The notes beneath the pieces were generated by a model. It saw only the letters and a list, made by a program, of their open reading frames with translations, was not told the DNA's origin and did not search any database. Below, piece after piece: positions 1 to 64,000 of a DNA stretch of 64,000 nt (position 1 is its first letter; each line of letters opens with the position of its first letter). The DNA is from Paenibacillus albus (GTDB taxonomy: Bacteria > Bacillota > Bacilli > Paenibacillales > Paenibacillaceae): assembly GCF_003952225.1 (NCBI RefSeq), contig NZ_CP034437.1:805001-869000 (forward strand), in the 5' to 3' direction. The position numbers and the translations under genes were made by a program.

Positions 1-1267
<1,267 letters not shown>

Positions 1268-1366
1268 TAAATAAGTGAATCAGCTAAAGCAAGAAACCTT
1301 CGCAAAGGTTCGTATCCAGTTTTCAAGGCACAAGGCCTTGTATAGAGTCTCGCTAACGCGGACACC

Positions 1367-1484
1367 GTTTGGTGGCGATGGCGGAGGGGAACCACGCGTA
1401 CCCATCCCGAACACGACCGTTAAGCCCTCCAGCGCCGATGGTACTTGGACCGCAGGGTCCTGGAAGAGTAGGACGTCGCCAAGC
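1367..1484 (+). rRNA. rrf: 5S ribosomal RNA
   Basis: A segment of about 117 nt with the 5S hallmarks: TTTGGTGGCGATGGCGG at the 5' end, CCCATCCCGAACACGACCG loop region, and a 3' end pairing back (GACGTCGCCAAGC). It lies about 100 nt after the 23S gene; the spacer holds only rRNA-processing sequence and no tRNA. The 5S precursor is the substrate of RNase M5, whose gene (rnmV) is at 14.5 kb in this window. Confidence 0.95.
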
Positions 1485-1487
1485 ACA

Positions 1488-1522
1488 GAAAACCGACCAT
1501 ATTCGATATGGTCGGTTTTTTG
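1488..1522 (+). terminator. Intrinsic terminator of the rRNA operon
   Basis: Perfect stem ACCGACCATAT / ATATGGTCGGT with a 3-nt loop, followed by a T run, directly after the 5S gene. Confidence 0.9.
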
Positions 1523-1556
1523 TTGTCTATATAGAAAGTTGAGCAGCAAATACGCA

Positions 1557-1621
1557 TAAAAAAATCAGCTTCTACGTTGTCCTGCTTCTTGAGGAAGCAG
1601 GTTACCGATGATAGAAGCTGA
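1557..1621 (-). terminator. Terminator of the minus-strand membrane-protein gene, overlapping its stop
   Basis: On the minus strand an outer stem TCAGCTTCTA / TAGAAGCTGA (1612-1621 with 1565-1574) encloses an inner stem CCTGCTTC / GAAGCAGG (1580-1600) and is followed by TTTTTTTA. The 5' arm of the outer stem lies inside the last codons of the gene, so the stop codon sits within the terminator. Confidence 0.75.
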
Positions 1622-2132
1622 CGTCTGCCGCTGTAATACGAATCACACCATCGCGTTTGGCCTTGCGGAGCCGACGGATTAAGAGTATGCGCGGAACGAG
1701 GAACCAGAGGTGACACATAATGAGGCTGATCATTGTGCCTTCGTTCGCCCATGGATAGAACACGCCGATTGCACATAGACCGAGCCAGAACAGATGACGA
1801 TGCAGCCTGCGAAACAATCCGAGCTGGATATTGGCAATTGGGATATAGCCGATCCATGGTGTCATGGCGCGCCAGCCCCAGCGCCGGTAATCCGGTTCAT
1901 CGACGCGAATAAGAGTGAGACGAGTAATGATGTAGTGGATGATCTGCGTACCGAGTAAGCCGACTCCTAACGCTTTGGCGCCGTCAACTCTGTACATGAG
2001 CAGCAGGAAGATGGCTATTATAGCTATTACGCATAAATGGCTACGAAGCAGCTCTTCGCGAACGGTAATTTTTTGAATGAGCTGGTACTGATAGATTGTT
2101 GCTTTCTCCTGCTCGGAGAGCTTTCCCCTCAT
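1602..2132 (-). CDS. Small integral membrane protein of unknown function (176 aa)
   Basis: I do not recognise the family. The translation has a charged N-terminus (about residues 1-30), a strong hydrophobic helix near 31-46, a second near 55-70, and further hydrophobic stretches near 92-103, 113-125 and 133-150, ending in a basic tail; it is probably a four- or five-pass membrane protein. It is the only minus-strand gene besides abrB, standing alone between the rRNA operon and gin. The Shine-Dalgarno AAAGGTG upstream of the ATG can pair with CACCT just before the start codon, which could lower translation. Its own terminator overlaps the 3' end. Coding status is supported by length, start context and terminator, not by homology. 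Confidence 0.7.
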   Translation of the reverse strand: MRGKLSEQEKATIYQYQLIQKITVREELLRSHLCVIAIIAIFLLLMYRVDGAKALGVGLLGTQIIHYIITRLTLIRVDEPDYRRWGWRAMTPWIGYIPIANIQLGLFRRLHRHLFWLGLCAIGVFYPWANEGTMISLIMCHLWFLVPRILLIRRLRKAKRDGVIRITAADVSFYHR

Positions 2133-2286
2133 AGGTGCTCAACACCTTTCTCTCTTCTAACTCATTTTATCGGATATTGTCCACCTATTGTGTAGACTTC
2201 CCCTCCAAAGAAGTGCAAGCTATGCGTCACCAATCTGGGCGCTTCGACATAAACTGTATTACTATTTGAAATGGGCTATGAAAGTC

Positions 2287-2316
2287 GTATAAGTTGCTAG
2301 AGTTTGTGGCATACTA
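2287..2316 (+). promoter_or_regulatory. Predicted sigma-F/sigma-G promoter of gin
   Basis: GTATA at 2287-2291, 18-nt spacer, CATACTA at 2310-2316 preceded by GG. This fits the forespore consensus GHATR-N17/18-CATWHTA and agrees with the forespore expression known for csfB in B. subtilis. Confidence 0.65.
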
Positions 2317-2353
2317 GTAAGATGCATTAGCTCACTTGGATGAGGTGGAATCT

Positions 2354-2539
2354 ATGGAAGAACATGCAGGAAAGGCATGCATTATTTGCGGGCACGAGAA
2401 GCAGGAGGGTATTCGCATTATCGACGGGTTCATATGCGAAAGCTGTGAAATCGAGATGGTGGGTACCGATGTGCAGGATGCTAAATATCCTTTCTTTATT
2501 CATCAATTGAAGCGGATCTGGATTCAAAATAATGCATAA
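2354..2539 (+). CDS. csfB: Anti-sigma factor Gin (CsfB), inhibitor of sigma-G
   Basis: A 61-residue zinc-binding protein with two CxxC pairs (C9/C12 and C28/C31), the arrangement of Gin, which holds sigma-G (and sigma-E) inactive at the wrong time or in the wrong compartment during sporulation. The start at ATG 2354 is preferred over an in-frame TTG at 2336 because GAGGTGG lies 6 nt upstream of the ATG. Length matches the family (about 60-65 residues). The forespore promoter 40-65 bp upstream supports the call. As in B. subtilis it follows an rRNA operon, but xpaC and yaaN, its usual downstream neighbours there, are absent. Confidence 0.9.
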   Translation: MEEHAGKACIICGHEKQEGIRIIDGFICESCEIEMVGTDVQDAKYPFFIHQLKRIWIQNNA

Positions 2540-2596
2540 CACAACGCACCAGAACACGCAGCTGAAGTAATCCCTATATCGTCTCGGACCATCATT

Positions 2597-2624
2597 AATA
2601 ACCGAGAAGGTTAGGGGTTATTTT
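2597..2624 (+). terminator. Possible weak terminator after gin
   Basis: A 7-bp stem AATAACC / GGTTATT with a 12-nt loop leading into TTTTG. The stem is short and AT-rich, so activity is uncertain. Confidence 0.35.
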
Positions 2625-2699
2625 GTTTCACGTGTAACATTTCTTCCTTGTCTGATCCGAGATGGTTTATGATGGAGGGAATGAGCAGCTAAGGAGGAA

Positions 2700-4196
2700 A
2701 TGAGTTTGCGAGCGCCATTATTCGATCTATTAGTTTCTTTATATAGCTCTTATCCGAGCAGTTATCATGTACCAGGACATAAATACGGCAAATCGCTATC
2801 CTTGCTGGAAGGCACCACCGATGAGCAAATGCTGAGAGCCTATCAGGCGGTCATGCAGTTGGATGTAACGGAATTGTCTATGACTGATGATTTACACGGA
2901 CCGTCCGGTGTTATTGAGGAAGCACAACAGCTAGCTGCTGCAACGTTTGGGGCGGATTATACCTTTTTCCTGATTGGGGGAAGTACCGCGGGCAATCTGG
3001 CTATGGTGCTTGCAGTCTGCGATGCTGGTGATCTCATTATCGTACAGCGAAATGCACATAAATCAGTGTTAAATGGGTTGAAGCTTGCTGGAGCTAGAGC
3101 TGTATTCGTTATGCCTCAGAGAGAGCTTGGAAGTGATCTCGATGTCGTGCCAAGCTTAGAGCAGATTGAAGAGGCACTTGAACGCTATCCGGAAGCAAAG
3201 GCAGTGTTGTTGACGAATCCAAGCTATTATGGGCTTAGTGTCGATCTGGAGCCTTACGCCAAGCTCGTACATCGCTTTGGCAAAATGCTGCTTGTCGATG
3301 AAGCCCACGGGGCGCATTACGGCTTGCACGCCAAATTTCCACGTTCAGCGCTGCAGGCAGGGGCTGATGCGGTTGTACAGTCTACACATAAGACGTTGAC
3401 TGCGCTCACTATGGGGGCCATGCTGCATGTGCAAGGACCGCGTATCGACCGCAAGGCAGTAGCAGAAGCGCTGCGAATGGTACAAAGCTCAAGCCCATCG
3501 TATCCGATCATGGCTTCTCTGGATATCGCAAGAGCTTTAATAGATCATGATCGCGAGCGATTATTCGAGCGAGGGCTTGCAGCTGCGGATGCCTTTCGGC
3601 AGTGGGTAATGGAGGAGTCGGAGCATTATGAGCTTGCTTCATCCTTACTGGGCGATGACAATAGCCTGCGTGTGAATGTTGATCCGCTGCGTGTTGTACT
3701 TCGATGCAGGAGAGGGAAACATTCCGGCTTCGAGCTGTTGCGACACTTGGAGAACTTCGGCTGTTACGCAGAGATGGCAGACATTCAATACGTAGTCTTG
3801 TTATTCGGGATGGGAGCAGAAATAGCCGATGTGGAACGGCTGAAACAGGCATTCATCGCGATTGCTGCGACAGAGGGCACTTCAGCAGCAGTATTACGGC
3901 AGAGCAGCGAGACGATTGCTTATCAGCAATCGGTGTCGGAACCTGTGCTATTTTCCCGAAAAGGGGCAGGGGCGGATTCAAAGACGATAGAAATCGTGGA
4001 GTTATCTTGCGCAGAGGGCATGCTTGCAGCTGAAGCTGTCATACCCTATCCACCAGGAATACCACTTCTCTATGAAGGTGAACGTATTACAGCTGAAGCC
4101 ATTACCATGATCAAGCGGCTTGTACAGCATGGTGCCAGATGCCAAGGTGCAACTGATCCAACCATGGAGACGATCACGGTGCTGCGGACGGGCTAA
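2700..4196 (+). CDS. yaaO: Orn/Lys/Arg decarboxylase family PLP enzyme (YaaO-like)
   Basis: A 498-residue fold-type I PLP enzyme of the Orn/Lys/Arg decarboxylase group. The cofactor lysine is in STHKTLT (about K231), preceded by LLVDEAHGAHYG, which carries the aspartate that binds the PLP ring nitrogen; HVPGHK near the N-terminus is another family signature. It lacks the extra N-terminal wing domain of the large inducible decarboxylases, like B. subtilis YaaO. The substrate (arginine or lysine) cannot be read from sequence. Start choice is open: AAGGAGG at 2691-2697 is only 2 nt from ATG 2700 but 8 nt from an in-frame TTG at 2706, which may be the real start. It precedes tmk as in B. subtilis. 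Confidence 0.88.
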   Translation: MSLRAPLFDLLVSLYSSYPSSYHVPGHKYGKSLSLLEGTTDEQMLRAYQAVMQLDVTELSMTDDLHGPSGVIEEAQQLAAATFGADYTFFLIGGSTAGNLAMVLAVCDAGDLIIVQRNAHKSVLNGLKLAGARAVFVMPQRELGSDLDVVPSLEQIEEALERYPEAKAVLLTNPSYYGLSVDLEPYAKLVHRFGKMLLVDEAHGAHYGLHAKFPRSALQAGADAVVQSTHKTLTALTMGAMLHVQGPRIDRKAVAEALRMVQSSSPSYPIMASLDIARALIDHDRERLFERGLAAADAFRQWVMEESEHYELASSLLGDDNSLRVNVDPLRVVLRCRRGKHSGFELLRHLENFGCYAEMADIQYVVLLFGMGAEIADVERLKQAFIAIAATEGTSAAVLRQSSETIAYQQSVSEPVLFSRKGAGADSKTIEIVELSCAEGMLAAEAVIPYPPGIPLLYEGERITAEAITMIKRLVQHGARCQGATDPTMETITVLRTG

Positions 4197-4199
4197 TCG

Positions 4200-4228
4200 T
4201 TTACGCACCTGATTGGCTTTGATATGAT
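4200..4228 (+). promoter_or_regulatory. Possible sigma-A promoter of the tmk operon
   Basis: TTTACG-N17-TATGAT lies in the 62-nt gap before tmk. The -35 matches TTGACA at only four positions, so this is tentative. Confidence 0.35.
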
Positions 4229-4258
4229 AAGGGTATTAACGGATAAGAGGAGTTACTT

Positions 4259-4888
4259 TTGGTGGAAAAAGGATTGTTTTTGACGTTTGAAGGCGGCGAA
4301 GGAGCAGGAAAAACGACACTGATCAATGGTGTGGTAGAAGCGCTTCGGAATCGCGGAAGAAATGTGCTATCAACTAGAGAGCCCGGCGGCAGTCCGATTG
4401 CAGAGCTGATCCGCGGTGTCATTCTCGATAAGAACAATACAGCGATGGACGCGCGGACCGAAGCACTGCTATATGCGGCAGCACGAAGACAGCATCTTGT
4501 CGAAATCGTACTTCCGGCTCTGGAGAGAGGCGACATCGTCATCTGTGACCGGTTTGTCGACAGCAGTCTTGCTTATCAGGGGCATTCGCGCGGACTAGGC
4601 ATTGCAGAAGTGCGGTCTATTAATGATTTTGCGATAGATGGTGTAATGCCTAATTTGACGATATGGATGGATATTTCTCCTGAGGCCGGCCTTGCTCGAA
4701 TTAATAGCGCGAAGGTACGCGAGGTAAACCGGCTTGATCTGGAGGAACTGACATTTCACGAACGGGTGCGAGAGGGCTATCAGCTGCTAATGGCGAATGA
4801 GCCGGAACGCATTATACGTGTTAATGCCGAACAAACGGTGGAAAACGTACTTCGTGACGTAATGGAGATAATAAATCAACGAATTTAA
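4259..4888 (+). CDS. tmk: Thymidylate kinase
   Basis: Phosphorylates dTMP to dTDP, the last specific step of dTTP synthesis. Residues 10-20 form the P-loop FEGGEGAGKTT; the DRF motif that contacts the nucleotide is near residue 98 (CDRFVDSSLAYQG). 209 residues is normal for the family. The start is TTG 4259, or GTG 4262; AGAGGAG at 4246-4252 serves both. First gene of a probable operon tmk-darA-yaaR-holB-ricT-yabA with short gaps, ending at the terminator near 8015. Confidence 0.95.
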   Translation: MVEKGLFLTFEGGEGAGKTTLINGVVEALRNRGRNVLSTREPGGSPIAELIRGVILDKNNTAMDARTEALLYAAARRQHLVEIVLPALERGDIVICDRFVDSSLAYQGHSRGLGIAEVRSINDFAIDGVMPNLTIWMDISPEAGLARINSAKVREVNRLDLEELTFHERVREGYQLLMANEPERIIRVNAEQTVENVLRDVMEIINQRI

Positions 4889-4921
4889 AGGATTAATTGC
4901 TCTCAGTGTCAAAATATATAA

Positions 4922-5302
<381 letters not shown>

Positions 5303-5319
5303 TTGGGCGTGACGCGAGA

Positions 5320-5763
5320 ATGAAGATTAATCCGGGCTGGCGGCCACTAGGTCAGGATCGTACGAGGCCGGATCTAGGCGCAAAGCCGATTGCTCCTAAG
5401 AACTTTGCTGATGTCATGAATTTTCAAGATGAGCAAAGAACGATTGAAGAGCTTCAAATGAAGCTGCAAGATATTCATAATCAAGGCGAACGACTGGCGC
5501 GATCGATGACAGTGAGAGAGCTGCGTCTATACCGGCAGATGGTAAAACAGTTTCTTGAGGATACGGTTCGGCGCGGCGTTGGCATGAAAGAAACGCGCGG
5601 CTTCGATCGCCGTGGCCGTACGAAGCGTTACAAACTGCTAGAAGAGCTTGATTCAAACCTGCTTCAGATGGGCGAAGAGCTGTTGGATTCCGAGGAAGGC
5701 AGACTTGAACTGCTGCAAAAAATCGGTGATATCCGTGGATTATTGATTAACCTGTTTTTCTAG
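5320..5763 (+). CDS. yaaR: YaaR family protein (DUF327)
   Basis: A 147-residue, largely helical, charged protein with the DUF327 pattern (QQRTIEELQ-like helix, RLARSMTVRELRLYRQMVKQFLE, then GFDRRGRTKRYKLLE). Function is unknown in the literature I can recall; the conserved place between darA and holB suggests co-regulation with replication genes. It starts 17 nt after darA, with a weak ribosome-binding site (GCGTGACGCGAGA), so translation may be coupled to darA. Confidence 0.88.
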   Translation: MKINPGWRPLGQDRTRPDLGAKPIAPKNFADVMNFQDEQRTIEELQMKLQDIHNQGERLARSMTVRELRLYRQMVKQFLEDTVRRGVGMKETRGFDRRGRTKRYKLLEELDSNLLQMGEELLDSEEGRLELLQKIGDIRGLLINLFF

Positions 5764-5778
5764 AGAGGATTAATAAGT

Positions 5779-6756
5779 ATGAGCATTGCTGAGCTTGCCG
5801 GGCAACCGAAGGCGAAACGCATTTTGCAATTTGCGCTGGCTAGCGGCAAAGTGTCGCATGCCTATCTATTCAGCGGTCCTTCAGGCAGTGGGCGAATGCA
5901 GATGGCGATGGCTTTTGCCAAAGCGTTGTTCTGCAAAGGCGGAGCAGGCGATGCCTGCGGCCACTGTCTGGAATGCCGCAAATTCGAGCATGGCAATCAG
6001 CCGGATCTTCATCTGGTTGAGCCTGACGGCAATTCCATTAAAATCGACCAAATTCGCGAGCTCCAAAGAGAGCTTGCTTATCGGAATATAAATGTTGACC
6101 GTAAGGTCTATATTGTAAAGCGTGCCGAGACAATGACGCTGCAAGCGGCGAACAGCCTGCTGAAGTTTCTGGAGGAGCCGCAATCGCCGGTCGTTGCGAT
6201 TCTACTGACGGAGAATGGACAGGCTGTACTGCCTACGATTCGTTCGCGTACGCAGCTTGTTCCGTTCATACCGCTTGTTCCGCAGGAGATGCTGCAAACG
6301 CTGTCGGACGAAGGTGTTCCTCAGCTGTCTGCGCGTGCTGCCGTTCAGCTTGCATCAGGTCTTGATGCTTGCCGGGCGCTTATCCAGCAGAATGGGTTTG
6401 CAGAAATGAGAAACGTAGTGATACAATTAGGAAAGGACAGTCTGACCCGGTTCACCGCGGCGATGATGTCTGCACAGCAGCAAGTTTTTAAGACAGAGCT
6501 CGGTGAACAGCCGCAGCTTCTATTATCTTTATTGGTGCTATGGTATAAAGATATGATTCATTTTCAAGCAGGAAGACATGAAGCAATTGTTTTTATAGAT
6601 CAGCTTGATTGGATTGGTAAACATGCATACGCACGCTCAGTTGAAGGCTGGGTGAGATGCATGGAGTATACGCTTGAGGCAGGTAAACGGATGCGTGCGA
6701 ACGTATCGTCGCAGCTTGCGCTTGAGCAGCTCCTAATCCGTGTACAGGAGGGGTGA
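5779..6756 (+). CDS. holB: DNA polymerase III delta-prime subunit
   Basis: Clamp-loader subunit of 325 residues. It shows the delta-prime version of the AAA+ fold: a degenerate P-loop GPSGSGRMQ (no Lys-Thr/Ser), a zinc module CKGG...CGHCLECRKFEHGN near residues 50-73, LLKFLEEP after the sensor region, and the trans-acting SRT arginine (TIRSRTQ), which in the family is usually SRC. ATG 5779 follows the stop of yaaR by 16 nt with GAGAGG upstream. Confidence 0.93.
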   Translation: MSIAELAGQPKAKRILQFALASGKVSHAYLFSGPSGSGRMQMAMAFAKALFCKGGAGDACGHCLECRKFEHGNQPDLHLVEPDGNSIKIDQIRELQRELAYRNINVDRKVYIVKRAETMTLQAANSLLKFLEEPQSPVVAILLTENGQAVLPTIRSRTQLVPFIPLVPQEMLQTLSDEGVPQLSARAAVQLASGLDACRALIQQNGFAEMRNVVIQLGKDSLTRFTAAMMSAQQQVFKTELGEQPQLLLSLLVLWYKDMIHFQAGRHEAIVFIDQLDWIGKHAYARSVEGWVRCMEYTLEAGKRMRANVSSQLALEQLLIRVQEG

Positions 6757-6760
6757 TAAA

Positions 6761-7561
6761 TTGTATAACGTCGTTGGCGTCCGCTTTAAGAAGGCGGGCA
6801 AAATCTATTACTTTGATCCAGTCGATTTCTCCATTGATAAAGAGCAGCATGTTATCGTAGAGACGGCGAGAGGGATTGAGTACGGAAAAGTAGTGGTTGG
6901 ACAGAAGCAAGTCGGTGAATCGGATGTTGTCCTTCCGCTGAAGAAAGTCATACGGATTGCCGGAGACAACGACGCAAGAATAGTCGAAGAGAACAAGACG
7001 GCAGCGCGTAACGCTTTTGCTACTTGTCTTGATAAAATAAGAGACCATCAGCTGAAAATGAAGCTGGTCGATGTGGAATTTACGTTCGACCGCAACAAAA
7101 TCATTTTTTATTTTACAGCTGAAGGACGAGTTGACTTCCGTGAGCTCGTTAAGGATCTTGCCAGCGTGTTCCGCACGCGGATTGAATTGAGACAAATCGG
7201 CGTGCGCGACGAAGCGAAGATGCTTGGAGGCATCGGACCTTGCGGGCGCATTCTCTGCTGCTCCACATGGCTTGGCGATTTCGAGCCGGTATCGATCAAG
7301 ATGGCGAAGGATCAGAACTTATCGCTTAATCCGACGAAGATCTCCGGACTATGCGGACGACTCATGTGCTGCCTTAAATATGAGCACGACAATTATGAGA
7401 GCATTCGCGAGGAATTGCCGGCAGTTGGCAAACATGTCGTCACTTCTTATGGAGAAGGTAAAGTAACGGGTATCAATGCGGGTTCAAAATCGGTGTATGT
7501 ACAGCTCTTCGATGGCGGCAAGCCAAAGGAACTACCGCTCGATGATGTCGTCTTAAAGTAA
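6761..7561 (+). CDS. ricT: RicT (YaaT), component of the RicAFT regulatory complex
   Basis: 266-residue PSP1-domain protein. In B. subtilis RicT joins RicA and RicF in a complex that carries iron-sulfur clusters and promotes mRNA maturation by RNase Y, sporulation, competence and biofilm formation. The cluster-binding cysteines are visible in [14 protein letters not shown] and [14 protein letters not shown]. The start is TTG 6761, 7 nt after GGAGGGG and 5 nt after the holB stop; an earlier in-frame GTG at 6740 would overlap holB and gives a non-family extension. Confidence 0.93.
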
Positions 7562-7613
7562 GCAAGAAGCGCATAATCCTAAATCCGAAGCTGCACAGCC
7601 TTGGGGTGAAGAC

Positions 7614-8012
7614 TTGAAAAGAGATATCTTTAGTCAAATAAGCGAATTTGAATCCCATTTGGGAAGCTTGCATCAAGAAATCGGTGCAATGAAAGAGAAA
7701 ATCAAATCGCTCCTCGAAGAGAACAACCGGCTCAGTATAGAAAATGGGCAGCTGCGCAAAGTATTAAAGCGTGAGACAGCGGTTCATACGCCGAAGAAGC
7801 CTGTGGCTGCACCGGTTGTTGTCGATGAGGAGATCATTACGTTGCCAGTCGAGGAGCCTAGCGCCACTGCTGATGCAGCTGGTGTTGGACAAGGCTATGA
7901 CAATTTGGCAAGACTGTATCATGAAGGATTTCATATATGCAATCTGTATTACGGCCATTTGCGTACGGAAGGCGACTGCTTGTTCTGCCTTTCCTTTCTC
8001 AATAAAGATTGA
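7614..8012 (+). CDS. yabA: Replication initiation control protein YabA
   Basis: 132 residues: an N-terminal coiled coil (about residues 5-50, heptads with [15 protein letters not shown]), a variable linker, and a C-terminal zinc-binding segment with HICN and CLFC. YabA binds DnaA and the DnaN clamp to limit re-initiation. TTG 7614 has GGGGTGAAG upstream. Last gene of the tmk operon; a strong terminator begins 3 nt after its stop. Confidence 0.92.
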
Positions 8013-8014
8013 AC

Positions 8015-8047
8015 AACAAGACCCTTATTGATAGGGTCTTGTTTGCA
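8015..8047 (+). terminator. Intrinsic terminator after yabA
   Basis: Perfect 11-bp stem AACAAGACCCT / AGGGTCTTGTT with a 7-nt loop and T-rich tail. It separates the tmk-yabA operon from trmN6 and shows that the latter starts downstream of 8047. Confidence 0.88.
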
Positions 8048-8090
8048 TATAGAAGGTCGTAAAGTATCAGCAAGCGAAGGGGCAGAAATT

Positions 8091-8876
8091 GTGGTCAATG
8101 AAGTAAAGTTAGAGCCGAATGAACGACTTGATGATCTCTTAACACATCAGTTATATATCATTCAAAGCAGGGAAGTGTTTAGCTTCTCGATGGATGCGGT
8201 ACTGCTGGCACGATTCGCTGCCGTTCCGCCACGCGGGAAGATTATTGATCTATGTACGGGCAATGGCGTTATTCCGCTGCTCTTAACGACAAGGACAAAA
8301 GCAGCAATCGATGCTGTGGAAATTCAACCGCGATTGGCAGATATGGCAAGGCGCAGCGTGGAAGCCAATGGGCTAAGCGAGCAAATCAAGATCTATGAGA
8401 GCGATCTGCGCGAGTTCTATAAACAGCGACAAGGCATGTATGATGCTGTAACGGTGAATCCGCCATATATGCCAGCTGGTTCCGGCGATCAGAATGATAA
8501 TGAGCATTTTGCAATGGCAAGGCATGAGCGCAACGGGACACTTGATGATATAGTGGCCGCATGTGCCAGGCTCGTCCGTACGGGCGGCCGTGTTGCAATG
8601 GTGCATCGTCCATCGAGACTCGTAGAGATTATGGAGACGATGCGCAAGTGGAAGCTTGAGCCGAAGCGTATTCGTTTTGTTCACCCGCATAAGGACGCGG
8701 AAGCAAATATGGTACTCATTGAAGCGCTGCGTGACGGGAAGCCCGACATTAAGCTGCTCCCACCGCTTATCGTGTACAACGAACAGAGGCAATATAATGA
8801 AGAATTAATGCGGATCTATTATGGCGATCAAGCTGCAGAGGCTGCTATGGCGGAAGCGAGGAATACGGGAAAATGA
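8091..8876 (+). CDS. trmN6: tRNA1(Val) (adenine37-N6)-methyltransferase-like protein (YabB)
   Basis: Class I SAM-dependent methyltransferase of 261 residues. Motif I is DLCTGNGVIPLLL; the catalytic NPPYMPAG is the NPPY signature of N6-adenine methyltransferases. E. coli TrmN6 modifies A37 of tRNA-Val; the B. subtilis-type YabB target is inferred. GTG 8091 is chosen because it has GAAGGGG upstream and gives the family N-terminus (ERLDDLL...IIQS); starts further upstream lie in the yabA terminator. The GIY-YIG gene yazA, normally between this gene and rsmI, is missing. Confidence 0.85.
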   Translation: MVNEVKLEPNERLDDLLTHQLYIIQSREVFSFSMDAVLLARFAAVPPRGKIIDLCTGNGVIPLLLTTRTKAAIDAVEIQPRLADMARRSVEANGLSEQIKIYESDLREFYKQRQGMYDAVTVNPPYMPAGSGDQNDNEHFAMARHERNGTLDDIVAACARLVRTGGRVAMVHRPSRLVEIMETMRKWKLEPKRIRFVHPHKDAEANMVLIEALRDGKPDIKLLPPLIVYNEQRQYNEELMRIYYGDQAAEAAMAEARNTGK

Positions 8877-9766
8877 TTGTACAACGAAGCTTTAGCAAAG
8901 AGGGCGAGCAGGACCAGAGTGGCAGCTTGTACCTAGTGGGAACACCGATAGGGAACTTGGAGGATATGACGTTTCGGGCAATACGGACGCTGAAGGAAGT
9001 GGATTTAATTGCAGCAGAGGATACGCGCCAAACGCGAAAGCTGCTCGCGCATTTTGAAATCGCGACGCGACTGGTCAGCTATCACGAGCATAACAAGGAT
9101 GCGAGCGGCCCGGAGCTGATCCGGCTGCTGGAATCCGGTCAGTCGATCGCGCTTGTAAGCGATGCGGGGCTGCCTGCAATCTCGGACCCTGGAGCAGATC
9201 TCGCTGCTGCAGCGGCGGAGCGAGGAATAGCTGTCGTGCCGATTCCCGGAGCGAATGCCGCGCTGTCGGCATTAATTGTATCTGGGCTGTCGACAGAAAA
9301 CTTCTTCTTCGCAGGCTTCCCACCGCGTGACCGCAAGCCGTTAACGAACTGGCTGCAGCGGCTGCAAAAGCAGGAAGCGACGATTATCTGCTATGAATCG
9401 CCGCATCGGATTACGAAGACGCTGCCGGTAATGCTCGAGCAGTGGGGTGACCGGCGAATGGCGATGGTACGCGAGCTGACCAAGCGTCACGAAGAAGTCG
9501 CCCGCGGCACGATTACCGAGTGTATCAGCTGGCTGGAGGAGCATCCGCCGCTTGGCGAGTATTGTCTCGTCATTGCTGGCTTAAGCAAGGAAGAAGCGGC
9601 CGAGCTAAAGCAAGGCGAGCAGAACTGGTGGGCGTCGCTGAGTCTAGAGGAGCATGTGAGCCGCTATGAGGAGCAGGGAGAAGATCGCAAGGAAGCAATC
9701 AAACGAACTGCGCAGGATCGGGAGATGCAGAAGCGGGACGTATACAATGAAGTAATGAAGAAGTGA
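8873..9766 (+). CDS. rsmI: 16S rRNA (cytidine1402-2'-O)-methyltransferase
   Basis: 297-residue SAM-dependent methyltransferase of the tetrapyrrole-methylase fold that modifies C1402 in the ribosomal decoding centre. Family signatures: LYLVGTPIGNLEDMTFRA near residue 19, AAEDTRQTRKLL, SDAGLPAISDPG and PGANAALSAL. The start codon overlaps the trmN6 stop (ATGA), indicating translational coupling. Confidence 0.95.
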   Translation: MIVQRSFSKEGEQDQSGSLYLVGTPIGNLEDMTFRAIRTLKEVDLIAAEDTRQTRKLLAHFEIATRLVSYHEHNKDASGPELIRLLESGQSIALVSDAGLPAISDPGADLAAAAAERGIAVVPIPGANAALSALIVSGLSTENFFFAGFPPRDRKPLTNWLQRLQKQEATIICYESPHRITKTLPVMLEQWGDRRMAMVRELTKRHEEVARGTITECISWLEEHPPLGEYCLVIAGLSKEEAAELKQGEQNWWASLSLEEHVSRYEEQGEDRKEAIKRTAQDREMQKRDVYNEVMKK

Positions 9767-9777
9767 AGAAGTGAATA

Positions 9778-9817
9778 CAAAAAAAAAGACCCCCCTGGCC
9801 GTATTGGCCCAGGGAGG
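9778..9817 (-). terminator. Intrinsic terminator of abrB (minus strand)
   Basis: Read on the minus strand: CCTCCCTGGGCC, a 5-nt loop, GGCCAGGGGGG, then a run of eight or more T. The T run is on the minus-strand side, so it serves abrB, while rsmI lacks a clear terminator of its own. Confidence 0.8.
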
Positions 9818-9892
9818 CATCAAGGAGTATTAAAAGGTTAGAATTAACATATTGGATGATTTCATTATAACCTATAAATCTGAGTTTGTCTC

Positions 9893-10147
9893 TTATTTTG
9901 TAACAGGAGTTGGCATTTCAGTCAAACAAGCGTTACAAACGATTTTGCCTTTGAAGTAAGCTACGTTCTCTGCGTTGCCACAGAAGATACAAGCAGGCTC
10001 ATACTTCTTCAGCATAATGCGTTCACCATCTACATAAATTTCGAGTGCGTCCTTCTCGCCAATACCAAGCGTACGGCGCAACTCGATAGGAATAACAACA
10101 CGTCCGAGCTCATCTACTTTACGTACAATGCCTGTCGATTTCATCAT
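9893..10147 (-). CDS. abrB: AbrB transition-state regulator with Cys-pair C-terminus
   Basis: The N-terminal ~50 residues are a textbook AbrB swapped-hairpin DNA-binding domain (STGIVRKVDELGRVVIPIEL). The C-terminal part differs from B. subtilis AbrB: it is short (84 residues in total against about 95) and has C53-x2-C56 and C71-x2-C74, a pattern expected for a zinc ribbon. In B. subtilis AbrB represses stationary-phase genes and is repressed by Spo0A~P. A sigma-A promoter and a perfect Spo0A box lie upstream. Start is the first of two adjacent ATG codons. Confidence 0.9.
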   Translation of the reverse strand: MMKSTGIVRKVDELGRVVIPIELRRTLGIGEKDALEIYVDGERIMLKKYEPACIFCGNAENVAYFKGKIVCNACLTEMPTPVTK

Positions 10148-10187
10148 GATCTATCATTTCCTCTCGTACTAGATTACATCGTCACGA

Positions 10188-10196
10188 TTCGACAAA
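10188..10196 (-). promoter_or_regulatory. Spo0A box in the abrB leader
   Basis: TTTGTCGAA on the minus strand, an exact Spo0A box, about 20 nt downstream of the abrB -10 element. This is the position used for Spo0A~P repression of abrB in B. subtilis. Confidence 0.7.
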
Positions 10197-10216
10197 ATCC
10201 ATCATTTTATGCTTTA

Positions 10217-10245
10217 ATAATACCAACGTTTCCCATAATAGTCAA
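10217..10245 (-). promoter_or_regulatory. Predicted sigma-A promoter of abrB
   Basis: Minus strand TTGACT (10240-10245), 17-nt spacer, TATTAT (10217-10222). Confidence 0.65.
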
Positions 10246-10361
10246 CGACGATTTGACGGTAAATATGACCAGTGACGTTAGGTTTGCTTTAAATAAAAGC
10301 AAATCATCTACTAGTATCGTACAATATTTGTAATCAGATTGGAAATGAAATTGCGACACTA

Positions 10362-10390
10362 TTCGACAAACATTCGACTTTTGTGTCGAA
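10362..10390. promoter_or_regulatory. Cluster of Spo0A boxes before the HD-domain gene
   Basis: TTCGACAAA at 10362-10370 (exact box on the minus strand), TTCGACT at 10373-10379 (one mismatch), and TGTCGAA at 10384-10390 (exact core on the plus strand). They end 24 nt before the start codon of the HD-domain gene. Binding would affect that gene directly; an effect on abrB is also possible. Confidence 0.55.
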
Positions 10391-10414
10391 ACGATGAACG
10401 ATAGAAGGAGTGAG

Positions 10415-11752
10415 ATGGAAATGGCAGCTCGTAAGCGCAAGGAACGATTGGCGGAGGAGAAAGTATTTAAGGACCCGGTTCATAAGTACATTTACGTGCA
10501 GGATCACTTGATCTGGGACTTGATTAATACGAAGGAATTTCAACGACTTCGACGTATTCGCCAGCTTGGTACTTCTTATTTGACCTTTCATGGCGCGGAG
10601 CATAGCCGCTTCTCTCATTCTCTTGGCGTCTACGAGATTACCCGCAAAATCATATCCCAGTTCGAGCGAGGCGGGTATACAGATTGGCCTGCCGGAGAGA
10701 AGCTGATTGCACTGTGCGCGGCGCTGCTGCATGATATTGGACATGGCCCTTTCTCCCACTCCATTGAAGATGTGTTTGACACGAATCATGAAGAGTGGAC
10801 ATGCCGCCTATTATTAGAAGAAACAGAAATTAACGCTGTCCTGAAAGCCTATGATTCATCCTATCCGGAGCGGATTGCAGCCGTCATTTGCAAGACGTAT
10901 CATGAGCCGATTGTGGTCAGTCTTGTCTCCAGCCAAATGGATGCAGACCGAATGGATGCAGACCGAATGGATTATCTGCTGCGCGATGCGTATTTTACAG
11001 GAGTAAATTACGGTACATTCGACCTTGAGCGCATACTGCGAGTACTTCGGCCCTACAAGGGAAGAATTGTAGTGAAAGAGAGTGGCATGCACGCGGTCGA
11101 GGACTATCTTATGTCGCGGTATCAAATGTACTGGCAGGTGTATTTTCATCCGGTTACACGCAGTTCAGAGATTATTCTCCGGCAGATCTTCCGCAGGGCG
11201 AAGGAGCTGTACGCATCTGGCTACACATTCAATTGGATGATCGGTCCGTTGGAGCAGTTATTAGCGGGTAGAATTGATATTGAAGGTTACCTGGCACTAG
11301 ATGAAGCGCTTGTTCAGACGGTCTTCAGCATGTGGGTGAACGAGCAGGATGAGGTACTTGCTGACTTAAGCCGCCGATTCTTAAACCGGAAGCTCTATAA
11401 ATATGTAACGATGGATGATGCAGACGATCAGCTCTGGCAGGAAATACGCGAGCAATTCAAGGCGATCGGGCTGCACCCGGACTACCATCTGGAAATTGAC
11501 TTTCCCTATGACATGCCCTACGATGTTTATCGACCAGATGCGGCGGATGCTGCGGGTAAGGAAGAAAAGCCGCCGATTCTGCTGCTGGGTCCTGACGAAC
11601 AGCTGTCGGAAATATCCGAGCGCTCCAGTATCGTCAGATCTATTACAGGCATTCGCCAAGGCAAGTATCATCTGTATTACCCGGAAGAACCGCTTCGCGA
11701 ATCAGCCGCGAAGCTACCTGCGAATATGCGCGAATTATTTGCTTTCATGTAG
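10415..11752 (+). CDS. HD-domain phosphohydrolase, dNTPase-like (YwfO type)
   Basis: 445-residue HD-superfamily protein related to B. subtilis YwfO and to SAMHD1-like dNTP triphosphohydrolases. Metal ligands visible: H63 (AEHSRFSHSLG), H106-D107 (LLHDIGHGPFSH), and the Asp of the DADRMDYLL motif near 176-186. That last motif is tandemly duplicated (MDADRMDADRMD), caused by an exact 15-bp repeat. ATG 10415 is chosen because AAGGAG is at 10405-10410; ATG 10421 is a close alternative. It occupies the place of metS in B. subtilis. Spo0A boxes precede it. Nucleotide substrate is inferred from family only. Confidence 0.85.
   Translation: MEMAARKRKERLAEEKVFKDPVHKYIYVQDHLIWDLINTKEFQRLRRIRQLGTSYLTFHGAEHSRFSHSLGVYEITRKIISQFERGGYTDWPAGEKLIALCAALLHDIGHGPFSHSIEDVFDTNHEEWTCRLLLEETEINAVLKAYDSSYPERIAAVICKTYHEPIVVSLVSSQMDADRMDADRMDYLLRDAYFTGVNYGTFDLERILRVLRPYKGRIVVKESGMHAVEDYLMSRYQMYWQVYFHPVTRSSEIILRQIFRRAKELYASGYTFNWMIGPLEQLLAGRIDIEGYLALDEALVQTVFSMWVNEQDEVLADLSRRFLNRKLYKYVTMDDADDQLWQEIREQFKAIGLHPDYHLEIDFPYDMPYDVYRPDAADAAGKEEKPPILLLGPDEQLSEISERSSIVRSITGIRQGKYHLYYPEEPLRESAAKLPANMRELFAFM
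10937..10966 (+). repeat. 15-bp exact tandem duplication inside the HD-domain gene
   Basis: ATGGATGCAGACCGA occurs twice in tandem (10937-10951, 10952-10966) and is followed by ATGGAT, so the reading frame is kept and five residues are added in the metal-binding motif. Confidence 0.95.
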
Positions 11753-11764
11753 AAAGGAGCTACT

Positions 11765-12538
11765 TTGGCCCCAATGTTAATCGACACACATACCCATCTG
11801 GACTCGCCTAAATTCGACGAGGACCGTGCAGAAGTTATCGAAAGAGCGAGAGAAGCAGGTGTACATAAGCTTATCAATATCGGTTTTAACCGGGAAACGA
11901 TTCCGACCACAATGGCGCTGGCTGAGCAATACACGTTCATCTATGCAGCTGTTGGCTGGCATCCGGTAGACAGCATTGATATGCAGCCAGGGGATCTGGA
12001 TTGGATTGCATCCTTATGCGATCATCCGAAGGTGGTTGCGATCGGCGAGATCGGGCTCGATTACCACTGGGATACTTCACCTAAGGATGTGCAGCAGCGG
12101 GTATTTCGGGAGCAGATTCAGCTCGCCAAACAGAAGCAGAAGCCGATTGTCATCCATAACAGGGACGCTCATGAGGATGTCGTCAGACTGCTTCGTGAAG
12201 AGGGAGCACAAGAAGTTGGCGGAGTCATGCACTGCTTCTCCGGGAGCTGGGAGACGGCGAAACAATGCCTTGATATGAACTTCTATATTTCGTTCGGGGG
12301 ACCGCTTACATTTCAAAATGCACGTGTGCCAAAAGAGGTGCTCGCGCATGTTCCAATCGATCGTCTGCTGATCGAAACGGATGCCCCTTATTTGACTCCG
12401 CACCCCTATAGAGGGAAACGAAATGAATCCGCATTCGTCCGTCTTGTAGCAAATACAATGGCGGAGCTGACGGGCAAGTCCGTGGAAGAAATCGCTAAAA
12501 TTACGACCGAAAATGCACTGAAATGTTTTGGAATGTAG
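11765..12538 (+). CDS. tatD: TatD-family metal-dependent hydrolase (YabD)
   Basis: 257-residue TIM-barrel hydrolase of the TatD DNase family. Metal ligands are in DTHTHLD (start), GEIGLDYHW, the His of VIHNRDA, the His of GVMHCFSG, and the Asp of ETDAPYL. Family members have 3'-5' exonuclease or deoxyribonuclease activity; the cellular role here is inferred. TTG 11765 has AAGGAG 5 nt upstream; ATG 11774 is an alternative but badly spaced. Confidence 0.9.
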   Translation: MAPMLIDTHTHLDSPKFDEDRAEVIERAREAGVHKLINIGFNRETIPTTMALAEQYTFIYAAVGWHPVDSIDMQPGDLDWIASLCDHPKVVAIGEIGLDYHWDTSPKDVQQRVFREQIQLAKQKQKPIVIHNRDAHEDVVRLLREEGAQEVGGVMHCFSGSWETAKQCLDMNFYISFGGPLTFQNARVPKEVLAHVPIDRLLIETDAPYLTPHPYRGKRNESAFVRLVANTMAELTGKSVEEIAKITTENALKCFGM

Positions 12539-12734
12539 TGAAAAGTGAAGTGAAAGTAAGGATTTGGGACCATTCCGTTGAAAAAACTAACTTTATCCCC
12601 AGAAATCAAGTTGATTTAACGGGATTATCCTAAAAATTCGCTAAAATCGTCATTAATCAGTTCTTTACAATTTGCAGCGGTAGACGGTATGATTCATTTC
12701 AGAGCAACAAAACTTGTATTCCTTTTCCAATAAA

Positions 12735-12950
12735 CGCTTAATCTCCGAACATTCGGAGAGCGGGGGAACCAATTGTTGAAACTGTTTGTAGCAATTGTTT
12801 GTAGCAAACAGAAGTAAACATGGAGATTCTTCTTGGGGTGAATTTTGCTTGGTGATGTGGTTGAAGATATCACTTCACGTAACGAGCGAATAGGGCGACT
12901 CTCACGCCCGAATCCGACAGCTAACCTCGCCAGCGTAAATAAGAGAGATC
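12735..12950 (+). ncRNA. Cyclic di-AMP riboswitch (ydaO-yuaA type) ahead of yabE
   Basis: Conserved ydaO blocks appear in order: CGCTTAAT (12735), a small hairpin CTCCGA/TCGGAG, GAGCGGGGGAACCAA (12758-12772), TTGGGGTGAATT (12833-12844), TAGGGCGACTCTC (12891-12903), CGAATCCGACAGCTAACC (12909-12926) and CGCCAGCGT with AAGAGAGA. The segment between the second and third blocks is longer than usual and contains a direct repeat TTGTTTGTAGCAA. A terminator hairpin follows, as expected for an OFF switch on c-di-AMP binding. Associated gene: a cell-wall hydrolase-like protein, a common target of this riboswitch class. Confidence 0.88.
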
Positions 12951-12992
12951 AACCTCGTGCATGCAATCCATGCTTACCCTTGTCGAACCTGG

Positions 12993-13034
12993 GAAGCCAC
13001 GAAACAGATCCTCTGTCATCGGGCTTCTTTTTGT
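12993..13034 (+). terminator. Riboswitch-controlled terminator before yabE
   Basis: GAAGCC / GGCTTC outer stem with an inner ACAGA / TCTGT stem, followed by TTTTTG. It sits about 40 nt after the c-di-AMP aptamer and 160 nt before the yabE start. Confidence 0.8.
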
Positions 13035-13195
13035 TTGAATGAAGCATAATGTGACGACACAGGACGTATCATGGAACGGGCACCGAGGCCAATATAGGTT
13101 GGAAATGCGTGCGTTATCGCACGCTAAATCTCAATAGTCGCGTCTAAGTATCATGCGTAACAAGGCGGCGGGGCTATGTAAGGAGGACCGAAGAA

Positions 13196-14344
13196 ATGGG
13201 AGCACTCCAGATGAAGGACACCCATGGTAAACGATCATCCAGCATGTCTTTCGCATTGCGATGGAAGCATGAGAACGTGCGTTTAATTGTTCTAAGCGCT
13301 CTGATCTCAATCGCTATGACTTTCATGTTTTTGGTGTTGTTGCACGGAACGGCTGACAAGCACGTGTCCGTAGTAGTGAATGGACGAGAAACGATTGTTT
13401 CGACAAAACAATGGTCCCTTCAACGCCTACTGGATGAACAAGCCATTACTGTCGGCGCTTATGATAAAGTGTCGATGCCGCTGGATGGCGGAATTGAAGA
13501 TGGCGACCGCATTGTAATTGATCAAGCGGTACCTTTAGTTGTAAGGGCAGACGGCAAAGCAAAGACGATGTATACGACAGAAAAAACGGTAGCTGCAGCG
13601 ATTGATCAGGCTGACATATCGGTACGTAGTCAAGATAAAGTCGTACCCCCGTTAACGTCTTCGCTTGAGTCTAACATGATTATTACGGTTACACGGATTG
13701 ATAAGAAGTACTCCGAGAGTGCGTATCCGGTTCCGTTCACGGTCGTGAAGAAAGAAGATCCCAAGCTTGCACTGGGGAAAGAGAAACTTGTCCAGACGGG
13801 CAAACAAGGCACGATTGTGAAACGCTATGAGAAGGTGTTCCAGAACGGCATTCTCGTATCGCAAACACTTGTGGAAAAAATGACGAAGTCCTCTGCCGTG
13901 AATCAAGTTGTCGCGGTAGGTACGAAAAAGCCTGAACCGAAGGTGACGATGCTGTCAGCTAAATCACCGGCGGCGACAACGATGACGAAGCGGGGCGTAA
14001 CGTTCAGCTCGAAGAAGGTGCTGCGTAACGTAACGTTGACGGCATATTCGGCCGGAGTCGCATCGACAGGCAAAGGGAAGAGTCATCCGGAATACGGTAT
14101 TACCGCATCGGGCTCGCGTGTTCAGGAAGGTCGGACAGTTGCTGTTGATCCGAAGGTTATTCCGATCGGCTGGTGGGTGTATATCGAGGGCATCGGCTTC
14201 CGTCGTGCGGAAGATACGGGCAGCGCGGTTAAAGGGAACAAGATCGACGTTTACTTTGACAGCGAATCGTATGCGGATAAATTCGGTTTGAAGCGTGGGT
14301 ATACGGTCTACATACTAGGACCTAAGAAGCCAGAGGCGCTGTAA
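13196..14344 (+). CDS. yabE: YabE-like protein: DUF348 repeats, G5 and 3D domains (Rpf-type cell-wall protein)
   Basis: 382 residues. A single N-terminal membrane helix (about residues 29-51) anchors or exports the protein; two DUF348 repeats follow (about 56-97 and 110-153), then a G5 domain (about 160-240), a linker, and a C-terminal 3D domain (about 290-375) with TAYSAG, VAVDPKVIPIG and the DTG-like EDTGSAV. The 3D domain resembles lytic transglycosylase cores of resuscitation-promoting-like factors, so a role in peptidoglycan turnover or spore outgrowth is likely. ATG 13196 has GGAGG 9 nt upstream. Expression is probably controlled by the c-di-AMP riboswitch. Confidence 0.9.
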   Translation: MGALQMKDTHGKRSSSMSFALRWKHENVRLIVLSALISIAMTFMFLVLLHGTADKHVSVVVNGRETIVSTKQWSLQRLLDEQAITVGAYDKVSMPLDGGIEDGDRIVIDQAVPLVVRADGKAKTMYTTEKTVAAAIDQADISVRSQDKVVPPLTSSLESNMIITVTRIDKKYSESAYPVPFTVVKKEDPKLALGKEKLVQTGKQGTIVKRYEKVFQNGILVSQTLVEKMTKSSAVNQVVAVGTKKPEPKVTMLSAKSPAATTMTKRGVTFSSKKVLRNVTLTAYSAGVASTGKGKSHPEYGITASGSRVQEGRTVAVDPKVIPIGWWVYIEGIGFRRAEDTGSAVKGNKIDVYFDSESYADKFGLKRGYTVYILGPKKPEAL

Positions 14345-14420
14345 GAAGAGACATCGTTCACAGTACATGGGAATTTCTTCTTCATTCATATCGTATTTTA
14401 CATGTAAATATGCCATCATA

Positions 14421-14447
14421 AGGAGAGGCGATGCCTCTTCTTTTTGT
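14421..14447 (+). terminator. Intrinsic terminator after yabE
   Basis: AGGAGAGGC / GCCTCTTCT stem (one G-T pair) with a 3-nt loop and TTTTTG tail. It includes an in-frame ATG with a good-looking Shine-Dalgarno, which is a likely false start for rnmV. Confidence 0.65.
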
Positions 14448-14469
14448 ATGTTCGTCTGAAGGGAAGGAA

Positions 14470-15941
<1,472 letters not shown>

Positions 15942-15960
15942 AAATCGTAAACGTAAAGCG

Positions 15961-15989
15961 CACCATCAGGGGCGTCTCCCCATAGGATA
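15961..15989 (+). promoter_or_regulatory. Predicted sigma-K promoter of yabG
   Basis: CACC at 15961-15964, 16-nt spacer, CATAGGATA at 15981-15989, matching MACM-N16-CATANNNTA. The implied leader is short. B. subtilis yabG is a known sigma-K gene. Confidence 0.55.
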
Positions 15990-16009
15990 GACGAAGAGGT
16001 GATTTGCCC

Positions 16010-16885
16010 ATGAAGCAAGGGGACCTGGTCGTCCGCAAATCCTATGGCGGGGACGTCCTTTTTCGTGTTGCGACAACATTAGAACAAACGGCGATTTTGA
16101 AGGGAACCGACTATCGTCTGCTGGCGGACGCGCCTATTGTCGATTTATCGGTAGTCAGCGACCCGGATTCGTCAGGCGCCGCCAGGCAGGCCCGCATAAA
16201 GGCAAGCGAGTCTACCCTGCGGATACAGGAACAGCGTGAACAGCAGGCGCTCGAGCGTGAGCTTGCGCGCGCGCAGAGTGAGAACCACTCTTATTTTGAG
16301 GTGCCAGGAAAAGTCCTTCATCTCGATGGGGACAGCAATTATATGAAGAAGAGCATGCAGCTGTATACACAGATGCGGGTGCCTGCTTACGGTGTTTATG
16401 TGCATGAGTCGCAAATGGCCGACGTCGTGTATCGTCTGCTTCCGCAGATCAAGCCGGATATCATCGTCATTACAGGCCATGACGGCGTGCTCAAAACAAG
16501 CAATCGCGACGAGCTGCACAACCTCGCGAGCTACAAGAACTCGCAGAACTTTGTGGACGCCGTGCGCATTGCACGCGAGTATGAGAAGAGTAGAGATAAT
16601 CTCATCGTAGTGGCAGGAGCCTGCCAGTCTCATTATGAGGCACTGCTGCAGTCCGGCTCGAACTTCGCCAGTTCCCCTGGCCGCGTGCTCATTCATGCGC
16701 TTGATCCGGTCTATGTCGCTATAAAGGCAAGCTACACGTCCATCAAGGAGACCATTAACCTCTCGGACGTCATTCATGGCACGATAAGCGGCATTGACGG
16801 CGTTGGAGGCATCGAGACGCTTGGCAAGTTCCGAGTAGGCATGCCGAAGCCGAAAGCGCTTGTTGGGGTAAAGCCAACCGTATAA
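16010..16885 (+). CDS. yabG: Sporulation-specific cysteine protease YabG
   Basis: 291 residues, family U57. YabG is made in the mother cell late in sporulation and processes spore-coat proteins, preparing them for cross-linking. The segment with TGHDGV (near 160) and VAGACQSHYEALL (near 204) holds the conserved His and Cys that are the likely catalytic pair; assignment of the pair is from family knowledge. ATG 16010 lies 7 nt after GAGGTGA; the TTG two codons upstream is too close. A sigma-K promoter is predicted directly upstream. Confidence 0.9.
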   Translation: MKQGDLVVRKSYGGDVLFRVATTLEQTAILKGTDYRLLADAPIVDLSVVSDPDSSGAARQARIKASESTLRIQEQREQQALERELARAQSENHSYFEVPGKVLHLDGDSNYMKKSMQLYTQMRVPAYGVYVHESQMADVVYRLLPQIKPDIIVITGHDGVLKTSNRDELHNLASYKNSQNFVDAVRIAREYEKSRDNLIVVAGACQSHYEALLQSGSNFASSPGRVLIHALDPVYVAIKASYTSIKETINLSDVIHGTISGIDGVGGIETLGKFRVGMPKPKALVGVKPTV

Positions 16886-16941
16886 TATGGCAAGGCTCCA
16901 CATAAAATATACACGAGTTCCTAAAACAATCTTAATAATTG

Positions 16942-17009
16942 TTGACACGACATCAAGACCGCTGTTATAATTATAATTTTTTGACAAACCACCTCCTTTT
17001 GGTTATAAT
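16942..17009 (+). promoter_or_regulatory. Tandem consensus sigma-A promoters of veg
   Basis: Two promoters 39 bp apart: TTGACA (16942-16947)-N18-TATAAT (16966-16971), and TTGACA (16981-16986)-N17-TATAAT (17004-17009). Both hexamers are exact in both copies. B. subtilis veg also has twin strong promoters. Confidence 0.85.
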
Positions 17010-17036
17010 GGACAAGGAAAGAGGTGGTAGTGCACA

Positions 17037-17309
17037 ATGGCAAAAAATGCGCTATTGGAGATCAAACGCAGTTTGGAAACCCATGTCGGATCCAAAATAC
17101 GTCTTCGTGCAAACGGTGGTCGTCGAAAGACTATTGAACGGACCGGTGTGTTAGAAGAAATCTACCCTTCTGTATTTATTGTCAGACTTGATCAGGATCA
17201 GCATGCATTCAAGCGTGTTTCCTACAGCTACGCAGATATTTTGACGGAATCCGTTGAAGTGACGGTTGATAGCGATGATGGTCAAGTACGCATTACGTAT
17301 ATACAGTGA
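17037..17309 (+). CDS. veg: Veg protein
   Basis: 90-residue Veg family protein, abundant during growth and linked in B. subtilis to biofilm formation (antagonising SinR) and germination outgrowth. The N-terminus [18 protein letters not shown] and the [17 protein letters not shown] segment match the family over its full length. AGAGGTGG lies upstream of the ATG. Confidence 0.93.
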
Positions 17310-17345
17310 ATTGCAGCTAAAAAACAAATTGCAATTGCAGTACAT

Positions 17346-17407
17346 GTGCAGATGATGCTAGTGGAGCAGACTTGTTCCCAATTAGCAGCATCTGCACTTT
17401 TTTTATG
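17346..17407 (+). terminator. Intrinsic terminator after veg
   Basis: GTGCAGATG-ATGCTA arm pairs with TAGCAGCATCTGCAC across a 22-nt loop, followed by seven T. Confidence 0.85.
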
Positions 17408-17417
17408 ACGATACAGC

Positions 17418-17449
17418 TGTATGAGAAAGTCGGGCCGGAACACATACTA
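17418..17449 (+). promoter_or_regulatory. Predicted sigma-G promoter of the SASP gene
   Basis: TGTATG at 17418-17423 and CATACTA at 17443-17449, both fitting the sigma-G consensus; the 19-nt spacer is one longer than usual. Confidence 0.5.
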
Positions 17450-17484
17450 ACGGTACGATCCGAGAACCAAGGAGGCGACGTAAA

Positions 17485-17835
17485 GTGTCCCGCAGAAACC
17501 GCAGTATGATGAGTGAGGAAATGAAGAAGGCATTGGCGAAAGAGCTTGGCTTCTATGACACCGTCCAGAAGGAAGGCTGGGGAGCGATTAAGGCGAAGGA
17601 TGCCGGCAATATGGTGAAGCGTGCCATTCAGCTCGCTGAGCAGACCGTGGCGAAGCAATACCAAGCGTCACAGCAACAGCAGGCCGGCAGAACCACATAT
17701 ATGCCGCCGCAGCAACCGCAATCGTACGCCGCATCATCCCGCACGGAATCAGTCGCGAGCCGTGTAACTGTTCCTGCTTATATGCATCAAGCGGTGCAAG
17801 CTGCACAGCAGCAAACGAATCAATACCCGCATTAA
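17485..17835 (+). CDS. sspF: Small acid-soluble spore protein, SspF type, with long Gln-rich tail
   Basis: The first ~58 residues are a complete alpha/beta-type minor SASP ([31 protein letters not shown]), which coats forespore DNA. Unlike the usual ~60-residue SspF, the frame continues for about 58 residues rich in Gln, Ala, Pro and Tyr ([31 protein letters not shown]). No frameshift is visible. GTG 17485 is the start, with AAGGAGG upstream. A sigma-G promoter precedes and a terminator follows, so it is monocistronic. Confidence 0.88.
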
Positions 17836-17850
17836 TAGGCCATTCACAAT

Positions 17851-17888
17851 GAAGCTAAGATGAGTGTAAAAACGCATCTTAGCTTTTC
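17851..17888 (+). terminator. Intrinsic terminator after sspF
   Basis: AAGCTAAGATG / CATCTTAGCTT stem, 12-nt loop, TTCTT tail. Confidence 0.8.
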
Positions 17889-17954
17889 TTATGACCTTTT
17901 GATAAAATATAAAGATGTATAAGTTTTCTAACGATAATGAACGGGTGATCATAT

Positions 17955-18809
17955 ATGAAGATTTATGAGAAAGCACCGGCAAAGATCAACCTCCTGCTGG
18001 ACGTAAAGCGTAAGCGTGAGGATGGCTTTCACGAGGTGGAGATGATAATGACGATGGTGGACTTGGCGGATCGGCTTGAGATGGAGGAGCTTCCGCGGGA
18101 CACGATCATTATATCGAGCCAGGCCGGGTACATACCGCTAGATGAGAAGAACTTGGCTTTCCAGGCTGCAAGGCTCATTAAAGACCGCTATAACGTCCGT
18201 AAAGGCGTCTATATCCACTTGGACAAGAAGATACCGGTTGCGGCAGGTCTTGCTGGGGGAAGCAGTGATGCGGCAGCGACGCTGCGCGGACTCAACCGCC
18301 TATGGGGGCTTGGCATCTCGGAGGAGGAGCTGTGTGAGCTCGGCGCAGAGCTTGGCTCCGATGTGCCGTTCTGCGTAACAGGCGGCACGGCGATCGCCCG
18401 CGGGCGGGGCGAGAAGCTCGAGCGGATCAGCAATCCGCCTCAATGCTGGGTCATTCTAGCGAAGCCGCCGATTAACGTATCGACGGCCGATGTGTATGGC
18501 AAGCTGCGCGCGAATGAACTGAAGCAGCACCCTTCGACGTCTGACATGCTCTCAGCGATTTCGAGCGGATCGTTCGCTGGCGTATGCACCTATCTCGGCA
18601 ATGTGCTCGAAACGGTAACGCTCCAGCTTCATCCCGAGGTGCTGCAGATGAAGGAAATCATGCAGCGTCTCGGAGCGGACGGTGTGCTCATGTCGGGCAG
18701 CGGACCGACTGTATTCGGGCTTGTGAGTAAGGAAGCGAAGGTTTCGCGAATCTATAATGGGCTCCGCGGTTTCTGCAAAGAAGTATACGTGGTAAGAATG
18801 CTGACATGA
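17955..18809 (+). CDS. ispE: 4-diphosphocytidyl-2-C-methyl-D-erythritol kinase
   Basis: GHMP-family kinase of the MEP isoprenoid pathway, 284 residues. The GHMP ATP-binding motif [19 protein letters not shown] is near residues 94-112, and the C-terminal [11 protein letters not shown] is the third GHMP motif. N-terminal [12 protein letters not shown] is diagnostic. Position between sspF and purR is that of B. subtilis. Confidence 0.96.
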
Positions 18810-18823
18810 AGCCGACGCGTGTC

Positions 18824-18874
18824 TTGATTAAATCCGTATGAAAATGTTATATTATCATTATAATATTCGGGTTT
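18824..18874 (+). promoter_or_regulatory. Possible purR promoter and PurBox-like site
   Basis: TTGATT (18824)-N18-TATATT (18848-18853), followed by AATATTCGGGTTT (18862-18874), which on the minus strand reads AAACCCGAATATT, close to the PurBox AWWWCCGAACWWT with two mismatches. Autoregulation by PurR is the inference. Confidence 0.35.
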
Positions 18875-18892
18875 AGCAAGGGGGAGTACGCC

Positions 18893-19729
18893 TTGAAGAA
18901 GTTGAAACGAAGTGCAAGGTTAGTAGAAATGACGCAATACTTACTTACTCGCCCCCATACGTTAATTTCTCTAACAGCATTCGCTGATCGCTATCAGTCT
19001 GCCAAGTCGTCGATTAGTGAGGATTTGGCGATTATTAAAGAAGTGTTCGAGGAAGAGGGACTGGGTGAGCTGCACACGTTAGCAGGCGCTGCAGGCGGTG
19101 TGAAGTATATTCCGAAGATGAGCAACTCAGAGGCGCTTACCATAATGAATAGTATCTGCAGGAAGCTGGAACAGCCGGAGCGGGTGCTCGCAGGCGGTTA
19201 TTTGTACATGACCGATATGCTTGGGCAACCGGGCTTACTGTCGGATGTCGGACGGATGTTTGCGACTGCTTTTGCCCATCTCGACCTTGATGTTATTATG
19301 ACCGTTGAGACGAAGGGTATTCCGCTAGCTCACGCTACGGCCGCATGCATGAACTTGCCGGTCGTCATCGTGCGCCGGGATAACAAGGTTACAGAAGGTT
19401 CCGCTGTGAGCATTAACTACGTCTCCGGATCCAATAAACGAATTCAGACGATGTCGCTTACGCGCCGCGCGCTGAAAGAGCACGCACGCGTGCTTATTAT
19501 TGATGATTTCATGAAAGCGGGCGGAACGATTCAAGGCATGATGGATCTGCTCTTTGAATTTAACGCAAAGGTAGCGGGAGTCGGCGTCTTCGTCGAGTCC
19601 GGCGAGCTTGAGGGTGAAGAACGACTGTTCGAAGAGTATGTGTCGCTGGCGAAGCTGACGGCGGTTGATATGAAGTCGAAGCAGACGACAGTTGTACCGG
19701 GAAACTATTTTACAGACAACGTAAACTAG
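18893..19729 (+). CDS. purR: Purine operon repressor PurR
   Basis: 278 residues: an N-terminal winged-helix DNA-binding domain (about 1-74) and a phosphoribosyltransferase-like domain that senses PRPP, with the PRPP motif [13 protein letters not shown] near residues 200-212. TTG 18893 is the start; GGGGGAG lies upstream and the N-terminus [14 protein letters not shown] aligns with the family. Followed after 11 nt by ridA, as in B. subtilis. Confidence 0.95.
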
Positions 19730-19740
19730 AGGAGGATTTC

Positions 19741-20130
19741 TTGCATATGAAAGCACAGCCACAAATGATTGCAACCGATAAAGCGCCAGCTGCCATCGGT
19801 CCTTACTCCCAAGCGATGAAGCTTGGCAATTTGTTGTTCACATCCGGTCAAATTCCGTTGACGGCGGAAGGCGTGCTCGTAGAGGGCGGCATCGAGGAAC
19901 AGGCGCATCAAGTGTTCCGCAACCTGGAAGCTGTTCTCGCAGAAGCGGGCGCAGTATTCGCAGATGTTGTAAAAGCAACGGTGTTCATTAAAGACATGAA
20001 TCAGTTCGCTGCGCTGAATGGCATCTACGCTTCCTACTTCGGCGATCATAAGCCTGCTCGCTCAACTGTAGAGGTGGCGCGGCTTCCCAAGGACGTCCTT
20101 GTCGAAATTGAGCTTATCGTATCAATATAA
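19741..20130 (+). CDS. ridA: RidA family enamine/imine deaminase (YabJ)
   Basis: 129 residues (127 if ATG 19747 is used). RidA hydrolyses reactive enamine/imine intermediates of PLP enzymes. Signatures: [18 protein letters not shown], the conserved Arg in [15 protein letters not shown] that contacts the substrate carboxylate, and the C-terminal VEIELI. TTG 19741 is 5 nt after GGAGG, ATG 19747 is 11 nt after. Cotranscribed with purR. Confidence 0.94.
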
Positions 20131-20201
20131 GTCGAATCGCCTCGGATAATCTTTTTTCTTTAAAAAAAGTTAAAAACTAATCATTTATTTTCCAAACTTG
20201 T

Positions 20202-20230
20202 GAAGGAATTTGCATTGGAATGTGGAAGTA
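20202..20230 (+). promoter_or_regulatory. Predicted sigma-H promoter of spoVG
   Basis: GAAGGAATT (20202-20210) matches RnAGGAwWW exactly; after 11 nt GTGGAAGTA (20222-20230) matches RnnGAATWW with one mismatch. spoVG is a classic sigma-H gene. Confidence 0.55.
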
Positions 20231-20269
20231 CTACACCAAGTCTTAGATGGATAAAGGTGGTGAACACAG

Positions 20270-20557
20270 ATGCAAATTACCGATGTTAGACTCCGCCGAG
20301 TAAATTCCGAAGGTCGGATGAAGGCAATCGCCTCAATTACCATTGACAATGAATTTGTCGTTCACGATATTCGCGTGATAGACGGAAACAATGGAATGTT
20401 TGTGGCAATGCCAAGCAAGCGTACTCCTGATGGAGAATTCCGCGATATCGCACACCCGATTTCTTCGACGACGCGGGAGAAGATTCAAGCTGCCGTACTC
20501 GCTGAATACGAGCGTGCTGCAACGGAAGAAGAAGTAGTAATTGAAGAAGGCGCGTAA
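20270..20557 (+). CDS. spoVG: SpoVG, RNA-binding global regulator / septation protein
   Basis: 95 residues; the whole length is SpoVG, with [12 protein letters not shown] at the start, [17 protein letters not shown] and [20 protein letters not shown], the conserved core implicated in nucleic-acid binding. In B. subtilis it affects asymmetric division and cortex formation. GGTGGTGA precedes the ATG. A strong terminator follows. Confidence 0.96.
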
Positions 20558-20582
20558 GCAAAAGAGTACTTTGTATAAGCGG

Positions 20583-20611
20583 AGAGAGCCCCTTACAGGG
20601 CTCTCTTTCTT
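20583..20611 (+). terminator. Intrinsic terminator after spoVG
   Basis: AGAGAGCCC / GGGCTCTCT stem, 6-nt loop, TTCTTTT tail. Confidence 0.88.
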
Positions 20612-20668
20612 TTGCCATGTAATACGCTATATTCAGTAGAGCATTTATTGAATTATCTTATATAAAAT

Positions 20669-20740
20669 GGGAGTGTTTAACTCCGGTTGATCGAATAAGT
20701 TGAGGTTAAACAGATAAGGCGAGAGTTTAACTACCGTTAA
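20669..20740 (+). repeat. Imperfect 14-bp direct repeat upstream of glmU
   Basis: GTTTAACTCCGGTT (20675-20688) and GTTTAACTACCGTT (20725-20738) are 50 bp apart, with GGTTAAAC in opposite orientation between them (20704-20711). The arrangement looks like an operator set or a leader structure; no regulator is recognised. Confidence 0.45.
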
Positions 20741-20765
20741 GCTCCCTACTACAGGAGGGATACCC

Positions 20766-22166
20766 TTGAAAGTAATGGCAGTTGTTCTTGCAGCAGGTCA
20801 AGGAAAACGAATGAAATCGAAACTATATAAAGTGCTTCATCCGGTTTGCGGCAAACCGATGGTCGGACATGTGCTTCAGACGGTGAAGGACGCAAACTGC
20901 GAGCGGACGGTTGTCGTGGTCGGCCACGGTGCGGAGACCGTTCAATCCTACTTGGGAGACGGAGCGGAGTTCGTGCTTCAAGCGCAGCAGCTGGGCACAG
21001 GGCATGCGGTGCGTATGGCGGAGCCGCTCATTGGCGAAGAGTCCGGTACGACCGTTATTCTATATGGCGACACGCCTCTTGTTACATCGGAGACGATTCA
21101 ATCGCTGCTTGAGATCCACACGAAGAATGCGGCTGCAGCTACCGTGCTGACAGCAGTTGTGCCGAATCCGCAAGGATTGGGCCGTATTATTCGCGACGAA
21201 GCGGGTAATGTGCTGCGCATTGTGGAGCAGAAGGATTGCACACCGGAGCAGGCGGCAATAACAGAGATCAACACGGGCATGTACTGCTTTGATAATGAGA
21301 AGCTGTTCCAAGCTCTGGCGAAAGTAACGAACCAGAACGCGCAAGGGGAGTACTATCTGACAGATGTAATGGAGATTCTGCGGGAAGCGGGAGAGACTGT
21401 CGGTGCATACTGCACGCCGGACTTCGCAGAGGGTATCGGCGTTAATGACCGCGTTGGCCTTGGTGAAGCGGAAGCGCTGATGCGCGCGCGCATCATTCGG
21501 AAGCATCAAATCAACGGCGTAACGGTGATCGATCCAGCGGCGACATACATTGAGGCAGACGTCGTGATTGGTTCCGATACGGTCATTCACCCAGGTTCCG
21601 TCCTTCGTGGCAGCACTGTAATCGGGGAAGACTGCATCATTGGACCGAATGCGGATCTAACAGATACGAAGGTTGGCAACGCCGTAACCGTGAAGCAATC
21701 GGTAACGACAGAGGCGATCATTGGCGACGAGTGTGCAGTAGGACCGTTCGCGTATTTGCGTCCAGGCGCAAAGCTTGGCAAAGGCGTGAAGATCGGCGAT
21801 TTCGTTGAAATTAAGAACGCTGAGCTCGGCGATGGCACGAAGGTGTCCCATCTGAGCTACGTGGGCGATGCGAAGGTCGGCAGTGACGTTAACATCGGCT
21901 GCGGCGCGATTACCGTCAATTATGACGGCTATAACAAGTCGCTGACAGAGATTGGCGATCGTGCATTCGTGGGAAGCAACGTGAACCTGATCGCCCCTGT
22001 GAAGATCGGCGACGGCGCTTATGTGGTTGCAGGCTCGACGATTACGCAGGACGTGCCGGAGAATGATGTGGCGATCGCGCGCGAGCGCCAGGTGAATAAA
22101 CCGGGGTACGCGGAGAAGCTGCGCGGACGGGCGAAGGCGCGGAAGGAAAGCAAGTCCAAAGGATAA
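20766..22166 (+). CDS. glmU: Bifunctional UDP-GlcNAc pyrophosphorylase / glucosamine-1-P acetyltransferase
   Basis: 466 residues making UDP-GlcNAc for cell-wall synthesis. The N-terminal uridyltransferase domain starts with LAAGQGKRMKSKLYKVLHP (residues 8-26); the C-terminal half from about residue 250 is a left-handed beta-helix of hexapeptide repeats with the acetyltransferase segment NVNIGCGAITVNYDG. TTG 20766 is 6 nt after GGAGGG. The gene prs, normally next, is absent; ctc follows. Confidence 0.96.
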   Translation: MKVMAVVLAAGQGKRMKSKLYKVLHPVCGKPMVGHVLQTVKDANCERTVVVVGHGAETVQSYLGDGAEFVLQAQQLGTGHAVRMAEPLIGEESGTTVILYGDTPLVTSETIQSLLEIHTKNAAAATVLTAVVPNPQGLGRIIRDEAGNVLRIVEQKDCTPEQAAITEINTGMYCFDNEKLFQALAKVTNQNAQGEYYLTDVMEILREAGETVGAYCTPDFAEGIGVNDRVGLGEAEALMRARIIRKHQINGVTVIDPAATYIEADVVIGSDTVIHPGSVLRGSTVIGEDCIIGPNADLTDTKVGNAVTVKQSVTTEAIIGDECAVGPFAYLRPGAKLGKGVKIGDFVEIKNAELGDGTKVSHLSYVGDAKVGSDVNIGCGAITVNYDGYNKSLTEIGDRAFVGSNVNLIAPVKIGDGAYVVAGSTITQDVPENDVAIARERQVNKPGYAEKLRGRAKARKESKSKG

Positions 22167-22195
22167 AGTAAGGGACCTGCGAAGAGAGCTCGTTC

Positions 22196-22221
22196 GTTTA
22201 TTTCAGGGCAGGAATGGGTAT
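22196..22221 (+). promoter_or_regulatory. Predicted sigma-B-type promoter of ctc
   Basis: GTTTAT (22196-22201), 14-nt spacer, GGGTAT (22216-22221), close to GTTTAA-N12/15-GGGTAT. ctc is a classic sigma-B gene in B. subtilis; whether this organism has sigma-B is not visible here. Confidence 0.5.
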
Positions 22222-22257
22222 GAATATATGGAATCTATTTCGCGAGGAGGGTTCCAC

Positions 22258-22911
22258 ATGGCTATACCATTTCGTGCTGAAGAACGGAAGTTATCGACTA
22301 GCGGTCAATTGAGAACGATGAGACAGCAGGGCAGCGTGCCCGGCGTCGTATATGGAACGAAGCTGAGCAAGCCGATTAATGTATCGGTGAATGAGAAGGA
22401 GCTGGCAGCGCTGCTGCGCTCGCATCCCCATTCCCTGCTGGAGCTGGATATTCCAGGCGCAGGCAAGCAGCCGGTTATGTTGAATGAAGTGCAGCGGGAA
22501 CCACTGTCGCGTCATGTCATTCATGTTGATTTTCATCAAGTGAATATGAATGAGACGATCAAGACGCCAGTACGGCTAGAGATTATCGGAGATTCTGTCG
22601 GCGTTCGCGAAGGCGGCATTTTGCAGTCGATGCTACATGAGCTGGAGATTCAATGTTTGCCGGATCGTATTCCTGAGCTCATTGAAGTGAATGTGGCAAA
22701 CCTCGGCATTGGCGAGAACTTGCTGGTCTCGGATATTCAGCTGCCGGCAGGCGTGACGACGAAGCTCGATGCTGATCAGGTGATTGTGACGATTCTGGCA
22801 CCTCAGCTTGAGCTGTCGGCCGAGGAAGCGCAGGACGCGGCCGTGGAGGCTCACGAAGCCGAGCAGCGTTCGCATGAAGCAGAAATGCACGCGGTCAGAT
22901 TCGAAAAATAA
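22258..22911 (+). CDS. ctc: 50S ribosomal protein bL25, Ctc (TL5) form
   Basis: 217 residues: an N-terminal L25 domain that binds 5S rRNA (about 1-95, with GSVPGVVYG) and a C-terminal TL5-type beta domain, then an acidic, His/Glu-rich tail (about 185-217). ATG 22258 follows GAGGAGG at 22244-22250 with 7-nt spacing; upstream in-frame codons lack this. It is a general-stress ribosomal protein in B. subtilis. Confidence 0.94.
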   Translation: MAIPFRAEERKLSTSGQLRTMRQQGSVPGVVYGTKLSKPINVSVNEKELAALLRSHPHSLLELDIPGAGKQPVMLNEVQREPLSRHVIHVDFHQVNMNETIKTPVRLEIIGDSVGVREGGILQSMLHELEIQCLPDRIPELIEVNVANLGIGENLLVSDIQLPAGVTTKLDADQVIVTILAPQLELSAEEAQDAAVEAHEAEQRSHEAEMHAVRFEK

Positions 22912-22916
22912 TGATC

Positions 22917-22955
22917 AAGGGCTGCGAGCAAGAAGCAGCCCTTTTGCTTTTTTTA
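22917..22955 (+). terminator. Intrinsic terminator after ctc
   Basis: AAGGGCTGC / GCAGCCCTT stem with 9-nt loop, then TTGCTTTTTTT. Confidence 0.88.
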
Positions 22956-23065
22956 TTCGGACGTCCGCAGGTAATTGGATAGGCTCTGTAGAAAATAGTG
23001 GGACAGATGGTTTCGCTGCGAGGGCAGCATGAATATGAGTAGTAGAGCAGGAGTGAAGGTTCAGC

Positions 23066-23626
23066 ATGAAATGGATTGTCGGACTCGGCAACCCCGGCAC
23101 CGCCTATCAAGGCACGCGGCATAACGTGGGCTTTATGGTCGTGGATATGCTTGCGAAGCGCTGGGGCATCAATGTATCGCAGAGTAAATGCAAAGGCTTA
23201 ATCGGTGAAGGCAATGTGGGCGGGACGAAGGTCGCGCTTATTAAACCGATGACGTATATGAATTTGTCCGGAGAGACGGTACGGGGCTTTATGGACTATT
23301 TTAAAGCCGATCTCGAGGATGCTATTATTGTATATGATGATATGGATACGGTAACAGGCAAGATCCGTCTTCGTTATCAGGGCAGCGCAGGCGGCCATAA
23401 CGGCATTAAATCTATTATTCAGCATACCGGCACGCAGAACTTCAACCGCATTCGCCTCGGCATCTCACGCCCGCAGCCGGGCATGAGCATATCGGATTAT
23501 GTTCTCTCGAACTTCCCCAAGAGCGAAGGCGACCTGCTGAAAAGCATGGTGGAAGAGTCTTGCGATGCTGCCGAGTTCGCGCTGACGAATACGTTTGAGC
23601 GGACGATGGCCAAATATAACCGTTAA
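23066..23626 (+). CDS. pth: Peptidyl-tRNA hydrolase (SpoVC)
   Basis: 186 residues, recycles peptidyl-tRNAs dropped from ribosomes. Seen: GLGNPGTAYQGTRHNVGFM with the catalytic His (about H22), KPMTYMNLSGE, VYDDMDTVTGKIRLR, and the GSAGGHNGIKS loop. Length is normal. The place between ctc and fin matches B. subtilis spoVC. Confidence 0.96.
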   Translation: MKWIVGLGNPGTAYQGTRHNVGFMVVDMLAKRWGINVSQSKCKGLIGEGNVGGTKVALIKPMTYMNLSGETVRGFMDYFKADLEDAIIVYDDMDTVTGKIRLRYQGSAGGHNGIKSIIQHTGTQNFNRIRLGISRPQPGMSISDYVLSNFPKSEGDLLKSMVEESCDAAEFALTNTFERTMAKYNR

Positions 23627-23767
23627 ATTTCACCGTATGAGGGCATACTGAGGGTAAGATGCATGCCAGGGCAGCGAACTTGGAAGTACGACTGAACAGT
23701 GAGAGAAGCTCACGGATCAGAGAAAGTTCGAGGGCCAGGGTATAACAACTACTCAGGAGGCATAAAT

Positions 23768-23998
23768 ATGGCTGTAAATTACGTTTGCCGGCACTGTAAA
23801 TCGGCCATGGGGTCGATCAACAGCGAACATGTTTCGGAAATCCAGCTCGGTTTCCATTTCTTGACCCCCGAAGAGCGCAGCGATATAATAGCCTATAATC
23901 CAAACGGAGATGTTACGGTTAATGTCGTTTGCGATTACTGTCGCGAGGCAATCGAGAGCAATCCCGAGCTGCTGCTTGTATCGAATCCGCTGCAATAG
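23768..23998 (+). CDS. fin: Anti-sigma-F factor Fin (YabK)
   Basis: 76-residue zinc-binding protein with C7/C10 (CRHC) and C55/C58 (CDYC). Fin antagonises sigma-F to help the switch to sigma-G in the forespore. LTPEERSDIIAYNPNGDV matches the family. ATG 23768 is 7-8 nt after AGGAGG; the longer frame from 23699 has no ribosome-binding site. With Gin at 2.4 kb the window carries both small anti-sigma factors that time sigma-F and sigma-G. Confidence 0.92.
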   Translation: MAVNYVCRHCKSAMGSINSEHVSEIQLGFHFLTPEERSDIIAYNPNGDVTVNVVCDYCREAIESNPELLLVSNPLQ

Positions 23999-24039
23999 CG
24001 GGCGGTCTTGCACGGAAATTAATTTGTATGGACAAAGAG

Positions 24040-24071
24040 AGCCTTGGCGTTTGGCTGAGGCTTCTTTTTTT
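24040..24071 (+). terminator. Intrinsic terminator between fin and mfd
   Basis: AGCCTTGGC pairs with GGCTGAGGCT (two G-T pairs), followed by TCTTTTTTT. Confidence 0.65.
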
Positions 24072-24157
24072 AACTATTCAGAATGAAAAGAGTATACGCC
24101 TATTCATTGCTGTAATGGGATTTGGTCTGTTGTGAAAGAAACGAGGTGCCGCTGAAG

Positions 24158-27100
24158 TTGAAAGCATTACTGGAAGCTTACGCTGCGGATACGGACTTTG
24201 GATCTGTCGTATCCGGGATCAAGAAAGGGATGCAGGAGCAGCTCATTTCGGGGCTCGCTGGCTCATCGAGGCAAGTGATGATCGCGGCGCTGAAGCGGGA
24301 GTTCGATCGCCCGATGCTCGTCGTCACCCATAACATGTTCGCGGCGCAGAAGATCGCAGAGGACTTGGTGGAGTGCTTGTCCGAGGACGAGGTGCTGCTC
24401 TATCCCGCCAATGAGCTAGTCGCTGCAGAAGCAGCTATATCGAGCCCGGAAACGTTGGCTCAGCGGATGGATGTATTGATCCGGCTGTCCCAAGGGTTTC
24501 GCGGGATTGTTGTCGTGCCGTTCTCCGGCGTCCGTCGCTACCTGCCGCTAAGCAGCGTCATGGCTTCCGCGCGGGCGGAGCTGCGTGTCGGCGAGACACT
24601 ATCATTGGAAGCGTTCTTACGGCAAATGGTAGAGCTCGGCTACGAGCGAGTCGATAAGGTTGAAGGCAAAGGGGAAATGAGCGTTAGGGGCGGAATTGTC
24701 GATCTCTTCCCGTTAACCTCTGCACACCCGTACCGAATTGAATGGTTCGACGATGAGATCGACTCCATTCGCACGTTCGACCCGGCTGATCAGCGGTCGA
24801 TTGAGAAGCTGCAGCATTACAGCGTACCGCCGTGTCAGGAGCTGATGGCGGATAAACGCCGCTTCGAGAATGCCGCGGAGCATGCAGCGTCGCTGCTCGA
24901 ACAGCAGCTTGCAAAGATGACCGACCGGACGGCGAAGGACCGGATGCGCTCAGAGATCGGCTCGGAAATCGAGAAGCTGCGAGAGCATCATTATTTTACT
25001 GAAATCTATAAATATATTTCACTGCTCTATCCGGAGCGTCAAACGTTGTTCGATTATATGCCGAAGGACACGCTGCTGATCTATGATGAGCCGACGCGCC
25101 TCGTTGAGACGGGCCGCCAGCTGGAGCGGGATGAAGCGGAGTGGGCAACTCATCTGATGACGCACGGCAAAGCGCTGCCTGCGCTTGCTTTGGCGCGCCC
25201 ATCGGATGATGTATTATTCAATCGTCCGTTCCAAACGTTGTTCTTATCGTTATTTTTACGGCAAATTCCGCATACGCAGCCGCAGAATATTCTAAATGTC
25301 GTCTGCCGCTCGATGCAGAACTTCCACGGGCAGATGAACGTGCTGAAAGCAGAGATGGAGCGCTGGCGCAAAACAGGCGCGACGGTCATTATGCTCGCCG
25401 GCAACGCGGAGCGGATGGATCGGATGCGCCGTGTATTGCATGATTACGGTATCGAACCGCCTACGCTCATTGAGGGCAACCTGCAGAGCGGCTTTGAGCT
25501 GCCTTCGATTCATTTGATCGTCATTACGGAAGGCGAGATGTTCTCGCAGAAGCAGCGTAAAGCCCGCCGCCTCGATAAGAAGATTGACAACGCCGAGCGG
25601 ATTAAGAGTTACACGGAGCTGAAGGTCGGCGATTATGTCGTCCACCAGAACCATGGGATTGGCAAGTATATGGGGATTGGCACGCTTGAAATCGCCGGTA
25701 TCCATAAGGACTATATGCATATTCTGTATGCGGGCGGCGATAAGCTGTCCGTACCTATTGAACAGATAGACCTTATTCAGAAATATGTCGGCTCCGAAGA
25801 GAAAGAGCCGAAGGTGTATAAGCTTGGCGGCAGCGAATGGACACGCGTGAAGAGCAAGGCGCAGTCGTCCGTTAAGGATATTGCTGACGAGCTCATCAAG
25901 CTGTATGCGGAGCGTCAGGCAACGACTGGCTTTGCGTTCGGGCAGGACACGTCGTACCAGCAGGATTTCGAAGCGATGTTCCCGTATGATGAGACGACGG
26001 ATCAGCTGCGTGCGATCAGCGAGATCAAGAAGGATATGCAGATCGCGCGTCCGATGGATCGTCTTCTCTGCGGCGATGTAGGCTACGGCAAAACCGAAGT
26101 AGCGGTGCGGGCAGCATTCAAAGCGGCAATTGAGGGCAAACAGGTGGCAATTCTCGTGCCGACGACGATTCTCGCGCAGCAGCATTATGAGACATTCCGC
26201 GAACGCTTCTCGGGCTTCCCTTTCAACGTCCAGGTGCTAAGCCGATTCCGTTCCAAGAAGGATCAGACCGCAACGATGAAAGGACTAAAGGCAGGTACGG
26301 TCGATGTTGTCATCGGTACGCACCGTCTGCTGTCGCAGGATATTATCTTTAAAGACCTCGGTCTCCTCATTGTTGATGAAGAGCAGCGCTTTGGCGTTTC
26401 GCACAAAGAGAAGCTGAAGCGACTGAAGACGAATGTCGACGTGCTTACGCTGACGGCGACGCCAATTCCGCGGACGCTTCACATGTCGATGCTCGGCGTG
26501 CGTGATCTGTCCGTTATTGAGACGCCGCCGGAGAATCGGTTCCCGGTTCAGACGTATGTCGTGGAGTACAGCCCGTCGCTTGTGCGGGAATCCATCGAGC
26601 GTGAGCTTGCGCGCGGCGGTCAAGTGTACTATCTCTATAACCGTGTGCAGGGCATCCATCAGATTGCGGAGCAAATCAATGCGCTCGTACCGGATGCGCG
26701 TGTAGCGGTCGGTCATGGCCAAATGTCCGAGCAAGAGCTCGAGAAGACGATTCTCGACTTCTTGGACGGGGAGTCTGATGTGCTTGTGAGCACCAGCATC
26801 ATTGAGACAGGCGTCGATATACCAAACGTCAACACGCTAATCGTCCATGATGCGGACAAGATGGGCCTCTCCCAGCTGTATCAGCTGAGGGGTCGTGTTG
26901 GTCGTTCGAACCGGATTGCCTACGCTTATTTCACCTACCAGCGGGATAAAGTACTGACTGAGGTAGCCGAGAAGCGGCTGCAGTCGATCAAGGAATTTAC
27001 GGAGCTTGGCTCCGGATTCAAGATTGCGATGCGAGACTTGTCTATTCGCGGAGCAGGCAATCTGCTCGGTGCGGAGCAGCATGGCTTCATTGCGTCCGTC

Positions 27101-27685
27101 GGCTTCGACTTGTATTCACAAATGCTGGCCGATGAAATCGCGAAGCGCAAAGCCGGCATGGATGGGGAAGTAGAAGCGCCGGTGAAGGAAGTAAATACGG
27201 TTATTGACATGAGCATTGATGCCTACTTGCCGTCTTCCTATATTTACGATAGCATACAGAAGATAGAGATTTATAAGAAAGTCGCCACAGTACGCGCATT
27301 CGAGGAAATTGACGATTTGCGCGAGGAGCTTGTTGACCGCTTCGGCGATTTGCCGCAGGCTGTCGATAATTTGTTATCGGTTGCCCGTCTCAAAGTGTTC
27401 GGTGCTGCATGCGGTATCGAGCAAATTAGCGGAAAAAGTGAGGATGTCACCTTGAAATTCGCTGAGCGGGAGAAGCAGCGGTTCGATAACAAGAAGGTTG
27501 ACATGATTTGCTTGCAGCTAGAGAACAGATTCAAGCGTTCCACCGGCCAAGAGCCTTATCCGCTTATGCAATTAAGAGGAAAAGGATTGAAGGTAGAAGA
27601 GAAGCTTGAGCTGCTGGAACGTTTCTTGACCCACTATAAAGACACCATTCAATCGAAAGGGGAACTACAGAATGCCACGCACTAA
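24158..27685 (+). CDS. mfd: Transcription-repair coupling factor Mfd
   Basis: 1175 residues. Mfd displaces stalled RNA polymerase and recruits UvrA. In order: UvrB-homology module (about 1-340, with [13 protein letters not shown]), RNA-polymerase interaction domain (about 480-550, [15 protein letters not shown]), RecG-like translocase with Walker [11 protein letters not shown] near 638-647 and DEEQRFG near 740, then the C-terminal TRCF domain. TTG 24158, 9 nt after GAGGTG, gives the family N-terminus MKALLEAY; an upstream GTG at 24122 has no ribosome-binding site. The last 14 nt overlap the next gene. Confidence 0.95.
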
Positions 27686-28787
27686 AAATTGGAGAAAAGC
27701 GACCCTGCTTATCCTTGCAGGCGTTCTCGCCATCACGCTGATGGCGGGCTGCGGCAAGAAGAAGGAGGAGAGCGGCGCCGTACCAGGAGCTGGAGAAGGT
27801 AAAACGATTGCAACCTATACGGACGGTGGTACCGTTACGGACAAGGAATTTAAGCTCTATTCCACGTTCTTTGGCGTCGTACAACCGCAGACGGAGATGT
27901 ATCTAAGCATTCCGCAGCTGCAGGAGCAGTTCTTGCGTGAATATATCGGGTACAAGATTCTGTACAAGAAGCTAGGCGATAAGAAGCAAACCGATGAAGA
28001 GAAGAAGAATGTCGACACGTTCTACACGCAGCTGAAACAATCGGTGGATGCTGACGCGACGACGAAGAAGAAAGTTGATGACGCAGGCTTGAAGGAAAGC
28101 GACATCCGTTATTTCTTCACGATGATTTCGACAATCATGAAGGATCAAGAAAGCAAAATTACGGATGACCAAGTGAAGAAGCAGTATGACGCAACGAAAG
28201 ACGATTATAACGTCGTTACTGTTCGCCACGTTCTGATCAGCACTGTGGATACGACAACAGGTGCGGAGAAGCGTAAAGACGCAGAGGCGCTGAAGATTGC
28301 AAAAGACGTGAAGGCGCAGCTGGATGCAGGCGGCGACTGGACTGCGATTGCGAAGAAGTATTCCGAGGATCCAGGTTCCAAGGACAACGGCGGCTTGTAT
28401 GAGAACCAACCAGCGAAGAGCTGGGTAGCAGAATTTAAAGATGCGGCGAATAAGCAGCCAATCGGCAAAGTCGGCGATCCGGTGAAAACTCAATACGGCT
28501 ACCATGTCATGAAGGTAGAGAAACGTACGCCGACTGCGTTCGACAAGCTGACAGCAGATGATAAGACAGAGATCAAATCGTCGCTGGCATCTACGAATAT
28601 GAATAAATTTATGACGGACGAGCTGCCGAAGCTGATTACGAAGATCGATCTGCCGAAGGCAGAAACGCCGGCTACGGGCTCCGGTACTAATGCTGGCGGC
28701 ACGAACTCGGGCGGCACGACGAATACGAATAAAGATGCAAACACGAACACGAATACAAATGCCGACAAGAAAACAGAAACGAAGTAA
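27672..28787 (+). CDS. PrsA-like peptidyl-prolyl isomerase lipoprotein
   Basis: 371 residues. A lipoprotein signal peptide with lipobox LMAGC (Cys26 or so) anchors it outside the membrane; a SurA/PrsA-type N-lobe follows, then a parvulin domain (about 180-280) with VRHVLIST, YSEDPGSKDNGG and the TQYGYHVMKV strand. The C-terminus is a Thr/Asn/Gly-rich linker (NTNTNT). It overlaps mfd by 14 nt, so it is probably co-translated. It likely folds exported proteins. A second PpiC-type gene lies at 60.9 kb. B. subtilis has spoVT here instead. Confidence 0.88.
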   Translation: MPRTKNWRKATLLILAGVLAITLMAGCGKKKEESGAVPGAGEGKTIATYTDGGTVTDKEFKLYSTFFGVVQPQTEMYLSIPQLQEQFLREYIGYKILYKKLGDKKQTDEEKKNVDTFYTQLKQSVDADATTKKKVDDAGLKESDIRYFFTMISTIMKDQESKITDDQVKKQYDATKDDYNVVTVRHVLISTVDTTTGAEKRKDAEALKIAKDVKAQLDAGGDWTAIAKKYSEDPGSKDNGGLYENQPAKSWVAEFKDAANKQPIGKVGDPVKTQYGYHVMKVEKRTPTAFDKLTADDKTEIKSSLASTNMNKFMTDELPKLITKIDLPKAETPATGSGTNAGGTNSGGTTNTNKDANTNTNTNADKKTETK

Positions 28788-28823
28788 TTAGGAGCAATCC
28801 TTACGGGTGCGGTAACAACAAGA

Positions 28824-28861
28824 CAAGCTCAGCCTAAGCTATGAAGGGCTGGGCTTGTTTT
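28824..28861 (+). terminator. Intrinsic terminator after the foldase gene
   Basis: CAAGCTCAGCC / GGCTGGGCTTG stem (one G-T pair), 12-nt loop, TTTT. Confidence 0.85.
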
Positions 28862-28897
28862 GACTTTATAATCAATCATTTCATAGGAGGTCATAAA

Positions 28898-29947
28898 GTG
28901 ACACAGCAGTTATTCTTTGTAGGTTCCTACTCCCCGCGGGAGCAGGAGGGCGTATCGGCAATGACTCTGGATACAGAAACAGGTGCAATTAGCCGATTGT
29001 CCGGCGTAGCAGGCGTTCATAATCCATCCTTCTTGCGCGTGAATGATGCAGGCACTCATCTCTACGTAGTAAGTGAAACCGGCGTGGAGCCGGGCAGCGT
29101 GCTGAGTTATGCCCTAACTGGCGATAACGGCGGGCTAACGGAAATTAACGAAGCGTCCACACTCGGCGGTTCGCCATGCCATGTCGAATTTGACAAAAGC
29201 GGTCAGCTGCTTGTCGTGACTAACTATACAGGTGGTACATTCAGCTTGTATGCACTCGGTGAGGATGGCTCCGCTGCACTTGCTGATCACATCAAGCATG
29301 AGGGCCGCGGACCGCGCGATGACCGCCAGGAAGCGCCGCATCCACACTCGGCAATCGTTGATCCAGCGGGGCTCTACGTGCTCATTGCGGATCTTGGTAC
29401 AGATGAAGTCGTCTCGTACCGAATTGATTCGGATGCGAAGAAGCTGATCAAGCAAGGAGCAACCGCAGCAGCTCCGGGAGCGGGTCCAAGACATATGGCG
29501 TTCCATCCGCAGCAGCCGATACTGTACGTAATCAATGAATTGGACAGCACGGTTGCTGTCTATAGCTATGAACCAGAGCAGTCGCAGTTGACACTGAAGC
29601 AGGTCATCTCGACGCTGCCGGAATCATTCACAGACGAGACGACTTGCGCGGATATTCATGTGACGGCTGACGGACGCTTCTTGTATGCATCGAATCGCGG
29701 CCATGACAGCATTGCGGTATACCGTGTAGCAGAGGATGGTTCGCTTACGCTTGTGCAGTTCGCGCCGAGCGGCGGGAAGACGCCGAGAAACTTTGCGATA
29801 TCGCCGGACGGACAATATTTGCTGTCCGCGAATCAGGAGTCGAGCGTCATCGTTACCTATCGGATCGACCAAGCGACAGGTGAATTGCAGCCGACAGGTC
29901 ATAGCATCGAGACAAACAAGCCGGTTTGTATTGCATTCGTGAAGTAA
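28898..29947 (+). CDS. Lactonase family beta-propeller protein (6-phosphogluconolactonase-like)
   Basis: 349 residues of repeating blades typical of the seven-bladed Pgl/YkgB lactonase family: FFVGSYSP at the start, then HLYVVSE, PCHVEFDKSGQLLVVTNY, GPRHMAFHPQQPILYVINELDSTV, FLYASNRGHDSIAVY and the C-terminal PRNFAISPDGQYLL. The probable reaction is hydrolysis of 6-phosphogluconolactone, but family members also act on other lactones. GTG 28898 is used because TAGGAGG is 7 nt upstream; starts further upstream fall in the preceding terminator. It stands alone between two terminators and opens the accessory island. Confidence 0.85.
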   Translation: MTQQLFFVGSYSPREQEGVSAMTLDTETGAISRLSGVAGVHNPSFLRVNDAGTHLYVVSETGVEPGSVLSYALTGDNGGLTEINEASTLGGSPCHVEFDKSGQLLVVTNYTGGTFSLYALGEDGSAALADHIKHEGRGPRDDRQEAPHPHSAIVDPAGLYVLIADLGTDEVVSYRIDSDAKKLIKQGATAAAPGAGPRHMAFHPQQPILYVINELDSTVAVYSYEPEQSQLTLKQVISTLPESFTDETTCADIHVTADGRFLYASNRGHDSIAVYRVAEDGSLTLVQFAPSGGKTPRNFAISPDGQYLLSANQESSVIVTYRIDQATGELQPTGHSIETNKPVCIAFVK

Positions 29948-29973
29948 GCCGCGCGGGCGGAAGAACATATAGG

Positions 29974-30009
29974 ACCGGATAAGCGACAATTTGCTTGTCC
30001 GGTTTTTTT
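29974..30009 (+). terminator. Intrinsic terminator after the lactonase gene
   Basis: ACCGGAtAAGC / GCTTgTCCGGT stem with an 8-nt loop and a run of seven T. Confidence 0.88.
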
Positions 30010-30083
30010 GTGCTTTTTAAAATAAGGTCGAGTTATATATGTGTCATATGTAGCGAACATTCTGTCTTTATCTCAGTCTAAAA

Positions 30084-30100
30084 TGTCAGTTAAAGTGACT
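30084..30100 (+). promoter_or_regulatory. Possible distal GlnR/TnrA box upstream of urtA
   Basis: TGTCA-N7-TGACT, one mismatch from TGTNA-N7-TNACA; centre about 112 bp upstream of the predicted urtA transcription start. Confidence 0.4.
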
Positions 30101-30156
30101 CGTTTATGAGGTTTATTCTTAAAAATTTTGAGAAAAAGAAAAAATAGATTATTTTG

Positions 30157-30173
30157 TGTAAAGTTTATTGACA
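30157..30173 (+). promoter_or_regulatory. GlnR/TnrA box overlapping the urtA -35
   Basis: TGTAA-N7-TGACA matches TGTNA-N7-TNACA at every fixed position. Its 3' arm is the -35 hexamer of the urtA promoter, a position suited to repression when nitrogen is plentiful. Confidence 0.65.
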
Positions 30174-30197
30174 TGAACATCAAGCTGATTTTATAAT
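30168..30197 (+). promoter_or_regulatory. Sigma-A promoter of the urt operon
   Basis: TTGACA (30168-30173), 18-nt spacer, TATAAT (30192-30197). The predicted start leaves a leader of about 70 nt before urtA. The rest of the 328-nt gap holds only the preceding terminator and the GlnR-type boxes. Confidence 0.75.
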
Positions 30198-30275
30198 GAG
30201 ACCACGAACGTTGGAAGACAAATCCAGCAAATCGTTCGGAATAGAGAAAAGAAAATAGGGATTGGGAGTGGGAGA

Positions 30276-31529
30276 ATGAGGAATAGGAAAGCGAAGGGCA
30301 GTGCGGCGGTACTCATTGCATTATGCTTGGCGCTCGCGGGATGCGGTACAAACAACGATAAAGCTGCATCCACGAATGAGCCAGCCCAGACAGACTCAAC
30401 CAGCGGTGGGGAAATTAAAGTCGGTATTCTTCATTCTCTCAGCGGCACGATGGCAATCAGCGAGGTATCGGTTAAGGATTCAGAGATGATGGCAATCGAC
30501 GAAATTAACGCGAAGGGCGGCGTGCTCGGGAAGAAGATCGTACCTGTCGTCGAAGATGGTGCGTCGGATTGGCCGACCTTTGCGGAGAAGGCGCGTAAGC
30601 TGATTTCCGAAGATAAAGTCGCGACGGTGTTCGGCGGATGGACGTCCTCGAGCCGTAAAGCGATGCTGCCGGTATTCGAAGAGCTGAAAGGGCTACTCTG
30701 GTATCCGGTACAGTATGAGGGTCTGGAGCAATCACCGAACATCATGTATACAGGCGCTACAACCAACCAACAGATCGTACCTGCTGTCACCTGGCTGCTC
30801 CAAAACCACGGCAAGAAATTTTTCCTCCTCGGCTCCGACTACGTATTCCCACGCACAGCTAACAAAATCATCAAAGAACAGCTCAAGGTTGAAGGTGGAG
30901 AGCTCGTAGGTGAAGAGTACACGCCACTCGGTCATACCGACTACGCCACAGTTATCGCCAAGATCAAAGAAGCGAAGCCGGATGTCGTGTTCAACACGCT
31001 GAACGGTGACAGCAACGTTGCGTTCTTCAAGCAGCTGAAGGATGCCGGCATTACCTCCAAAGACCTCACTACCTTGTCCGTATCCGTCGCGGAAGAAGAA
31101 ATTCGCGGTATCGGCACAGACGTACTCGCTGGTACATACGCCGCATGGAACTACTACCAAACCACAGACACCCCTGCCAACAAAACCTTCGTTGAGAACT
31201 ATAAGAAAAAATACGGCGAGGACCGCGTAACCGCTGACCCGATTGAAGCAGGCTATGACGCTGTATATCTATGGGCTGCAGCTGCCGAGAAGGCTGGTTC
31301 CACCGATGTCGAGAAAGTGAAAACAGCGGCGAAGGACCTGGAGTGGGATGCGCCGGAAGGCAAAGTGAAGATTGACGGCGAGACACAGCATTTGTACAAA
31401 ACCGTTCGTATCGGCGAAGTGCAGCCGGATGGCCAGTTCAAAGAAGTGTGGAATTCCGGTGAACCTGTGAAGCCAGATCCATTCCTGAAAGGCTACACGT
31501 GGGCGGCTAGCTTATCGGCAGGCAAGTAA
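30276..31529 (+). CDS. urtA: Urea ABC transporter, substrate-binding lipoprotein
   Basis: 417 residues: lipoprotein signal with lipobox LALAGC (Cys near 23), a Ser/Thr linker, then a type I periplasmic-binding fold of the UrtA class ([62 protein letters not shown]). These UrtA signatures separate it from branched-chain amino-acid binding proteins. It captures urea (and possibly short amides) outside the cell. First gene of urtABCDE; GGGAGTGGGAG precedes the ATG. Confidence 0.93.
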
Positions 31530-31651
31530 GGGAATTCGCTTAACTTTGCAGATGTAAATTGATAAATCGCGCTGCGCTGACGCTTCATGTATCCGGCGGC
31601 GCAGCCGGTTTATGCAAAATGGTTGCTTGGAACGGGATAAGGGGTGGGTGC

Positions 31652-32560
31652 ATGGACGTTGTTGTGCTGCAGCTGTTTAACGGAATTAGCGTCAGCTCGA
31701 TCCTGCTGCTGATTGCGCTTGGCTTATCGGTTACGTTCGGACTTATGAAGGTCATTAATATGGCGCATGGGGAGCTCATTATGATTGGAGCCTACACCGC
31801 CTATGTCGTGCAAAATCTATTCAACTCCTATATGCCCTCCTCGCTCTTCGGTTGGTACTTCGTTCTCGCTATCCCGGCGAGCTTCATCATCGCCTTCGTA
31901 TTTGGCCTTGTCCTCGAAATGAGCCTCATTCGCTTCTTATACGGGCGCCCGCTCGATAGCTTACTCGCCACTTGGGGCGTCGGCCTCATGCTCCAACAGA
32001 TCGCTCGCAGCATATTCGGTGCGCCGAATGTCGGCGTAACAAGCCCGGAGTGGTTGAACGGCGGCGTGACCGCGCTTGGAGGCGTCGTGTTTCCGTACAA
32101 AAGGCTGTTCATTCTCGGCCTTGTGCTCGTCTGTTTGATCTTCATGTACGTTTACATTTACCGGAGTCATTCCGGGCGGCGCATGAGGGCGGTCATGCAG
32201 AATCGGGAGATGGCGGCATGCCTCGGCATTTCGACGCGCCGCGTTGATGCGGTGACTTTCGCGATCGGCTCTGGTATTGCCGGCATTGCGGGCTGTGCGC
32301 TTACTCTCATTGGACCAATCGGGCCGTCTATCGGCACTTATTATATTGTGGATGCCTTTATGGTTGTTGTGCTTGGCGGCGTCGGCAAGCTGGTCGGCAC
32401 CGTGTTTGGTGCCTTCGGCATCGGCATGTCGAATACGTTGTTCGAATATTGGACGACGGCGTCGCTTGGGAAGGTGCTCGTATTTCTGTGCATCGTGGCG
32501 TTCCTGCAGTGGAAGCCAAGCGGCCTTGTGGCGATGCGCTCTCGCTCGCTGGATAACTAA
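31652..32560 (+). CDS. urtB: Urea ABC transporter, permease UrtB
   Basis: 302-residue LivH-type permease with about eight membrane helices. The N-terminal [20 protein letters not shown] and [20 protein letters not shown] are typical. ATG 31652 has AAGGGGTGGG upstream; the longer frame from 31559 adds residues outside the family and lacks a ribosome-binding site. It forms the membrane channel with UrtC. Confidence 0.92.
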
Positions 32561-32593
32561 GCACTAGGTTTTACTTCGAAAGGTGGTGAGGGC

Positions 32594-33685
32594 ATGCTGC
32601 TACGAACATTATCGTCCCGGCGGCTGTGGCTCCTGGCGATTTATGCGGCATTGGCAGTCGTTCTCTTCTGCGCGCCGCTTGTGCTCAGTGATTTTCGGCT
32701 GAACCTGCTGGCGAAATTTCTGGCATATGCCATCGTGGCACTAGGTCTAGATCTGATCTGGGGCTATACGGGCATTCTGAGCCTGGGCCATGGAGTATTC
32801 TTCGGCCTCGGCGGCTATGCCATGGCGATGTACTTAAAGCTCGAAGCAAGCGGAGGAAAGCTGCCGGATTTCATGGACTGGAGCGGGCTGACCGCGCTGC
32901 CGTGGTTCTGGAAGCCGTTCGGGTCGATCGGATTTGCTCTGGCTGCAGGCATTCTACTGCCTGCGCTACTGGCGCTCGTGCTCGGTTATGTAACGTTCCG
33001 CAACCGGATTCGCGGCGTCTACTTTACGATTTTGACGCAGGCGCTTGTGATCATTACAGTGACGCTATTCGTTGGACAGCAAGCATACACGGGCGGGACC
33101 AACGGCGTTACAGGCTACAGCAAGCTGTTCGGGTATTCGCTCGCATCGCCGGACACGAAGCGATGGTTGTATTTTGTAACGGTGGCGGTGCTGATTGGCG
33201 CGTTCCTGCTCTGTCGGTTCATTGTGAAGAGCCGCTTCGGCAAAGTGCTTCGCGCAATTCGAGACGGCGAGAACCGGGTACGCTTCATCGGCTACAATCC
33301 GGCGATCTATCAGATGGTCGCGTTCGCGATATCAGCGGGGCTAGCAGGTGTTGCAGGCATGCTGTTCGTGCTGCATGTTGGCATTATTTCGCCGTCGATG
33401 ATGGGTATTGTGCCTTCTATTGAGATGGTGCTCTGGGTGGCGATCGGAGGACGAGGCACGCTTGGCGGCGCAGTGCTTGGGGCCGTGCTGCTCAATTCGG
33501 CAAAAAGTACGTTCAGTGAGTCCTATCCGGAAATGTGGACGTTGTTCCTCGGCGCTTTGTTTGTGGTTGTCGTCGTGTTTCTGCCAAAGGGTGCTGCGGG
33601 ACTGTTTGGCAGTTTGAAGGGGTTTGTCAGAAGGGGGAAGGAATCGGATGAACGAGCGAATGGAGTCCGTAATCCTGCAGTGTGA
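32594..33685 (+). CDS. urtC: Urea ABC transporter, permease UrtC
   Basis: 363-residue LivM-type permease with multiple membrane helices; [20 protein letters not shown] near residue 50 and the EAA-like loop before [15 protein letters not shown] are characteristic. The GGTNGVTGY stretch is conserved in UrtC. GGTGGTGAGGG precedes the ATG. Its end overlaps urtD by 38 nt. Confidence 0.93.
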
Positions 33686-34433
33686 CGGTGTGACGGTTGA
33701 TTTCGACGGCTTCAAGGCCGTGCAAGGAATGGACCTGACGCTTACGCGCGGCGAGCTGCGGTTTCTCATTGGACCGAACGGAGCTGGCAAAACAACGATG
33801 CTGGACGTCATCTGCGGCAAAGTAAAACCGGCATCGGGCAAAGTGACGCTGCGCGGCGGCGTCGATATAACGCGGAAGCGGGAGCACCAGATCGCAGAGC
33901 TTGGCATCGGCCGGAAGTTCCAGACGCCGTCGATCTTCCCGTCGCTCACCGTCTACGACAATCTCGAGATCGCAATGAAGCAGAATCGCGGCGTCTTCGC
34001 GGCGATGCGCGCCAAGCTGCGCTCGGAGGAGGCCGACCGTCTTGCGGCGCAGCTGGAAATGGTCGGCTTGCAAGGGAAGGCGGCATGGCGGGCGGGCGGT
34101 CTGTCGCATGGCGAGAAGCAGTGGCTCGAGATCGGCATGATGCTGCTGCAGGAGCCGGAGATTCTGCTGCTCGATGAGCCCGTGGCTGGCATGACCGACC
34201 GGGAAACAGAGAAAACCGGCGAGCTGCTGCAGCATATCCGCAAGACGCAGTCGATTGTCGTCGTGGAGCATGACATGGAATTCGTGCGCAGCTTTGCGAG
34301 CAAGGTGACCGTGATGCACGAAGGCCGGCTGCTGAAGGAAGGGTCCATGGAGGATGTGCAGCGCGATGACCGCGTGGCGGAAGTGTATTTAGGGAAAAGG
34401 CGGGATGCCGATGCTAGCCGTTCAACAGCTTGA
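33648..34433 (+). CDS. urtD: Urea ABC transporter, ATPase UrtD
   Basis: 261-residue ABC ATPase: Walker [10 protein letters not shown] (about 43-51), the UrtD-specific [11 protein letters not shown] region, signature [12 protein letters not shown], Walker [13 protein letters not shown], switch His in VVEHDMEF. The LSHGEKQ signature rather than LSGGQ is usual for UrtD. ATG 33648 follows GGGGGAAGGAA; ATG 33660 is possible. Overlaps both neighbours, indicating tight coupling. Confidence 0.93.
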
Positions 34434-35112
34434 AGCGGGTTACGGGGAGAGCGTCATCTTAAGGCAGGTGACGCTCCAGGTGAAGCCGGGGCAGGTCGTC
34501 TGCCTGCTCGGGCGCAACGGGGTCGGCAAAACAACGCTCATGAAGAGCATCATGGGCGTGCTCAAAGCGCGCCGGGGAACAGTGACATACAAAGGCGATG
34601 ATCTGACGAAGCAGCCGCCGGGGCAGCGGGCGAAGAAGGGGATCGGTTATGTGCCGCAGGGGCGCGAGATCTTCCCGCAGCTCACGGTGTTCGAGAATGT
34701 GCTGCTTGGATTAGAGGCCGTGGGAGGCAAGAAGCGGCGTCAAGTTATACCGGAGTCTGCAATCGCCAAGTTTCCGGTGCTTCCTGCCATGTACGACCGC
34801 AAGGGCGGCGACTTAAGCGGCGGACAGCAGCAGCAGCTCGCCTTCGCCAGAGCGCTTGCTTCGGAGCCGGAGTTGCTGCTCCTAGATGAGCCGTGCGAAG
34901 GCATTCAGCCTTCCATCGTGGACGATATCCGCGATGTCATCCGCTCGATCAAGGCGGGAGGAGAGACGGCAATTCTGCTAGCGGAGCAAAGTCTGGAGTT
35001 CGTGAAGAGTGTTGGCGATTACTTCTACATTCTCGAGAAGGGCTCCATTGCCTGGGAAGGCGGCCTATCGGATTTGAACGATGAAGTGATCCGTCATTAC
35101 TTAACGGTATAG
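34405..35112 (+). CDS. urtE: Urea ABC transporter, ATPase UrtE
   Basis: 235-residue ABC ATPase: YGESVILRQVTL, Walker A GRNGVGKTT, GIGYVPQGREIFPQLTV, signature LSGGQQQQLAFARAL, Walker B ELLLLDEPCEGIQPSIV. The GIQPSIV tail of Walker B is a UrtE trait. ATG 34405 or ATG 34411 are possible starts. It overlaps urtD by 29 nt and ends the operon. No urease genes are in the window, so urea breakdown must be encoded elsewhere. Confidence 0.93.
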   Translation: MPMLAVQQLEAGYGESVILRQVTLQVKPGQVVCLLGRNGVGKTTLMKSIMGVLKARRGTVTYKGDDLTKQPPGQRAKKGIGYVPQGREIFPQLTVFENVLLGLEAVGGKKRRQVIPESAIAKFPVLPAMYDRKGGDLSGGQQQQLAFARALASEPELLLLDEPCEGIQPSIVDDIRDVIRSIKAGGETAILLAEQSLEFVKSVGDYFYILEKGSIAWEGGLSDLNDEVIRHYLTV

Positions 35113-35119
35113 ACAATTA

Positions 35120-35136
35120 TGTAATAAAACCTAACA
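35120..35136 (+). promoter_or_regulatory. GlnR/TnrA box I (upstream of the -35)
   Basis: TGTAA-N7-TAACA, an exact match to TGTNA-N7-TNACA, centred about 51 bp before the predicted transcription start, a position suited to activation. It begins 8 nt after the urtE stop. Confidence 0.7.
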
Positions 35137-35142
35137 CAAGTG

Positions 35143-35172
35143 TTGACACTTCCATGGATCACCTTTTAATAT
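35143..35172 (+). promoter_or_regulatory. Sigma-A promoter of the NitT/TauT transporter operon
   Basis: TTGACA (35143-35148), 18-nt spacer, TAATAT (35167-35172). Confidence 0.7.
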
Positions 35173-35181
35173 AAAGACAGA

Positions 35182-35198
35182 TGTTAGATAATCTAACA
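35182..35198 (+). promoter_or_regulatory. GlnR/TnrA box II (downstream of the -10)
   Basis: TGTTAGATAATCTAACA, a perfect 17-bp palindrome and a full match to the TnrA/GlnR consensus TGTNANAWWWTNTNACA. It would cover about +4 to +20 and is placed for repression. Confidence 0.8.
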
Positions 35199-35234
35199 AA
35201 TTGAATATTGGTTCCCCGCATTCCGATAGGGAAC

Positions 35235-35349
35235 AACAAGCTGTCTAGGGTTCCGTGGCACAGTAATACAATGTGTCAGCTGGTCCGAGAGATGGCGTAT
35301 GGAGCGATTCGCTTCATATACACGGAAGGACAAAAGCCTGGGAGATCTC
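35235..35349 (+). ncRNA. ykkC-family riboswitch, probably guanidine-I
   Basis: The conserved ykkC blocks are present in order: CTAGGGTTCCG (35245-35255), CTGGTCCGAGAGA (35280-35292), CACGGAAGGACAAAAGCC (35321-35338) and CTGGGAGA (35338-35345). Between them are two hairpins: TGGCACA/TGTGTCA and GTATG/CATAC with an inner AGCG/CGCT. A preceding hairpin GTTCCC/GGGAAC (35211-35234) might be an extra P0-like helix. The aptamer 3' end is shared with a terminator, giving an ON switch when ligand is bound. The ykkC family also has ppGpp and PRPP subtypes; the NitT/TauT transporter downstream favours guanidine. Confidence 0.82.
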
Positions 35350-35364
35350 TCCTTAGGCTTTTTC
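35334..35364 (+). terminator. Riboswitch expression-platform terminator
   Basis: AAGCCT / AGGCTT outer stem and GGAGA / TCTCC inner stem, followed by TTTTTC. The 5' arm is part of the conserved ykkC aptamer, so ligand binding and termination are mutually exclusive. Confidence 0.85.
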
Positions 35365-35439
35365 TATTCTTGTACAAAGGTTCAAGGTTAGGCGCGGCCG
35401 GTTGTACATGAGCTAGAGAAACGATGGGAGTGGGGACGA

Positions 35440-36453
35440 ATGAAGAGAAGAATGAAACGAACGGTTACGGTAGCTGTACTCGCTGCAATGCTCATTACGC
35501 TTGCGGGATGCGGGGGATCGAAGGATGCATCCACAGGTGCGGACAATTCGCCGATTACAATTGCACTAAGTCCTTGGCCGGGCTGGTTCTTCTGGTTCCT
35601 CGTCGATGAGAAAGGCTTCTTCGACAAGCATGGCGTGAAGGTCGATCTCAAGTGGTTCCCGGTCTACAGCGATTCCTTACAAGCACTCTCAACTGGCAAG
35701 GTGGACGCGAATAGCCAGACGTTGAGCGATACGCTTGCTCCAGCATCCAAAGGCATCGGCCTCAAGGCTGTACTGGTTAACGACAACTCCTTCGGCGGCG
35801 ATGCGATTGTAAGCAAGCCTGATATTGCTTCGATTAAGGATTTGAAGGGCAAGACGGTAGCGACCGAGCTTGGCACGGTCGATCATCTCCTCCTTCTGAC
35901 TGCACTCGCGCAGAACGGACTGTCTGAGAAGGATGTCAATTACGTGAATATGACGGTTAACGATGCGGGGCCTGCTTTTATATCCGGCAAAACAGACGCC
36001 TCCGTGCTCTGGGAGCCATTCCAGACGAAAGCGGTGAAGGAAGGCAAAGGCAAGGTGCTCTTCTCCTCGAAGGAAACACCAGGGCTAATTCCCGATCTGC
36101 TCGTCTTCCGCGACGAGGTTGTGAAGAACCGCCCGGATGATATTCAGAAGATTGTCGACGCATGGTTCGATGCGCTGGACTACTTCAAGACTCATCAAGA
36201 CGAAGCAATCAAGCTCATGGCGGAGAAAGCGGAGACGACACCAGAGGACTTCAAGCTGGGACTTGAGAGCATTAAGCTCTTCACGAAGGAAGACAACGTA
36301 ACAGCCTTCGGCAAGCGAGATGAGTACACATCGCTTCCGTATACAGCGGAGAAGACGGCAGACTTCTTGAAGAAGCTCGACATGGTAGATGAGATTAATG
36401 ATTTTGACGTCCTCTTCGATTCATCGTTTGTAGAAAAAGCAGCGAAGGAGTGA
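35440..36453 (+). CDS. NitT/TauT-family ABC transporter substrate-binding lipoprotein (candidate guanidine-binding protein)
   Basis: 337 residues: lipoprotein signal with lipobox ITLAGC, then a SsuA/TauA/NrtA-type type II binding fold (ITIALSPWPGWFFWFLVDEKG, SLQALSTGKVDANSQTLSDTL, GKTVATELGTVDHLLLLTAL, SGKTDASVLWEPFQTKAV). Generic annotation would be sulfonate/nitrate/taurine transport. The ykkC riboswitch and GlnR-type boxes in the leader point instead to a nitrogen compound, most likely guanidine or a related guanidinium. The aromatic run WPGWFFWF near the expected ligand cleft would suit a planar cation, but this is inference. Confidence 0.8.
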   Translation: MKRRMKRTVTVAVLAAMLITLAGCGGSKDASTGADNSPITIALSPWPGWFFWFLVDEKGFFDKHGVKVDLKWFPVYSDSLQALSTGKVDANSQTLSDTLAPASKGIGLKAVLVNDNSFGGDAIVSKPDIASIKDLKGKTVATELGTVDHLLLLTALAQNGLSEKDVNYVNMTVNDAGPAFISGKTDASVLWEPFQTKAVKEGKGKVLFSSKETPGLIPDLLVFRDEVVKNRPDDIQKIVDAWFDALDYFKTHQDEAIKLMAEKAETTPEDFKLGLESIKLFTKEDNVTAFGKRDEYTSLPYTAEKTADFLKKLDMVDEINDFDVLFDSSFVEKAAKE

Positions 36454-36458
36454 GCCCT

Positions 36459-37283
36459 ATGAGCGCGACCACAGTAGTAGTGCAGGCGAAAACGAGAAAG
36501 AGAAAGCCAAACCGGCTTCAAATCTTCAAAGATATCGGCAACAAGTCATTTGCATTCACGGCAGGCTTCTCCTTCATTCTGCTGTTCGCGCTCTGGTCGC
36601 TGCTCAGCTATACGGAATCGGTCAATCCCATCTTCCTGCCGACCCCGGATAAAGTGTTCGTCGAGATGTTTCATCTGCTTGGTACGAGCGAGTATTGGCA
36701 TCACATTGGCATCAGCGTGTTTCGTGTATCGGCGGGCTTCCTGCTCGCCTGCGTCATCGGCATTCCAATTGGGATCTTTGCTGGTACGTTCAAGTACGGT
36801 GAGGCGTTCATTGAACCACCGATGGAATTTATCCGATATATGCCGGCTGTTGCGTTCATTCCGCTCATTATGGTGTGGGCAGGTATCGGGGAATGGGCGA
36901 AAATCCTGCTTATCTTCCTCGGTTGCTTCTTCCAGCTTGTGCTGATGGTGGCTGACAATACGCGCCGCGTCTCTCAGGATCTGCTGCAAGCATCGTTCAC
37001 GCTTGGCGCTGGGCGATGGAAGGCGATCGAGACGGTGCTCATTCCGGCGATTCAGCCGCAGCTGATGAATACGCTTCGGCTTATCCTCGGCTGGGCATGG
37101 ACGTATCTCGTCGTTGCAGAGCTCGTCGCGGTAAACAGCGGCCTAGGCTACGCTATTATGAAGGCACAGCGTTTCCTTAACACTGATCAGATCTTCGTCG
37201 GCATCATCGTCATCGGATTGCTCGGACTCATCAGCGACCGGATCTTTGCATTTTTAAACCGCCGACTGTTCCCTTGGGCATAG
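36459..37283 (+). CDS. NitT/TauT-family ABC transporter permease
   Basis: 274 residues with about six membrane helices; the SsuC/TauC-type signature is in the cytoplasmic loop SFTLGAGRWKAIETVLIPAIQPQ (the EAA loop), and the C-terminal GLGYAIMKAQRFLNTDQ is typical. ATG 36459 lies 8 nt after AAGGAG. Five nt separate it from the binding-protein gene. Confidence 0.88.
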   Translation: MSATTVVVQAKTRKRKPNRLQIFKDIGNKSFAFTAGFSFILLFALWSLLSYTESVNPIFLPTPDKVFVEMFHLLGTSEYWHHIGISVFRVSAGFLLACVIGIPIGIFAGTFKYGEAFIEPPMEFIRYMPAVAFIPLIMVWAGIGEWAKILLIFLGCFFQLVLMVADNTRRVSQDLLQASFTLGAGRWKAIETVLIPAIQPQLMNTLRLILGWAWTYLVVAELVAVNSGLGYAIMKAQRFLNTDQIFVGIIVIGLLGLISDRIFAFLNRRLFPWA

Positions 37284-37341
37284 GGAGCCCGAGCATCAGG
37301 ATCGACATAATGCAAACGAGTGGATAAGGAGTGGATGCCAT

Positions 37342-38190
37342 ATGGAAGCAGCAAAAAGATCAGCGGAAACTGTTACGGTGCAGGAAAAGGCGGGAAGAAG
37401 CGTGCATGCAGTCGAGATAGACAAAGCAGCGGCTCAGCGGGGCGAGATCACGATCAGCGGTCTTAGCAAAGTGTACGAAACGAAGAAGAGCCGGTTCGAG
37501 GCGCTGCGGGGCATCGACATGCAGGTGCGGACGAATGAGTTCGTGACGATCGTCGGTCCGTCCGGCTGCGGCAAATCCACGCTGCTTCGCATCGTGGCGG
37601 GGCTCGACGAGCTGAGCGAAGGCTCGGTGACATTGGACGGCGAGGAAGTGATTGGGCCAGGCGCGGAGCGGGGCATGGTGTTTCAGGGCTATACGCTGTT
37701 CCCGTGGCTAACAGTGCGCGAGAACATTGAGTACGGTCCTAAGCTGAAAGGTGTATCTACGCTGGAGCGGCGTGCGATAAGCAGTCATTTTCTGAAAGTG
37801 ATCAAGCTTGAAGCGTTTGCGAATGCCTATCCGAAGCAGCTATCCGGAGGGATGAAGCAGCGGGTTGCGATCGCAAGAGCGCTTGCGAACCGCCCAAAGG
37901 TGCTGCTCATGGATGAACCATTCGGCGCGCTCGATGCGCAGACGAAGCTTGAGATGCAGGAGATGCTGCTTGAGGTGTGGGAGAAGGAGAAGACGACGGT
38001 TCTCTTCATTACGCACGACATCGACGAGGCTGTATTCCTGTCGCAGCGGATCATCGTCATGGGCGCAGGCCCAGGACGCATATTGAAGACGTTCGATGTA
38101 CCGCTGCCTGCGCAGCGGACGCCTGAAGTGCGGGAGCTGCCGGAGTTTCTGGCGCTCAAGCGGGAGCTCGGACTGCTGCTGAAGCATTAA
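37342..38190 (+). CDS. NitT/TauT-family ABC transporter ATPase
   Basis: 282 residues: Walker A GPSGCGKST, Q-loop MVFQGYTLFPWLTV, signature LSGGMKQRVAIARAL, Walker B VLLMDEPFGALD, switch His FITHDIDEAV. The SsuB/TauB-type EPFGALDAQTK is clear. About 35 N-terminal residues precede the core domain. It completes a three-gene importer with the two genes before it. Confidence 0.92.
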   Translation: MEAAKRSAETVTVQEKAGRSVHAVEIDKAAAQRGEITISGLSKVYETKKSRFEALRGIDMQVRTNEFVTIVGPSGCGKSTLLRIVAGLDELSEGSVTLDGEEVIGPGAERGMVFQGYTLFPWLTVRENIEYGPKLKGVSTLERRAISSHFLKVIKLEAFANAYPKQLSGGMKQRVAIARALANRPKVLLMDEPFGALDAQTKLEMQEMLLEVWEKEKTTVLFITHDIDEAVFLSQRIIVMGAGPGRILKTFDVPLPAQRTPEVRELPEFLALKRELGLLLKH

Positions 38191-38210
38191 ACACGAAAGG
38201 GTGACGGGTC

Positions 38211-38339
38211 ATGTCAGAGAAGGACGCAACTAATCGAGAAACTGCAAATGTGCGCAGAAGCTTTAACAATCGGCTGCTGGCGCTGCTCGGATCCATTGTG
38301 AAAATCATGTTTTTCCGTCATCCTGCCGCTCTTCGATAG
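38211..38339 (+). pseudogene. Short 42-codon ORF, probable stump of a truncated fourth gene of the operon
   Basis: An ATG 20 nt after the ATPase gene with GGGTGACGGG upstream opens a 42-codon frame (MSEKDATNRETANVRRSFNN, then a hydrophobic start RLLALLGSIVKIMFF) that stops at the edge of the repeat cluster. The good initiation context with no recognisable product suggests the 5' end of a gene whose body was lost. The original function cannot be told; neighbours of ykkC-linked transporters are often guanidine- or urea-degrading enzymes or transport subunits. Confidence 0.5.
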
Positions 38340-38345
38340 CTCCGC

Positions 38346-38533
38346 TTCTAACGAACTGAGGCGGCGTTATTCAAGCTAATTTGGAAGGAATTGATATTCT
38401 AACGAACTCAGGTAACGTTATCCTTCGGATTTGAGCCATTGTAGTGGAAAAATCGAGGAAATAGCGTGCCTCCAGTTCGTTAGCCGCTTGAATCAGCTGA
38501 AAATGAATGAATAAGCGCTATACGGTTCGTTAG
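38346..38533. repeat. Cluster of four CTAACGAAC repeats, two direct and two inverted
   Basis: CTAACGAACT-type units begin at 38348 and 38399 (plus orientation) and end at 38483 and 38533 (inverted, AGTTCGTTAG and GGTTCGTTAG). Each is followed, in its own orientation, by 10-12 variable bases and CG(T/C)TAT. Units are 50-80 bp apart and the halves face each other, so the whole can fold into a long imperfect hairpin. No ORF is contained. Confidence 0.75.
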
Positions 38534-38583
38534 CCCGAAGCCGAAGCACCACTTATACCCCCGTACGTCCTGGATTCTAAGCT

Positions 38584-38611
38584 GCCGCTCTTCTTTTAGA
38601 GCGGCGTTTTT
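38584..38611 (+). terminator. Intrinsic terminator ending the transporter operon
   Basis: GCCGCTCT / AGAGCGGC stem, 6-nt loop, GTTTTTG. Confidence 0.85.
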
Positions 38612-38756
38612 GCGTTTACAGCGATGCCTTGGATATTTCCAACTAATTAGTGCAGGCTAGCTGGTAATGGAGGCAAGCGCTCGCCAACCCTCCGCAAGCT
38701 GAAGTGGAAGATCCCTCCAGCCGCGGTGAATCAAGGTTTTAGCCCCTTTTCCACGT

Positions 38757-38786
38757 GAATAAGAAAATGGGAGGGGATGAATACTA
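38757..38786 (+). promoter_or_regulatory. Predicted sigma-G promoter of spoVT
   Basis: GAATA (38757-38761), 18-nt spacer, AATACTA (38780-38786), one mismatch from CATACTA. spoVT is a sigma-G gene in B. subtilis. The rest of 38620-38900 shows nothing recognisable. Confidence 0.5.
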
Positions 38787-38906
38787 TGGTCAGAACGAAA
38801 ATCACCTTATTCAAGGATCCTCTCCTCTTGAACCATAGAAATTGCAGCAAGCGCGTTTGCGTCCAGTCCAATTCAAAACCTTCAAGGAAAGTGGGGCAAC
38901 TAGAAC

Positions 38907-39449
38907 ATGAAAGCAACTGGAATTGTCCGTCGTATTGATGATCTCGGCCGGGTCGTTATCCCGAAGGAAATCCGCCGAACACTGCGTATACGCGAGGGCG
39001 ACCCGCTGGAAATATTCGTCGACCGCGACGGAGAAGTGATTTTGAAGAAATATTCTCCGATTGGGGAGCTTGGTGATTTTGCCAAGGAGTATGCAGAGTC
39101 CCTCTCGGAAAGCACCAGTCATATTACGTTGATTACGGACAGAGATAACATTATTGCCGTGGCGGGAGCGTCCAAGAAGGACTATCTGGAGAAGCAAATC
39201 GGCTCTATGCTGGAAAATTGTATGGAGAATCGCAAGACGGTGATGGAGTCCGGCGGCGGATCCTATGAAGTCGTGAAGGATATTGGCGAGGCATTCAGCT
39301 CCTTCGTGGCAGCCCCTATCGTGGCTGGCGGCGATCCAATCGGTACGGTCGTGCTGCTAAGCAAGGATGAGAATATAAAGATGTCGCAGATGGAGACGAA
39401 GATGGCGGAGACAGCAGCCGGCTTCCTCGCTAAGCAAATGGAGCAGTAG
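38907..39449 (+). CDS. spoVT: Stage V sporulation regulator SpoVT
   Basis: 180 residues: an N-terminal AbrB-type DNA-binding domain (1-52, ATGIVRRIDDLGRVVIPKE) and a C-terminal GAF-like domain (about 58-178, ending GFLAKQ). SpoVT is a forespore transcription factor modulating sigma-G genes. It is a paralogue of AbrB at 9.9 kb but has kept a full ligand-type domain. The predicted sigma-G promoter is about 120 nt upstream. Confidence 0.96.
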   Translation: MKATGIVRRIDDLGRVVIPKEIRRTLRIREGDPLEIFVDRDGEVILKKYSPIGELGDFAKEYAESLSESTSHITLITDRDNIIAVAGASKKDYLEKQIGSMLENCMENRKTVMESGGGSYEVVKDIGEAFSSFVAAPIVAGGDPIGTVVLLSKDENIKMSQMETKMAETAAGFLAKQMEQ

Positions 39450-39457
39450 CTAATCAT

Positions 39458-39496
39458 AAGCTTCCTTGAAGAGTGGTCTTCATGGGAGCTTTTTTC
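39458..39496 (+). terminator. Intrinsic terminator after spoVT
   Basis: AAGCTTCC / GGGAGCTT outer stem, TGAAGA / TCTTCA inner stem, TTTTTT tail. Confidence 0.85.
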
Positions 39497-39553
39497 TGTA
39501 CAAGCAGACTTTGGGGTATAATGGGAGCAGGAGAAGAGATAGGCAGGTGCAGG

Positions 39554-41332
39554 TTGTTGAAATACAGGCAGGAGATTAGAGCAAGCTCGAGCAGGAGTGC
39601 GGGCTTCGGCGGTGGACGGACCGTGGTGTTTAAGGGAGCTGCGCTTATGGGGGCTGCGGCGCTCGTCAGCAAAGCACTCGGGACACTGCAGAAGATTCCG
39701 CTGCAAAATATAGCCGGTGACCGCGTGTTCGGCATCTATAACGCGGTAGCTCCACTTTATCAGCTGCTGTTGGCGATTGTGACGTCGGGGTTCCCGGTCG
39801 CGATCTCGATTCTTGTCGCAGAGCGGGAAGTTCATGGCGACCGCAGCGGCGCGGGGCGGATATTGCGCGCTAGCAGCATGCTGCTGTTCGGCTACGGCGC
39901 GATTCTCTTCGTCCTCATGTGGAGCGGAGCGGACCGTGTCGCTGCATGGATGGGCGATACGGATGCGGCTCAGGCGATTCGAATGTCCGCGCTAGCGCTG
40001 TGGGTTGTTCCGGTGATGGCGGCGCTGCGCGGCTATTATCAGGGCAGGAATGAAATGCTGCCGTCCGCTGCATCGCAGCTGTCGGAGCAAACGGTTCGCG
40101 TTGCCGGCATGCTCGCGCTGCTGGCGTTCGGCTGGCATTACGGCTGGGGCGATGCGAAGCTTGCCGCAGGTGCGACGGCGGGCTCAGCCATTGGCGGGAC
40201 GGCTGGGCTTGCGGTCATGTTGGGAATTTGGCTGCGGGAGCGGGCTCGTTATCGCGGGACGTATGAGAGTCTTGGTAAGCTGAGTGCCTTGAAGGAGCTG
40301 CAAGGGCAGGAAGGGCAGGAAGAGCAGAGAGGGCAGAAAGAGCTACAAGTGCAGGAAGGGCAGAAAGAGCTGCGAGGGCTAAAAGAGCTAAAAGGGCAAT
40401 CGACCGGCGCTCTCATGAAGCGCCTAACGATGCTTGCGGTGCCGGTAACGCTTGGTGCACTTGCTGTGCCCGTGCTTGGCGTCGTGGATGCTTTTACCGT
40501 GCCGCGGCTGCTTCGCGCCGCGGGAGATGGACAGGCCGAAGCGATGGCACTCTTCGGCCTATATAGTCGGGGCCAGCCGCTTGTGCAGCTGGTCGTCATG
40601 GTTGCAGGCGCGATGGGCTCCGCGCTCGTTCCCGCTCTTGCGGCCGCACGTCTGCGCGGCGATGAGGCTGCGGTGCGGCAGCAGGCGGCCATCGTGATGC
40701 GGGCCGCCTGGATGATCGGCGCAGCCGCAGCTCTTGGGCTCGCGGTGCTGGCCGAGCCCATCAATGTGATGCTGTACGCGGACGATGCGGGCACGCGTAC
40801 ATTTGCACTTGTCGGGTGCACGGCGCTGGCCGGCACCGTCAGTGCGCTAACCGCGGCGGTGCTGCAAGGGCTTGGGGCGGTTCGCGGCCCCGCCCTGTTC
40901 ATGCTCGCCGCGGCAGCGCTGAAGGCGGCGCTCAACGCCGCCCTCGTGCCGGCGCTCGGCATCGCCGGCAGTGCCTGCGCCGGCATCGCGGCGCTCACGG
41001 CGGCCGCCCTGCTGGGCGCGGCCGCTGTTCGCCGCGCCGCTGGCGCGGCAATGCCCGCGCGGAGCGCCGCGGGCATCGTACTCGCACTCGCGGTCATGGC
41101 CGCGGTGCTCGTACCGGCCGAGCGCGGCGCTGCCTCGCTGCTCGGCGCGCTGCCGCCGCGGGCGGCAGCTGCAGCACTCGCGCTCGGAGGCGTCGCCCTC
41201 GGCGGAGCGCTCTTCCTCGCCTCCGTGCTTCGCTTCGGCGGCGTAACGGCGCGCGAGCTGCGCGCGCTGCCGGGCGGCGGTGCACTCGCCGCCAAGCTGC
41301 AAAGCTGGCGGCTGCTCCCATCCGGCGACTAG
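39554..41332 (+). CDS. SpoVB/MurJ-like polysaccharide transport protein (YabM)
   Basis: About 592 residues, MATE/MVF-type membrane protein of the SpoVB-YabM group, probably flipping a lipid-linked wall precursor. KIPLQNIAGDRVFGIYNAVAP near the start is diagnostic. Start is TTG 39554 or TTG 39557; earlier codons lie in the preceding terminator. Two oddities: a cytoplasmic loop (40287-40399) of about 38 residues built from Gln/Glu/Lys/Gly/Leu repeats (QEGQ, QKEL), and a very Ala-rich, very GC-rich C-terminal third (about 40650-41330). Confidence 0.85.
   Translation: MLKYRQEIRASSSRSAGFGGGRTVVFKGAALMGAAALVSKALGTLQKIPLQNIAGDRVFGIYNAVAPLYQLLLAIVTSGFPVAISILVAEREVHGDRSGAGRILRASSMLLFGYGAILFVLMWSGADRVAAWMGDTDAAQAIRMSALALWVVPVMAALRGYYQGRNEMLPSAASQLSEQTVRVAGMLALLAFGWHYGWGDAKLAAGATAGSAIGGTAGLAVMLGIWLRERARYRGTYESLGKLSALKELQGQEGQEEQRGQKELQVQEGQKELRGLKELKGQSTGALMKRLTMLAVPVTLGALAVPVLGVVDAFTVPRLLRAAGDGQAEAMALFGLYSRGQPLVQLVVMVAGAMGSALVPALAAARLRGDEAAVRQQAAIVMRAAWMIGAAAALGLAVLAEPINVMLYADDAGTRTFALVGCTALAGTVSALTAAVLQGLGAVRGPALFMLAAAALKAALNAALVPALGIAGSACAGIAALTAAALLGAAAVRRAAGAAMPARSAAGIVLALAVMAAVLVPAERGAASLLGALPPRAAAAALALGGVALGGALFLASVLRFGGVTARELRALPGGGALAAKLQSWRLLPSGD
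40287..40399 (+). repeat. Degenerate short tandem repeats inside spoVB-like gene
   Basis: Purine-rich units of the form GGGCAGGAA / GGGCAGAAAGAGCT recur about eight times in frame, encoding Gln-Glu-Gly and Lys-Glu-Leu repeats in a cytoplasmic loop. Confidence 0.8.
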
Positions 41333-41421
41333 CCGTCCGGTCTTTCGCGATCCGTCTGCTCTCATCCGGCGACTAGCGCTTCCGCCTTTGCGCGATCTAG
41401 CTGCTCTCATCCGGCGACTAG
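41312..41421 (+). repeat. About 45-bp tandem repeat made from the 3' end of the spoVB-like gene
   Basis: A 21-bp block (CTGCTCYCATCCGGCGACTA plus G) occurs at 41312, 41356 and 41401, with related 23-24-bp spacers containing TTTCGCGATC / TTTGCGCGATC. The first copy encodes the last residues and stop of the gene; two more copies lie in the intergenic region. Confidence 0.85.
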
Positions 41422-41470
41422 CCGCAAGCAATTTCCATCACAAACCAACCTTCCAAGGAGGAATACATAC

Positions 41471-42949
41471 ATGCAATCAACCATAACCGTCGTCGGACTC
41501 GGTTCCGGCGACGAAGACCAGCTGACGCTTGGCGTCTGGCGCAGGCTGCAGGAATCGGAGCACCGTTTTATAAGAACGGACAAGCATCCGATGATGCGCC
41601 TGTTTCACGACAATAGACTGAGCTATGAGTCATTCGACTCTCTATATGAGCAGATGGACTCGTTCCCGGATGTGTACGATGCCATCGCAACGCAGCTTAT
41701 TGAGCAGGCTCAGACTAAGCAGAACATCATTTACGCGGTCCCTGGTCATCCGATGGTGGCGGAACGCGCCGTACAGCTGCTGCGCGAGCGCTGCCCGGAG
41801 CATGGCATAGAGCTGCATATTCTCGGCGGCGAGAGCTTCCTCGACCAAGCATTCACAAGGCTCGGGTTCGACCCGATTGAAGGTTTTCAACTGCTAGACG
41901 CGGCAGAGCTGAAGTCGTCGCTAATCCGCATAGATCTGCATACGGTTATTGGACAAGTGTACGACGAGTACACCGCCTCGGATGTGAAGCTCTCGCTGAT
42001 GGAGTTGCTGCCAGACGATTATCCGATTGTAATTGGTCATGCGCTTGGCGTTCCCGGTGAAGAGCAAATTCTGACGGTGCCTTTATACGAGCTGGACCGC
42101 ACGCCGGGCTACGGCAATCTTTCTCTGATTTACTTGCCTCGCTTGTCCGACGACTCCCTTCGCAACCGCACGTTTGAGCGTCTGCATGAGATTGTCGCTA
42201 TTCTGCGCAGTCCCGAAGGCTGCCCGTGGGATCGCGAACAGACGCATCTATCCATCCGCAAGAACTTCATCGAAGAGACGTATGAAGCGATTGAGGCGAT
42301 CGACAACGACGATCCGGACGGCATGCGGGAGGAGTTCGGCGACGTTATCCTGCAAGTGATGCTGCACAGTCAGATGGAAGAAGAGGTTGGGACGTTCTCC
42401 GTCTATGACGTGATTCAATCGCTCAATGAGAAGCTGCTGTTCCGTCATCCGCATGTGTTTGGCGAGACGAACGCGGGCAATGCATCCGAAGCGCTTGCTA
42501 ATTGGGAGCAGATGAAAGCTGAAGAGAAGCGTCGCAAAGGTATTGATGCATCGCAAGCTTCGCAGCTGGACGGTGTCCCGCCCGGTTTACCAGAACTGAT
42601 GAAAGCTTATAAGCTTCAGAAGAAAGCAGCGAAGGTTGGCTTCGATTGGGATAATCTCGATCCGGTGCTAGATAAGATTGCAGAGGAGCTTGGCGAGCTG
42701 CGCGAAGCCATTGCGAGCAAGGACGCGGAAGAGCAGGCAGGCGAGCTTGGAGATCTATTATTTGCTGCTGTAAATGCAGCGAGATTCATTCATGCCGATC
42801 CGGAGGAAGCTCTAGCGCGCACGAATCAGAAATTTAAGAAACGATTTTCATATATTGAGGAGCAGCTTCGTATAAGCGGCCGATCCTTTGACCAAACTGA
42901 TTTAACAGAGATGGATCGTTACTGGGAGGAAGCCAAAAGACTACCCTAG
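41471..42949 (+). CDS. mazG: MazG with N-terminal tetrapyrrole-methylase domain (YabN)
   Basis: 492 residues. The N-terminal ~220 residues are a SAM-dependent methylase-like domain (VVGLGSGDEDQLTLG, YAVPGHPMVAERAV); the rest is a MazG nucleoside-triphosphate pyrophosphohydrolase with GCPWDREQTH, EETYEAIEAID and the EFGDVILQVMLH metal-binding helix, and a second MazG half. It probably removes aberrant nucleotides. GGAGG is at 41456-41460. The fusion is normal for Bacillota. Confidence 0.93.
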   Translation: MQSTITVVGLGSGDEDQLTLGVWRRLQESEHRFIRTDKHPMMRLFHDNRLSYESFDSLYEQMDSFPDVYDAIATQLIEQAQTKQNIIYAVPGHPMVAERAVQLLRERCPEHGIELHILGGESFLDQAFTRLGFDPIEGFQLLDAAELKSSLIRIDLHTVIGQVYDEYTASDVKLSLMELLPDDYPIVIGHALGVPGEEQILTVPLYELDRTPGYGNLSLIYLPRLSDDSLRNRTFERLHEIVAILRSPEGCPWDREQTHLSIRKNFIEETYEAIEAIDNDDPDGMREEFGDVILQVMLHSQMEEEVGTFSVYDVIQSLNEKLLFRHPHVFGETNAGNASEALANWEQMKAEEKRRKGIDASQASQLDGVPPGLPELMKAYKLQKKAAKVGFDWDNLDPVLDKIAEELGELREAIASKDAEEQAGELGDLLFAAVNAARFIHADPEEALARTNQKFKKRFSYIEEQLRISGRSFDQTDLTEMDRYWEEAKRLP

Positions 42950-43126
42950 TAAATAGAGAAAAAAGATTCGTCAAATTTCGGCTTTTTTCCTCACAAACTC
43001 CGAAAATATTTTCCAGAAAGCAGGATTTATTTACTAGCAAGCAGAATACTACCACTTGAGGGAATCAGCTACGCGGCGGCTTTCCGGCTGCCTATAAGTA
43101 TAATTTATTTAGGAGGTAATTGAAGG

Positions 43127-43399
43127 ATGAACAAAACTGATTTGGTCAACAACATTGCAGCTAAGAGCGGACTTACGAAACGTGACGTGGAATCCGTATT
43201 GAACGGCTTCCTGGGCGAAGTAACAGATGCGCTTGCAAGCGGCGACAAAGTACAATTGATCGGCTTCGGCACGTTCGAGACGCGCAAGCGCTCCGGTCGT
43301 ACAGGCCGCAACCCGCAAACAGGCAATCCGATCACAATTGCAGAATCCAAGGTTCCAGCGTTCAAAGCCGGCAATAAACTCAAGGATGCTATTAAGTAA
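43127..43399 (+). CDS. hup: HU family DNA-binding protein
   Basis: 90 residues, complete HU: MNKTDLVNNIAAKSGLTKRD at the start, GFGTFETRKRSGRTGRNPQTG forming the beta arms, KVPAFKAGNKLKDAI at the end. It bends and compacts DNA. TAGGAGG upstream of the ATG; a TATAAT at 43099-43104 without a clear -35 may be its -10. rqcP starts 3 nt later. In B. subtilis no hup gene stands between mazG and rqcP. Confidence 0.95.
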   Translation: MNKTDLVNNIAAKSGLTKRDVESVLNGFLGEVTDALASGDKVQLIGFGTFETRKRSGRTGRNPQTGNPITIAESKVPAFKAGNKLKDAIK

Positions 43400-43401
43400 G
43401 T

Positions 43402-43680
43402 ATGCGTCTTGATAAATTTCTCAAAGTATCACGTTTGATCAAGCGGCGTACTGTCGCGAAGGACGTCTCCGAGCAGGGGCGCGTCTGGATTAACGATCGC
43501 GAAGCCAAAGCAAGCAGCACCGTCAAAGTCGGCGACGAGCTCAAGATTCAATACGGCCAGAAGATCGTCAGCGTTCGCGTCGAGCGGATTGTGGAGACGA
43601 CCAAGAAGGACGAGGCTAGCGGTATGTATACTTTGTTGAAAGAAGAAGCACGCCAGCCAGATAAGATGGATTGGCAATAA
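43402..43680 (+). CDS. rqcP: RqcP (YabO), S4-domain ribosome quality control protein
   Basis: 92 residues; an S4 RNA-binding domain (MRLDKFLKVSRLIKRRTVAK) as in Hsp15/RqcP. RqcP works with RqcH to add alanine tails on stalled 60S-like 50S-peptidyl-tRNA complexes. It starts 3 nt after hup, so both are probably on one transcript, ended by a terminator at 43703. Confidence 0.92.
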   Translation: MRLDKFLKVSRLIKRRTVAKDVSEQGRVWINDREAKASSTVKVGDELKIQYGQKIVSVRVERIVETTKKDEASGMYTLLKEEARQPDKMDWQ

Positions 43681-43702
43681 ACCGATTCGATTTACGCATG
43701 AA

Positions 43703-43748
43703 AAGCCTCAGGCCCACTGTGATAGCAGCGGCGCTTGAGGCTTCTTTC
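43703..43748 (+). terminator. Intrinsic terminator after rqcP
   Basis: AAGCCTCA / TGAGGCTT stem with a structured loop and TCTTTC tail. Confidence 0.75.
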
Positions 43749-43797
43749 GTTGTTCTAAAACCTGTCCATCACCCATAAGCTAGTCTTAGTTAACATT

Positions 43798-43833
43798 ATA
43801 GAATTTATAAGCTTCACTTGTATGAAATTCTAT
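43798..43833. promoter_or_regulatory. Inverted repeat upstream of yabP
   Basis: ATAGAATTT / AAATTCTAT, a perfect 9-bp dyad with an 18-nt centre, about 90 nt before yabP. It could be an operator or RNA hairpin. No sigma-E promoter could be assigned with confidence in this gap. Confidence 0.4.
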
Positions 43834-43921
43834 AGTGTCTCCGTGAAACGTAAGCTTTGGCCGTAAGGGCGGCAAAAGCCATTTACACTTAATAGGACCG
43901 CTTATAGGAGGGTGACGGGCA

Positions 43922-44206
43922 ATGATCGAGCAAGGCAAAAGCCAGAAACGCCAGGAAATCAAAATGCTTAACCGCAAGATCCTTGAGATTACCGGCGTCA
44001 ATAATGTGGAGAGCTTCGACAATGAAGAGTTTCTGCTTGAGACCGAGCTTGGTTTCTTGGCCATTCGCGGGCAGAATCTCCATATGAAGCATCTTAGCCT
44101 GGAGCAAGGCTTGGTCGCGATTGAGGGACTCGTGCATTCGCTGAACTATCTGGATGGCAACACGGCTGCGAAGTCGAAGGGCCTGTTCGGGAAGTTATTC
44201 AAGTGA
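43922..44206 (+). CDS. yabP: Sporulation protein YabP
   Basis: 94 residues, YabP/YqfC family, needed for spore cortex formation in the mother cell. The core KMLNRKILEITGVNNVESFDN and the LGFLAIRGQNLHMKHLSLEQG strand pattern match. TAGGAGGGTGA precedes the ATG. Its stop overlaps the GTG start of yabQ. Confidence 0.92.
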   Translation: MIEQGKSQKRQEIKMLNRKILEITGVNNVESFDNEEFLLETELGFLAIRGQNLHMKHLSLEQGLVAIEGLVHSLNYLDGNTAAKSKGLFGKLFK

Positions 44207-44859
44207 GCCTCAGTATACAATGGTTGACGATGATGACGATGCTGCTCTCTGGGATCGGGATGGGCATCGTCTTCGACGGTTACCGCGTCGTGTCGGACGA
44301 GCTGAAGATAAACCGCCTGTGGATTCCGGTACTCGACCTGCTCTACTGGATCGCAGCGACAATTATCGTATTTCAAGTGCTCTCTTCCAGCAACGAAGGG
44401 GAAGTGAGAGCTTATGTCTTCCTGGGCCTGTTTATCGGCATCTGCCTCTACTACTGGCTGTTTAGCAAGATTACGATGAAGATCGTGCATGTGCTGATCG
44501 GAACGGTACGGGCCATTGTCCATTTTGTCATTCGTGCATTCATTCTGCTGGTCATTAAGCCGCTCTTGCTTCTCTATCGGATTAGCAGGGTAATTTTAGC
44601 TTTTTTGAGGGCATTTACTATTTTCATATTCAAAATTGTGTTACAATTGGTTCGTCCTTTTTGGCAGTTGTTCGCTTGGATGACGAAGCCGATTTGGAAG
44701 CCGGTGGTTCGATACTGGACAAGTCGGGTAAATCCAATTATCGCCAAGTGGCGGTTGAAGGAACGGACTCTGGCAGTGAAGGAACGCGCGGTTCGTATTT
44801 GGGAGCGCCTCACGAAACAGAAGCCGGATTCCGATGATGATCCTAAGGGAAATGAATGA
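44203..44859 (+). CDS. yabQ: Spore cortex protein YabQ
   Basis: 218 residues, polytopic membrane protein with about four to five N-terminal helices (TMMTMLLSGIGMGIVFDGYR, IAATIIVFQVL, AYVFLGLFIGICLYYWLF) and a long basic cytoplasmic C-terminus. Required for cortex formation; acts with YabP at the outer forespore membrane. GTG 44203 overlaps the yabP stop (GTGA). Confidence 0.9.
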   Translation: MSLSIQWLTMMTMLLSGIGMGIVFDGYRVVSDELKINRLWIPVLDLLYWIAATIIVFQVLSSSNEGEVRAYVFLGLFIGICLYYWLFSKITMKIVHVLIGTVRAIVHFVIRAFILLVIKPLLLLYRISRVILAFLRAFTIFIFKIVLQLVRPFWQLFAWMTKPIWKPVVRYWTSRVNPIIAKWRLKERTLAVKERAVRIWERLTKQKPDSDDDPKGNE

Positions 44860-44886
44860 AATCATTAGCGTCAGGAGGTCCATGAA

Positions 44887-45216
44887 ATGGCGATTGCACA
44901 TACAGGTACGAATTCATCCGCCGCTGCCAGCTATGCAGGCACGAAACGCAGGCTGAGAATCTGGTTTATCTTTGTCGCTCTCTTCATGGGCTGGGCGTTA
45001 TATACATTGCTTACGCAGCTTGTCCGTCAGGGAGATGCGGAGACGAAGCTTGCGAGCGCGACGAAGCAGATTGAAGAAGCACAGAAGCAGGTCAAAGATT
45101 TAAAGCTTCAGGTGACCCGTCTGAGCGATAAAGAGTATATTGGTCAGCTGGCTACGAAAGAACAGGGCATGGTAGGCAAGGGTGAGAAACAAATCGTAGG
45201 CATCAAACAGCCATAG
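44887..45216 (+). CDS. divIC: Cell-division protein DivIC (FtsB family)
   Basis: 109 residues: short cytoplasmic N-terminus, one membrane helix (about 25-44, IWFIFVALFMGWALYTLL), then an extracytoplasmic coiled coil (about 50-82) and a short C-terminal region with DKEYIGQLATKEQGMVGKGE. Part of the divisome with DivIB and FtsL. AGGAGG precedes the ATG; 27 nt after yabQ. Confidence 0.92.
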   Translation: MAIAHTGTNSSAAASYAGTKRRLRIWFIFVALFMGWALYTLLTQLVRQGDAETKLASATKQIEEAQKQVKDLKLQVTRLSDKEYIGQLATKEQGMVGKGEKQIVGIKQP

Positions 45217-45325
45217 TTGGACGCTGCACCGGGGTATACGTCTGTTGCCTTGCTTCTCTCATTCGGGTATAATCAAGCTTAAGTAACCGCATTTTTAACG
45301 GCTTACCGTCATATTATTTACCTCG

Positions 45326-45364
45326 CAGCCTAAGGGGCTGAGAGAAATCGAAGCGATCAGCTTC
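45326..45364 (+). other. Two hairpins in the yabR 5' leader
   Basis: CAGCC / GGCTG (45326-45340) and GAAGC / GCTTC (45350-45364) precede the ribosome-binding site of yabR in a 179-nt gap after divIC. They resemble leader structures but match no RNA family I recognise. Confidence 0.35.
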
Positions 45365-45395
45365 TCATAACGGTTAGGGAGGAACATTTTTATCT

Positions 45396-45941
45396 ATGGC
45401 AATTGAAGTGGGCGCCAAGTTAGAGGGCAAGGTGACAGGCATTACGCATTTCGGAGCATTCGTCGATTTGTCGGGAGGTGTCACAGGGCTAGTTCACATC
45501 TCAGAGATTGCCGATAATTACGTCAAGGACGTTAAAGACCATTTGAAGCTGGAAGACGTTGTTACAGTTAAGGTCATTAATGTGGATAAAGACGGAAAAA
45601 TCGGACTTTCCATTAAACAGGCAGTCGATCGTCCAGAAGGCTCTGCACCACCTCCTCAACGCGAACGCAGCGCGGATCGCGGACCAGGTGGCTTTGGCGG
45701 CGGCCGGACTGGTGGACCAAGTGGAGATCGTGGACCGGGCGGTGGCGGCGGTTTTAATCGTCAAGGCGGCGGCGGTGGCGGACGTCCTTTCAACAAAGGC
45801 GGCGGCGGCAAACCTGCTTTCGGCAAACCATCCTTTGAGGATAAAATGTCACGCTTCCTGAAGGACAGTGAAGAGCGCATGTCCTCCTTGAAGAAGAATA
45901 CGGAATCGAAACGCGGTGGCCGTGGCGCTAAGCGCGATTAA
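45396..45941 (+). CDS. yabR: S1-domain RNA-binding protein YabR with Gly/Arg-rich tail
   Basis: 181 residues. Residues 1-75 are an S1 OB-fold (VGAKLEGKVTGITHFGAFVDL, TGLVHISEIADNYVKDV) as in general-stress S1 proteins and PNPase. A Gly/Arg/Pro-rich segment (about 85-145, GGFGGGRTGG, GPGGGGGFNRQGGGGGG) follows, then a Lys/Arg-rich end. B. subtilis YabR is about 50 residues shorter and lacks most of this segment. AGGGAGGAA lies about 13 nt before the ATG. Confidence 0.9.
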   Translation: MAIEVGAKLEGKVTGITHFGAFVDLSGGVTGLVHISEIADNYVKDVKDHLKLEDVVTVKVINVDKDGKIGLSIKQAVDRPEGSAPPPQRERSADRGPGGFGGGRTGGPSGDRGPGGGGGFNRQGGGGGGRPFNKGGGGKPAFGKPSFEDKMSRFLKDSEERMSSLKKNTESKRGGRGAKRD

Positions 45942-45960
45942 TTTATAGAACGTCATTGCA

Positions 45961-45989
45961 GGCAGTGTCTTACGACACTGTCTTTTTTT
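45961..45989 (+). terminator. Intrinsic terminator after yabR
   Basis: GGCAGTGTC / GACACTGTC stem with a 4-nt loop (one G-T pair) and TTTTTTT. Confidence 0.88.
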
Positions 45990-46162
45990 ATGCTTTTCCA
46001 TTGGTGTAAGCACTCTATGCGGCCGTTTGCATTATTATACCCGCCCACGCAAAAAACTTTTCTCCTGTTCTCACTCAATCCCGACAGGTTCGGACGGCAA
46101 TTCGCCATCGAATGAGCAGCCTCGTGCAACAGAATTTGTTGAATGAATGGGGTCATGTCAGC

Positions 46163-46169
46163 TGTCGAA
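46163..46169 (+). promoter_or_regulatory. Spo0A box upstream of spoIIE
   Basis: TGTCGAA, an exact core box, about 110 bp before the -35 element of spoIIE. A second, imperfect box TGTCGGA is at 46239-46245. The remainder of 45990-46270 shows no gene; the tRNA genes found here in B. subtilis are absent. Confidence 0.5.
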
Positions 46170-46271
46170 TGGAAGGCATTCCCTTGATGGCGCTGGTGCG
46201 CTTCGCTATTGACAAAGCGCCGCCCACCGCACGCGAATTGTCGGAAAAAACTTTTGAATTGGCAACGCTTT

Positions 46272-46305
46272 CTGACAAACTTTCTTAAGAGGGTGCTCCT
46301 ATAAT
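46272..46305 (+). promoter_or_regulatory. Predicted spoIIE promoter with long spacer (Spo0A-dependent type)
   Basis: CTGACA (46272-46277), 22-nt spacer, TATAAT (46300-46305). Sigma-A promoters that need Spo0A~P (spoIIE, spoIIG) have a 21-22-bp spacing of this kind. The -35 region on the minus strand reads TTTGTCAGA, a near-match to a Spo0A box. Confidence 0.5.
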
Positions 46306-46347
46306 GGGGCTACACTAATTTTTCGGAAAGGCTGGTGTCATCCAAGC

Positions 46348-48855
46348 ATGGTGGACAAACCTAAAGTTGTTATGTTTCCGGGTGTACGCCCTAAGAACTT
46401 CGTACAATCGGCCCTTCGCACAGGGCTTGAGCGTACAGGAATGCTTCGCTTAGCCGGAATGATTACCTCACGCAAGTGGACCTTCGTCTTAATGGCCGTC
46501 GGCTTCCTGTTAGGTCGAGCAGTTATTCTCGAGTCGCTTACTCCTTTTGCCGTCGCATACTTTTCCGTTATTTACTTTCTAAGGCGAGATATGATCCTGC
46601 CAGTCGCAGTATCCATTATTGCCGGCAGCTGGCTGGCAGTCTCGCCGGAGCCGATGTGGGTTACCATGGAGGTAGTCGTTGTCTACTTACTGCTTAGGGG
46701 ACTGGAAGCTTATGAGAGGGCCGAGCTATCGTATGCACCGCTGCTAGTCTTCCTCTCTACGATGCTGGTCAGGCTGTTCGACAATGTCATTGCGGACAAG
46801 CTGGGCTGGTATGAGCTGATGATGGTTGGTGTTGAAGCGTCGCTCGGATTCGTGCTCACGCTCGTGTTCGTTCAAGCGATTCCGGTACTGACGCTAACGA
46901 AGAAAACGTCCGCGCTGAAGAATGAGGAAATTATCTGCCTTATGATCATGCTTGCCTCTGTAATGACGGGGGCTGTCGGTTGGATGGCCCATGGCCTCTC
47001 CATCGAGCATATCCTATCACGGTACATGCTGCTGCTCTTCGCTTTCGTCGGCGGGGCACCGCTCGGCGCATCGGTCGGGGTTGTAGCCGGCCTTATCTTG
47101 AGCCTCGCGGATACGAGTGCGATTGTGCAGATGAGCTTGCTCGCATTCGCTGGACTGCTTGCCGGACTGCTCCGGGAAGGCGGCAAGGCTGCAGTGGCCT
47201 TCGGAATGCTGCTCGGCTCCTCCATTCTCGCCATCTATGTTGGCAATCAAGCGGATGTGATGGCTTCCACATGGGAGTCGGTCATTGCAGCGGCGATGCT
47301 GATGCTGACGCCAAAATCAATTATTCGGATTATCTCTAAATACGTGCCTGGCACGCAGGAGCATGTGAAATCGCAGCACGAATATGCAAGAAGAGTAAGG
47401 GATGTTACGGCGCAGCGTGTCACCCAGTTCTCTGAGGTGTTTCGCCAGCTGTCTCGTAGCTTCGGGCAGTTCGGTACCATCGCTGGCGAAGGTGGAGGAG
47501 ATGAGAAGGAGAGGCAAGAGGGGGCGGTCAATCACTTTATGAACGTGGTTGCTGATCGTACCTGCAATTCCTGTCACCGGAGGGAGCTGTGCTGGGATGG
47601 GAAGTTTTATGAGACGTACAAAATGATGACGGGCATGATGTCCGCCGTTCAGGAGGGACGCCGCACAACGCCGAAGGAAGTGCCTCGCGAATGGAGCACG
47701 CACTGTATTAAGACGCCGCAGGTACTAAGTGTCATGCAGCAGCAATATGAGCTGTATCAGCATGACCAGCATTGGAGAAAGCAACTTAATGAATCGCGCC
47801 AGCTCGTCGCCGATCAGCTCTTTGGCGTATCCCAAGTCATGGAAGACTTGGCTCGCGAGATCAAGCGCGAAGGGCAGCAGCTGCACATGCAGGAAGAACA
47901 AATCCGGGAGGCGCTCGAGGGGCTCGGTTTATCCATACAAGGCATTGAGATTATTAATTTGGAGGAGGGAAACGTCGAAATCGAAGTGTACCATACGTTC
48001 GGCCGGGGCTATGATGAATGCCGGAAAATCATAGCGCCGATGCTGACCGACATTCTCGGCGAACCGATCGCCGTCATGTCGGAGAAGTACCCGGAGAAGG
48101 GCGCAGCCATCGTCGTCTTCGGTACGGCCAAAGCGTATGAGGTGGAGACTGGCGTCGCCGGTCTTGCCAAGGGCGGTGACTTGCTGTCGGGAGACAGCTT
48201 CAGCACCGTTGAGCTGGGCAATGGCAAGTTTGCTGTCGCGATTAGCGATGGAATGGGCAATGGCGAGCGTGCCAAGCAGGAAAGCAGCACCGCTCTGACC
48301 ATCTTGCAGCAGCTGCTGCAGTCGGGTATGGATGAGAAGCTGGCCATCAAGTCGGTGAATTCCGTCCTGCTGCTTCGTTCATCTGACGAAATATTCGCGA
48401 CAGTCGATGTAGCGCTCATCGACATGTACAGTGCGAAGACGACTTTTATGAAAATCGGGTCAACGCCGAGCTTCATCAAGCGCGGTAACGAAGTGATCCC
48501 GATCACGGCCAACAATTTGCCGGTAGGTATATTGCAGGACATTGACATAGACTTGATCCGCGTGCAGCTCCATCCGGGTGATACGCTCATAATGATGACC
48601 GATGGCATCTATGATGCTCCGGGCCATGCGGTGAATAAGGAAATGTGGATGAAACGGGTGATCCAGGAGATCAAGTCCGATCAGCCGCAGGAAATTGCAG
48701 ACACGCTTCTGGATACCGTAGTGCGATACCACAAAGGCGACATTGTGGATGATATGACGGTTGTCGTTGCGAAGGTGGATAAGCATCAGCCCGAGTGGGC
48801 TACATTCCGCTGGCCGGGGAGACCTACGGTCGAGCGTCCAAGGACGGTGAGCTGA
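46348..48855 (+). CDS. spoIIE: Stage II sporulation protein E, PP2C phosphatase
   Basis: 835 residues: about ten N-terminal membrane helices (about 40-330), a central region that regulates and binds FtsZ (about 330-590), and a C-terminal PPM/PP2C phosphatase domain with DGMGNGERAKQES (near residue 634) and MMTDGIYDAPGH. SpoIIE dephosphorylates SpoIIAA-P to activate sigma-F in the forespore and helps polar septation. Length matches B. subtilis (827). Spo0A-type regulation is supported by the promoter. Confidence 0.96.
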   Translation: MVDKPKVVMFPGVRPKNFVQSALRTGLERTGMLRLAGMITSRKWTFVLMAVGFLLGRAVILESLTPFAVAYFSVIYFLRRDMILPVAVSIIAGSWLAVSPEPMWVTMEVVVVYLLLRGLEAYERAELSYAPLLVFLSTMLVRLFDNVIADKLGWYELMMVGVEASLGFVLTLVFVQAIPVLTLTKKTSALKNEEIICLMIMLASVMTGAVGWMAHGLSIEHILSRYMLLLFAFVGGAPLGASVGVVAGLILSLADTSAIVQMSLLAFAGLLAGLLREGGKAAVAFGMLLGSSILAIYVGNQADVMASTWESVIAAAMLMLTPKSIIRIISKYVPGTQEHVKSQHEYARRVRDVTAQRVTQFSEVFRQLSRSFGQFGTIAGEGGGDEKERQEGAVNHFMNVVADRTCNSCHRRELCWDGKFYETYKMMTGMMSAVQEGRRTTPKEVPREWSTHCIKTPQVLSVMQQQYELYQHDQHWRKQLNESRQLVADQLFGVSQVMEDLAREIKREGQQLHMQEEQIREALEGLGLSIQGIEIINLEEGNVEIEVYHTFGRGYDECRKIIAPMLTDILGEPIAVMSEKYPEKGAAIVVFGTAKAYEVETGVAGLAKGGDLLSGDSFSTVELGNGKFAVAISDGMGNGERAKQESSTALTILQQLLQSGMDEKLAIKSVNSVLLLRSSDEIFATVDVALIDMYSAKTTFMKIGSTPSFIKRGNEVIPITANNLPVGILQDIDIDLIRVQLHPGDTLIMMTDGIYDAPGHAVNKEMWMKRVIQEIKSDQPQEIADTLLDTVVRYHKGDIVDDMTVVVAKVDKHQPEWATFRWPGRPTVERPRTVS

Positions 48856-48858
48856 CTG

Positions 48859-49266
48859 ATGAGTCGATATCATATTGTTAGCGTTAGAGCTGAAGCTGTG
48901 GCTGTGGCTGGAAACGAAGCAGGAGCTGGAACCGGAATTGGAATCAGAGCCGGAGTTGATTTGAGGGGTGGAGCCGGAATGAAAGCAGGCGCGGGTGCGA
49001 AATTAGGAGCTAGAGCGAAAGTAGAAGCTAGAGCGAAAGCAGAAGCTAGAGCGAAAGCAGAAGCTAGAGCGAAAGCAGAAGTGAACCGTTCTGGCACGAA
49101 AGGACGGATCACGGCGGTAGGTATAGCTCCTGTGCAAAAGGCGGACGCCATAAAACGCGAAGAGAGGCTGATGGCAAGGGAGCCGATATCTCGCCGAAGA
49201 ACACGCAAGCGAGTTAGACACTCCCAGCAGTTTAAGCGAAGACCCTCGCTGGTGAACGATCAATAA
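48859..49266 (+). CDS. Ala/Arg/Lys repeat protein of unknown function downstream of spoIIE
   Basis: 135 codons starting 4 nt after the spoIIE stop, with GGTGAG upstream, so probably translationally coupled. The first part is Ala/Gly-rich (GAGTGIGIRAG), the middle has four ARAKAE hexapeptides from an 18-bp repeat, and the C-terminus is strongly basic (RREPISRRRTRKRVRHSQQFKRR-like). Composition recalls bacterial histone H1-like or SASP-like nucleic-acid-binding tails. I do not recognise a family, and low complexity makes coding status uncertain. A terminator follows directly. Confidence 0.45.
   Translation: MSRYHIVSVRAEAVAVAGNEAGAGTGIGIRAGVDLRGGAGMKAGAGAKLGARAKVEARAKAEARAKAEARAKAEVNRSGTKGRITAVGIAPVQKADAIKREERLMAREPISRRRTRKRVRHSQQFKRRPSLVNDQ
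49009..49080 (+). repeat. Four tandem copies of an 18-bp repeat
   Basis: GCTAGAGCGAAAGCAGAA at 49009 (one mismatch), 49027, 49045 and 49063, in frame (ARAKAE). Looser related units lie upstream from 48895. Confidence 0.93.
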
Positions 49267-49283
49267 TAGAGAGCAAGCGATAG

Positions 49284-49313
49284 GCCTGCCCGGCGCGCGC
49301 GGCAGGCTTTTTT
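49284..49313 (+). terminator. Intrinsic terminator after the spoIIE-linked ORF
   Basis: GCCTGCC / GGCAGGC stem with a GC-rich loop and six T. Confidence 0.88.
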
Positions 49314-49321
49314 GCGTTTAA

Positions 49322-49350
49322 ATTTAAGAAAGCATTAGTTTGGATATACT
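49322..49350 (+). promoter_or_regulatory. Possible sigma-F promoter of yabS-yabT
   Basis: ATTTA (49322-49326), 15-nt spacer, GGATATACT (49342-49350). Fits GYWTA-N15-GGNNANANT with one mismatch; yabT is sigma-F-dependent in B. subtilis. Confidence 0.4.
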
Positions 49351-49446
49351 TTGTGACTATGTCTTCAGGGTTATCACCTCTCAAAAATGGCAATGCTGAT
49401 AGAGCTAGTACTAGCAGTAGATTCCAAGGTTTTGGAGGTATGAACA

Positions 49447-50172
49447 ATGAAGCAAATCCTATTGATAACGGACGGCTGCTCCAACGTCGGAGTGAGTCCG
49501 GTCGTGGCGGCGGCGCAGGCGTATGCTGCCCAGATTACGGTGAACGTAGTTGGGGTAATTGATCATGGTGATCTAGGTGAGTTCGGCTCATCGGAGATTG
49601 AGGAGATCGCCCGTGCTGGTGGGGGCTTAAGCCGATTATCACATACACGCCAATTGTCGCAGACCGTACAGATGATGACGCGCAAAACGGTCGTGCAGAC
49701 GATTCAGAATGCGGTATCTCGTGAGCTGAAGCAGGTGCTTGGACATTCGTCGATCGAAGAGCTGCCGCCGGAGAAGCGCGGTGAAGTTGTGCGTGTCATC
49801 GATGACTTAACCGAGACGAGCAAGCTGCGCGTGGCGCTGCTCATTGATGCGAGCGCAAGCATGAAGCCGAAGCTACAGGCCGTAGAGGAAGCGATTCGCG
49901 ACCTTGCGCTAAGCTTGCAATCGCGGCAAGGCAGCAGCGAGATGGCTGTGTTTCATTTTCCGGGCTCGGCCTATGGTGAGGACTGCAAGATGGACCTTGA
50001 TTGGACGAGCAATATAAACGGCATACACTCGATCTTCCCGCGCCTGCAGATGCGTGGAACGACGCCAACCGGTCCGGCGCTGCTGCATGTCATTGATTTT
50101 TACCAAAAAGCCGATTATGGTAATAGGAAGAATGATGGAACGGACGGGATGATGAGTGACTACGTCGTTTGA
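49447..50172 (+). CDS. yabS: von Willebrand A-domain protein YabS
   Basis: 241 residues with two VWA-like halves: an N-terminal one (LLITDGCSNVGVSP) and a C-terminal one with a MIDAS-type motif (LLIDASASMKPK, aspartate-x-serine-x-serine pattern DASAS). Function unknown; adjacent to the kinase YabT and overlapping it by 17 nt. TTGGAGGT precedes the ATG. Confidence 0.85.
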   Translation: MKQILLITDGCSNVGVSPVVAAAQAYAAQITVNVVGVIDHGDLGEFGSSEIEEIARAGGGLSRLSHTRQLSQTVQMMTRKTVVQTIQNAVSRELKQVLGHSSIEELPPEKRGEVVRVIDDLTETSKLRVALLIDASASMKPKLQAVEEAIRDLALSLQSRQGSSEMAVFHFPGSAYGEDCKMDLDWTSNINGIHSIFPRLQMRGTTPTGPALLHVIDFYQKADYGNRKNDGTDGMMSDYVV

Positions 50173-51100
50173 ATGGAGCCTTCCTCGCGGTTCTATCATT
50201 AGCGGTAAGTGGAAGCAAGGCAGCTACCGCGTCGAGAGACCGCTTGGAGAAGGCGCCAATGGCAAAGTGTTCTTGGTAGAGCGAGCGAAGTATTATTATG
50301 CGCTGAAGCTCGGATCCGACGCAGTCGATTTGCAGTCTGAGGTTAATGTGCTGCAATCGATCTATAAACAGAAGCAGAAGCGGGGCGCAAGTGCGGGACA
50401 AGGCCTGTTCCTTGTTGATGTAGATGATTACCGCGCTGCGGACGGAAAGGAATATCCTTTCTATGTCATGCGTTATATTAAAGGGAAGACACTTTCGGAC
50501 TACCTGCAGGCGCAGGGTAAGGAATGGTTTCCCGTTGTGCTCTATAACTTGCTCGGTAAGCTTGCGGAGCTGCATGAAGCGGGCTGGTCGTTCGGAGATC
50601 TGAAGATCGAGAACATACTGGTCGCCGATTACGGCCGCCCGGAGCTTGTCGATTATGGCGGCGCGACGGCTTTTGGCAAAGGAGTGCGGCAGTTTACGGA
50701 AATCTACGACCGCGGCTATTGGAATGCCGGAGACCGTATCGCCGATGCGCGCTACGATTTGTTCTCCTTTGCCGTCCTTTGCCTGCAGCTGCAGGAGGGA
50801 CGTCGCTTGGCGCAGCTCTCGTCCGGGCTGCTGCCGCAGACGCGGACGCCGGATGAGCTGGCGAAGCTCGCTGCGACGAGCAGTGCGCTGAAGCCGCTCA
50901 GCGGCTGGCTGCGCAAGGCGCTCTACGGCGAGTTCGCGAGCGCGCGCGAGGCTGCAGCCTCTTGGCAGCAGTGGATGCACAAGGCAGGCGCGCCAAGCAA
51001 GGCATCGGCGCCCGCGCCGCGCTGGCTGAAGGGCTTGTTCGCCGTATCGGCTGCGATTCTCGCGACAACGATTTACTTGCTGCTGCGAACAGGACCGTAA
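50156..51100 (+). CDS. yabT: Serine/threonine protein kinase YabT
   Basis: 314 residues, Hanks-type kinase: glycine loop LGEGANGKVFLVE (about 33-45), ATP-binding Lys in YYALKLG, catalytic loop FGDLKIEN (about 146-153, with HRD replaced by FGD), and DYGG in place of DFG (about 165). A single C-terminal membrane helix (about 291-312) anchors it. In B. subtilis YabT is activated by DNA in the forespore and phosphorylates RecA and AbrB. GTG 50156 overlaps yabS. Confidence 0.88.
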   Translation: MTTSFEWSLPRGSIISGKWKQGSYRVERPLGEGANGKVFLVERAKYYYALKLGSDAVDLQSEVNVLQSIYKQKQKRGASAGQGLFLVDVDDYRAADGKEYPFYVMRYIKGKTLSDYLQAQGKEWFPVVLYNLLGKLAELHEAGWSFGDLKIENILVADYGRPELVDYGGATAFGKGVRQFTEIYDRGYWNAGDRIADARYDLFSFAVLCLQLQEGRRLAQLSSGLLPQTRTPDELAKLAATSSALKPLSGWLRKALYGEFASAREAAASWQQWMHKAGAPSKASAPAPRWLKGLFAVSAAILATTIYLLLRTGP

Positions 51101-51129
51101 GCGTGAGAGAAGAGAGGATGAGGCTTGGC

Positions 51130-52569
51130 ATGTTAGGCGTGGAAGATTGGCTGAGCAATCTGCTCGTATTAGCCCGGCAGGAGCAGCTGTGGCAACCGGG
51201 CGACACGATCGTCGTCGCTGTATCCGGCGGGCCCGATTCAATGGCGCTGCTCCATATGCTTCACCGGCTTGCAGAACCGGAGCGCCTCAACTTAGTGGCC
51301 GCGCATGTCGATCATGGCTTCCGCGGGGAAGAGTCGGCAAGGGAAGCCAAGTCCGTCTTGCAATATGCGGCAGCGCTTGGCATTGCTTGCGAGAAGGTAC
51401 TGTTCGATTTGCCTGCTTATATAGAAGAAACACGAATGAACGCACAGGCGGCGGCGCGTGAGAAGCGTTATGCGTTCCTGCATCAAGTAGCCGCCGATTA
51501 CGGGGCGGCGTGCATTGCGCTTGCCCATCACGCCGACGACCAGGCAGAGACGGTGCTCATGCGCATGCTGCGCGGAACGGGGCTCGGAGGCCTTGCCGGC
51601 ATGGCGATGAAACGATCCGAAAAAAACGTGGAACTTATTCGTCCTCTTTTGCGTACATACAAGGCAGACATCCTGCGCTACTGTGAACAGTGGGCGGTGC
51701 CTTACAGCCAAGATAGCAGCAACGGACAGAAGTACTATACTCGCAACGTCGTCCGTTTAGAGGTACTGCCGTATTTGGCGTCGTTTAACCCCCAGTTTAC
51801 CCAGTCGCTCGTTCGGCTGTCGGAACTTGCAGCGGCCGAGGATGACTGGCTGGAGCAAGAAACAAGGGCGGTATTTGAGCAATATACGACGAAGCGGCGC
51901 GATGGATGCCAATTAAACCGCAAAGCGCTGCTTGGCTTGCATGTCGCTTTACAAAGGAGATTGATTAAACTAATATTGAGTTATATTGGCTTGGAAACGG
52001 AAACCACTTCATTCGACAGCGTAGAAACGATCAGGCATGCGGCTACAGATGGCGCAGCATCGACGTGGAGCTTCGATGTAGGCAACGGTGCAAAGTTTCT
52101 GCGTGAGTATGACAATCTCGTCTTTATCCGCCGAGATCAGTCTGGGATGGCATCCCGGCCAGGCGGATACGCATATGTTGTCCCGGAAGGCATGGCTGTA
52201 CTTCCTCTGCCTGAGTCAGAGTGTGAGCTTGCCCTTGAAGAGATGGCTGCGTCAGAGGCTTCAATGCCAAGCAGTCAGCTTGAAGCGTTATTCGACGCCG
52301 AGGCTCTTCAGTACCCGCTCACTGTACGAAATCGCATCCCGGGTGACCGAATGCAAGTGCTTGGTTTAAATGGTACCAAAAAGGTACAAGATATGTTCGT
52401 TGATGAACGAATCGCTCCGTCACGCCGTGACGTGCTGCCGCTCGTTGTCGACGCCGATGGTTTCGTGCTTTGGATACCGGGCATTCGAAGATCAAGACAT
52501 GCGCAGGTGCAAGAATCGACAAGCCGCGTCATTCGCATGACATTGCGGAACATGTCGGAATTGCCGTAA
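51130..52569 (+). CDS. tilS: tRNA(Ile)-lysidine synthetase
   Basis: 479 residues. TilS converts C34 of the CAU-anticodon tRNA-Ile to lysidine. PP-loop SGGPDS near residues 32-37, ALAHHADDQAETVLMRMLRGTG, and the C-terminal TilS domains with NRIPGDRMQVLGLNGTKKVQD and LWIPGIRRS. ATG 51130 is preferred; ATG 51118 is also possible. The long upstream extension would overlap yabT. Confidence 0.92.
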   Translation: MLGVEDWLSNLLVLARQEQLWQPGDTIVVAVSGGPDSMALLHMLHRLAEPERLNLVAAHVDHGFRGEESAREAKSVLQYAAALGIACEKVLFDLPAYIEETRMNAQAAAREKRYAFLHQVAADYGAACIALAHHADDQAETVLMRMLRGTGLGGLAGMAMKRSEKNVELIRPLLRTYKADILRYCEQWAVPYSQDSSNGQKYYTRNVVRLEVLPYLASFNPQFTQSLVRLSELAAAEDDWLEQETRAVFEQYTTKRRDGCQLNRKALLGLHVALQRRLIKLILSYIGLETETTSFDSVETIRHAATDGAASTWSFDVGNGAKFLREYDNLVFIRRDQSGMASRPGGYAYVVPEGMAVLPLPESECELALEEMAASEASMPSSQLEALFDAEALQYPLTVRNRIPGDRMQVLGLNGTKKVQDMFVDERIAPSRRDVLPLVVDADGFVLWIPGIRRSRHAQVQESTSRVIRMTLRNMSELP

Positions 52570-52642
52570 GCTTCTGCGTCTTGAATAAGATGCTGCAATC
52601 CATTCATAAGTATAGGCAAGATACATTTAGGAGGTCCCTTAG

Positions 52643-53182
52643 TTGCTGAACGACATTCAAGAAGTACTTTACGACGCAAACCAAATTCAGCAGAAGGTTC
52701 AAGAGCTTGGCGAGACGCTCAGCCATGAGTTTGAAGGTCGCAACCCGCTCGTCATCTGCGTGCTTAAAGGCGCATTTATTTTTATGGCTGATTTGGTCAA
52801 GACCATTACGATCCCGCTGGAAATGGACTTTATGGCGGTTTCGAGCTATGGCGCATCGACCAAAACAAGCGGAGTAGTGAAGATCATTAAGGACCTTGAC
52901 ACATCCGTGCAGGGCCGAGATGTAATTATTGTCGAAGATATTATCGACAGTGGACTTACACTCAGCTATCTCATTGATGTGCTGGAGCGCCGCAATTCCA
53001 AGTCCATCACGCTCGTGACGCTGTTCGATAAGCCGTCCGGCCGTAAAGTGGAACTGGAAGCGGACTATAAAGGGTTTGTACTGCCAGACGCATTCGTCGT
53101 CGGTTACGGGCTGGATTATGCGGAGAGATACCGCAACTTGCCGATCATCGGCATTTTGAAGCCCGAGGTTTACGAGAAGTAA
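52643..53182 (+). CDS. hprT: Hypoxanthine phosphoribosyltransferase
   Basis: 179 residues. Purine salvage: PRPP plus hypoxanthine or guanine. PRPP loop [15 protein letters not shown] near 98-112, [23 protein letters not shown] and [20 protein letters not shown] 52643 has AGGAGG 9 nt upstream. tilS-hprT-ftsH is a conserved order; TilS and HprT together are known to regulate ftsH in B. subtilis. Confidence 0.95.
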
Positions 53183-53285
53183 ACGCAAGTAGCAGGCTCG
53201 CCATTGTATGACGGGCTCCCGCCTACAGTGGGGGTCCTCATGCAAGGTCATCTTATTTTTTCGCGTCTTGAGAGGAGGTAGGGGG

Positions 53286-55325
53286 ATGAATCGGATCATC
53301 CGTAATACTGGCTTTTATTTGATTATTTTTTTGGTGACCGTCGGGATCTTCCAATTTATTAGCAGCCAAAATGACTCCACCACAGAAATCACTTACGATC
53401 AATTTAGAAAAGAGCTGGCGAGTAATAACATCAGTCAGCTGGAGCTGCAATTTGACAATTACTCCTATCTGATTACCGGTGAATACAAGACCAAACCGGA
53501 AAAGGCGGATTCAGCCCAATTCTACACCCATACTAGCGTTGAGGAATATGTCGTCAAAGAAATAACTGACGCACAGGCAACGAATGGATTTAAGATGGAA
53601 GTTAAGCCTATGGAAGGCCAGAGCATCTGGCTCACCTTCTTGACATCCATTATCCCGTTTGTCATTATCTTCATTCTGTTCTTCTTCCTGATTAATCAGG
53701 CGCAGGGCGGCGGCGGCAAAGTGATGAACTTCGGCAAGAGCCGTGCGCGTCTCTATAATGAAGAGAAGAAGCGCGTAACATTCGAGGATGTTGCGGGCGC
53801 AGACGAAGAGAAGCAAGAGCTCGTCGAAGTTGTTGAGTTCTTGAAGGATCCACGTAAATTCGCAGCTGTCGGTGCACGTATTCCGAAAGGGGTACTGCTT
53901 AACGGACCTCCGGGTACCGGTAAAACATTGCTTGCACGTGCTGTTGCAGGCGAGGCAGGCGTTCCGTTCTTCAGCATTTCCGGTTCGGACTTCGTTGAGA
54001 TGTTCGTCGGTGTCGGTGCTTCCCGTGTTCGTGACTTGTTCGAGAATGCGAAGAAGAATGCACCTTGTATTATCTTTATCGATGAGATCGATGCAGTTGG
54101 TCGTCAGCGCGGCGCCGGTCTAGGCGGCGGGCACGATGAGCGCGAACAAACGCTCAACCAGCTCCTCGTTGAAATGGACGGCTTCGGCGCGAACGAAGGT
54201 ATCATCATCGTTGCTGCTACGAACCGCCCTGACATTCTTGATCCTGCCTTGCTCCGTCCAGGCCGTTTCGACCGTCAAATTACGGTTGACCGTCCAGACG
54301 TGAAGGGCCGCGAAGCGGTACTGAAAGTACACGCGCGCAACAAGCCGCTTGCCAAAGACGTGAAGCTTGATGTCATTGCGAAGCGTACAACAGGCTTTAC
54401 AGGCGCGGATCTTGAGAACCTGCTGAACGAAGCAGCGCTTCTTGCCGCTCGCCGCAACAAGAAAGATATTGCGATGGTCGAAGTTGACGAAGCAATCGAC
54501 CGCGTTATCGTTGGTACTGAGAAGCGCAGCCGCGTGATCAGTGACCGCGAGAAACGGATTGTTGCTTACCATGAAGCAGGCCATACGATTGCAGGCTACT
54601 TCTTGGAGCACGCCGACCAAGTACACAAAGTAACGATTATCCCGCGCGGACGCGCAGGCGGATATGTCATCATGCTTCCTAAAGATGGCGACCGCATGCT
54701 GACGACGAAGCAGGAATTGCTCGATAAAGTAACGGGCCTCCTTGCCGGTCGTGTTGCCGAAGAAATTTACATCGGCGAGATCGGTACTGGCGCATATAGC
54801 GACTTTAAACAAGCGACGAGCATCGTCCGTGCCATGATTATGGAATACGGTATGAGCGACAAGCTTGGACCAATGCAGTTCGGAAGCAGCTCGCAAGGTC
54901 AAGTGTTCCTCGGCCGCGATATCGGACATGAGCAGAATTATTCCGATTCCATCGCATACGAGATTGATCAAGAGATGCAGAGCATCATCCAATCCTGTTA
55001 TGCACGTGCGAAGCAGGTTCTGACGGAGAAGAGCAAAGAAATGCATCTGATTGCACAGACGCTTCTCACGGAAGAAACACTCGAGCTAGAGCAGATCAAG
55101 CGCCTCATTGAGGGCGGTTCTGCAGGAAGCAGCGAGGGCGAGAGCACTTCATCTGCAGTGATGGAGCCAAAAGCGGAGCCGATTATCGATACAATCGGCG
55201 GCGTGAAGGTGCGCATCGGTTCGAAGGAAGCTGGCGAGATTACACCGCCGGTGCTTGATTCCGAGAATAACGGAAACAATGACGATGATGGCTCAGGTGG
55301 CACGGGAACACCGCCACAAGCATAA
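53286..55325 (+). CDS. ftsH: ATP-dependent zinc metalloprotease FtsH
   Basis: 679 residues: two membrane helices (about 7-25 and 110-130) with an extracytoplasmic domain between, AAA+ module with GPPGTGKT (about 206-213), [11 protein letters not shown] and SRH, and a zinc protease domain with HEAGH (429-433). Membrane-protein quality control and sporulation. The C-terminus is about 40 residues longer than B. subtilis FtsH, acidic and Gly/Asn-rich. ATG 53286 lies 7 nt after AGGAGG; codons upstream are outside the family. Confidence 0.95.
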
Positions 55326-55336
55326 GAATGAGAGGT

Positions 55337-55378
55337 AAAAGCTGTCCGAATGCAGGCAACTGCGCGGGCAGCTTTTTC
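55337..55378 (+). terminator. Intrinsic terminator after ftsH
   Basis: AAAAGCTGTCCG / CGGGCAGCTTTT stem (one G-T pair) with T tail. Confidence 0.8.
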
Positions 55379-55497
55379 TTTTGTAAAGTTAAGGAGATAT
55401 TTTACGAAAAGAAAAGGTTTAGTCCTGCTGTGCTTCTATTTCTCCACGAAACGGTTGCTCTTGCCTGTAGAGAGCGTTGAGTGGCATTTACAGTTGG

Positions 55498-55526
55498 TTG
55501 ACAGCATACCATACCTTGTGTAAATT
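55498..55526 (+). promoter_or_regulatory. Possible sigma-A promoter of nadABC
   Basis: TTGACA (55498-55503), 17-nt spacer, TAAATT (55521-55526), leaving a leader of about 160 nt. No NiaR-type operator is evident in the 367-nt gap. Confidence 0.45.
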
Positions 55527-55692
55527 AAATGTTAATTACTAATAAAGTAAGCGCGAATCAAGGGGCAGAATGCATGGGTATGCTACAGAAGAACACCATG
55601 CGGATTTACTGTTATTCTCAATAAATGAGGTGTACGAACATCCAAGTTTGTGCATCTGTTCACAAAGTTAGTGAAAAGAGGGGAAATGAACC

Positions 55693-56631
55693 ATGGAAGC
55701 ATTAGCTCTCGAGCGGAAAGCGGAGCAAAACCGCGAACTGCGGGAACGTTTGATGCAACTTAAGAAAGAGCGTAACGCAATTATACTTGCCCATTATTAT
55801 CAGCGGGATGAAATTCAAGAGGTAGCGGATTTCCGCGGCGACTCTTTCTTGCTTGCCCAGAAAGCAGCTGAGACGGATGCAGATGTCATCGTGTTCTGCG
55901 GCGTTCATTTTATGGGCGAGAGCGCGAAGATTCTGGCACCTAATAAGACGGTCATCATTCCGGATGAGCGTGCCGGCTGTCCAATGGCAGACATGGTCAA
56001 TGTTGACGGCTTGCGCAAGCTGAAGGCACAGCATCCGAACGCGAAGGTAGTCACATACATCAACTCGTCGGCGGATGTTAAAGCAGAGACGGATATTTGC
56101 TGTACGTCGGCGAATGCGGTCCGTGTCGTGAACTCAGTCGATGCGGATGAGATCATTTGGGTACCGGATAAGAATCTGGGTCACTACGTGCAGCAGAAGA
56201 CAGACAAGAAGATGATTCTTTGGGAAGGCTACTGCAACACGCATGACATGCTAACCGTCAAAGATGTAGAAGAGATGAAAGCAAAGTATCCGAATGCTCA
56301 GTTCGTCGTTCATCCGGAATGCCGTCCTGAAGTTGTGGAGCTTGGCGATTTCGTGGGCAGTACAACCGCTATTATCAAATATTGTAAAGAATCCGATTGC
56401 CAGGAATTCATCGTCGGTACGGAAGACGGAACCGGTTATCAGCTGCGTCTCGATAGCCCGAACAAGACGTTCCATTTTGCAACGAAATATTTGGTTTGCC
56501 CGAACATGAAAGTAAACAACTTGAAGAAGCTTGTTAAATGTCTGGAAACGATGCAGCCTCAAATTTACGTTCCGGAAGAAGTCGCAAGCAAAGCCCGTTT
56601 ATCCCTGGAGCGCATGTTACAAGTGAAGTAG
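55693..56631 (+). CDS. nadA: Quinolinate synthase A
   Basis: 312 residues. 4Fe-4S enzyme condensing iminoaspartate with dihydroxyacetone phosphate to quinolinate. ILAHYYQRDEIQEVADFRGDS, CGVHFMGESAKIL, the cluster Cys in RAGCPMADM, CCTSANAV and the C-terminal region are typical. First gene of nadA-nadB-nadC. AGGGGAAATG lies upstream of the ATG. Confidence 0.95.
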   Translation: MEALALERKAEQNRELRERLMQLKKERNAIILAHYYQRDEIQEVADFRGDSFLLAQKAAETDADVIVFCGVHFMGESAKILAPNKTVIIPDERAGCPMADMVNVDGLRKLKAQHPNAKVVTYINSSADVKAETDICCTSANAVRVVNSVDADEIIWVPDKNLGHYVQQKTDKKMILWEGYCNTHDMLTVKDVEEMKAKYPNAQFVVHPECRPEVVELGDFVGSTTAIIKYCKESDCQEFIVGTEDGTGYQLRLDSPNKTFHFATKYLVCPNMKVNNLKKLVKCLETMQPQIYVPEEVASKARLSLERMLQVK

Positions 56632-56680
56632 CATGCGCTACTCTCTTTCCGCACAAAACGCAGAGAGGATAGCTGCCATT

Positions 56681-58297
56681 ATGATTCCACGTTATTTAAT
56701 TGATACTCAGTTGGAAGGGCTGCCAGTCATTCATAAAGACGTCATCGTGATCGGGGCCGGCATTGCCGGTCTTTTTACCGCAATCAAAGCGAGCGAGAGC
56801 AATGATGTCCTAATGATTACGAAGAAGTCCCTTATGGATAGCAATACGCGCTACGCGCAAGGCGGCATTGCTGCAGTGATCTCGGAGGACGACTCTCCGG
56901 CTTATCACCGTCAAGATACGTTGATTGCAGGCGCGGGCCTTTGTTCCAATGAAGCAGTGGATGCGCTCGTGCACGAAGGACCGCAAGGCGTACAGGATCT
57001 CATTCGAATGGGCACGCAGTTCGACCAAGAGAATGGGGAGTTCGCGCTAACGAAGGAAGGGGCGCACAGCCAGCGCCGTATCCTGCATGCCAATGGCGAT
57101 GCGACGGGCTTCGAGATAGTCCGGGCGTTGTCAGAGAAGGCGATCGCGAATCCTCGGATTGACGTATGGGATGATCATTTTGTCATTGATTTGATTACGG
57201 ATAACGGGGTTTGTTATGGTGCGCTTGTGCAGAAGCCGGACGGACAACGTTTGTTCGTGCGCGGCAAAGCGACGATCCTCTGCTCCGGCGGAGCTGGGCA
57301 GCTATATCGTTATACGACTAACCCGGAGGTTGCTACCGCTGATGGCATTGCGATGGCTTACCGGGCCGGTGCTTACATACAAGATGTCGAGTTCGTTCAA
57401 TTTCACCCGACTTCTCTTTGTTACCCAGGCGCACCGCGTTTCCTTATCTCGGAAGCGGTTCGCGGCGAAGGTGCCATACTGCGCAATATTAGAGGCGAGC
57501 GGTTCATGGAGAAATACCATGAGCAGCTTGAGCTTGCGCCGCGTGACGTGGTCGCGCGCGCAATTCTCAGCGAGATGGAAGCGACGAAGTCGACCTTCGT
57601 CTATCTCGATGTCACGCATGAGCCGGCGGATATGGTACGGCATCGCTTCCCGAATATTTATGAGTTTTGCCTCAATTATGGGCTAGATTTGACATCAGAT
57701 TGGATTCCGGTCGCACCTGCGGCGCATTATATGATGGGCGGGGTCAAAACGGATCTGAACGGGGAGACGAATCTTGCTCGCCTGTTCGCTTGCGGAGAAT
57801 GCTCGTCCACGGGCGTTCACGGCGCCAATCGGCTTGCGAGCAACTCGCTGTCGGAAGCCATTGTGTTCGGTCGCCGCATCGTAGAGCGAATCAATGCGCT
57901 CACGCCGCTGGAAGGCCATGAGCATGTGCGCTTGGAGTCGCAGGGACGCAGTGAGGCTCCGATTCAAGCGGTTGTTGAGAAACGGCTGAAGCTTCAGAAG
58001 CTGATGGTGCGCTACGTAGGACTGCGGCGCAATGCCAATGGGCTGAATAAAGGATTGGACGAGCTGAAGAGGCTGCGGTCCATCTTCAGCTCGGTCATAA
58101 CGAAGCGTGAAGAATATGAATTTGCCAACTTGCTGACATGTGCGCTGCTGACGGCGCAATCGGCGCTTTCACGCGAAGAGAGCCGCGGCGCACATAGTCG
58201 TGAAGATTTTCCAGAGCGAGATGACCTGCATTGGCGCAAGCATACGGTACTCCACCGGGAGTACGGTTTAACAGAGGAGCGAATTGATCATGTATGA
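56681..58297 (+). CDS. nadB: L-aspartate oxidase
   Basis: 538 residues, FAD enzyme producing iminoaspartate for NadA. FAD-binding VIVIGAGIAGLFTAI, GGIAAVISEDDSPAYHRQDT, RRILHANGDATG, HPTSL, and MGGVKTDLNGET with ACGECSSTGVHGANRLASNSL. ATG 56681 is about 10 nt after GAGAGGATAG; an upstream ATG at 56633 has no ribosome-binding site. Overlaps nadC slightly. Confidence 0.94.
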   Translation: MIPRYLIDTQLEGLPVIHKDVIVIGAGIAGLFTAIKASESNDVLMITKKSLMDSNTRYAQGGIAAVISEDDSPAYHRQDTLIAGAGLCSNEAVDALVHEGPQGVQDLIRMGTQFDQENGEFALTKEGAHSQRRILHANGDATGFEIVRALSEKAIANPRIDVWDDHFVIDLITDNGVCYGALVQKPDGQRLFVRGKATILCSGGAGQLYRYTTNPEVATADGIAMAYRAGAYIQDVEFVQFHPTSLCYPGAPRFLISEAVRGEGAILRNIRGERFMEKYHEQLELAPRDVVARAILSEMEATKSTFVYLDVTHEPADMVRHRFPNIYEFCLNYGLDLTSDWIPVAPAAHYMMGGVKTDLNGETNLARLFACGECSSTGVHGANRLASNSLSEAIVFGRRIVERINALTPLEGHEHVRLESQGRSEAPIQAVVEKRLKLQKLMVRYVGLRRNANGLNKGLDELKRLRSIFSSVITKREEYEFANLLTCALLTAQSALSREESRGAHSREDFPERDDLHWRKHTVLHREYGLTEERIDHV

Positions 58298-59180
58298 GGC
58301 TACACTTGCAGCAGTAGGCGGCGGAAGCGCGGATACGCTGCGGGCACAGATTAAGGCGTGGCTCGCAGAGGATATCGGAACAGGCGACATTACAAGCTGG
58401 GCGACGATTCCCGCTGGCAGCCGCTCGAAGGCGGTTATTCATGTGAAAGAGGCCGGCGTGCTCGCGGGCATGCCAATTGCGGCTCTCGTGTTCGACGTCG
58501 TTGATTCGTCGCTTACGTTCCGTCCGCTTGCTGCTGACGGAGATGCCGTCCAGAAAGGAACCGTATTGGCTGAGGTAGAAGGCAGTACGCATAGCATATT
58601 AACAGGCGAGCGGCTTGCGCTCAATCTGCTGCAGCGCTTATCCGGCATTGCCACGAAGACGCGTGCTTTCGTGAATGCGATTGAAGGGCTGCCTACACGC
58701 CTTGTGGATACGCGCAAGACAACGCCTGGTCATAGGCTGTTGGAGAAGTACGCCGTTCGTGTAGGCGGTGGACATAACCATCGTTTTGGCCTATATGACG
58801 CCGTAATGATTAAGGACAATCATATTAAGGGCTCGGGCGGCATTACAGGTGCCGTGCAGGCAGCGCGCCAAGTGATTCCACATACGATGAAGATTGAGGT
58901 CGAGACGGAGTCGCTGGAGCAAGTGGCGGAAGCACTGGCCTGCGGCAGCGACATCATTATGCTCGACAATATGTCGAATGACTTGATGCGTGAAGCAGTG
59001 AAGCAGATTAAAGCTCACTCGCCGCATGTTATCGTGGAAGCTTCCGGCAATGTTAATTTGACGACGATTCGCACCATAGCGGAATGCGGGGTTGATGTGA
59101 TATCTGTAGGCAGTCTTACTTACTCGTTCCAATCACTAGACATTAGTCTGGACTTGAACGGTAAGAAAGGAGGCGCTTAA
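58290..59180 (+). CDS. nadC: Nicotinate-nucleotide pyrophosphorylase (carboxylating)
   Basis: 296 residues. Converts quinolinate plus PRPP to nicotinate mononucleotide. LAEDIGTGDITSWATIP, TLAEVEGSTHSILTGERLALNLLQRLSGIAT, VDTRKTTPGHRLLEKYAVRVGGG and ASGNVNLTTIRTIAECGVD are diagnostic. ATG 58290, 10 nt after GAGGAG, or TTG 58284. Completes de novo NAD synthesis with nadA and nadB. Confidence 0.95.
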   Translation: MYEATLAAVGGGSADTLRAQIKAWLAEDIGTGDITSWATIPAGSRSKAVIHVKEAGVLAGMPIAALVFDVVDSSLTFRPLAADGDAVQKGTVLAEVEGSTHSILTGERLALNLLQRLSGIATKTRAFVNAIEGLPTRLVDTRKTTPGHRLLEKYAVRVGGGHNHRFGLYDAVMIKDNHIKGSGGITGAVQAARQVIPHTMKIEVETESLEQVAEALACGSDIIMLDNMSNDLMREAVKQIKAHSPHVIVEASGNVNLTTIRTIAECGVDVISVGSLTYSFQSLDISLDLNGKKGGA

Positions 59181-59183
59181 ACC

Positions 59184-59951
59184 ATGATCGCTGTTGTCGA
59201 CGTTGGAAATACGAACATCGTGCTTGGGATTTATGAAGCGAAGAAGCTGCTGTATCACTGGCGGCTGAGCACGAACCGTTCGGCAACCGTAGATGAATAC
59301 GGCATTATGATTCATAACCTGTTCCAAATCGCAGGGGTAAAGCTGGATCAGATCGATGGCGTCATTATCTCCTCGGTCGTTCCGCCGCTTATGCGGACGC
59401 TGGAGCAGCTTTGCCAGAAATATATGCGCAAATCACCGCTTATCGTAGGGCCCGGCATTAAGACAGGCCTTAACATTCGTTATGAGAATCCGCGCGAGGT
59501 GGGGGCGGACCGTATCGTCAACTCCATCGCGGGGATTGAGAAATATGGCGCGCCGCTTATTATCGTCGATTTCGGTACGGCGACGACATTCGATTATATC
59601 GACGTGAGCGGAGACTACCTTGGCGGAGCTATCGTGCCCGGTATCGGCATTTCTACCGAAGCGCTTTATCAGCGCGCGGCGAAGCTGCCGCGAATCGAGC
59701 TTGTGAAGCCGAAGAGTGTCATCGGACGCAATCCGGTTACATCCATGCAGGCGGGCATTATTTTTGGCTATGCCGGTCAAGTGGATGGCATTGTTGGACG
59801 TATTCGCAAGGAATTTGGTGTTAATCCGCGCGTCATCGCAACAGGCGGCTTGGCTGATCTAATTGCAGCTGAATCGGAGACAATCGAGGAAGTCGATCCG
59901 CTGCTGACGCTCGAAGGGCTGCGCATTATTTATGAACGCAATCAAGAATAG
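59184..59951 (+). CDS. coaX: Type III pantothenate kinase
   Basis: 255 residues of the ASKHA fold: [36 protein letters not shown] and [12 protein letters not shown]. First step of CoA synthesis; insensitive to CoA feedback in this type. It starts 3 nt after nadC, so it may be cotranscribed with the nad genes. Confidence 0.95.
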
Positions 59952-59960
59952 GAATAGACG

Positions 59961-59995
59961 AGCTGGCCAATAAAGAGGCCGGCTTTACGTTTTAG
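59961..59995 (+). terminator. Possible attenuating hairpin between coaX and hslO
   Basis: AGCTGGCC / GGCCGGCT stem with an 8-nt loop, followed by TTTACGTTTT; the T tract is interrupted, so termination would be partial. Confidence 0.4.
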
Positions 59996-60007
59996 GAGGA
60001 GCAATAG

Positions 60008-60907
60008 ATGCCAGGAACACATGATTATCTCGTGCGCGGCACTGCCTGGAATGGGCAGCTGCGTGTTTTTGCAGTTAGAACTACGGTGCTTGTTGAGGAA
60101 TTGCGCGGTCGTCACAATACAATGCCGACGACGACAGCAGCACTTGGCCGGACAGCTACGGCTGGCGCTATGATGGGTGCGATGCTCAAGGGCAAAGAGA
60201 AGCTGACGATTCAAGTCAAAGGCGATGGTCCTGTCGGCTCAATCGTCGTAGATGCGAACGCAGAAGGGCATGTACGGGGGTATGTTGACAACCCGCAGGT
60301 GCAGCTTCCCGCTAACGAGCTCGGCAAGCTTGATGTTGCAGGCGCGGTCGGCCGCGAGGGATACATTCACATTATCAAAGACTTGGGCCTTAAAGAGCCG
60401 TATCGTGGCAGCATTCCGATTGTATCGGGCGAGCTGGCGGAAGATTTCACGTACTATTTTGCCAAATCAGAACAGACGCCTTCGGTTGTGGGCTTAAGCG
60501 TACTTGTTGACGAATACGGTACAGTCATTAGTGCAGGCGGGTTCATTGTACAGGTGCTGCCGGGCATTTCTGATGAGGATCTATCGAGGCTTGAGCAGGC
60601 GATTTCTGCATTGCCGCCGATTTCGTCTCTGTTAAGCCAAGGGGAGACTCCGGAAAGCTTGCTTCGCAGTGTTGTAGGCGACGATATGCAGCTGATGGAT
60701 GAGATGAATATTGCTTTTGAATGCCTATGCTCAAAAGAACGCGTCGAGCGCACACTAATCAGCTTGGGTGAGCATGAAATTAAACGGCTGATCGAAGAAG
60801 ATGGCGAAGCTGAAGTGGTGTGCCATTTCTGCAATGAGACGTATACGTTTGATCGTTCTCAGATGGAGATGCTGCTCGCACAGGCAAAGCCGAAGCCGAT
60901 TCAATAA
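60008..60907 (+). CDS. hslO: Redox-regulated chaperone Hsp33
   Basis: 299 residues. Oxidation-activated holdase. The C-terminal zinc switch has C239-x-C241 and C272-x2-C275, the exact CxC/CxxC pattern. N-terminal TAWNGQLRVFAVRTT and GRTATAGAMMGAML fit the chaperone core. TAGGAGGAGC precedes the ATG. Confidence 0.95.
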   Translation: MPGTHDYLVRGTAWNGQLRVFAVRTTVLVEELRGRHNTMPTTTAALGRTATAGAMMGAMLKGKEKLTIQVKGDGPVGSIVVDANAEGHVRGYVDNPQVQLPANELGKLDVAGAVGREGYIHIIKDLGLKEPYRGSIPIVSGELAEDFTYYFAKSEQTPSVVGLSVLVDEYGTVISAGGFIVQVLPGISDEDLSRLEQAISALPPISSLLSQGETPESLLRSVVGDDMQLMDEMNIAFECLCSKERVERTLISLGEHEIKRLIEEDGEAEVVCHFCNETYTFDRSQMEMLLAQAKPKPIQ

Positions 60908-60927
60908 TCGAAAGGCGTTAAGCGCAA

Positions 60928-61890
60928 ATGTTGAAGAAAGACCGGGTACTGAGAAGTATCGTGCTGCTGCAGGCCGTATGTATGATTATTATGGCGATTG
61001 TCGTTGTTTTCCGTGTATTGCTCCCGCCTAAGGCAGCGCCGCAGACAGAGGTTGAGGGCGGGCAGCTGCAAGGGAGCACGCCATCATCTGCGGAAGAGCC
61101 GATTGCGGCGAAAGTCGGCAGTGAGCAGATTACTGTGAAACAGCTTAATGAGCAGCTGCGCAAGCAGTATGGTGATCAGGTGCTGCGGACGCTCATGGTG
61201 CGCGCGGCCACCAAGCTCGAAGCGGATGCTTACGGGCTGCAAGTGACAGATCAGGAGATCGACGCTGAGTTGTCAGAGATAATGCAAGGCTATGAGGATG
61301 AAGAGCATTACTACGATGCAATGAAGGAGCAGCTTGGCTTAACGCGGGAAGGCGTCCGTGAAGATACGAAGTATCGGCTTCTGCTCGAGAAGGCGGCTGT
61401 CCGTTCGGTGGACGTTACGGATACGGAGATTGATGCTTACATAGCGGATAATAAGGCTCAGTTTGCTGCACGGACGCAATTGCATCTGGCATGGATCGTA
61501 GTTCCGGATACGAAGGCGGCGGACGATATATTGGACAAGCTTGCCGCTGGTGAAGATTTTGCTGTGATGGCTCATACCTATTCGGTGGATACGGATTCGG
61601 CGGAGAGCGGCGGCGATCTCGGATATATTGACGCGGATGATCCCTTTGCCGATCAAGCGATAATTGAAGCAGCAAGGCAGCTAAGCGTCGGTGAAGTGAC
61701 CGGTCCAATTGCAGTCGAGAGCGGACAAGCCATTATCCAGCTGCTGGAGAAGAAGACCGAAGAAGAAGTTAGCAGCAATCGGCAGCGGGAGCAAGCGCGG
61801 AAGGACATTGCGTTGTCCAAGCTGAACGGTCTTCGTCCGTACGAGGATCAACTTCTTCAGAAGTATGACGCTCAAATCATCCAGCCATAA
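60928..61890 (+). CDS. yacD: PpiC-type foldase, membrane-anchored (YacD-like)
   Basis: 320 residues: an N-terminal membrane anchor (about 13-33, no lipobox Cys), a SurA-like helical part and a parvulin domain (about 180-270) with LHLAWIVVPDTK, SVDTDSAESGGDLGYI and the variant ESGQAIIQLLEKK. It likely folds exported proteins on the outer face. The first strand lacks the usual RHIL, so isomerase activity may be weak. 21 nt after hslO, as in B. subtilis. Confidence 0.85.
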   Translation: MLKKDRVLRSIVLLQAVCMIIMAIVVVFRVLLPPKAAPQTEVEGGQLQGSTPSSAEEPIAAKVGSEQITVKQLNEQLRKQYGDQVLRTLMVRAATKLEADAYGLQVTDQEIDAELSEIMQGYEDEEHYYDAMKEQLGLTREGVREDTKYRLLLEKAAVRSVDVTDTEIDAYIADNKAQFAARTQLHLAWIVVPDTKAADDILDKLAAGEDFAVMAHTYSVDTDSAESGGDLGYIDADDPFADQAIIEAARQLSVGEVTGPIAVESGQAIIQLLEKKTEEEVSSNRQREQARKDIALSKLNGLRPYEDQLLQKYDAQIIQP

Positions 61891-61935
61891 TCATTTCTTA
61901 TTGATTTGATAAGGACTTTTGAATGATCCAGGCTA

Positions 61936-61965
61936 TTGACAACGACTGGGTTTGGTTGGTAAGAT
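61936..61965 (+). promoter_or_regulatory. Predicted sigma-A promoter of cysK
   Basis: TTGACA (61936-61941), 18-nt spacer, TAAGAT (61960-61965). Confidence 0.55.
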
Positions 61966-61970
61966 GTAAG

Positions 61971-61997
61971 TAATACCAACTGAATTAGTCGGAATAA
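61971..61997 (+). promoter_or_regulatory. CymR-like imperfect dyad before cysK
   Basis: TAATACCAA and TCGGAATAA form an imperfect inverted repeat (TAATACC-N12-GGAATAA) right after the -10 and next to the ribosome-binding site, resembling CymR cysteine-regulon sites. Confidence 0.35.
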
Positions 61998-62012
61998 GGA
62001 GGAGCACATTTC

Positions 62013-62951
62013 ATGGCTAGAATTGTACAAAGCGTGACGGAGCTTATTGGGGATACACCGCTTGTTCGTTTGAACCGTTTGGTACCGGAGGACAGCGCAG
62101 AAGTTTACGTGAAACTGGAGTATCAGAATCCAGGTGCAAGCGTTAAGGATCGTATCGCAATCAGCATGATTGAAGTTGCTGAGCAAGAAGGAAGCCTGAA
62201 GCCAGGCGACACAATCGTTGAACCAACAAGCGGCAACACAGGTATTGGCCTTGCAATGGTTGCTGCTGCTAAAGGATATAAAGCAATTCTCGTTATGCCG
62301 GAAACAATGAGCGTTGAGCGTCGCAATCTGCTTCGTGCCTATGGTGCAGAGCTGGTGCTTACTCCAGGAGCAGAAGGCATGAACGGTGCGGTTCGCCGTG
62401 CAGAAGAGCTGGCAGCGCAAAATCCTACTTATTTCATTCCGCAACAATTCAAGAACCAAGCGAATGTGAAGATCCACCGCGAAACGACTGGTCCAGAGAT
62501 CGTCGAAGCGATCAACTCGCTCGATGGCAAGCTGGATGCATTCGTAGCAGGTATCGGTACAGGCGGTACGATTTCCGGTGCTGGCGAAGTGCTGAAGCAG
62601 AACTTCCCAGGCATTAAGGTCGTAGCGGTTGAGCCAGCTGCTTCTCCGCTTCTTTCTGGCGGCAGCCCAGGCGGTCACAAGATTCAAGGTATCGGCGCTA
62701 ACTTTATTCCAGACATTCTGAACCGTGAGATCTATGATCAAGTTATCACGATTGAGAACGAGGAAGCGTTTGAAACGGCTCGCCGTGCAGCGAAAGAAGA
62801 AGGTCTCCTTTGCGGTATTTCTTCCGGCGCAGCAATCTTCGCAGCACTCAAGGTGGCGAAAGAGCTTGGCAAAGGCAAGCGTGTCGTGGCGATTGTTCCA
62901 TCGAACGGCGAACGTTACTTGTCCACGCCACTGTTCAACTTCGAGAACTAA
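62013..62951 (+). CDS. cysK: Cysteine synthase A (O-acetylserine sulfhydrylase)
   Basis: 312 residues, fold-type II PLP enzyme. PLP Lys45 in GASVKDRIA, the substrate loop [15 protein letters not shown], the phosphate-binding [13 protein letters not shown] and the Ser of GISSGAAI. Makes cysteine from O-acetylserine and sulfide; in B. subtilis CysK also pairs with CymR to control sulfur genes. AAGGAGGAG precedes the ATG. Confidence 0.96.
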
Positions 62952-62981
62952 TACGAAGGCTGTCAGCAGCCTGCTTATATT

Positions 62982-63023
62982 AGAAGGTCTCCTGGTCGGT
63001 CTCCGATTAGGAGACCTTCTTTA
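62982..63023 (+). terminator. Intrinsic terminator after cysK
   Basis: Perfect 12-bp stem AGAAGGTCTCCT / AGGAGACCTTCT with a 15-nt loop, then TTATT. Confidence 0.85.
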
Positions 63024-63185
63024 TTGCTTCTTGGCAAGTAACGGGCACTTTCCTTTTTCGTGCAATTTCGGTATACTAGCTTCCAAACAAAGAGCGGTGA
63101 TTGCAGCTGGCAACGTTTCTAACACGCGTTCGCCCACTCATCAAAAGACTCTTAGGATCGGTTAGGAAGTGGAGGGGCTGCAATA

Positions 63186-64000
63186 GTGCAACGGACAGCC
63201 TTTAAGGATTGGTTAACTTGGCGGGAGCAGGGCTACACTTCGCTTCCGCTTATCGCGAAGCGGCCGCTGGCTGAAGGTGAAGGGCGACCTTCGTCGTGGG
63301 AGCGCGCATGGCAATCAGCAGATTCTGACCCTGGTTCGCCACCGTATGCGTTCGTGCTGGAGAGCGGCAAGGATGGACGCTACACATACCTCGGACTTCG
63401 TCCTGCTTCTGTTATTCGCGGCAAGGATATGGCGGCTGAGGCGGTCAATTTGGCCAGCGGTTCGAAGACGACTTACAGGGCGAAGCCGCTCGAAGCGGTG
63501 CGCAGCTGGATGGGCGGGAGCAAGGCTCCGCGTGTACCGGATGCGCCGAAGTGGACGGGCGGCTGCGTGGGCTTCTGGAGCTATGATGTCATCCGAACGA
63601 TTGAGCGTCTGCCGGAGCTGGCGTCCGATGATCTCGGTCTGCCGGATTATCTGTTTATGCGAATGGACGAGCTATGGATTGTGGACCATCAGAAAGATCA
63701 GCTCTATATAGCCGTACATTCCGCTATCACGGGCGATGAGTCGGACTCGCAGTTGGAAGTGCTCTATGGAGCTGCATGCGAGAGCGTAGAGCGGCTATCC
63801 GCGCATTGGTCGAAGCTTATGAGCGGAGCTGCAGCGGAGCAGGACGAGGCGCTGAAGCGTTCGCGCGTAGACTTCATGGAAGATCAAACGCTGCAGATTG
63901 ATGTTGAAGCGGTGGACGGCATCGGGTCTCCTTTTGCCAAGGAGGCTTACAAGGCGGCGGTTGAGAGCATCCGCAATTATATCGCGGCGGGCGATGTGTT
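63186..64000 (+). CDS. pabB: Aminodeoxychorismate synthase component I, 5' part (cut by window end)
   Basis: An open frame from GTG 63186 (GGAGGGG 8 nt upstream) runs to the window end, about 271 codons. MQRTAFKDWLTWREQGY opens it; YAFVLESGKDGRYTYLGLRP, GGCVGFWSYDVIRTIERLP and AYKAAVESIRNYIAAGDVF are the conserved N-terminal and early chorismate-binding segments of PabB/TrpE. PabB is preferred because cysK-pabB is the B. subtilis order; TrpE cannot be excluded from this part. The product aminates chorismate for folate synthesis. Confidence 0.8.
   Translation, partial: MQRTAFKDWLTWREQGYTSLPLIAKRPLAEGEGRPSSWERAWQSADSDPGSPPYAFVLESGKDGRYTYLGLRPASVIRGKDMAAEAVNLASGSKTTYRAKPLEAVRSWMGGSKAPRVPDAPKWTGGCVGFWSYDVIRTIERLPELASDDLGLPDYLFMRMDELWIVDHQKDQLYIAVHSAITGDESDSQLEVLYGAACESVERLSAHWSKLMSGAAAEQDEALKRSRVDFMEDQTLQIDVEAVDGIGSPFAKEAYKAAVESIRNYIAAGDV

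What the first reader, a model, noticed from the sequence alone, without database searches (positions are those of the whole stretch)
28898..38611. Accessory nitrogen-scavenging island between mfd and spoVT: urea importer plus riboswitch-controlled NitT/TauT importer
The window otherwise follows the conserved order, yet about 9.7 kb separates the mfd-linked foldase from spoVT. It holds urtABCDE and a three-gene NitT/TauT importer, each with GlnR/TnrA-type boxes, the second also with a ykkC-family riboswitch. Together this reads as one nitrogen-starvation programme taking up urea and guanidine; guanidine breakdown can yield urea and ammonia. Adjacent placement of both importers under the same operator type is the observation; the guanidine substrate is inference.
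Basis: partly seen in the sequence, partly recalled or inferred. Interest (0 to 1): 0.8.

Follow-up and report, generated by a model that had tools for sequence, protein, structure and literature searches.

The report
Nitrogen- and guanidine-gated importer beside urea importer
A Paenibacillus-like bacterium carries, side by side, an importer for urea and one that very probably takes up guanidine, and its DNA suggests the second is made only when nitrogen is scarce and guanidine is present; in related bacteria the nitrogen signal marks guanidine-eating genes and is missing from guanidine-expelling ones.

Summary
Window 30276-35112 is urtABCDE; 35234-35346 is a guanidine-I aptamer (83.5 bits, cut-off 63); 35440-38190 is a NitT/TauT importer. 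The only three perfect GlnR/TnrA boxes in 64 kb lie upstream of these operons. It is not an accessory island: in the host's family urt lies near spoVT in 27 of 29 sampled genomes with urtA.

The guanidine reading is strengthened: the genome's one other guanidine-I match precedes carboxyguanidine deaminase, guanidine carboxylase and allophanate hydrolase genes, also behind a perfect box, and 18 of 36 named relatives hold importer and carboxylase genes within about 10 kb. "Guanidine gives urea" is not supported: no arginase-family gene lies near either switch.

Beyond the finding: in sampled Bacilli a perfect box precedes 74 of 80 guanidine-I units for uptake or assimilation but 0 of 109 exporter units. 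Paired boxes lie near multiples of 10.5 bp (86 places, R 0.67; 0 of 2000 random sets match), as two dimers on one DNA face would need. I read the importer as an AND gate: GlnR at the promoter, guanidine at a terminator. Parts are known; the combination and the split were not seen in the papers I could search.

The parts
28898..29947 (+). lactonase (7-bladed beta-propeller); neighbour, not part of the nitrogen programme
   Evidence: PF10282 408 bits
30084..30100 (+). possible upstream GlnR box of urt, one mismatch, 73 bp before the perfect one
   Evidence: one-mismatch boxes alone are at chance level
30157..30173 (+). perfect GlnR/TnrA box TGTAAAGTTTATTGACA containing the urt -35 hexamer
   Evidence: sequence
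30168..30197 (+). urt promoter TTGACA-18-TATAAT (12 of 12)
30276..31529 (+). urtA, urea-binding protein
   Evidence: TIGR03407 603.6 bits, cut-off 492.75
31652..32560 (+). urtB permease
   Evidence: TIGR03409
32594..33685 (+). urtC permease
   Evidence: TIGR03408
33648..34433 (+). urtD ATPase
   Evidence: TIGR03411
34405..35112 (+). urtE ATPase
   Evidence: TIGR03410
35120..35136 (+). perfect GlnR box I, 6 bp upstream of the importer -35
   Evidence: relatives
35143..35172 (+). importer promoter TTGACA-18-TAATAT (10 of 12), between the two boxes
35182..35198 (+). perfect GlnR box II, 9 bp downstream of the -10 hexamer, 62 bp from box I
35234..35346 (+). guanidine-I riboswitch aptamer
   Evidence: RF00442 83.5 bits
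35332..35364 (+). intrinsic terminator whose 5' arm is the aptamer's 3' end: predicted guanidine-ON switch
   Evidence: fold z -4.4 for 35316-35372; sequence
35440..36453 (+). substrate-binding protein with a lipobox-like cysteine, predicted to bind guanidine
36450..37283 (+). importer permease
   Evidence: PF00528
37342..38190 (+). importer ATPase
   Evidence: PF00005; best NCBIfam models below cut-off

Best explanation
Two nitrogen-scavenging importers under GlnR. When glutamine is plentiful, GlnR (with feedback-inhibited glutamine synthetase) sits on the urt -35 box and on the twin boxes around the importer promoter, and both are off. When nitrogen is short both promoters are freed (the importer perhaps also activated from box I). 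The importer transcript then stops at a terminator unless guanidine binds the aptamer and holds the strand that would form the terminator. The importer is thus made only with nitrogen shortage AND guanidine. Guanidine is carried in and degraded by carboxylase, carboxyguanidine deaminase and allophanate hydrolase made from a second locus behind the same two gates; urea taken up by Urt goes to urease, whose genes also have a box. Shown by sequence: genes, boxes, aptamer, terminator, second locus, conservation. Inferred: GlnR binding and its sign, ligand, ON direction, substrate, AND logic.
For: Aptamer and terminator overlap. Boxes. MerR-family gene directly upstream of glnA with a perfect box before it. 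86 boxes in the genome against 52 for the reversed pattern. Own carboxylase operon: second switch 81.5 bits with a perfect box about 100 bp upstream; urea_carbox 1753.8 bits, UAAP1 and UAAP2 over cut-off, allophanate hydrolase 555.9 bits. Switch before the binding-protein gene in 36 of 36 usable named relatives (25 by regular expression only, 10 by cmscan over the cut-off, 1 at 58.8 bits) and in 24 of 25 genomes of the relatives set that have the protein, own genome included (G068's at 58.9 bits). Importer with carboxylase genes in 18 of 36. Perfect box before 74 of 80 uptake or assimilation units, 0 of 109 exporter units. Box 69 bp before ureA.
Against: No expression, binding or uptake data. 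The nearest solved relatives of the binding protein by sequence bind sulfonate, nitrate or taurine. B. subtilis TnrA was found by ChIP-on-chip at the exporter promoter ykkC, with no effect on expression in the conditions used (PMC4475385, passages). Within one mismatch 17 of 109 exporter units have a box. The presumed GlnR passes no curated model (TnrA model 79.4 bits, cut-off 140). Whether GlnR activates or only represses here is unknown. In G030 no switch was found upstream of the importer. Six uptake or assimilation units lack a perfect box (L159, internal to its cluster; L320, L170, L276, L243, L248). Structure prediction could not be run.
Confidence: 0.8

Rival explanations
1. The importer carries a sulfonate or taurine, as its SsuA-family label suggests, and the switch is incidental.
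For: SsuA_fam cut-off passed; nearest solved structures by sequence are sulfonate, nitrate and taurine binders.
Against: The guanidine-I switch is kept upstream in 36 of 36 usable named relatives, carboxylase genes lie in the same cluster in 18 of 36, and no sulfonate or taurine equivalog cut-off is passed. GlnR boxes point to nitrogen, not sulfur.
Confidence: 0.06
2. The true substrate is a related guanidino compound such as methylguanidine, with guanidine one of several.
For: [quoted passage not shown]
Against: Nothing here separates the two ligands; I did not look for methylguanidine genes.
Confidence: 0.2
3. Guanidine is hydrolysed to urea and ammonia by a guanidinase, so the two importers feed one urea pool.
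For: The genome has urease and five arginase-family proteins.
Against: They score as agmatinase, arginase x3 and formimidoylglutamase; the nearest is about 23 kb from a switch. The switch-controlled enzymes are those of the carboxylase route. No guanidinase-specific model was tested, so this is not excluded.
Confidence: 0.06
4. A horizontally gained accessory island.
For: G009 has mfd-prsA-spoVT with nothing between.
Against: urtA lies within 25 kb of spoVT in 27 of 29 family genomes with urtA (read off); the slot also occurs with urt only (G006, G024) or importer only (G001), which reads as old residence with separate losses. No gene tree was built.
Confidence: 0.08

Closest known systems
Guanidine-I riboswitch with ABC importer and guanidine carboxylase pathway (enterobacteria; review PMC12186494, passages)
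   Same: Guanidine-I aptamer before an ABC importer; carboxylase, deaminase and allophanate hydrolase as the degradation route.
   Different: Here importer and enzymes are at two loci, each with its own guanidine-I switch and GlnR-type box; the importer lies beside urt.
Dual GlnR control of the nif promoter in Paenibacillus polymyxa (PMC6191146, passages)
   Same: One GlnR site upstream of -35/-10 and one downstream; the sites are about 13 helical turns apart if the stated 118 bp is edge to edge (my arithmetic).
   Different: Spacing here is 62 bp, and a riboswitch adds a second, transcript-level gate. Activation from box I is untested here.
UrtABCDE urea ABC transporter
   Same: Full five-gene set above family cut-offs.
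   Different: Conserved position between mfd and spoVT in this family, away from urease; in other families of the order urtA is often beside urease.

Membership tests
Guanidine-I riboswitch (RF00442) | sequence-structure match above curated cut-off | tested here: met
   83.5 bits, cut-off 63
Guanidine-I riboswitch (RF00442) | expression platform that guanidine could switch | tested here: met
   terminator shares the aptamer 3' strand
Guanidine-I riboswitch (RF00442) | binds guanidine | not testable with these tools
   needs in-line probing or ITC; RF00442 matches at 57-68 bits stand before xpt-pbuX-like genes (names recalled from translations), so weak matches may sense other ligands
UrtABCDE urea transporter | five subunits above curated cut-offs | tested here: met
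NitT/TauT importer | NMT1/SsuA-type binding protein, BPD permease and ATPase genes in a row | tested here: met
Urea-carboxylase-linked binding protein TIGR03427 | score above 333.9 bits | tested here: not met
   139.9 bits; not filed there
GlnR regulon | perfect TGTNAN7TNACA at promoter | tested here: met
GlnR regulon | glnR in the genome | tested here: inconclusive
   MerR_1 gene directly upstream of glnA; best curated model TnrA, 79.4 bits below cut-off 140; name given by position, recalled
GlnR regulon | GlnR binds and controls the promoter | not testable with these tools
   needs EMSA and a mutant
Guanidine carboxylase pathway (second locus) | carboxylase, two deaminase subunits, allophanate hydrolase under a guanidine switch | tested here: met
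   that UAAP1/2 are the deaminase and 'urea_carbox' the guanidine carboxylase is recalled

The most novel reading that the evidence does not exclude
In Bacilli that eat guanidine, a promoter code divides guanidine-I riboswitches into food and poison: assimilation units are gated by GlnR and guanidine together, exporters by guanidine alone; and paired GlnR sites act as cooperative or looped pairs on one face of the DNA across the promoter.
Probability: 0.55. Interest if true: 0.68.

Novelty: new variant of a known kind. Interest (0 to 1): 0.55.

Why it matters
Why bacteria carry guanidine switches is an open question: waste, toxin or food. A DNA signal that separates feeding from expelling units, 74 of 80 against 0 of 109, would let one read the purpose of an uncharacterised switch from its promoter and predict strains that grow on guanidine. 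The helical spacing of paired GlnR sites gives direct material for the disagreement between a looping model and a two-independent-sites model of GlnR control in Paenibacillus.

Tried and rejected
Accessory island: disfavoured by synteny. Guanidinase route: disfavoured for lack of a candidate near a switch. Sulfonate importer: disfavoured. One-mismatch boxes: at chance in the window, not used as evidence alone.

Earlier versions of the unit count, superseded: with aptamer starts found by regular expression (58 of 65 against 0 of 34); for the class set, of which misplaced some starts; with covariance-model coordinates (74 of 79 against 0 of 92), in which the starts of L007 and L248 were off because their loci are cut by contig ends. 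One search mends those two and adds 20 units. Three APC units (L230, L235, L248) were put in their class by hand from their translations. The units are related, so p-values overstate independence. The reversed pattern hits 9 of 34 NitT units, 0 of 46 other uptake or assimilation units and 1 of 109 exporters. A first spacing test used spacings I picked by hand; it is not used, and one search replaces it.

Structure prediction of the binding protein: machine busy at six tries, so no pocket model. Invariant W46, W49, W52, D78, D97, D115, D121, E143 and E192 in 25 aligned proteins would suit a cation; that is inference only.

Papers: no report on helical phasing of Bacilli GlnR sites was seen in the listing (15 of 58 listed). 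Guanidine with riboswitch and GlnR: three papers; I read passages of one, PMC12452182, and for the other two saw the listing only. Searches showed no such report in their listings (one search listed 15 of 1,365, 12 of 66). In PMC9948412 (passages) P. polymyxa's 24 predicted GlnR targets, 10 with two sites, are described without the word guanidine in the main text. PMC5360189 (Nelson 2017) and DOI 10.1111/mmi.14702 were not held.

Full report
WHAT IS THERE. The window is from a Paenibacillus-like genome (6.63 Mb, one contig; the nearest named binding protein, 98% identical, is from Paenibacillus sp. OV219). Between the prsA-like foldase and spoVT lie a lactonase (28898-29947), urtABCDE (30276-35112) and a three-gene NitT/TauT importer (35440-38190). 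A guanidine-I aptamer sits at 35234-35346. Its last bases form the 5' arm of a strong terminator at 35332-35364, the usual layout of a ligand-ON transcription switch; the direction is inferred.

OPERATORS. TGTNAN7TNACA has three perfect matches in the 64 kb, all here; 0.46 are expected. The urt box contains the -35 hexamer of a 12-of-12 promoter, a repressor position. The importer has box I 6 bp upstream of its -35 and box II 9 bp downstream of its -10 hexamer, 62 bp apart start to start. In P. polymyxa nif an upstream site activates in nitrogen shortage and a downstream one represses in excess (PMC6191146, passages). The genome has 86 boxes against 52 for the reversed pattern, and a MerR-family gene directly upstream of glnA with a perfect box before it, taken to be glnR; it passes no curated model (TnrA model 79.4 bits, cut-off 140).

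THE REST OF THE PATHWAY. The genome gave two RF00442 matches (stricter filters, so weak ones may be missed). The second (81.5 bits) precedes UAAP1 and UAAP2 (carboxyguanidine deaminase, name recalled), urea_carbox (1753.8 bits, cut-off 1303.85; here guanidine carboxylase) and allophanate hydrolase (555.9 bits, cut-off 511.05), with a perfect box about 100 bp upstream of the aptamer, just before a TTGACA-18-TATAAT promoter. Urease is present with a perfect box 69 bp before ureA (ureA named by sequence, recalled). The five arginase-family proteins score as agmatinase, arginase x3 and formimidoylglutamase, the nearest about 23 kb from a switch. So guanidine most likely goes to allophanate and ammonia, not urea.

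CONSERVATION. The named scan gave 42 loci. I used 36; dropped are L066 (41% identity), L069 (partial match, no switch found) and L070-L073 (32% or less). A guanidine-I switch stands before the binding-protein gene in all 36 (25 by regular expression only; 10 by cmscan over the cut-off; L052 at 58.8 bits, under it). Importer and carboxylase genes lie within about 10 kb in 18 of 36. The order urt - box - switch - importer - spoVT is seen in 13 of 36, with up to about 6 kb of other DNA before spoVT, and in L056 and L059 the carboxylase genes lie inside that interval. In 98 genomes of the relatives set, which overlaps the named one, 25 have the binding protein at E 1e-40 or better, own genome included; 24 of them have a switch just upstream (G068's under the cut-off; none found in G030). 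18 of the 25 have urtA within 25 kb (read off the tables), 17 at spoVT and G059 elsewhere, next to urease. urtA is within 25 kb of spoVT in 27 of 46 genomes, 27 of 29 in the host's family (read off). The slot also occurs bare (G009), with urt alone (G006, G024) or importer alone (G001).

A CODE FOR FOOD AND POISON. I took 219 RF00442 units: 109 from the relatives search (all 114 matches except 5 under 45 bits) and 110 of the 130 matches of a class-wide sample: 10 were already held and 10 were not fetched. Downstream genes were classed by tblastn and the 300 bp before the aptamer searched for a perfect box. Uptake or assimilation: APC permease 14 of 14, second APC type 5 of 7, carboxylase pathway 23 of 25, NitT importer 32 of 34; together 74 of 80 (63 of 65 in the relatives set, 11 of 15 in the class set). 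Small multidrug resistance exporters: 0 of 109 (0 of 34, 0 of 75). Letter-shuffled upstream DNA gives 0.4 of 80 and 0.6 of 109. Within one mismatch the figures are 79 of 80 and 17 of 109. Unclassified units: 3 of 30, among them xpt-pbuX-like and purine-like units (recalled from translations) that probably sense other ligands. Fisher p is 6e-46 but units are related. Five genomes hold both kinds (G059, G086, G097, G235, G323): in each the exporter unit lacks a box and uptake or assimilation units have one, save an internal carboxylase switch in G086. Against a strict rule: TnrA was found by ChIP at the B. subtilis exporter ykkC, without effect on expression (PMC4475385, passages).

HELICAL SPACING. 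Over 98 genomes two box-pair patterns gave 104 places. Spacings pile up at 42, 52-53, 62, 72-75, 83-84 and 92-96 bp. Without the 18 guanidine-importer promoters, 86 places give a best period of 10.5 bp, R 0.67, and 0 of 2000 uniform random sets reach it; one per genus and spacing, 73 places, R 0.65, again 0 of 2000. Each half of the range alone also gives 0 of 2000, with best periods of 9.85 and 10.1, so the exact period is not fixed by these data. The pattern requires TGTAA in the first box, so it samples a subset. Two dimers on the same face fit cooperative or looped binding; the nif work in P. polymyxa argued against looping, that in P. riograndensis (sonchi) for it (PMC6191146, PMC10789242, passages).

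VERDICT. Observation confirmed; interpretation partly right. The importer is most likely a guanidine importer under an AND gate. Each part is a known kind; the joint gate, the split between feeding and expelling units and the phasing were not seen in the papers I could search (listings; open-licence library only, long lists cut).

Noticed in passing
window 38346-38483: Two 25-nt direct copies of TTCTAACGAACT.AGG and an inverted partner between the importer and spoVT; the 14-nt core has no other match in the window at 0-1 mismatch.
   Followed up: partly
window 38211-38339: A 42-codon ORF after the importer ATPase gene; possibly a gene remnant. Not compared with relatives.
   Followed up: no
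L168 (genome G021) 514-1227: A hydrolase nearest to biuret amidohydrolase (86.5 bits, well below the cut-off 370) behind a guanidine-I switch and a perfect GlnR box: a candidate further guanidine-assimilation gene.
   Followed up: partly
L181 557-880 (G012) and L274 (G206): A small membrane-like protein (107 aa in L181; no NCBIfam match) directly behind a guanidine-I switch, not classed as SMR by tblastn.
   Followed up: partly
L269, L299 (G252, G327): A YitT-like membrane protein (recalled from the translation) behind a guanidine-I switch; L299 has a perfect GlnR box, L269 none.
   Followed up: no
L056, L059: Three guanidine-I switches (by regular expression) in about 10 kb of one cluster, before the importer, carboxylase and ATPase genes.
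   Followed up: no
window 12725-12950: c-di-AMP riboswitch, 88.1 bits.
   Followed up: no
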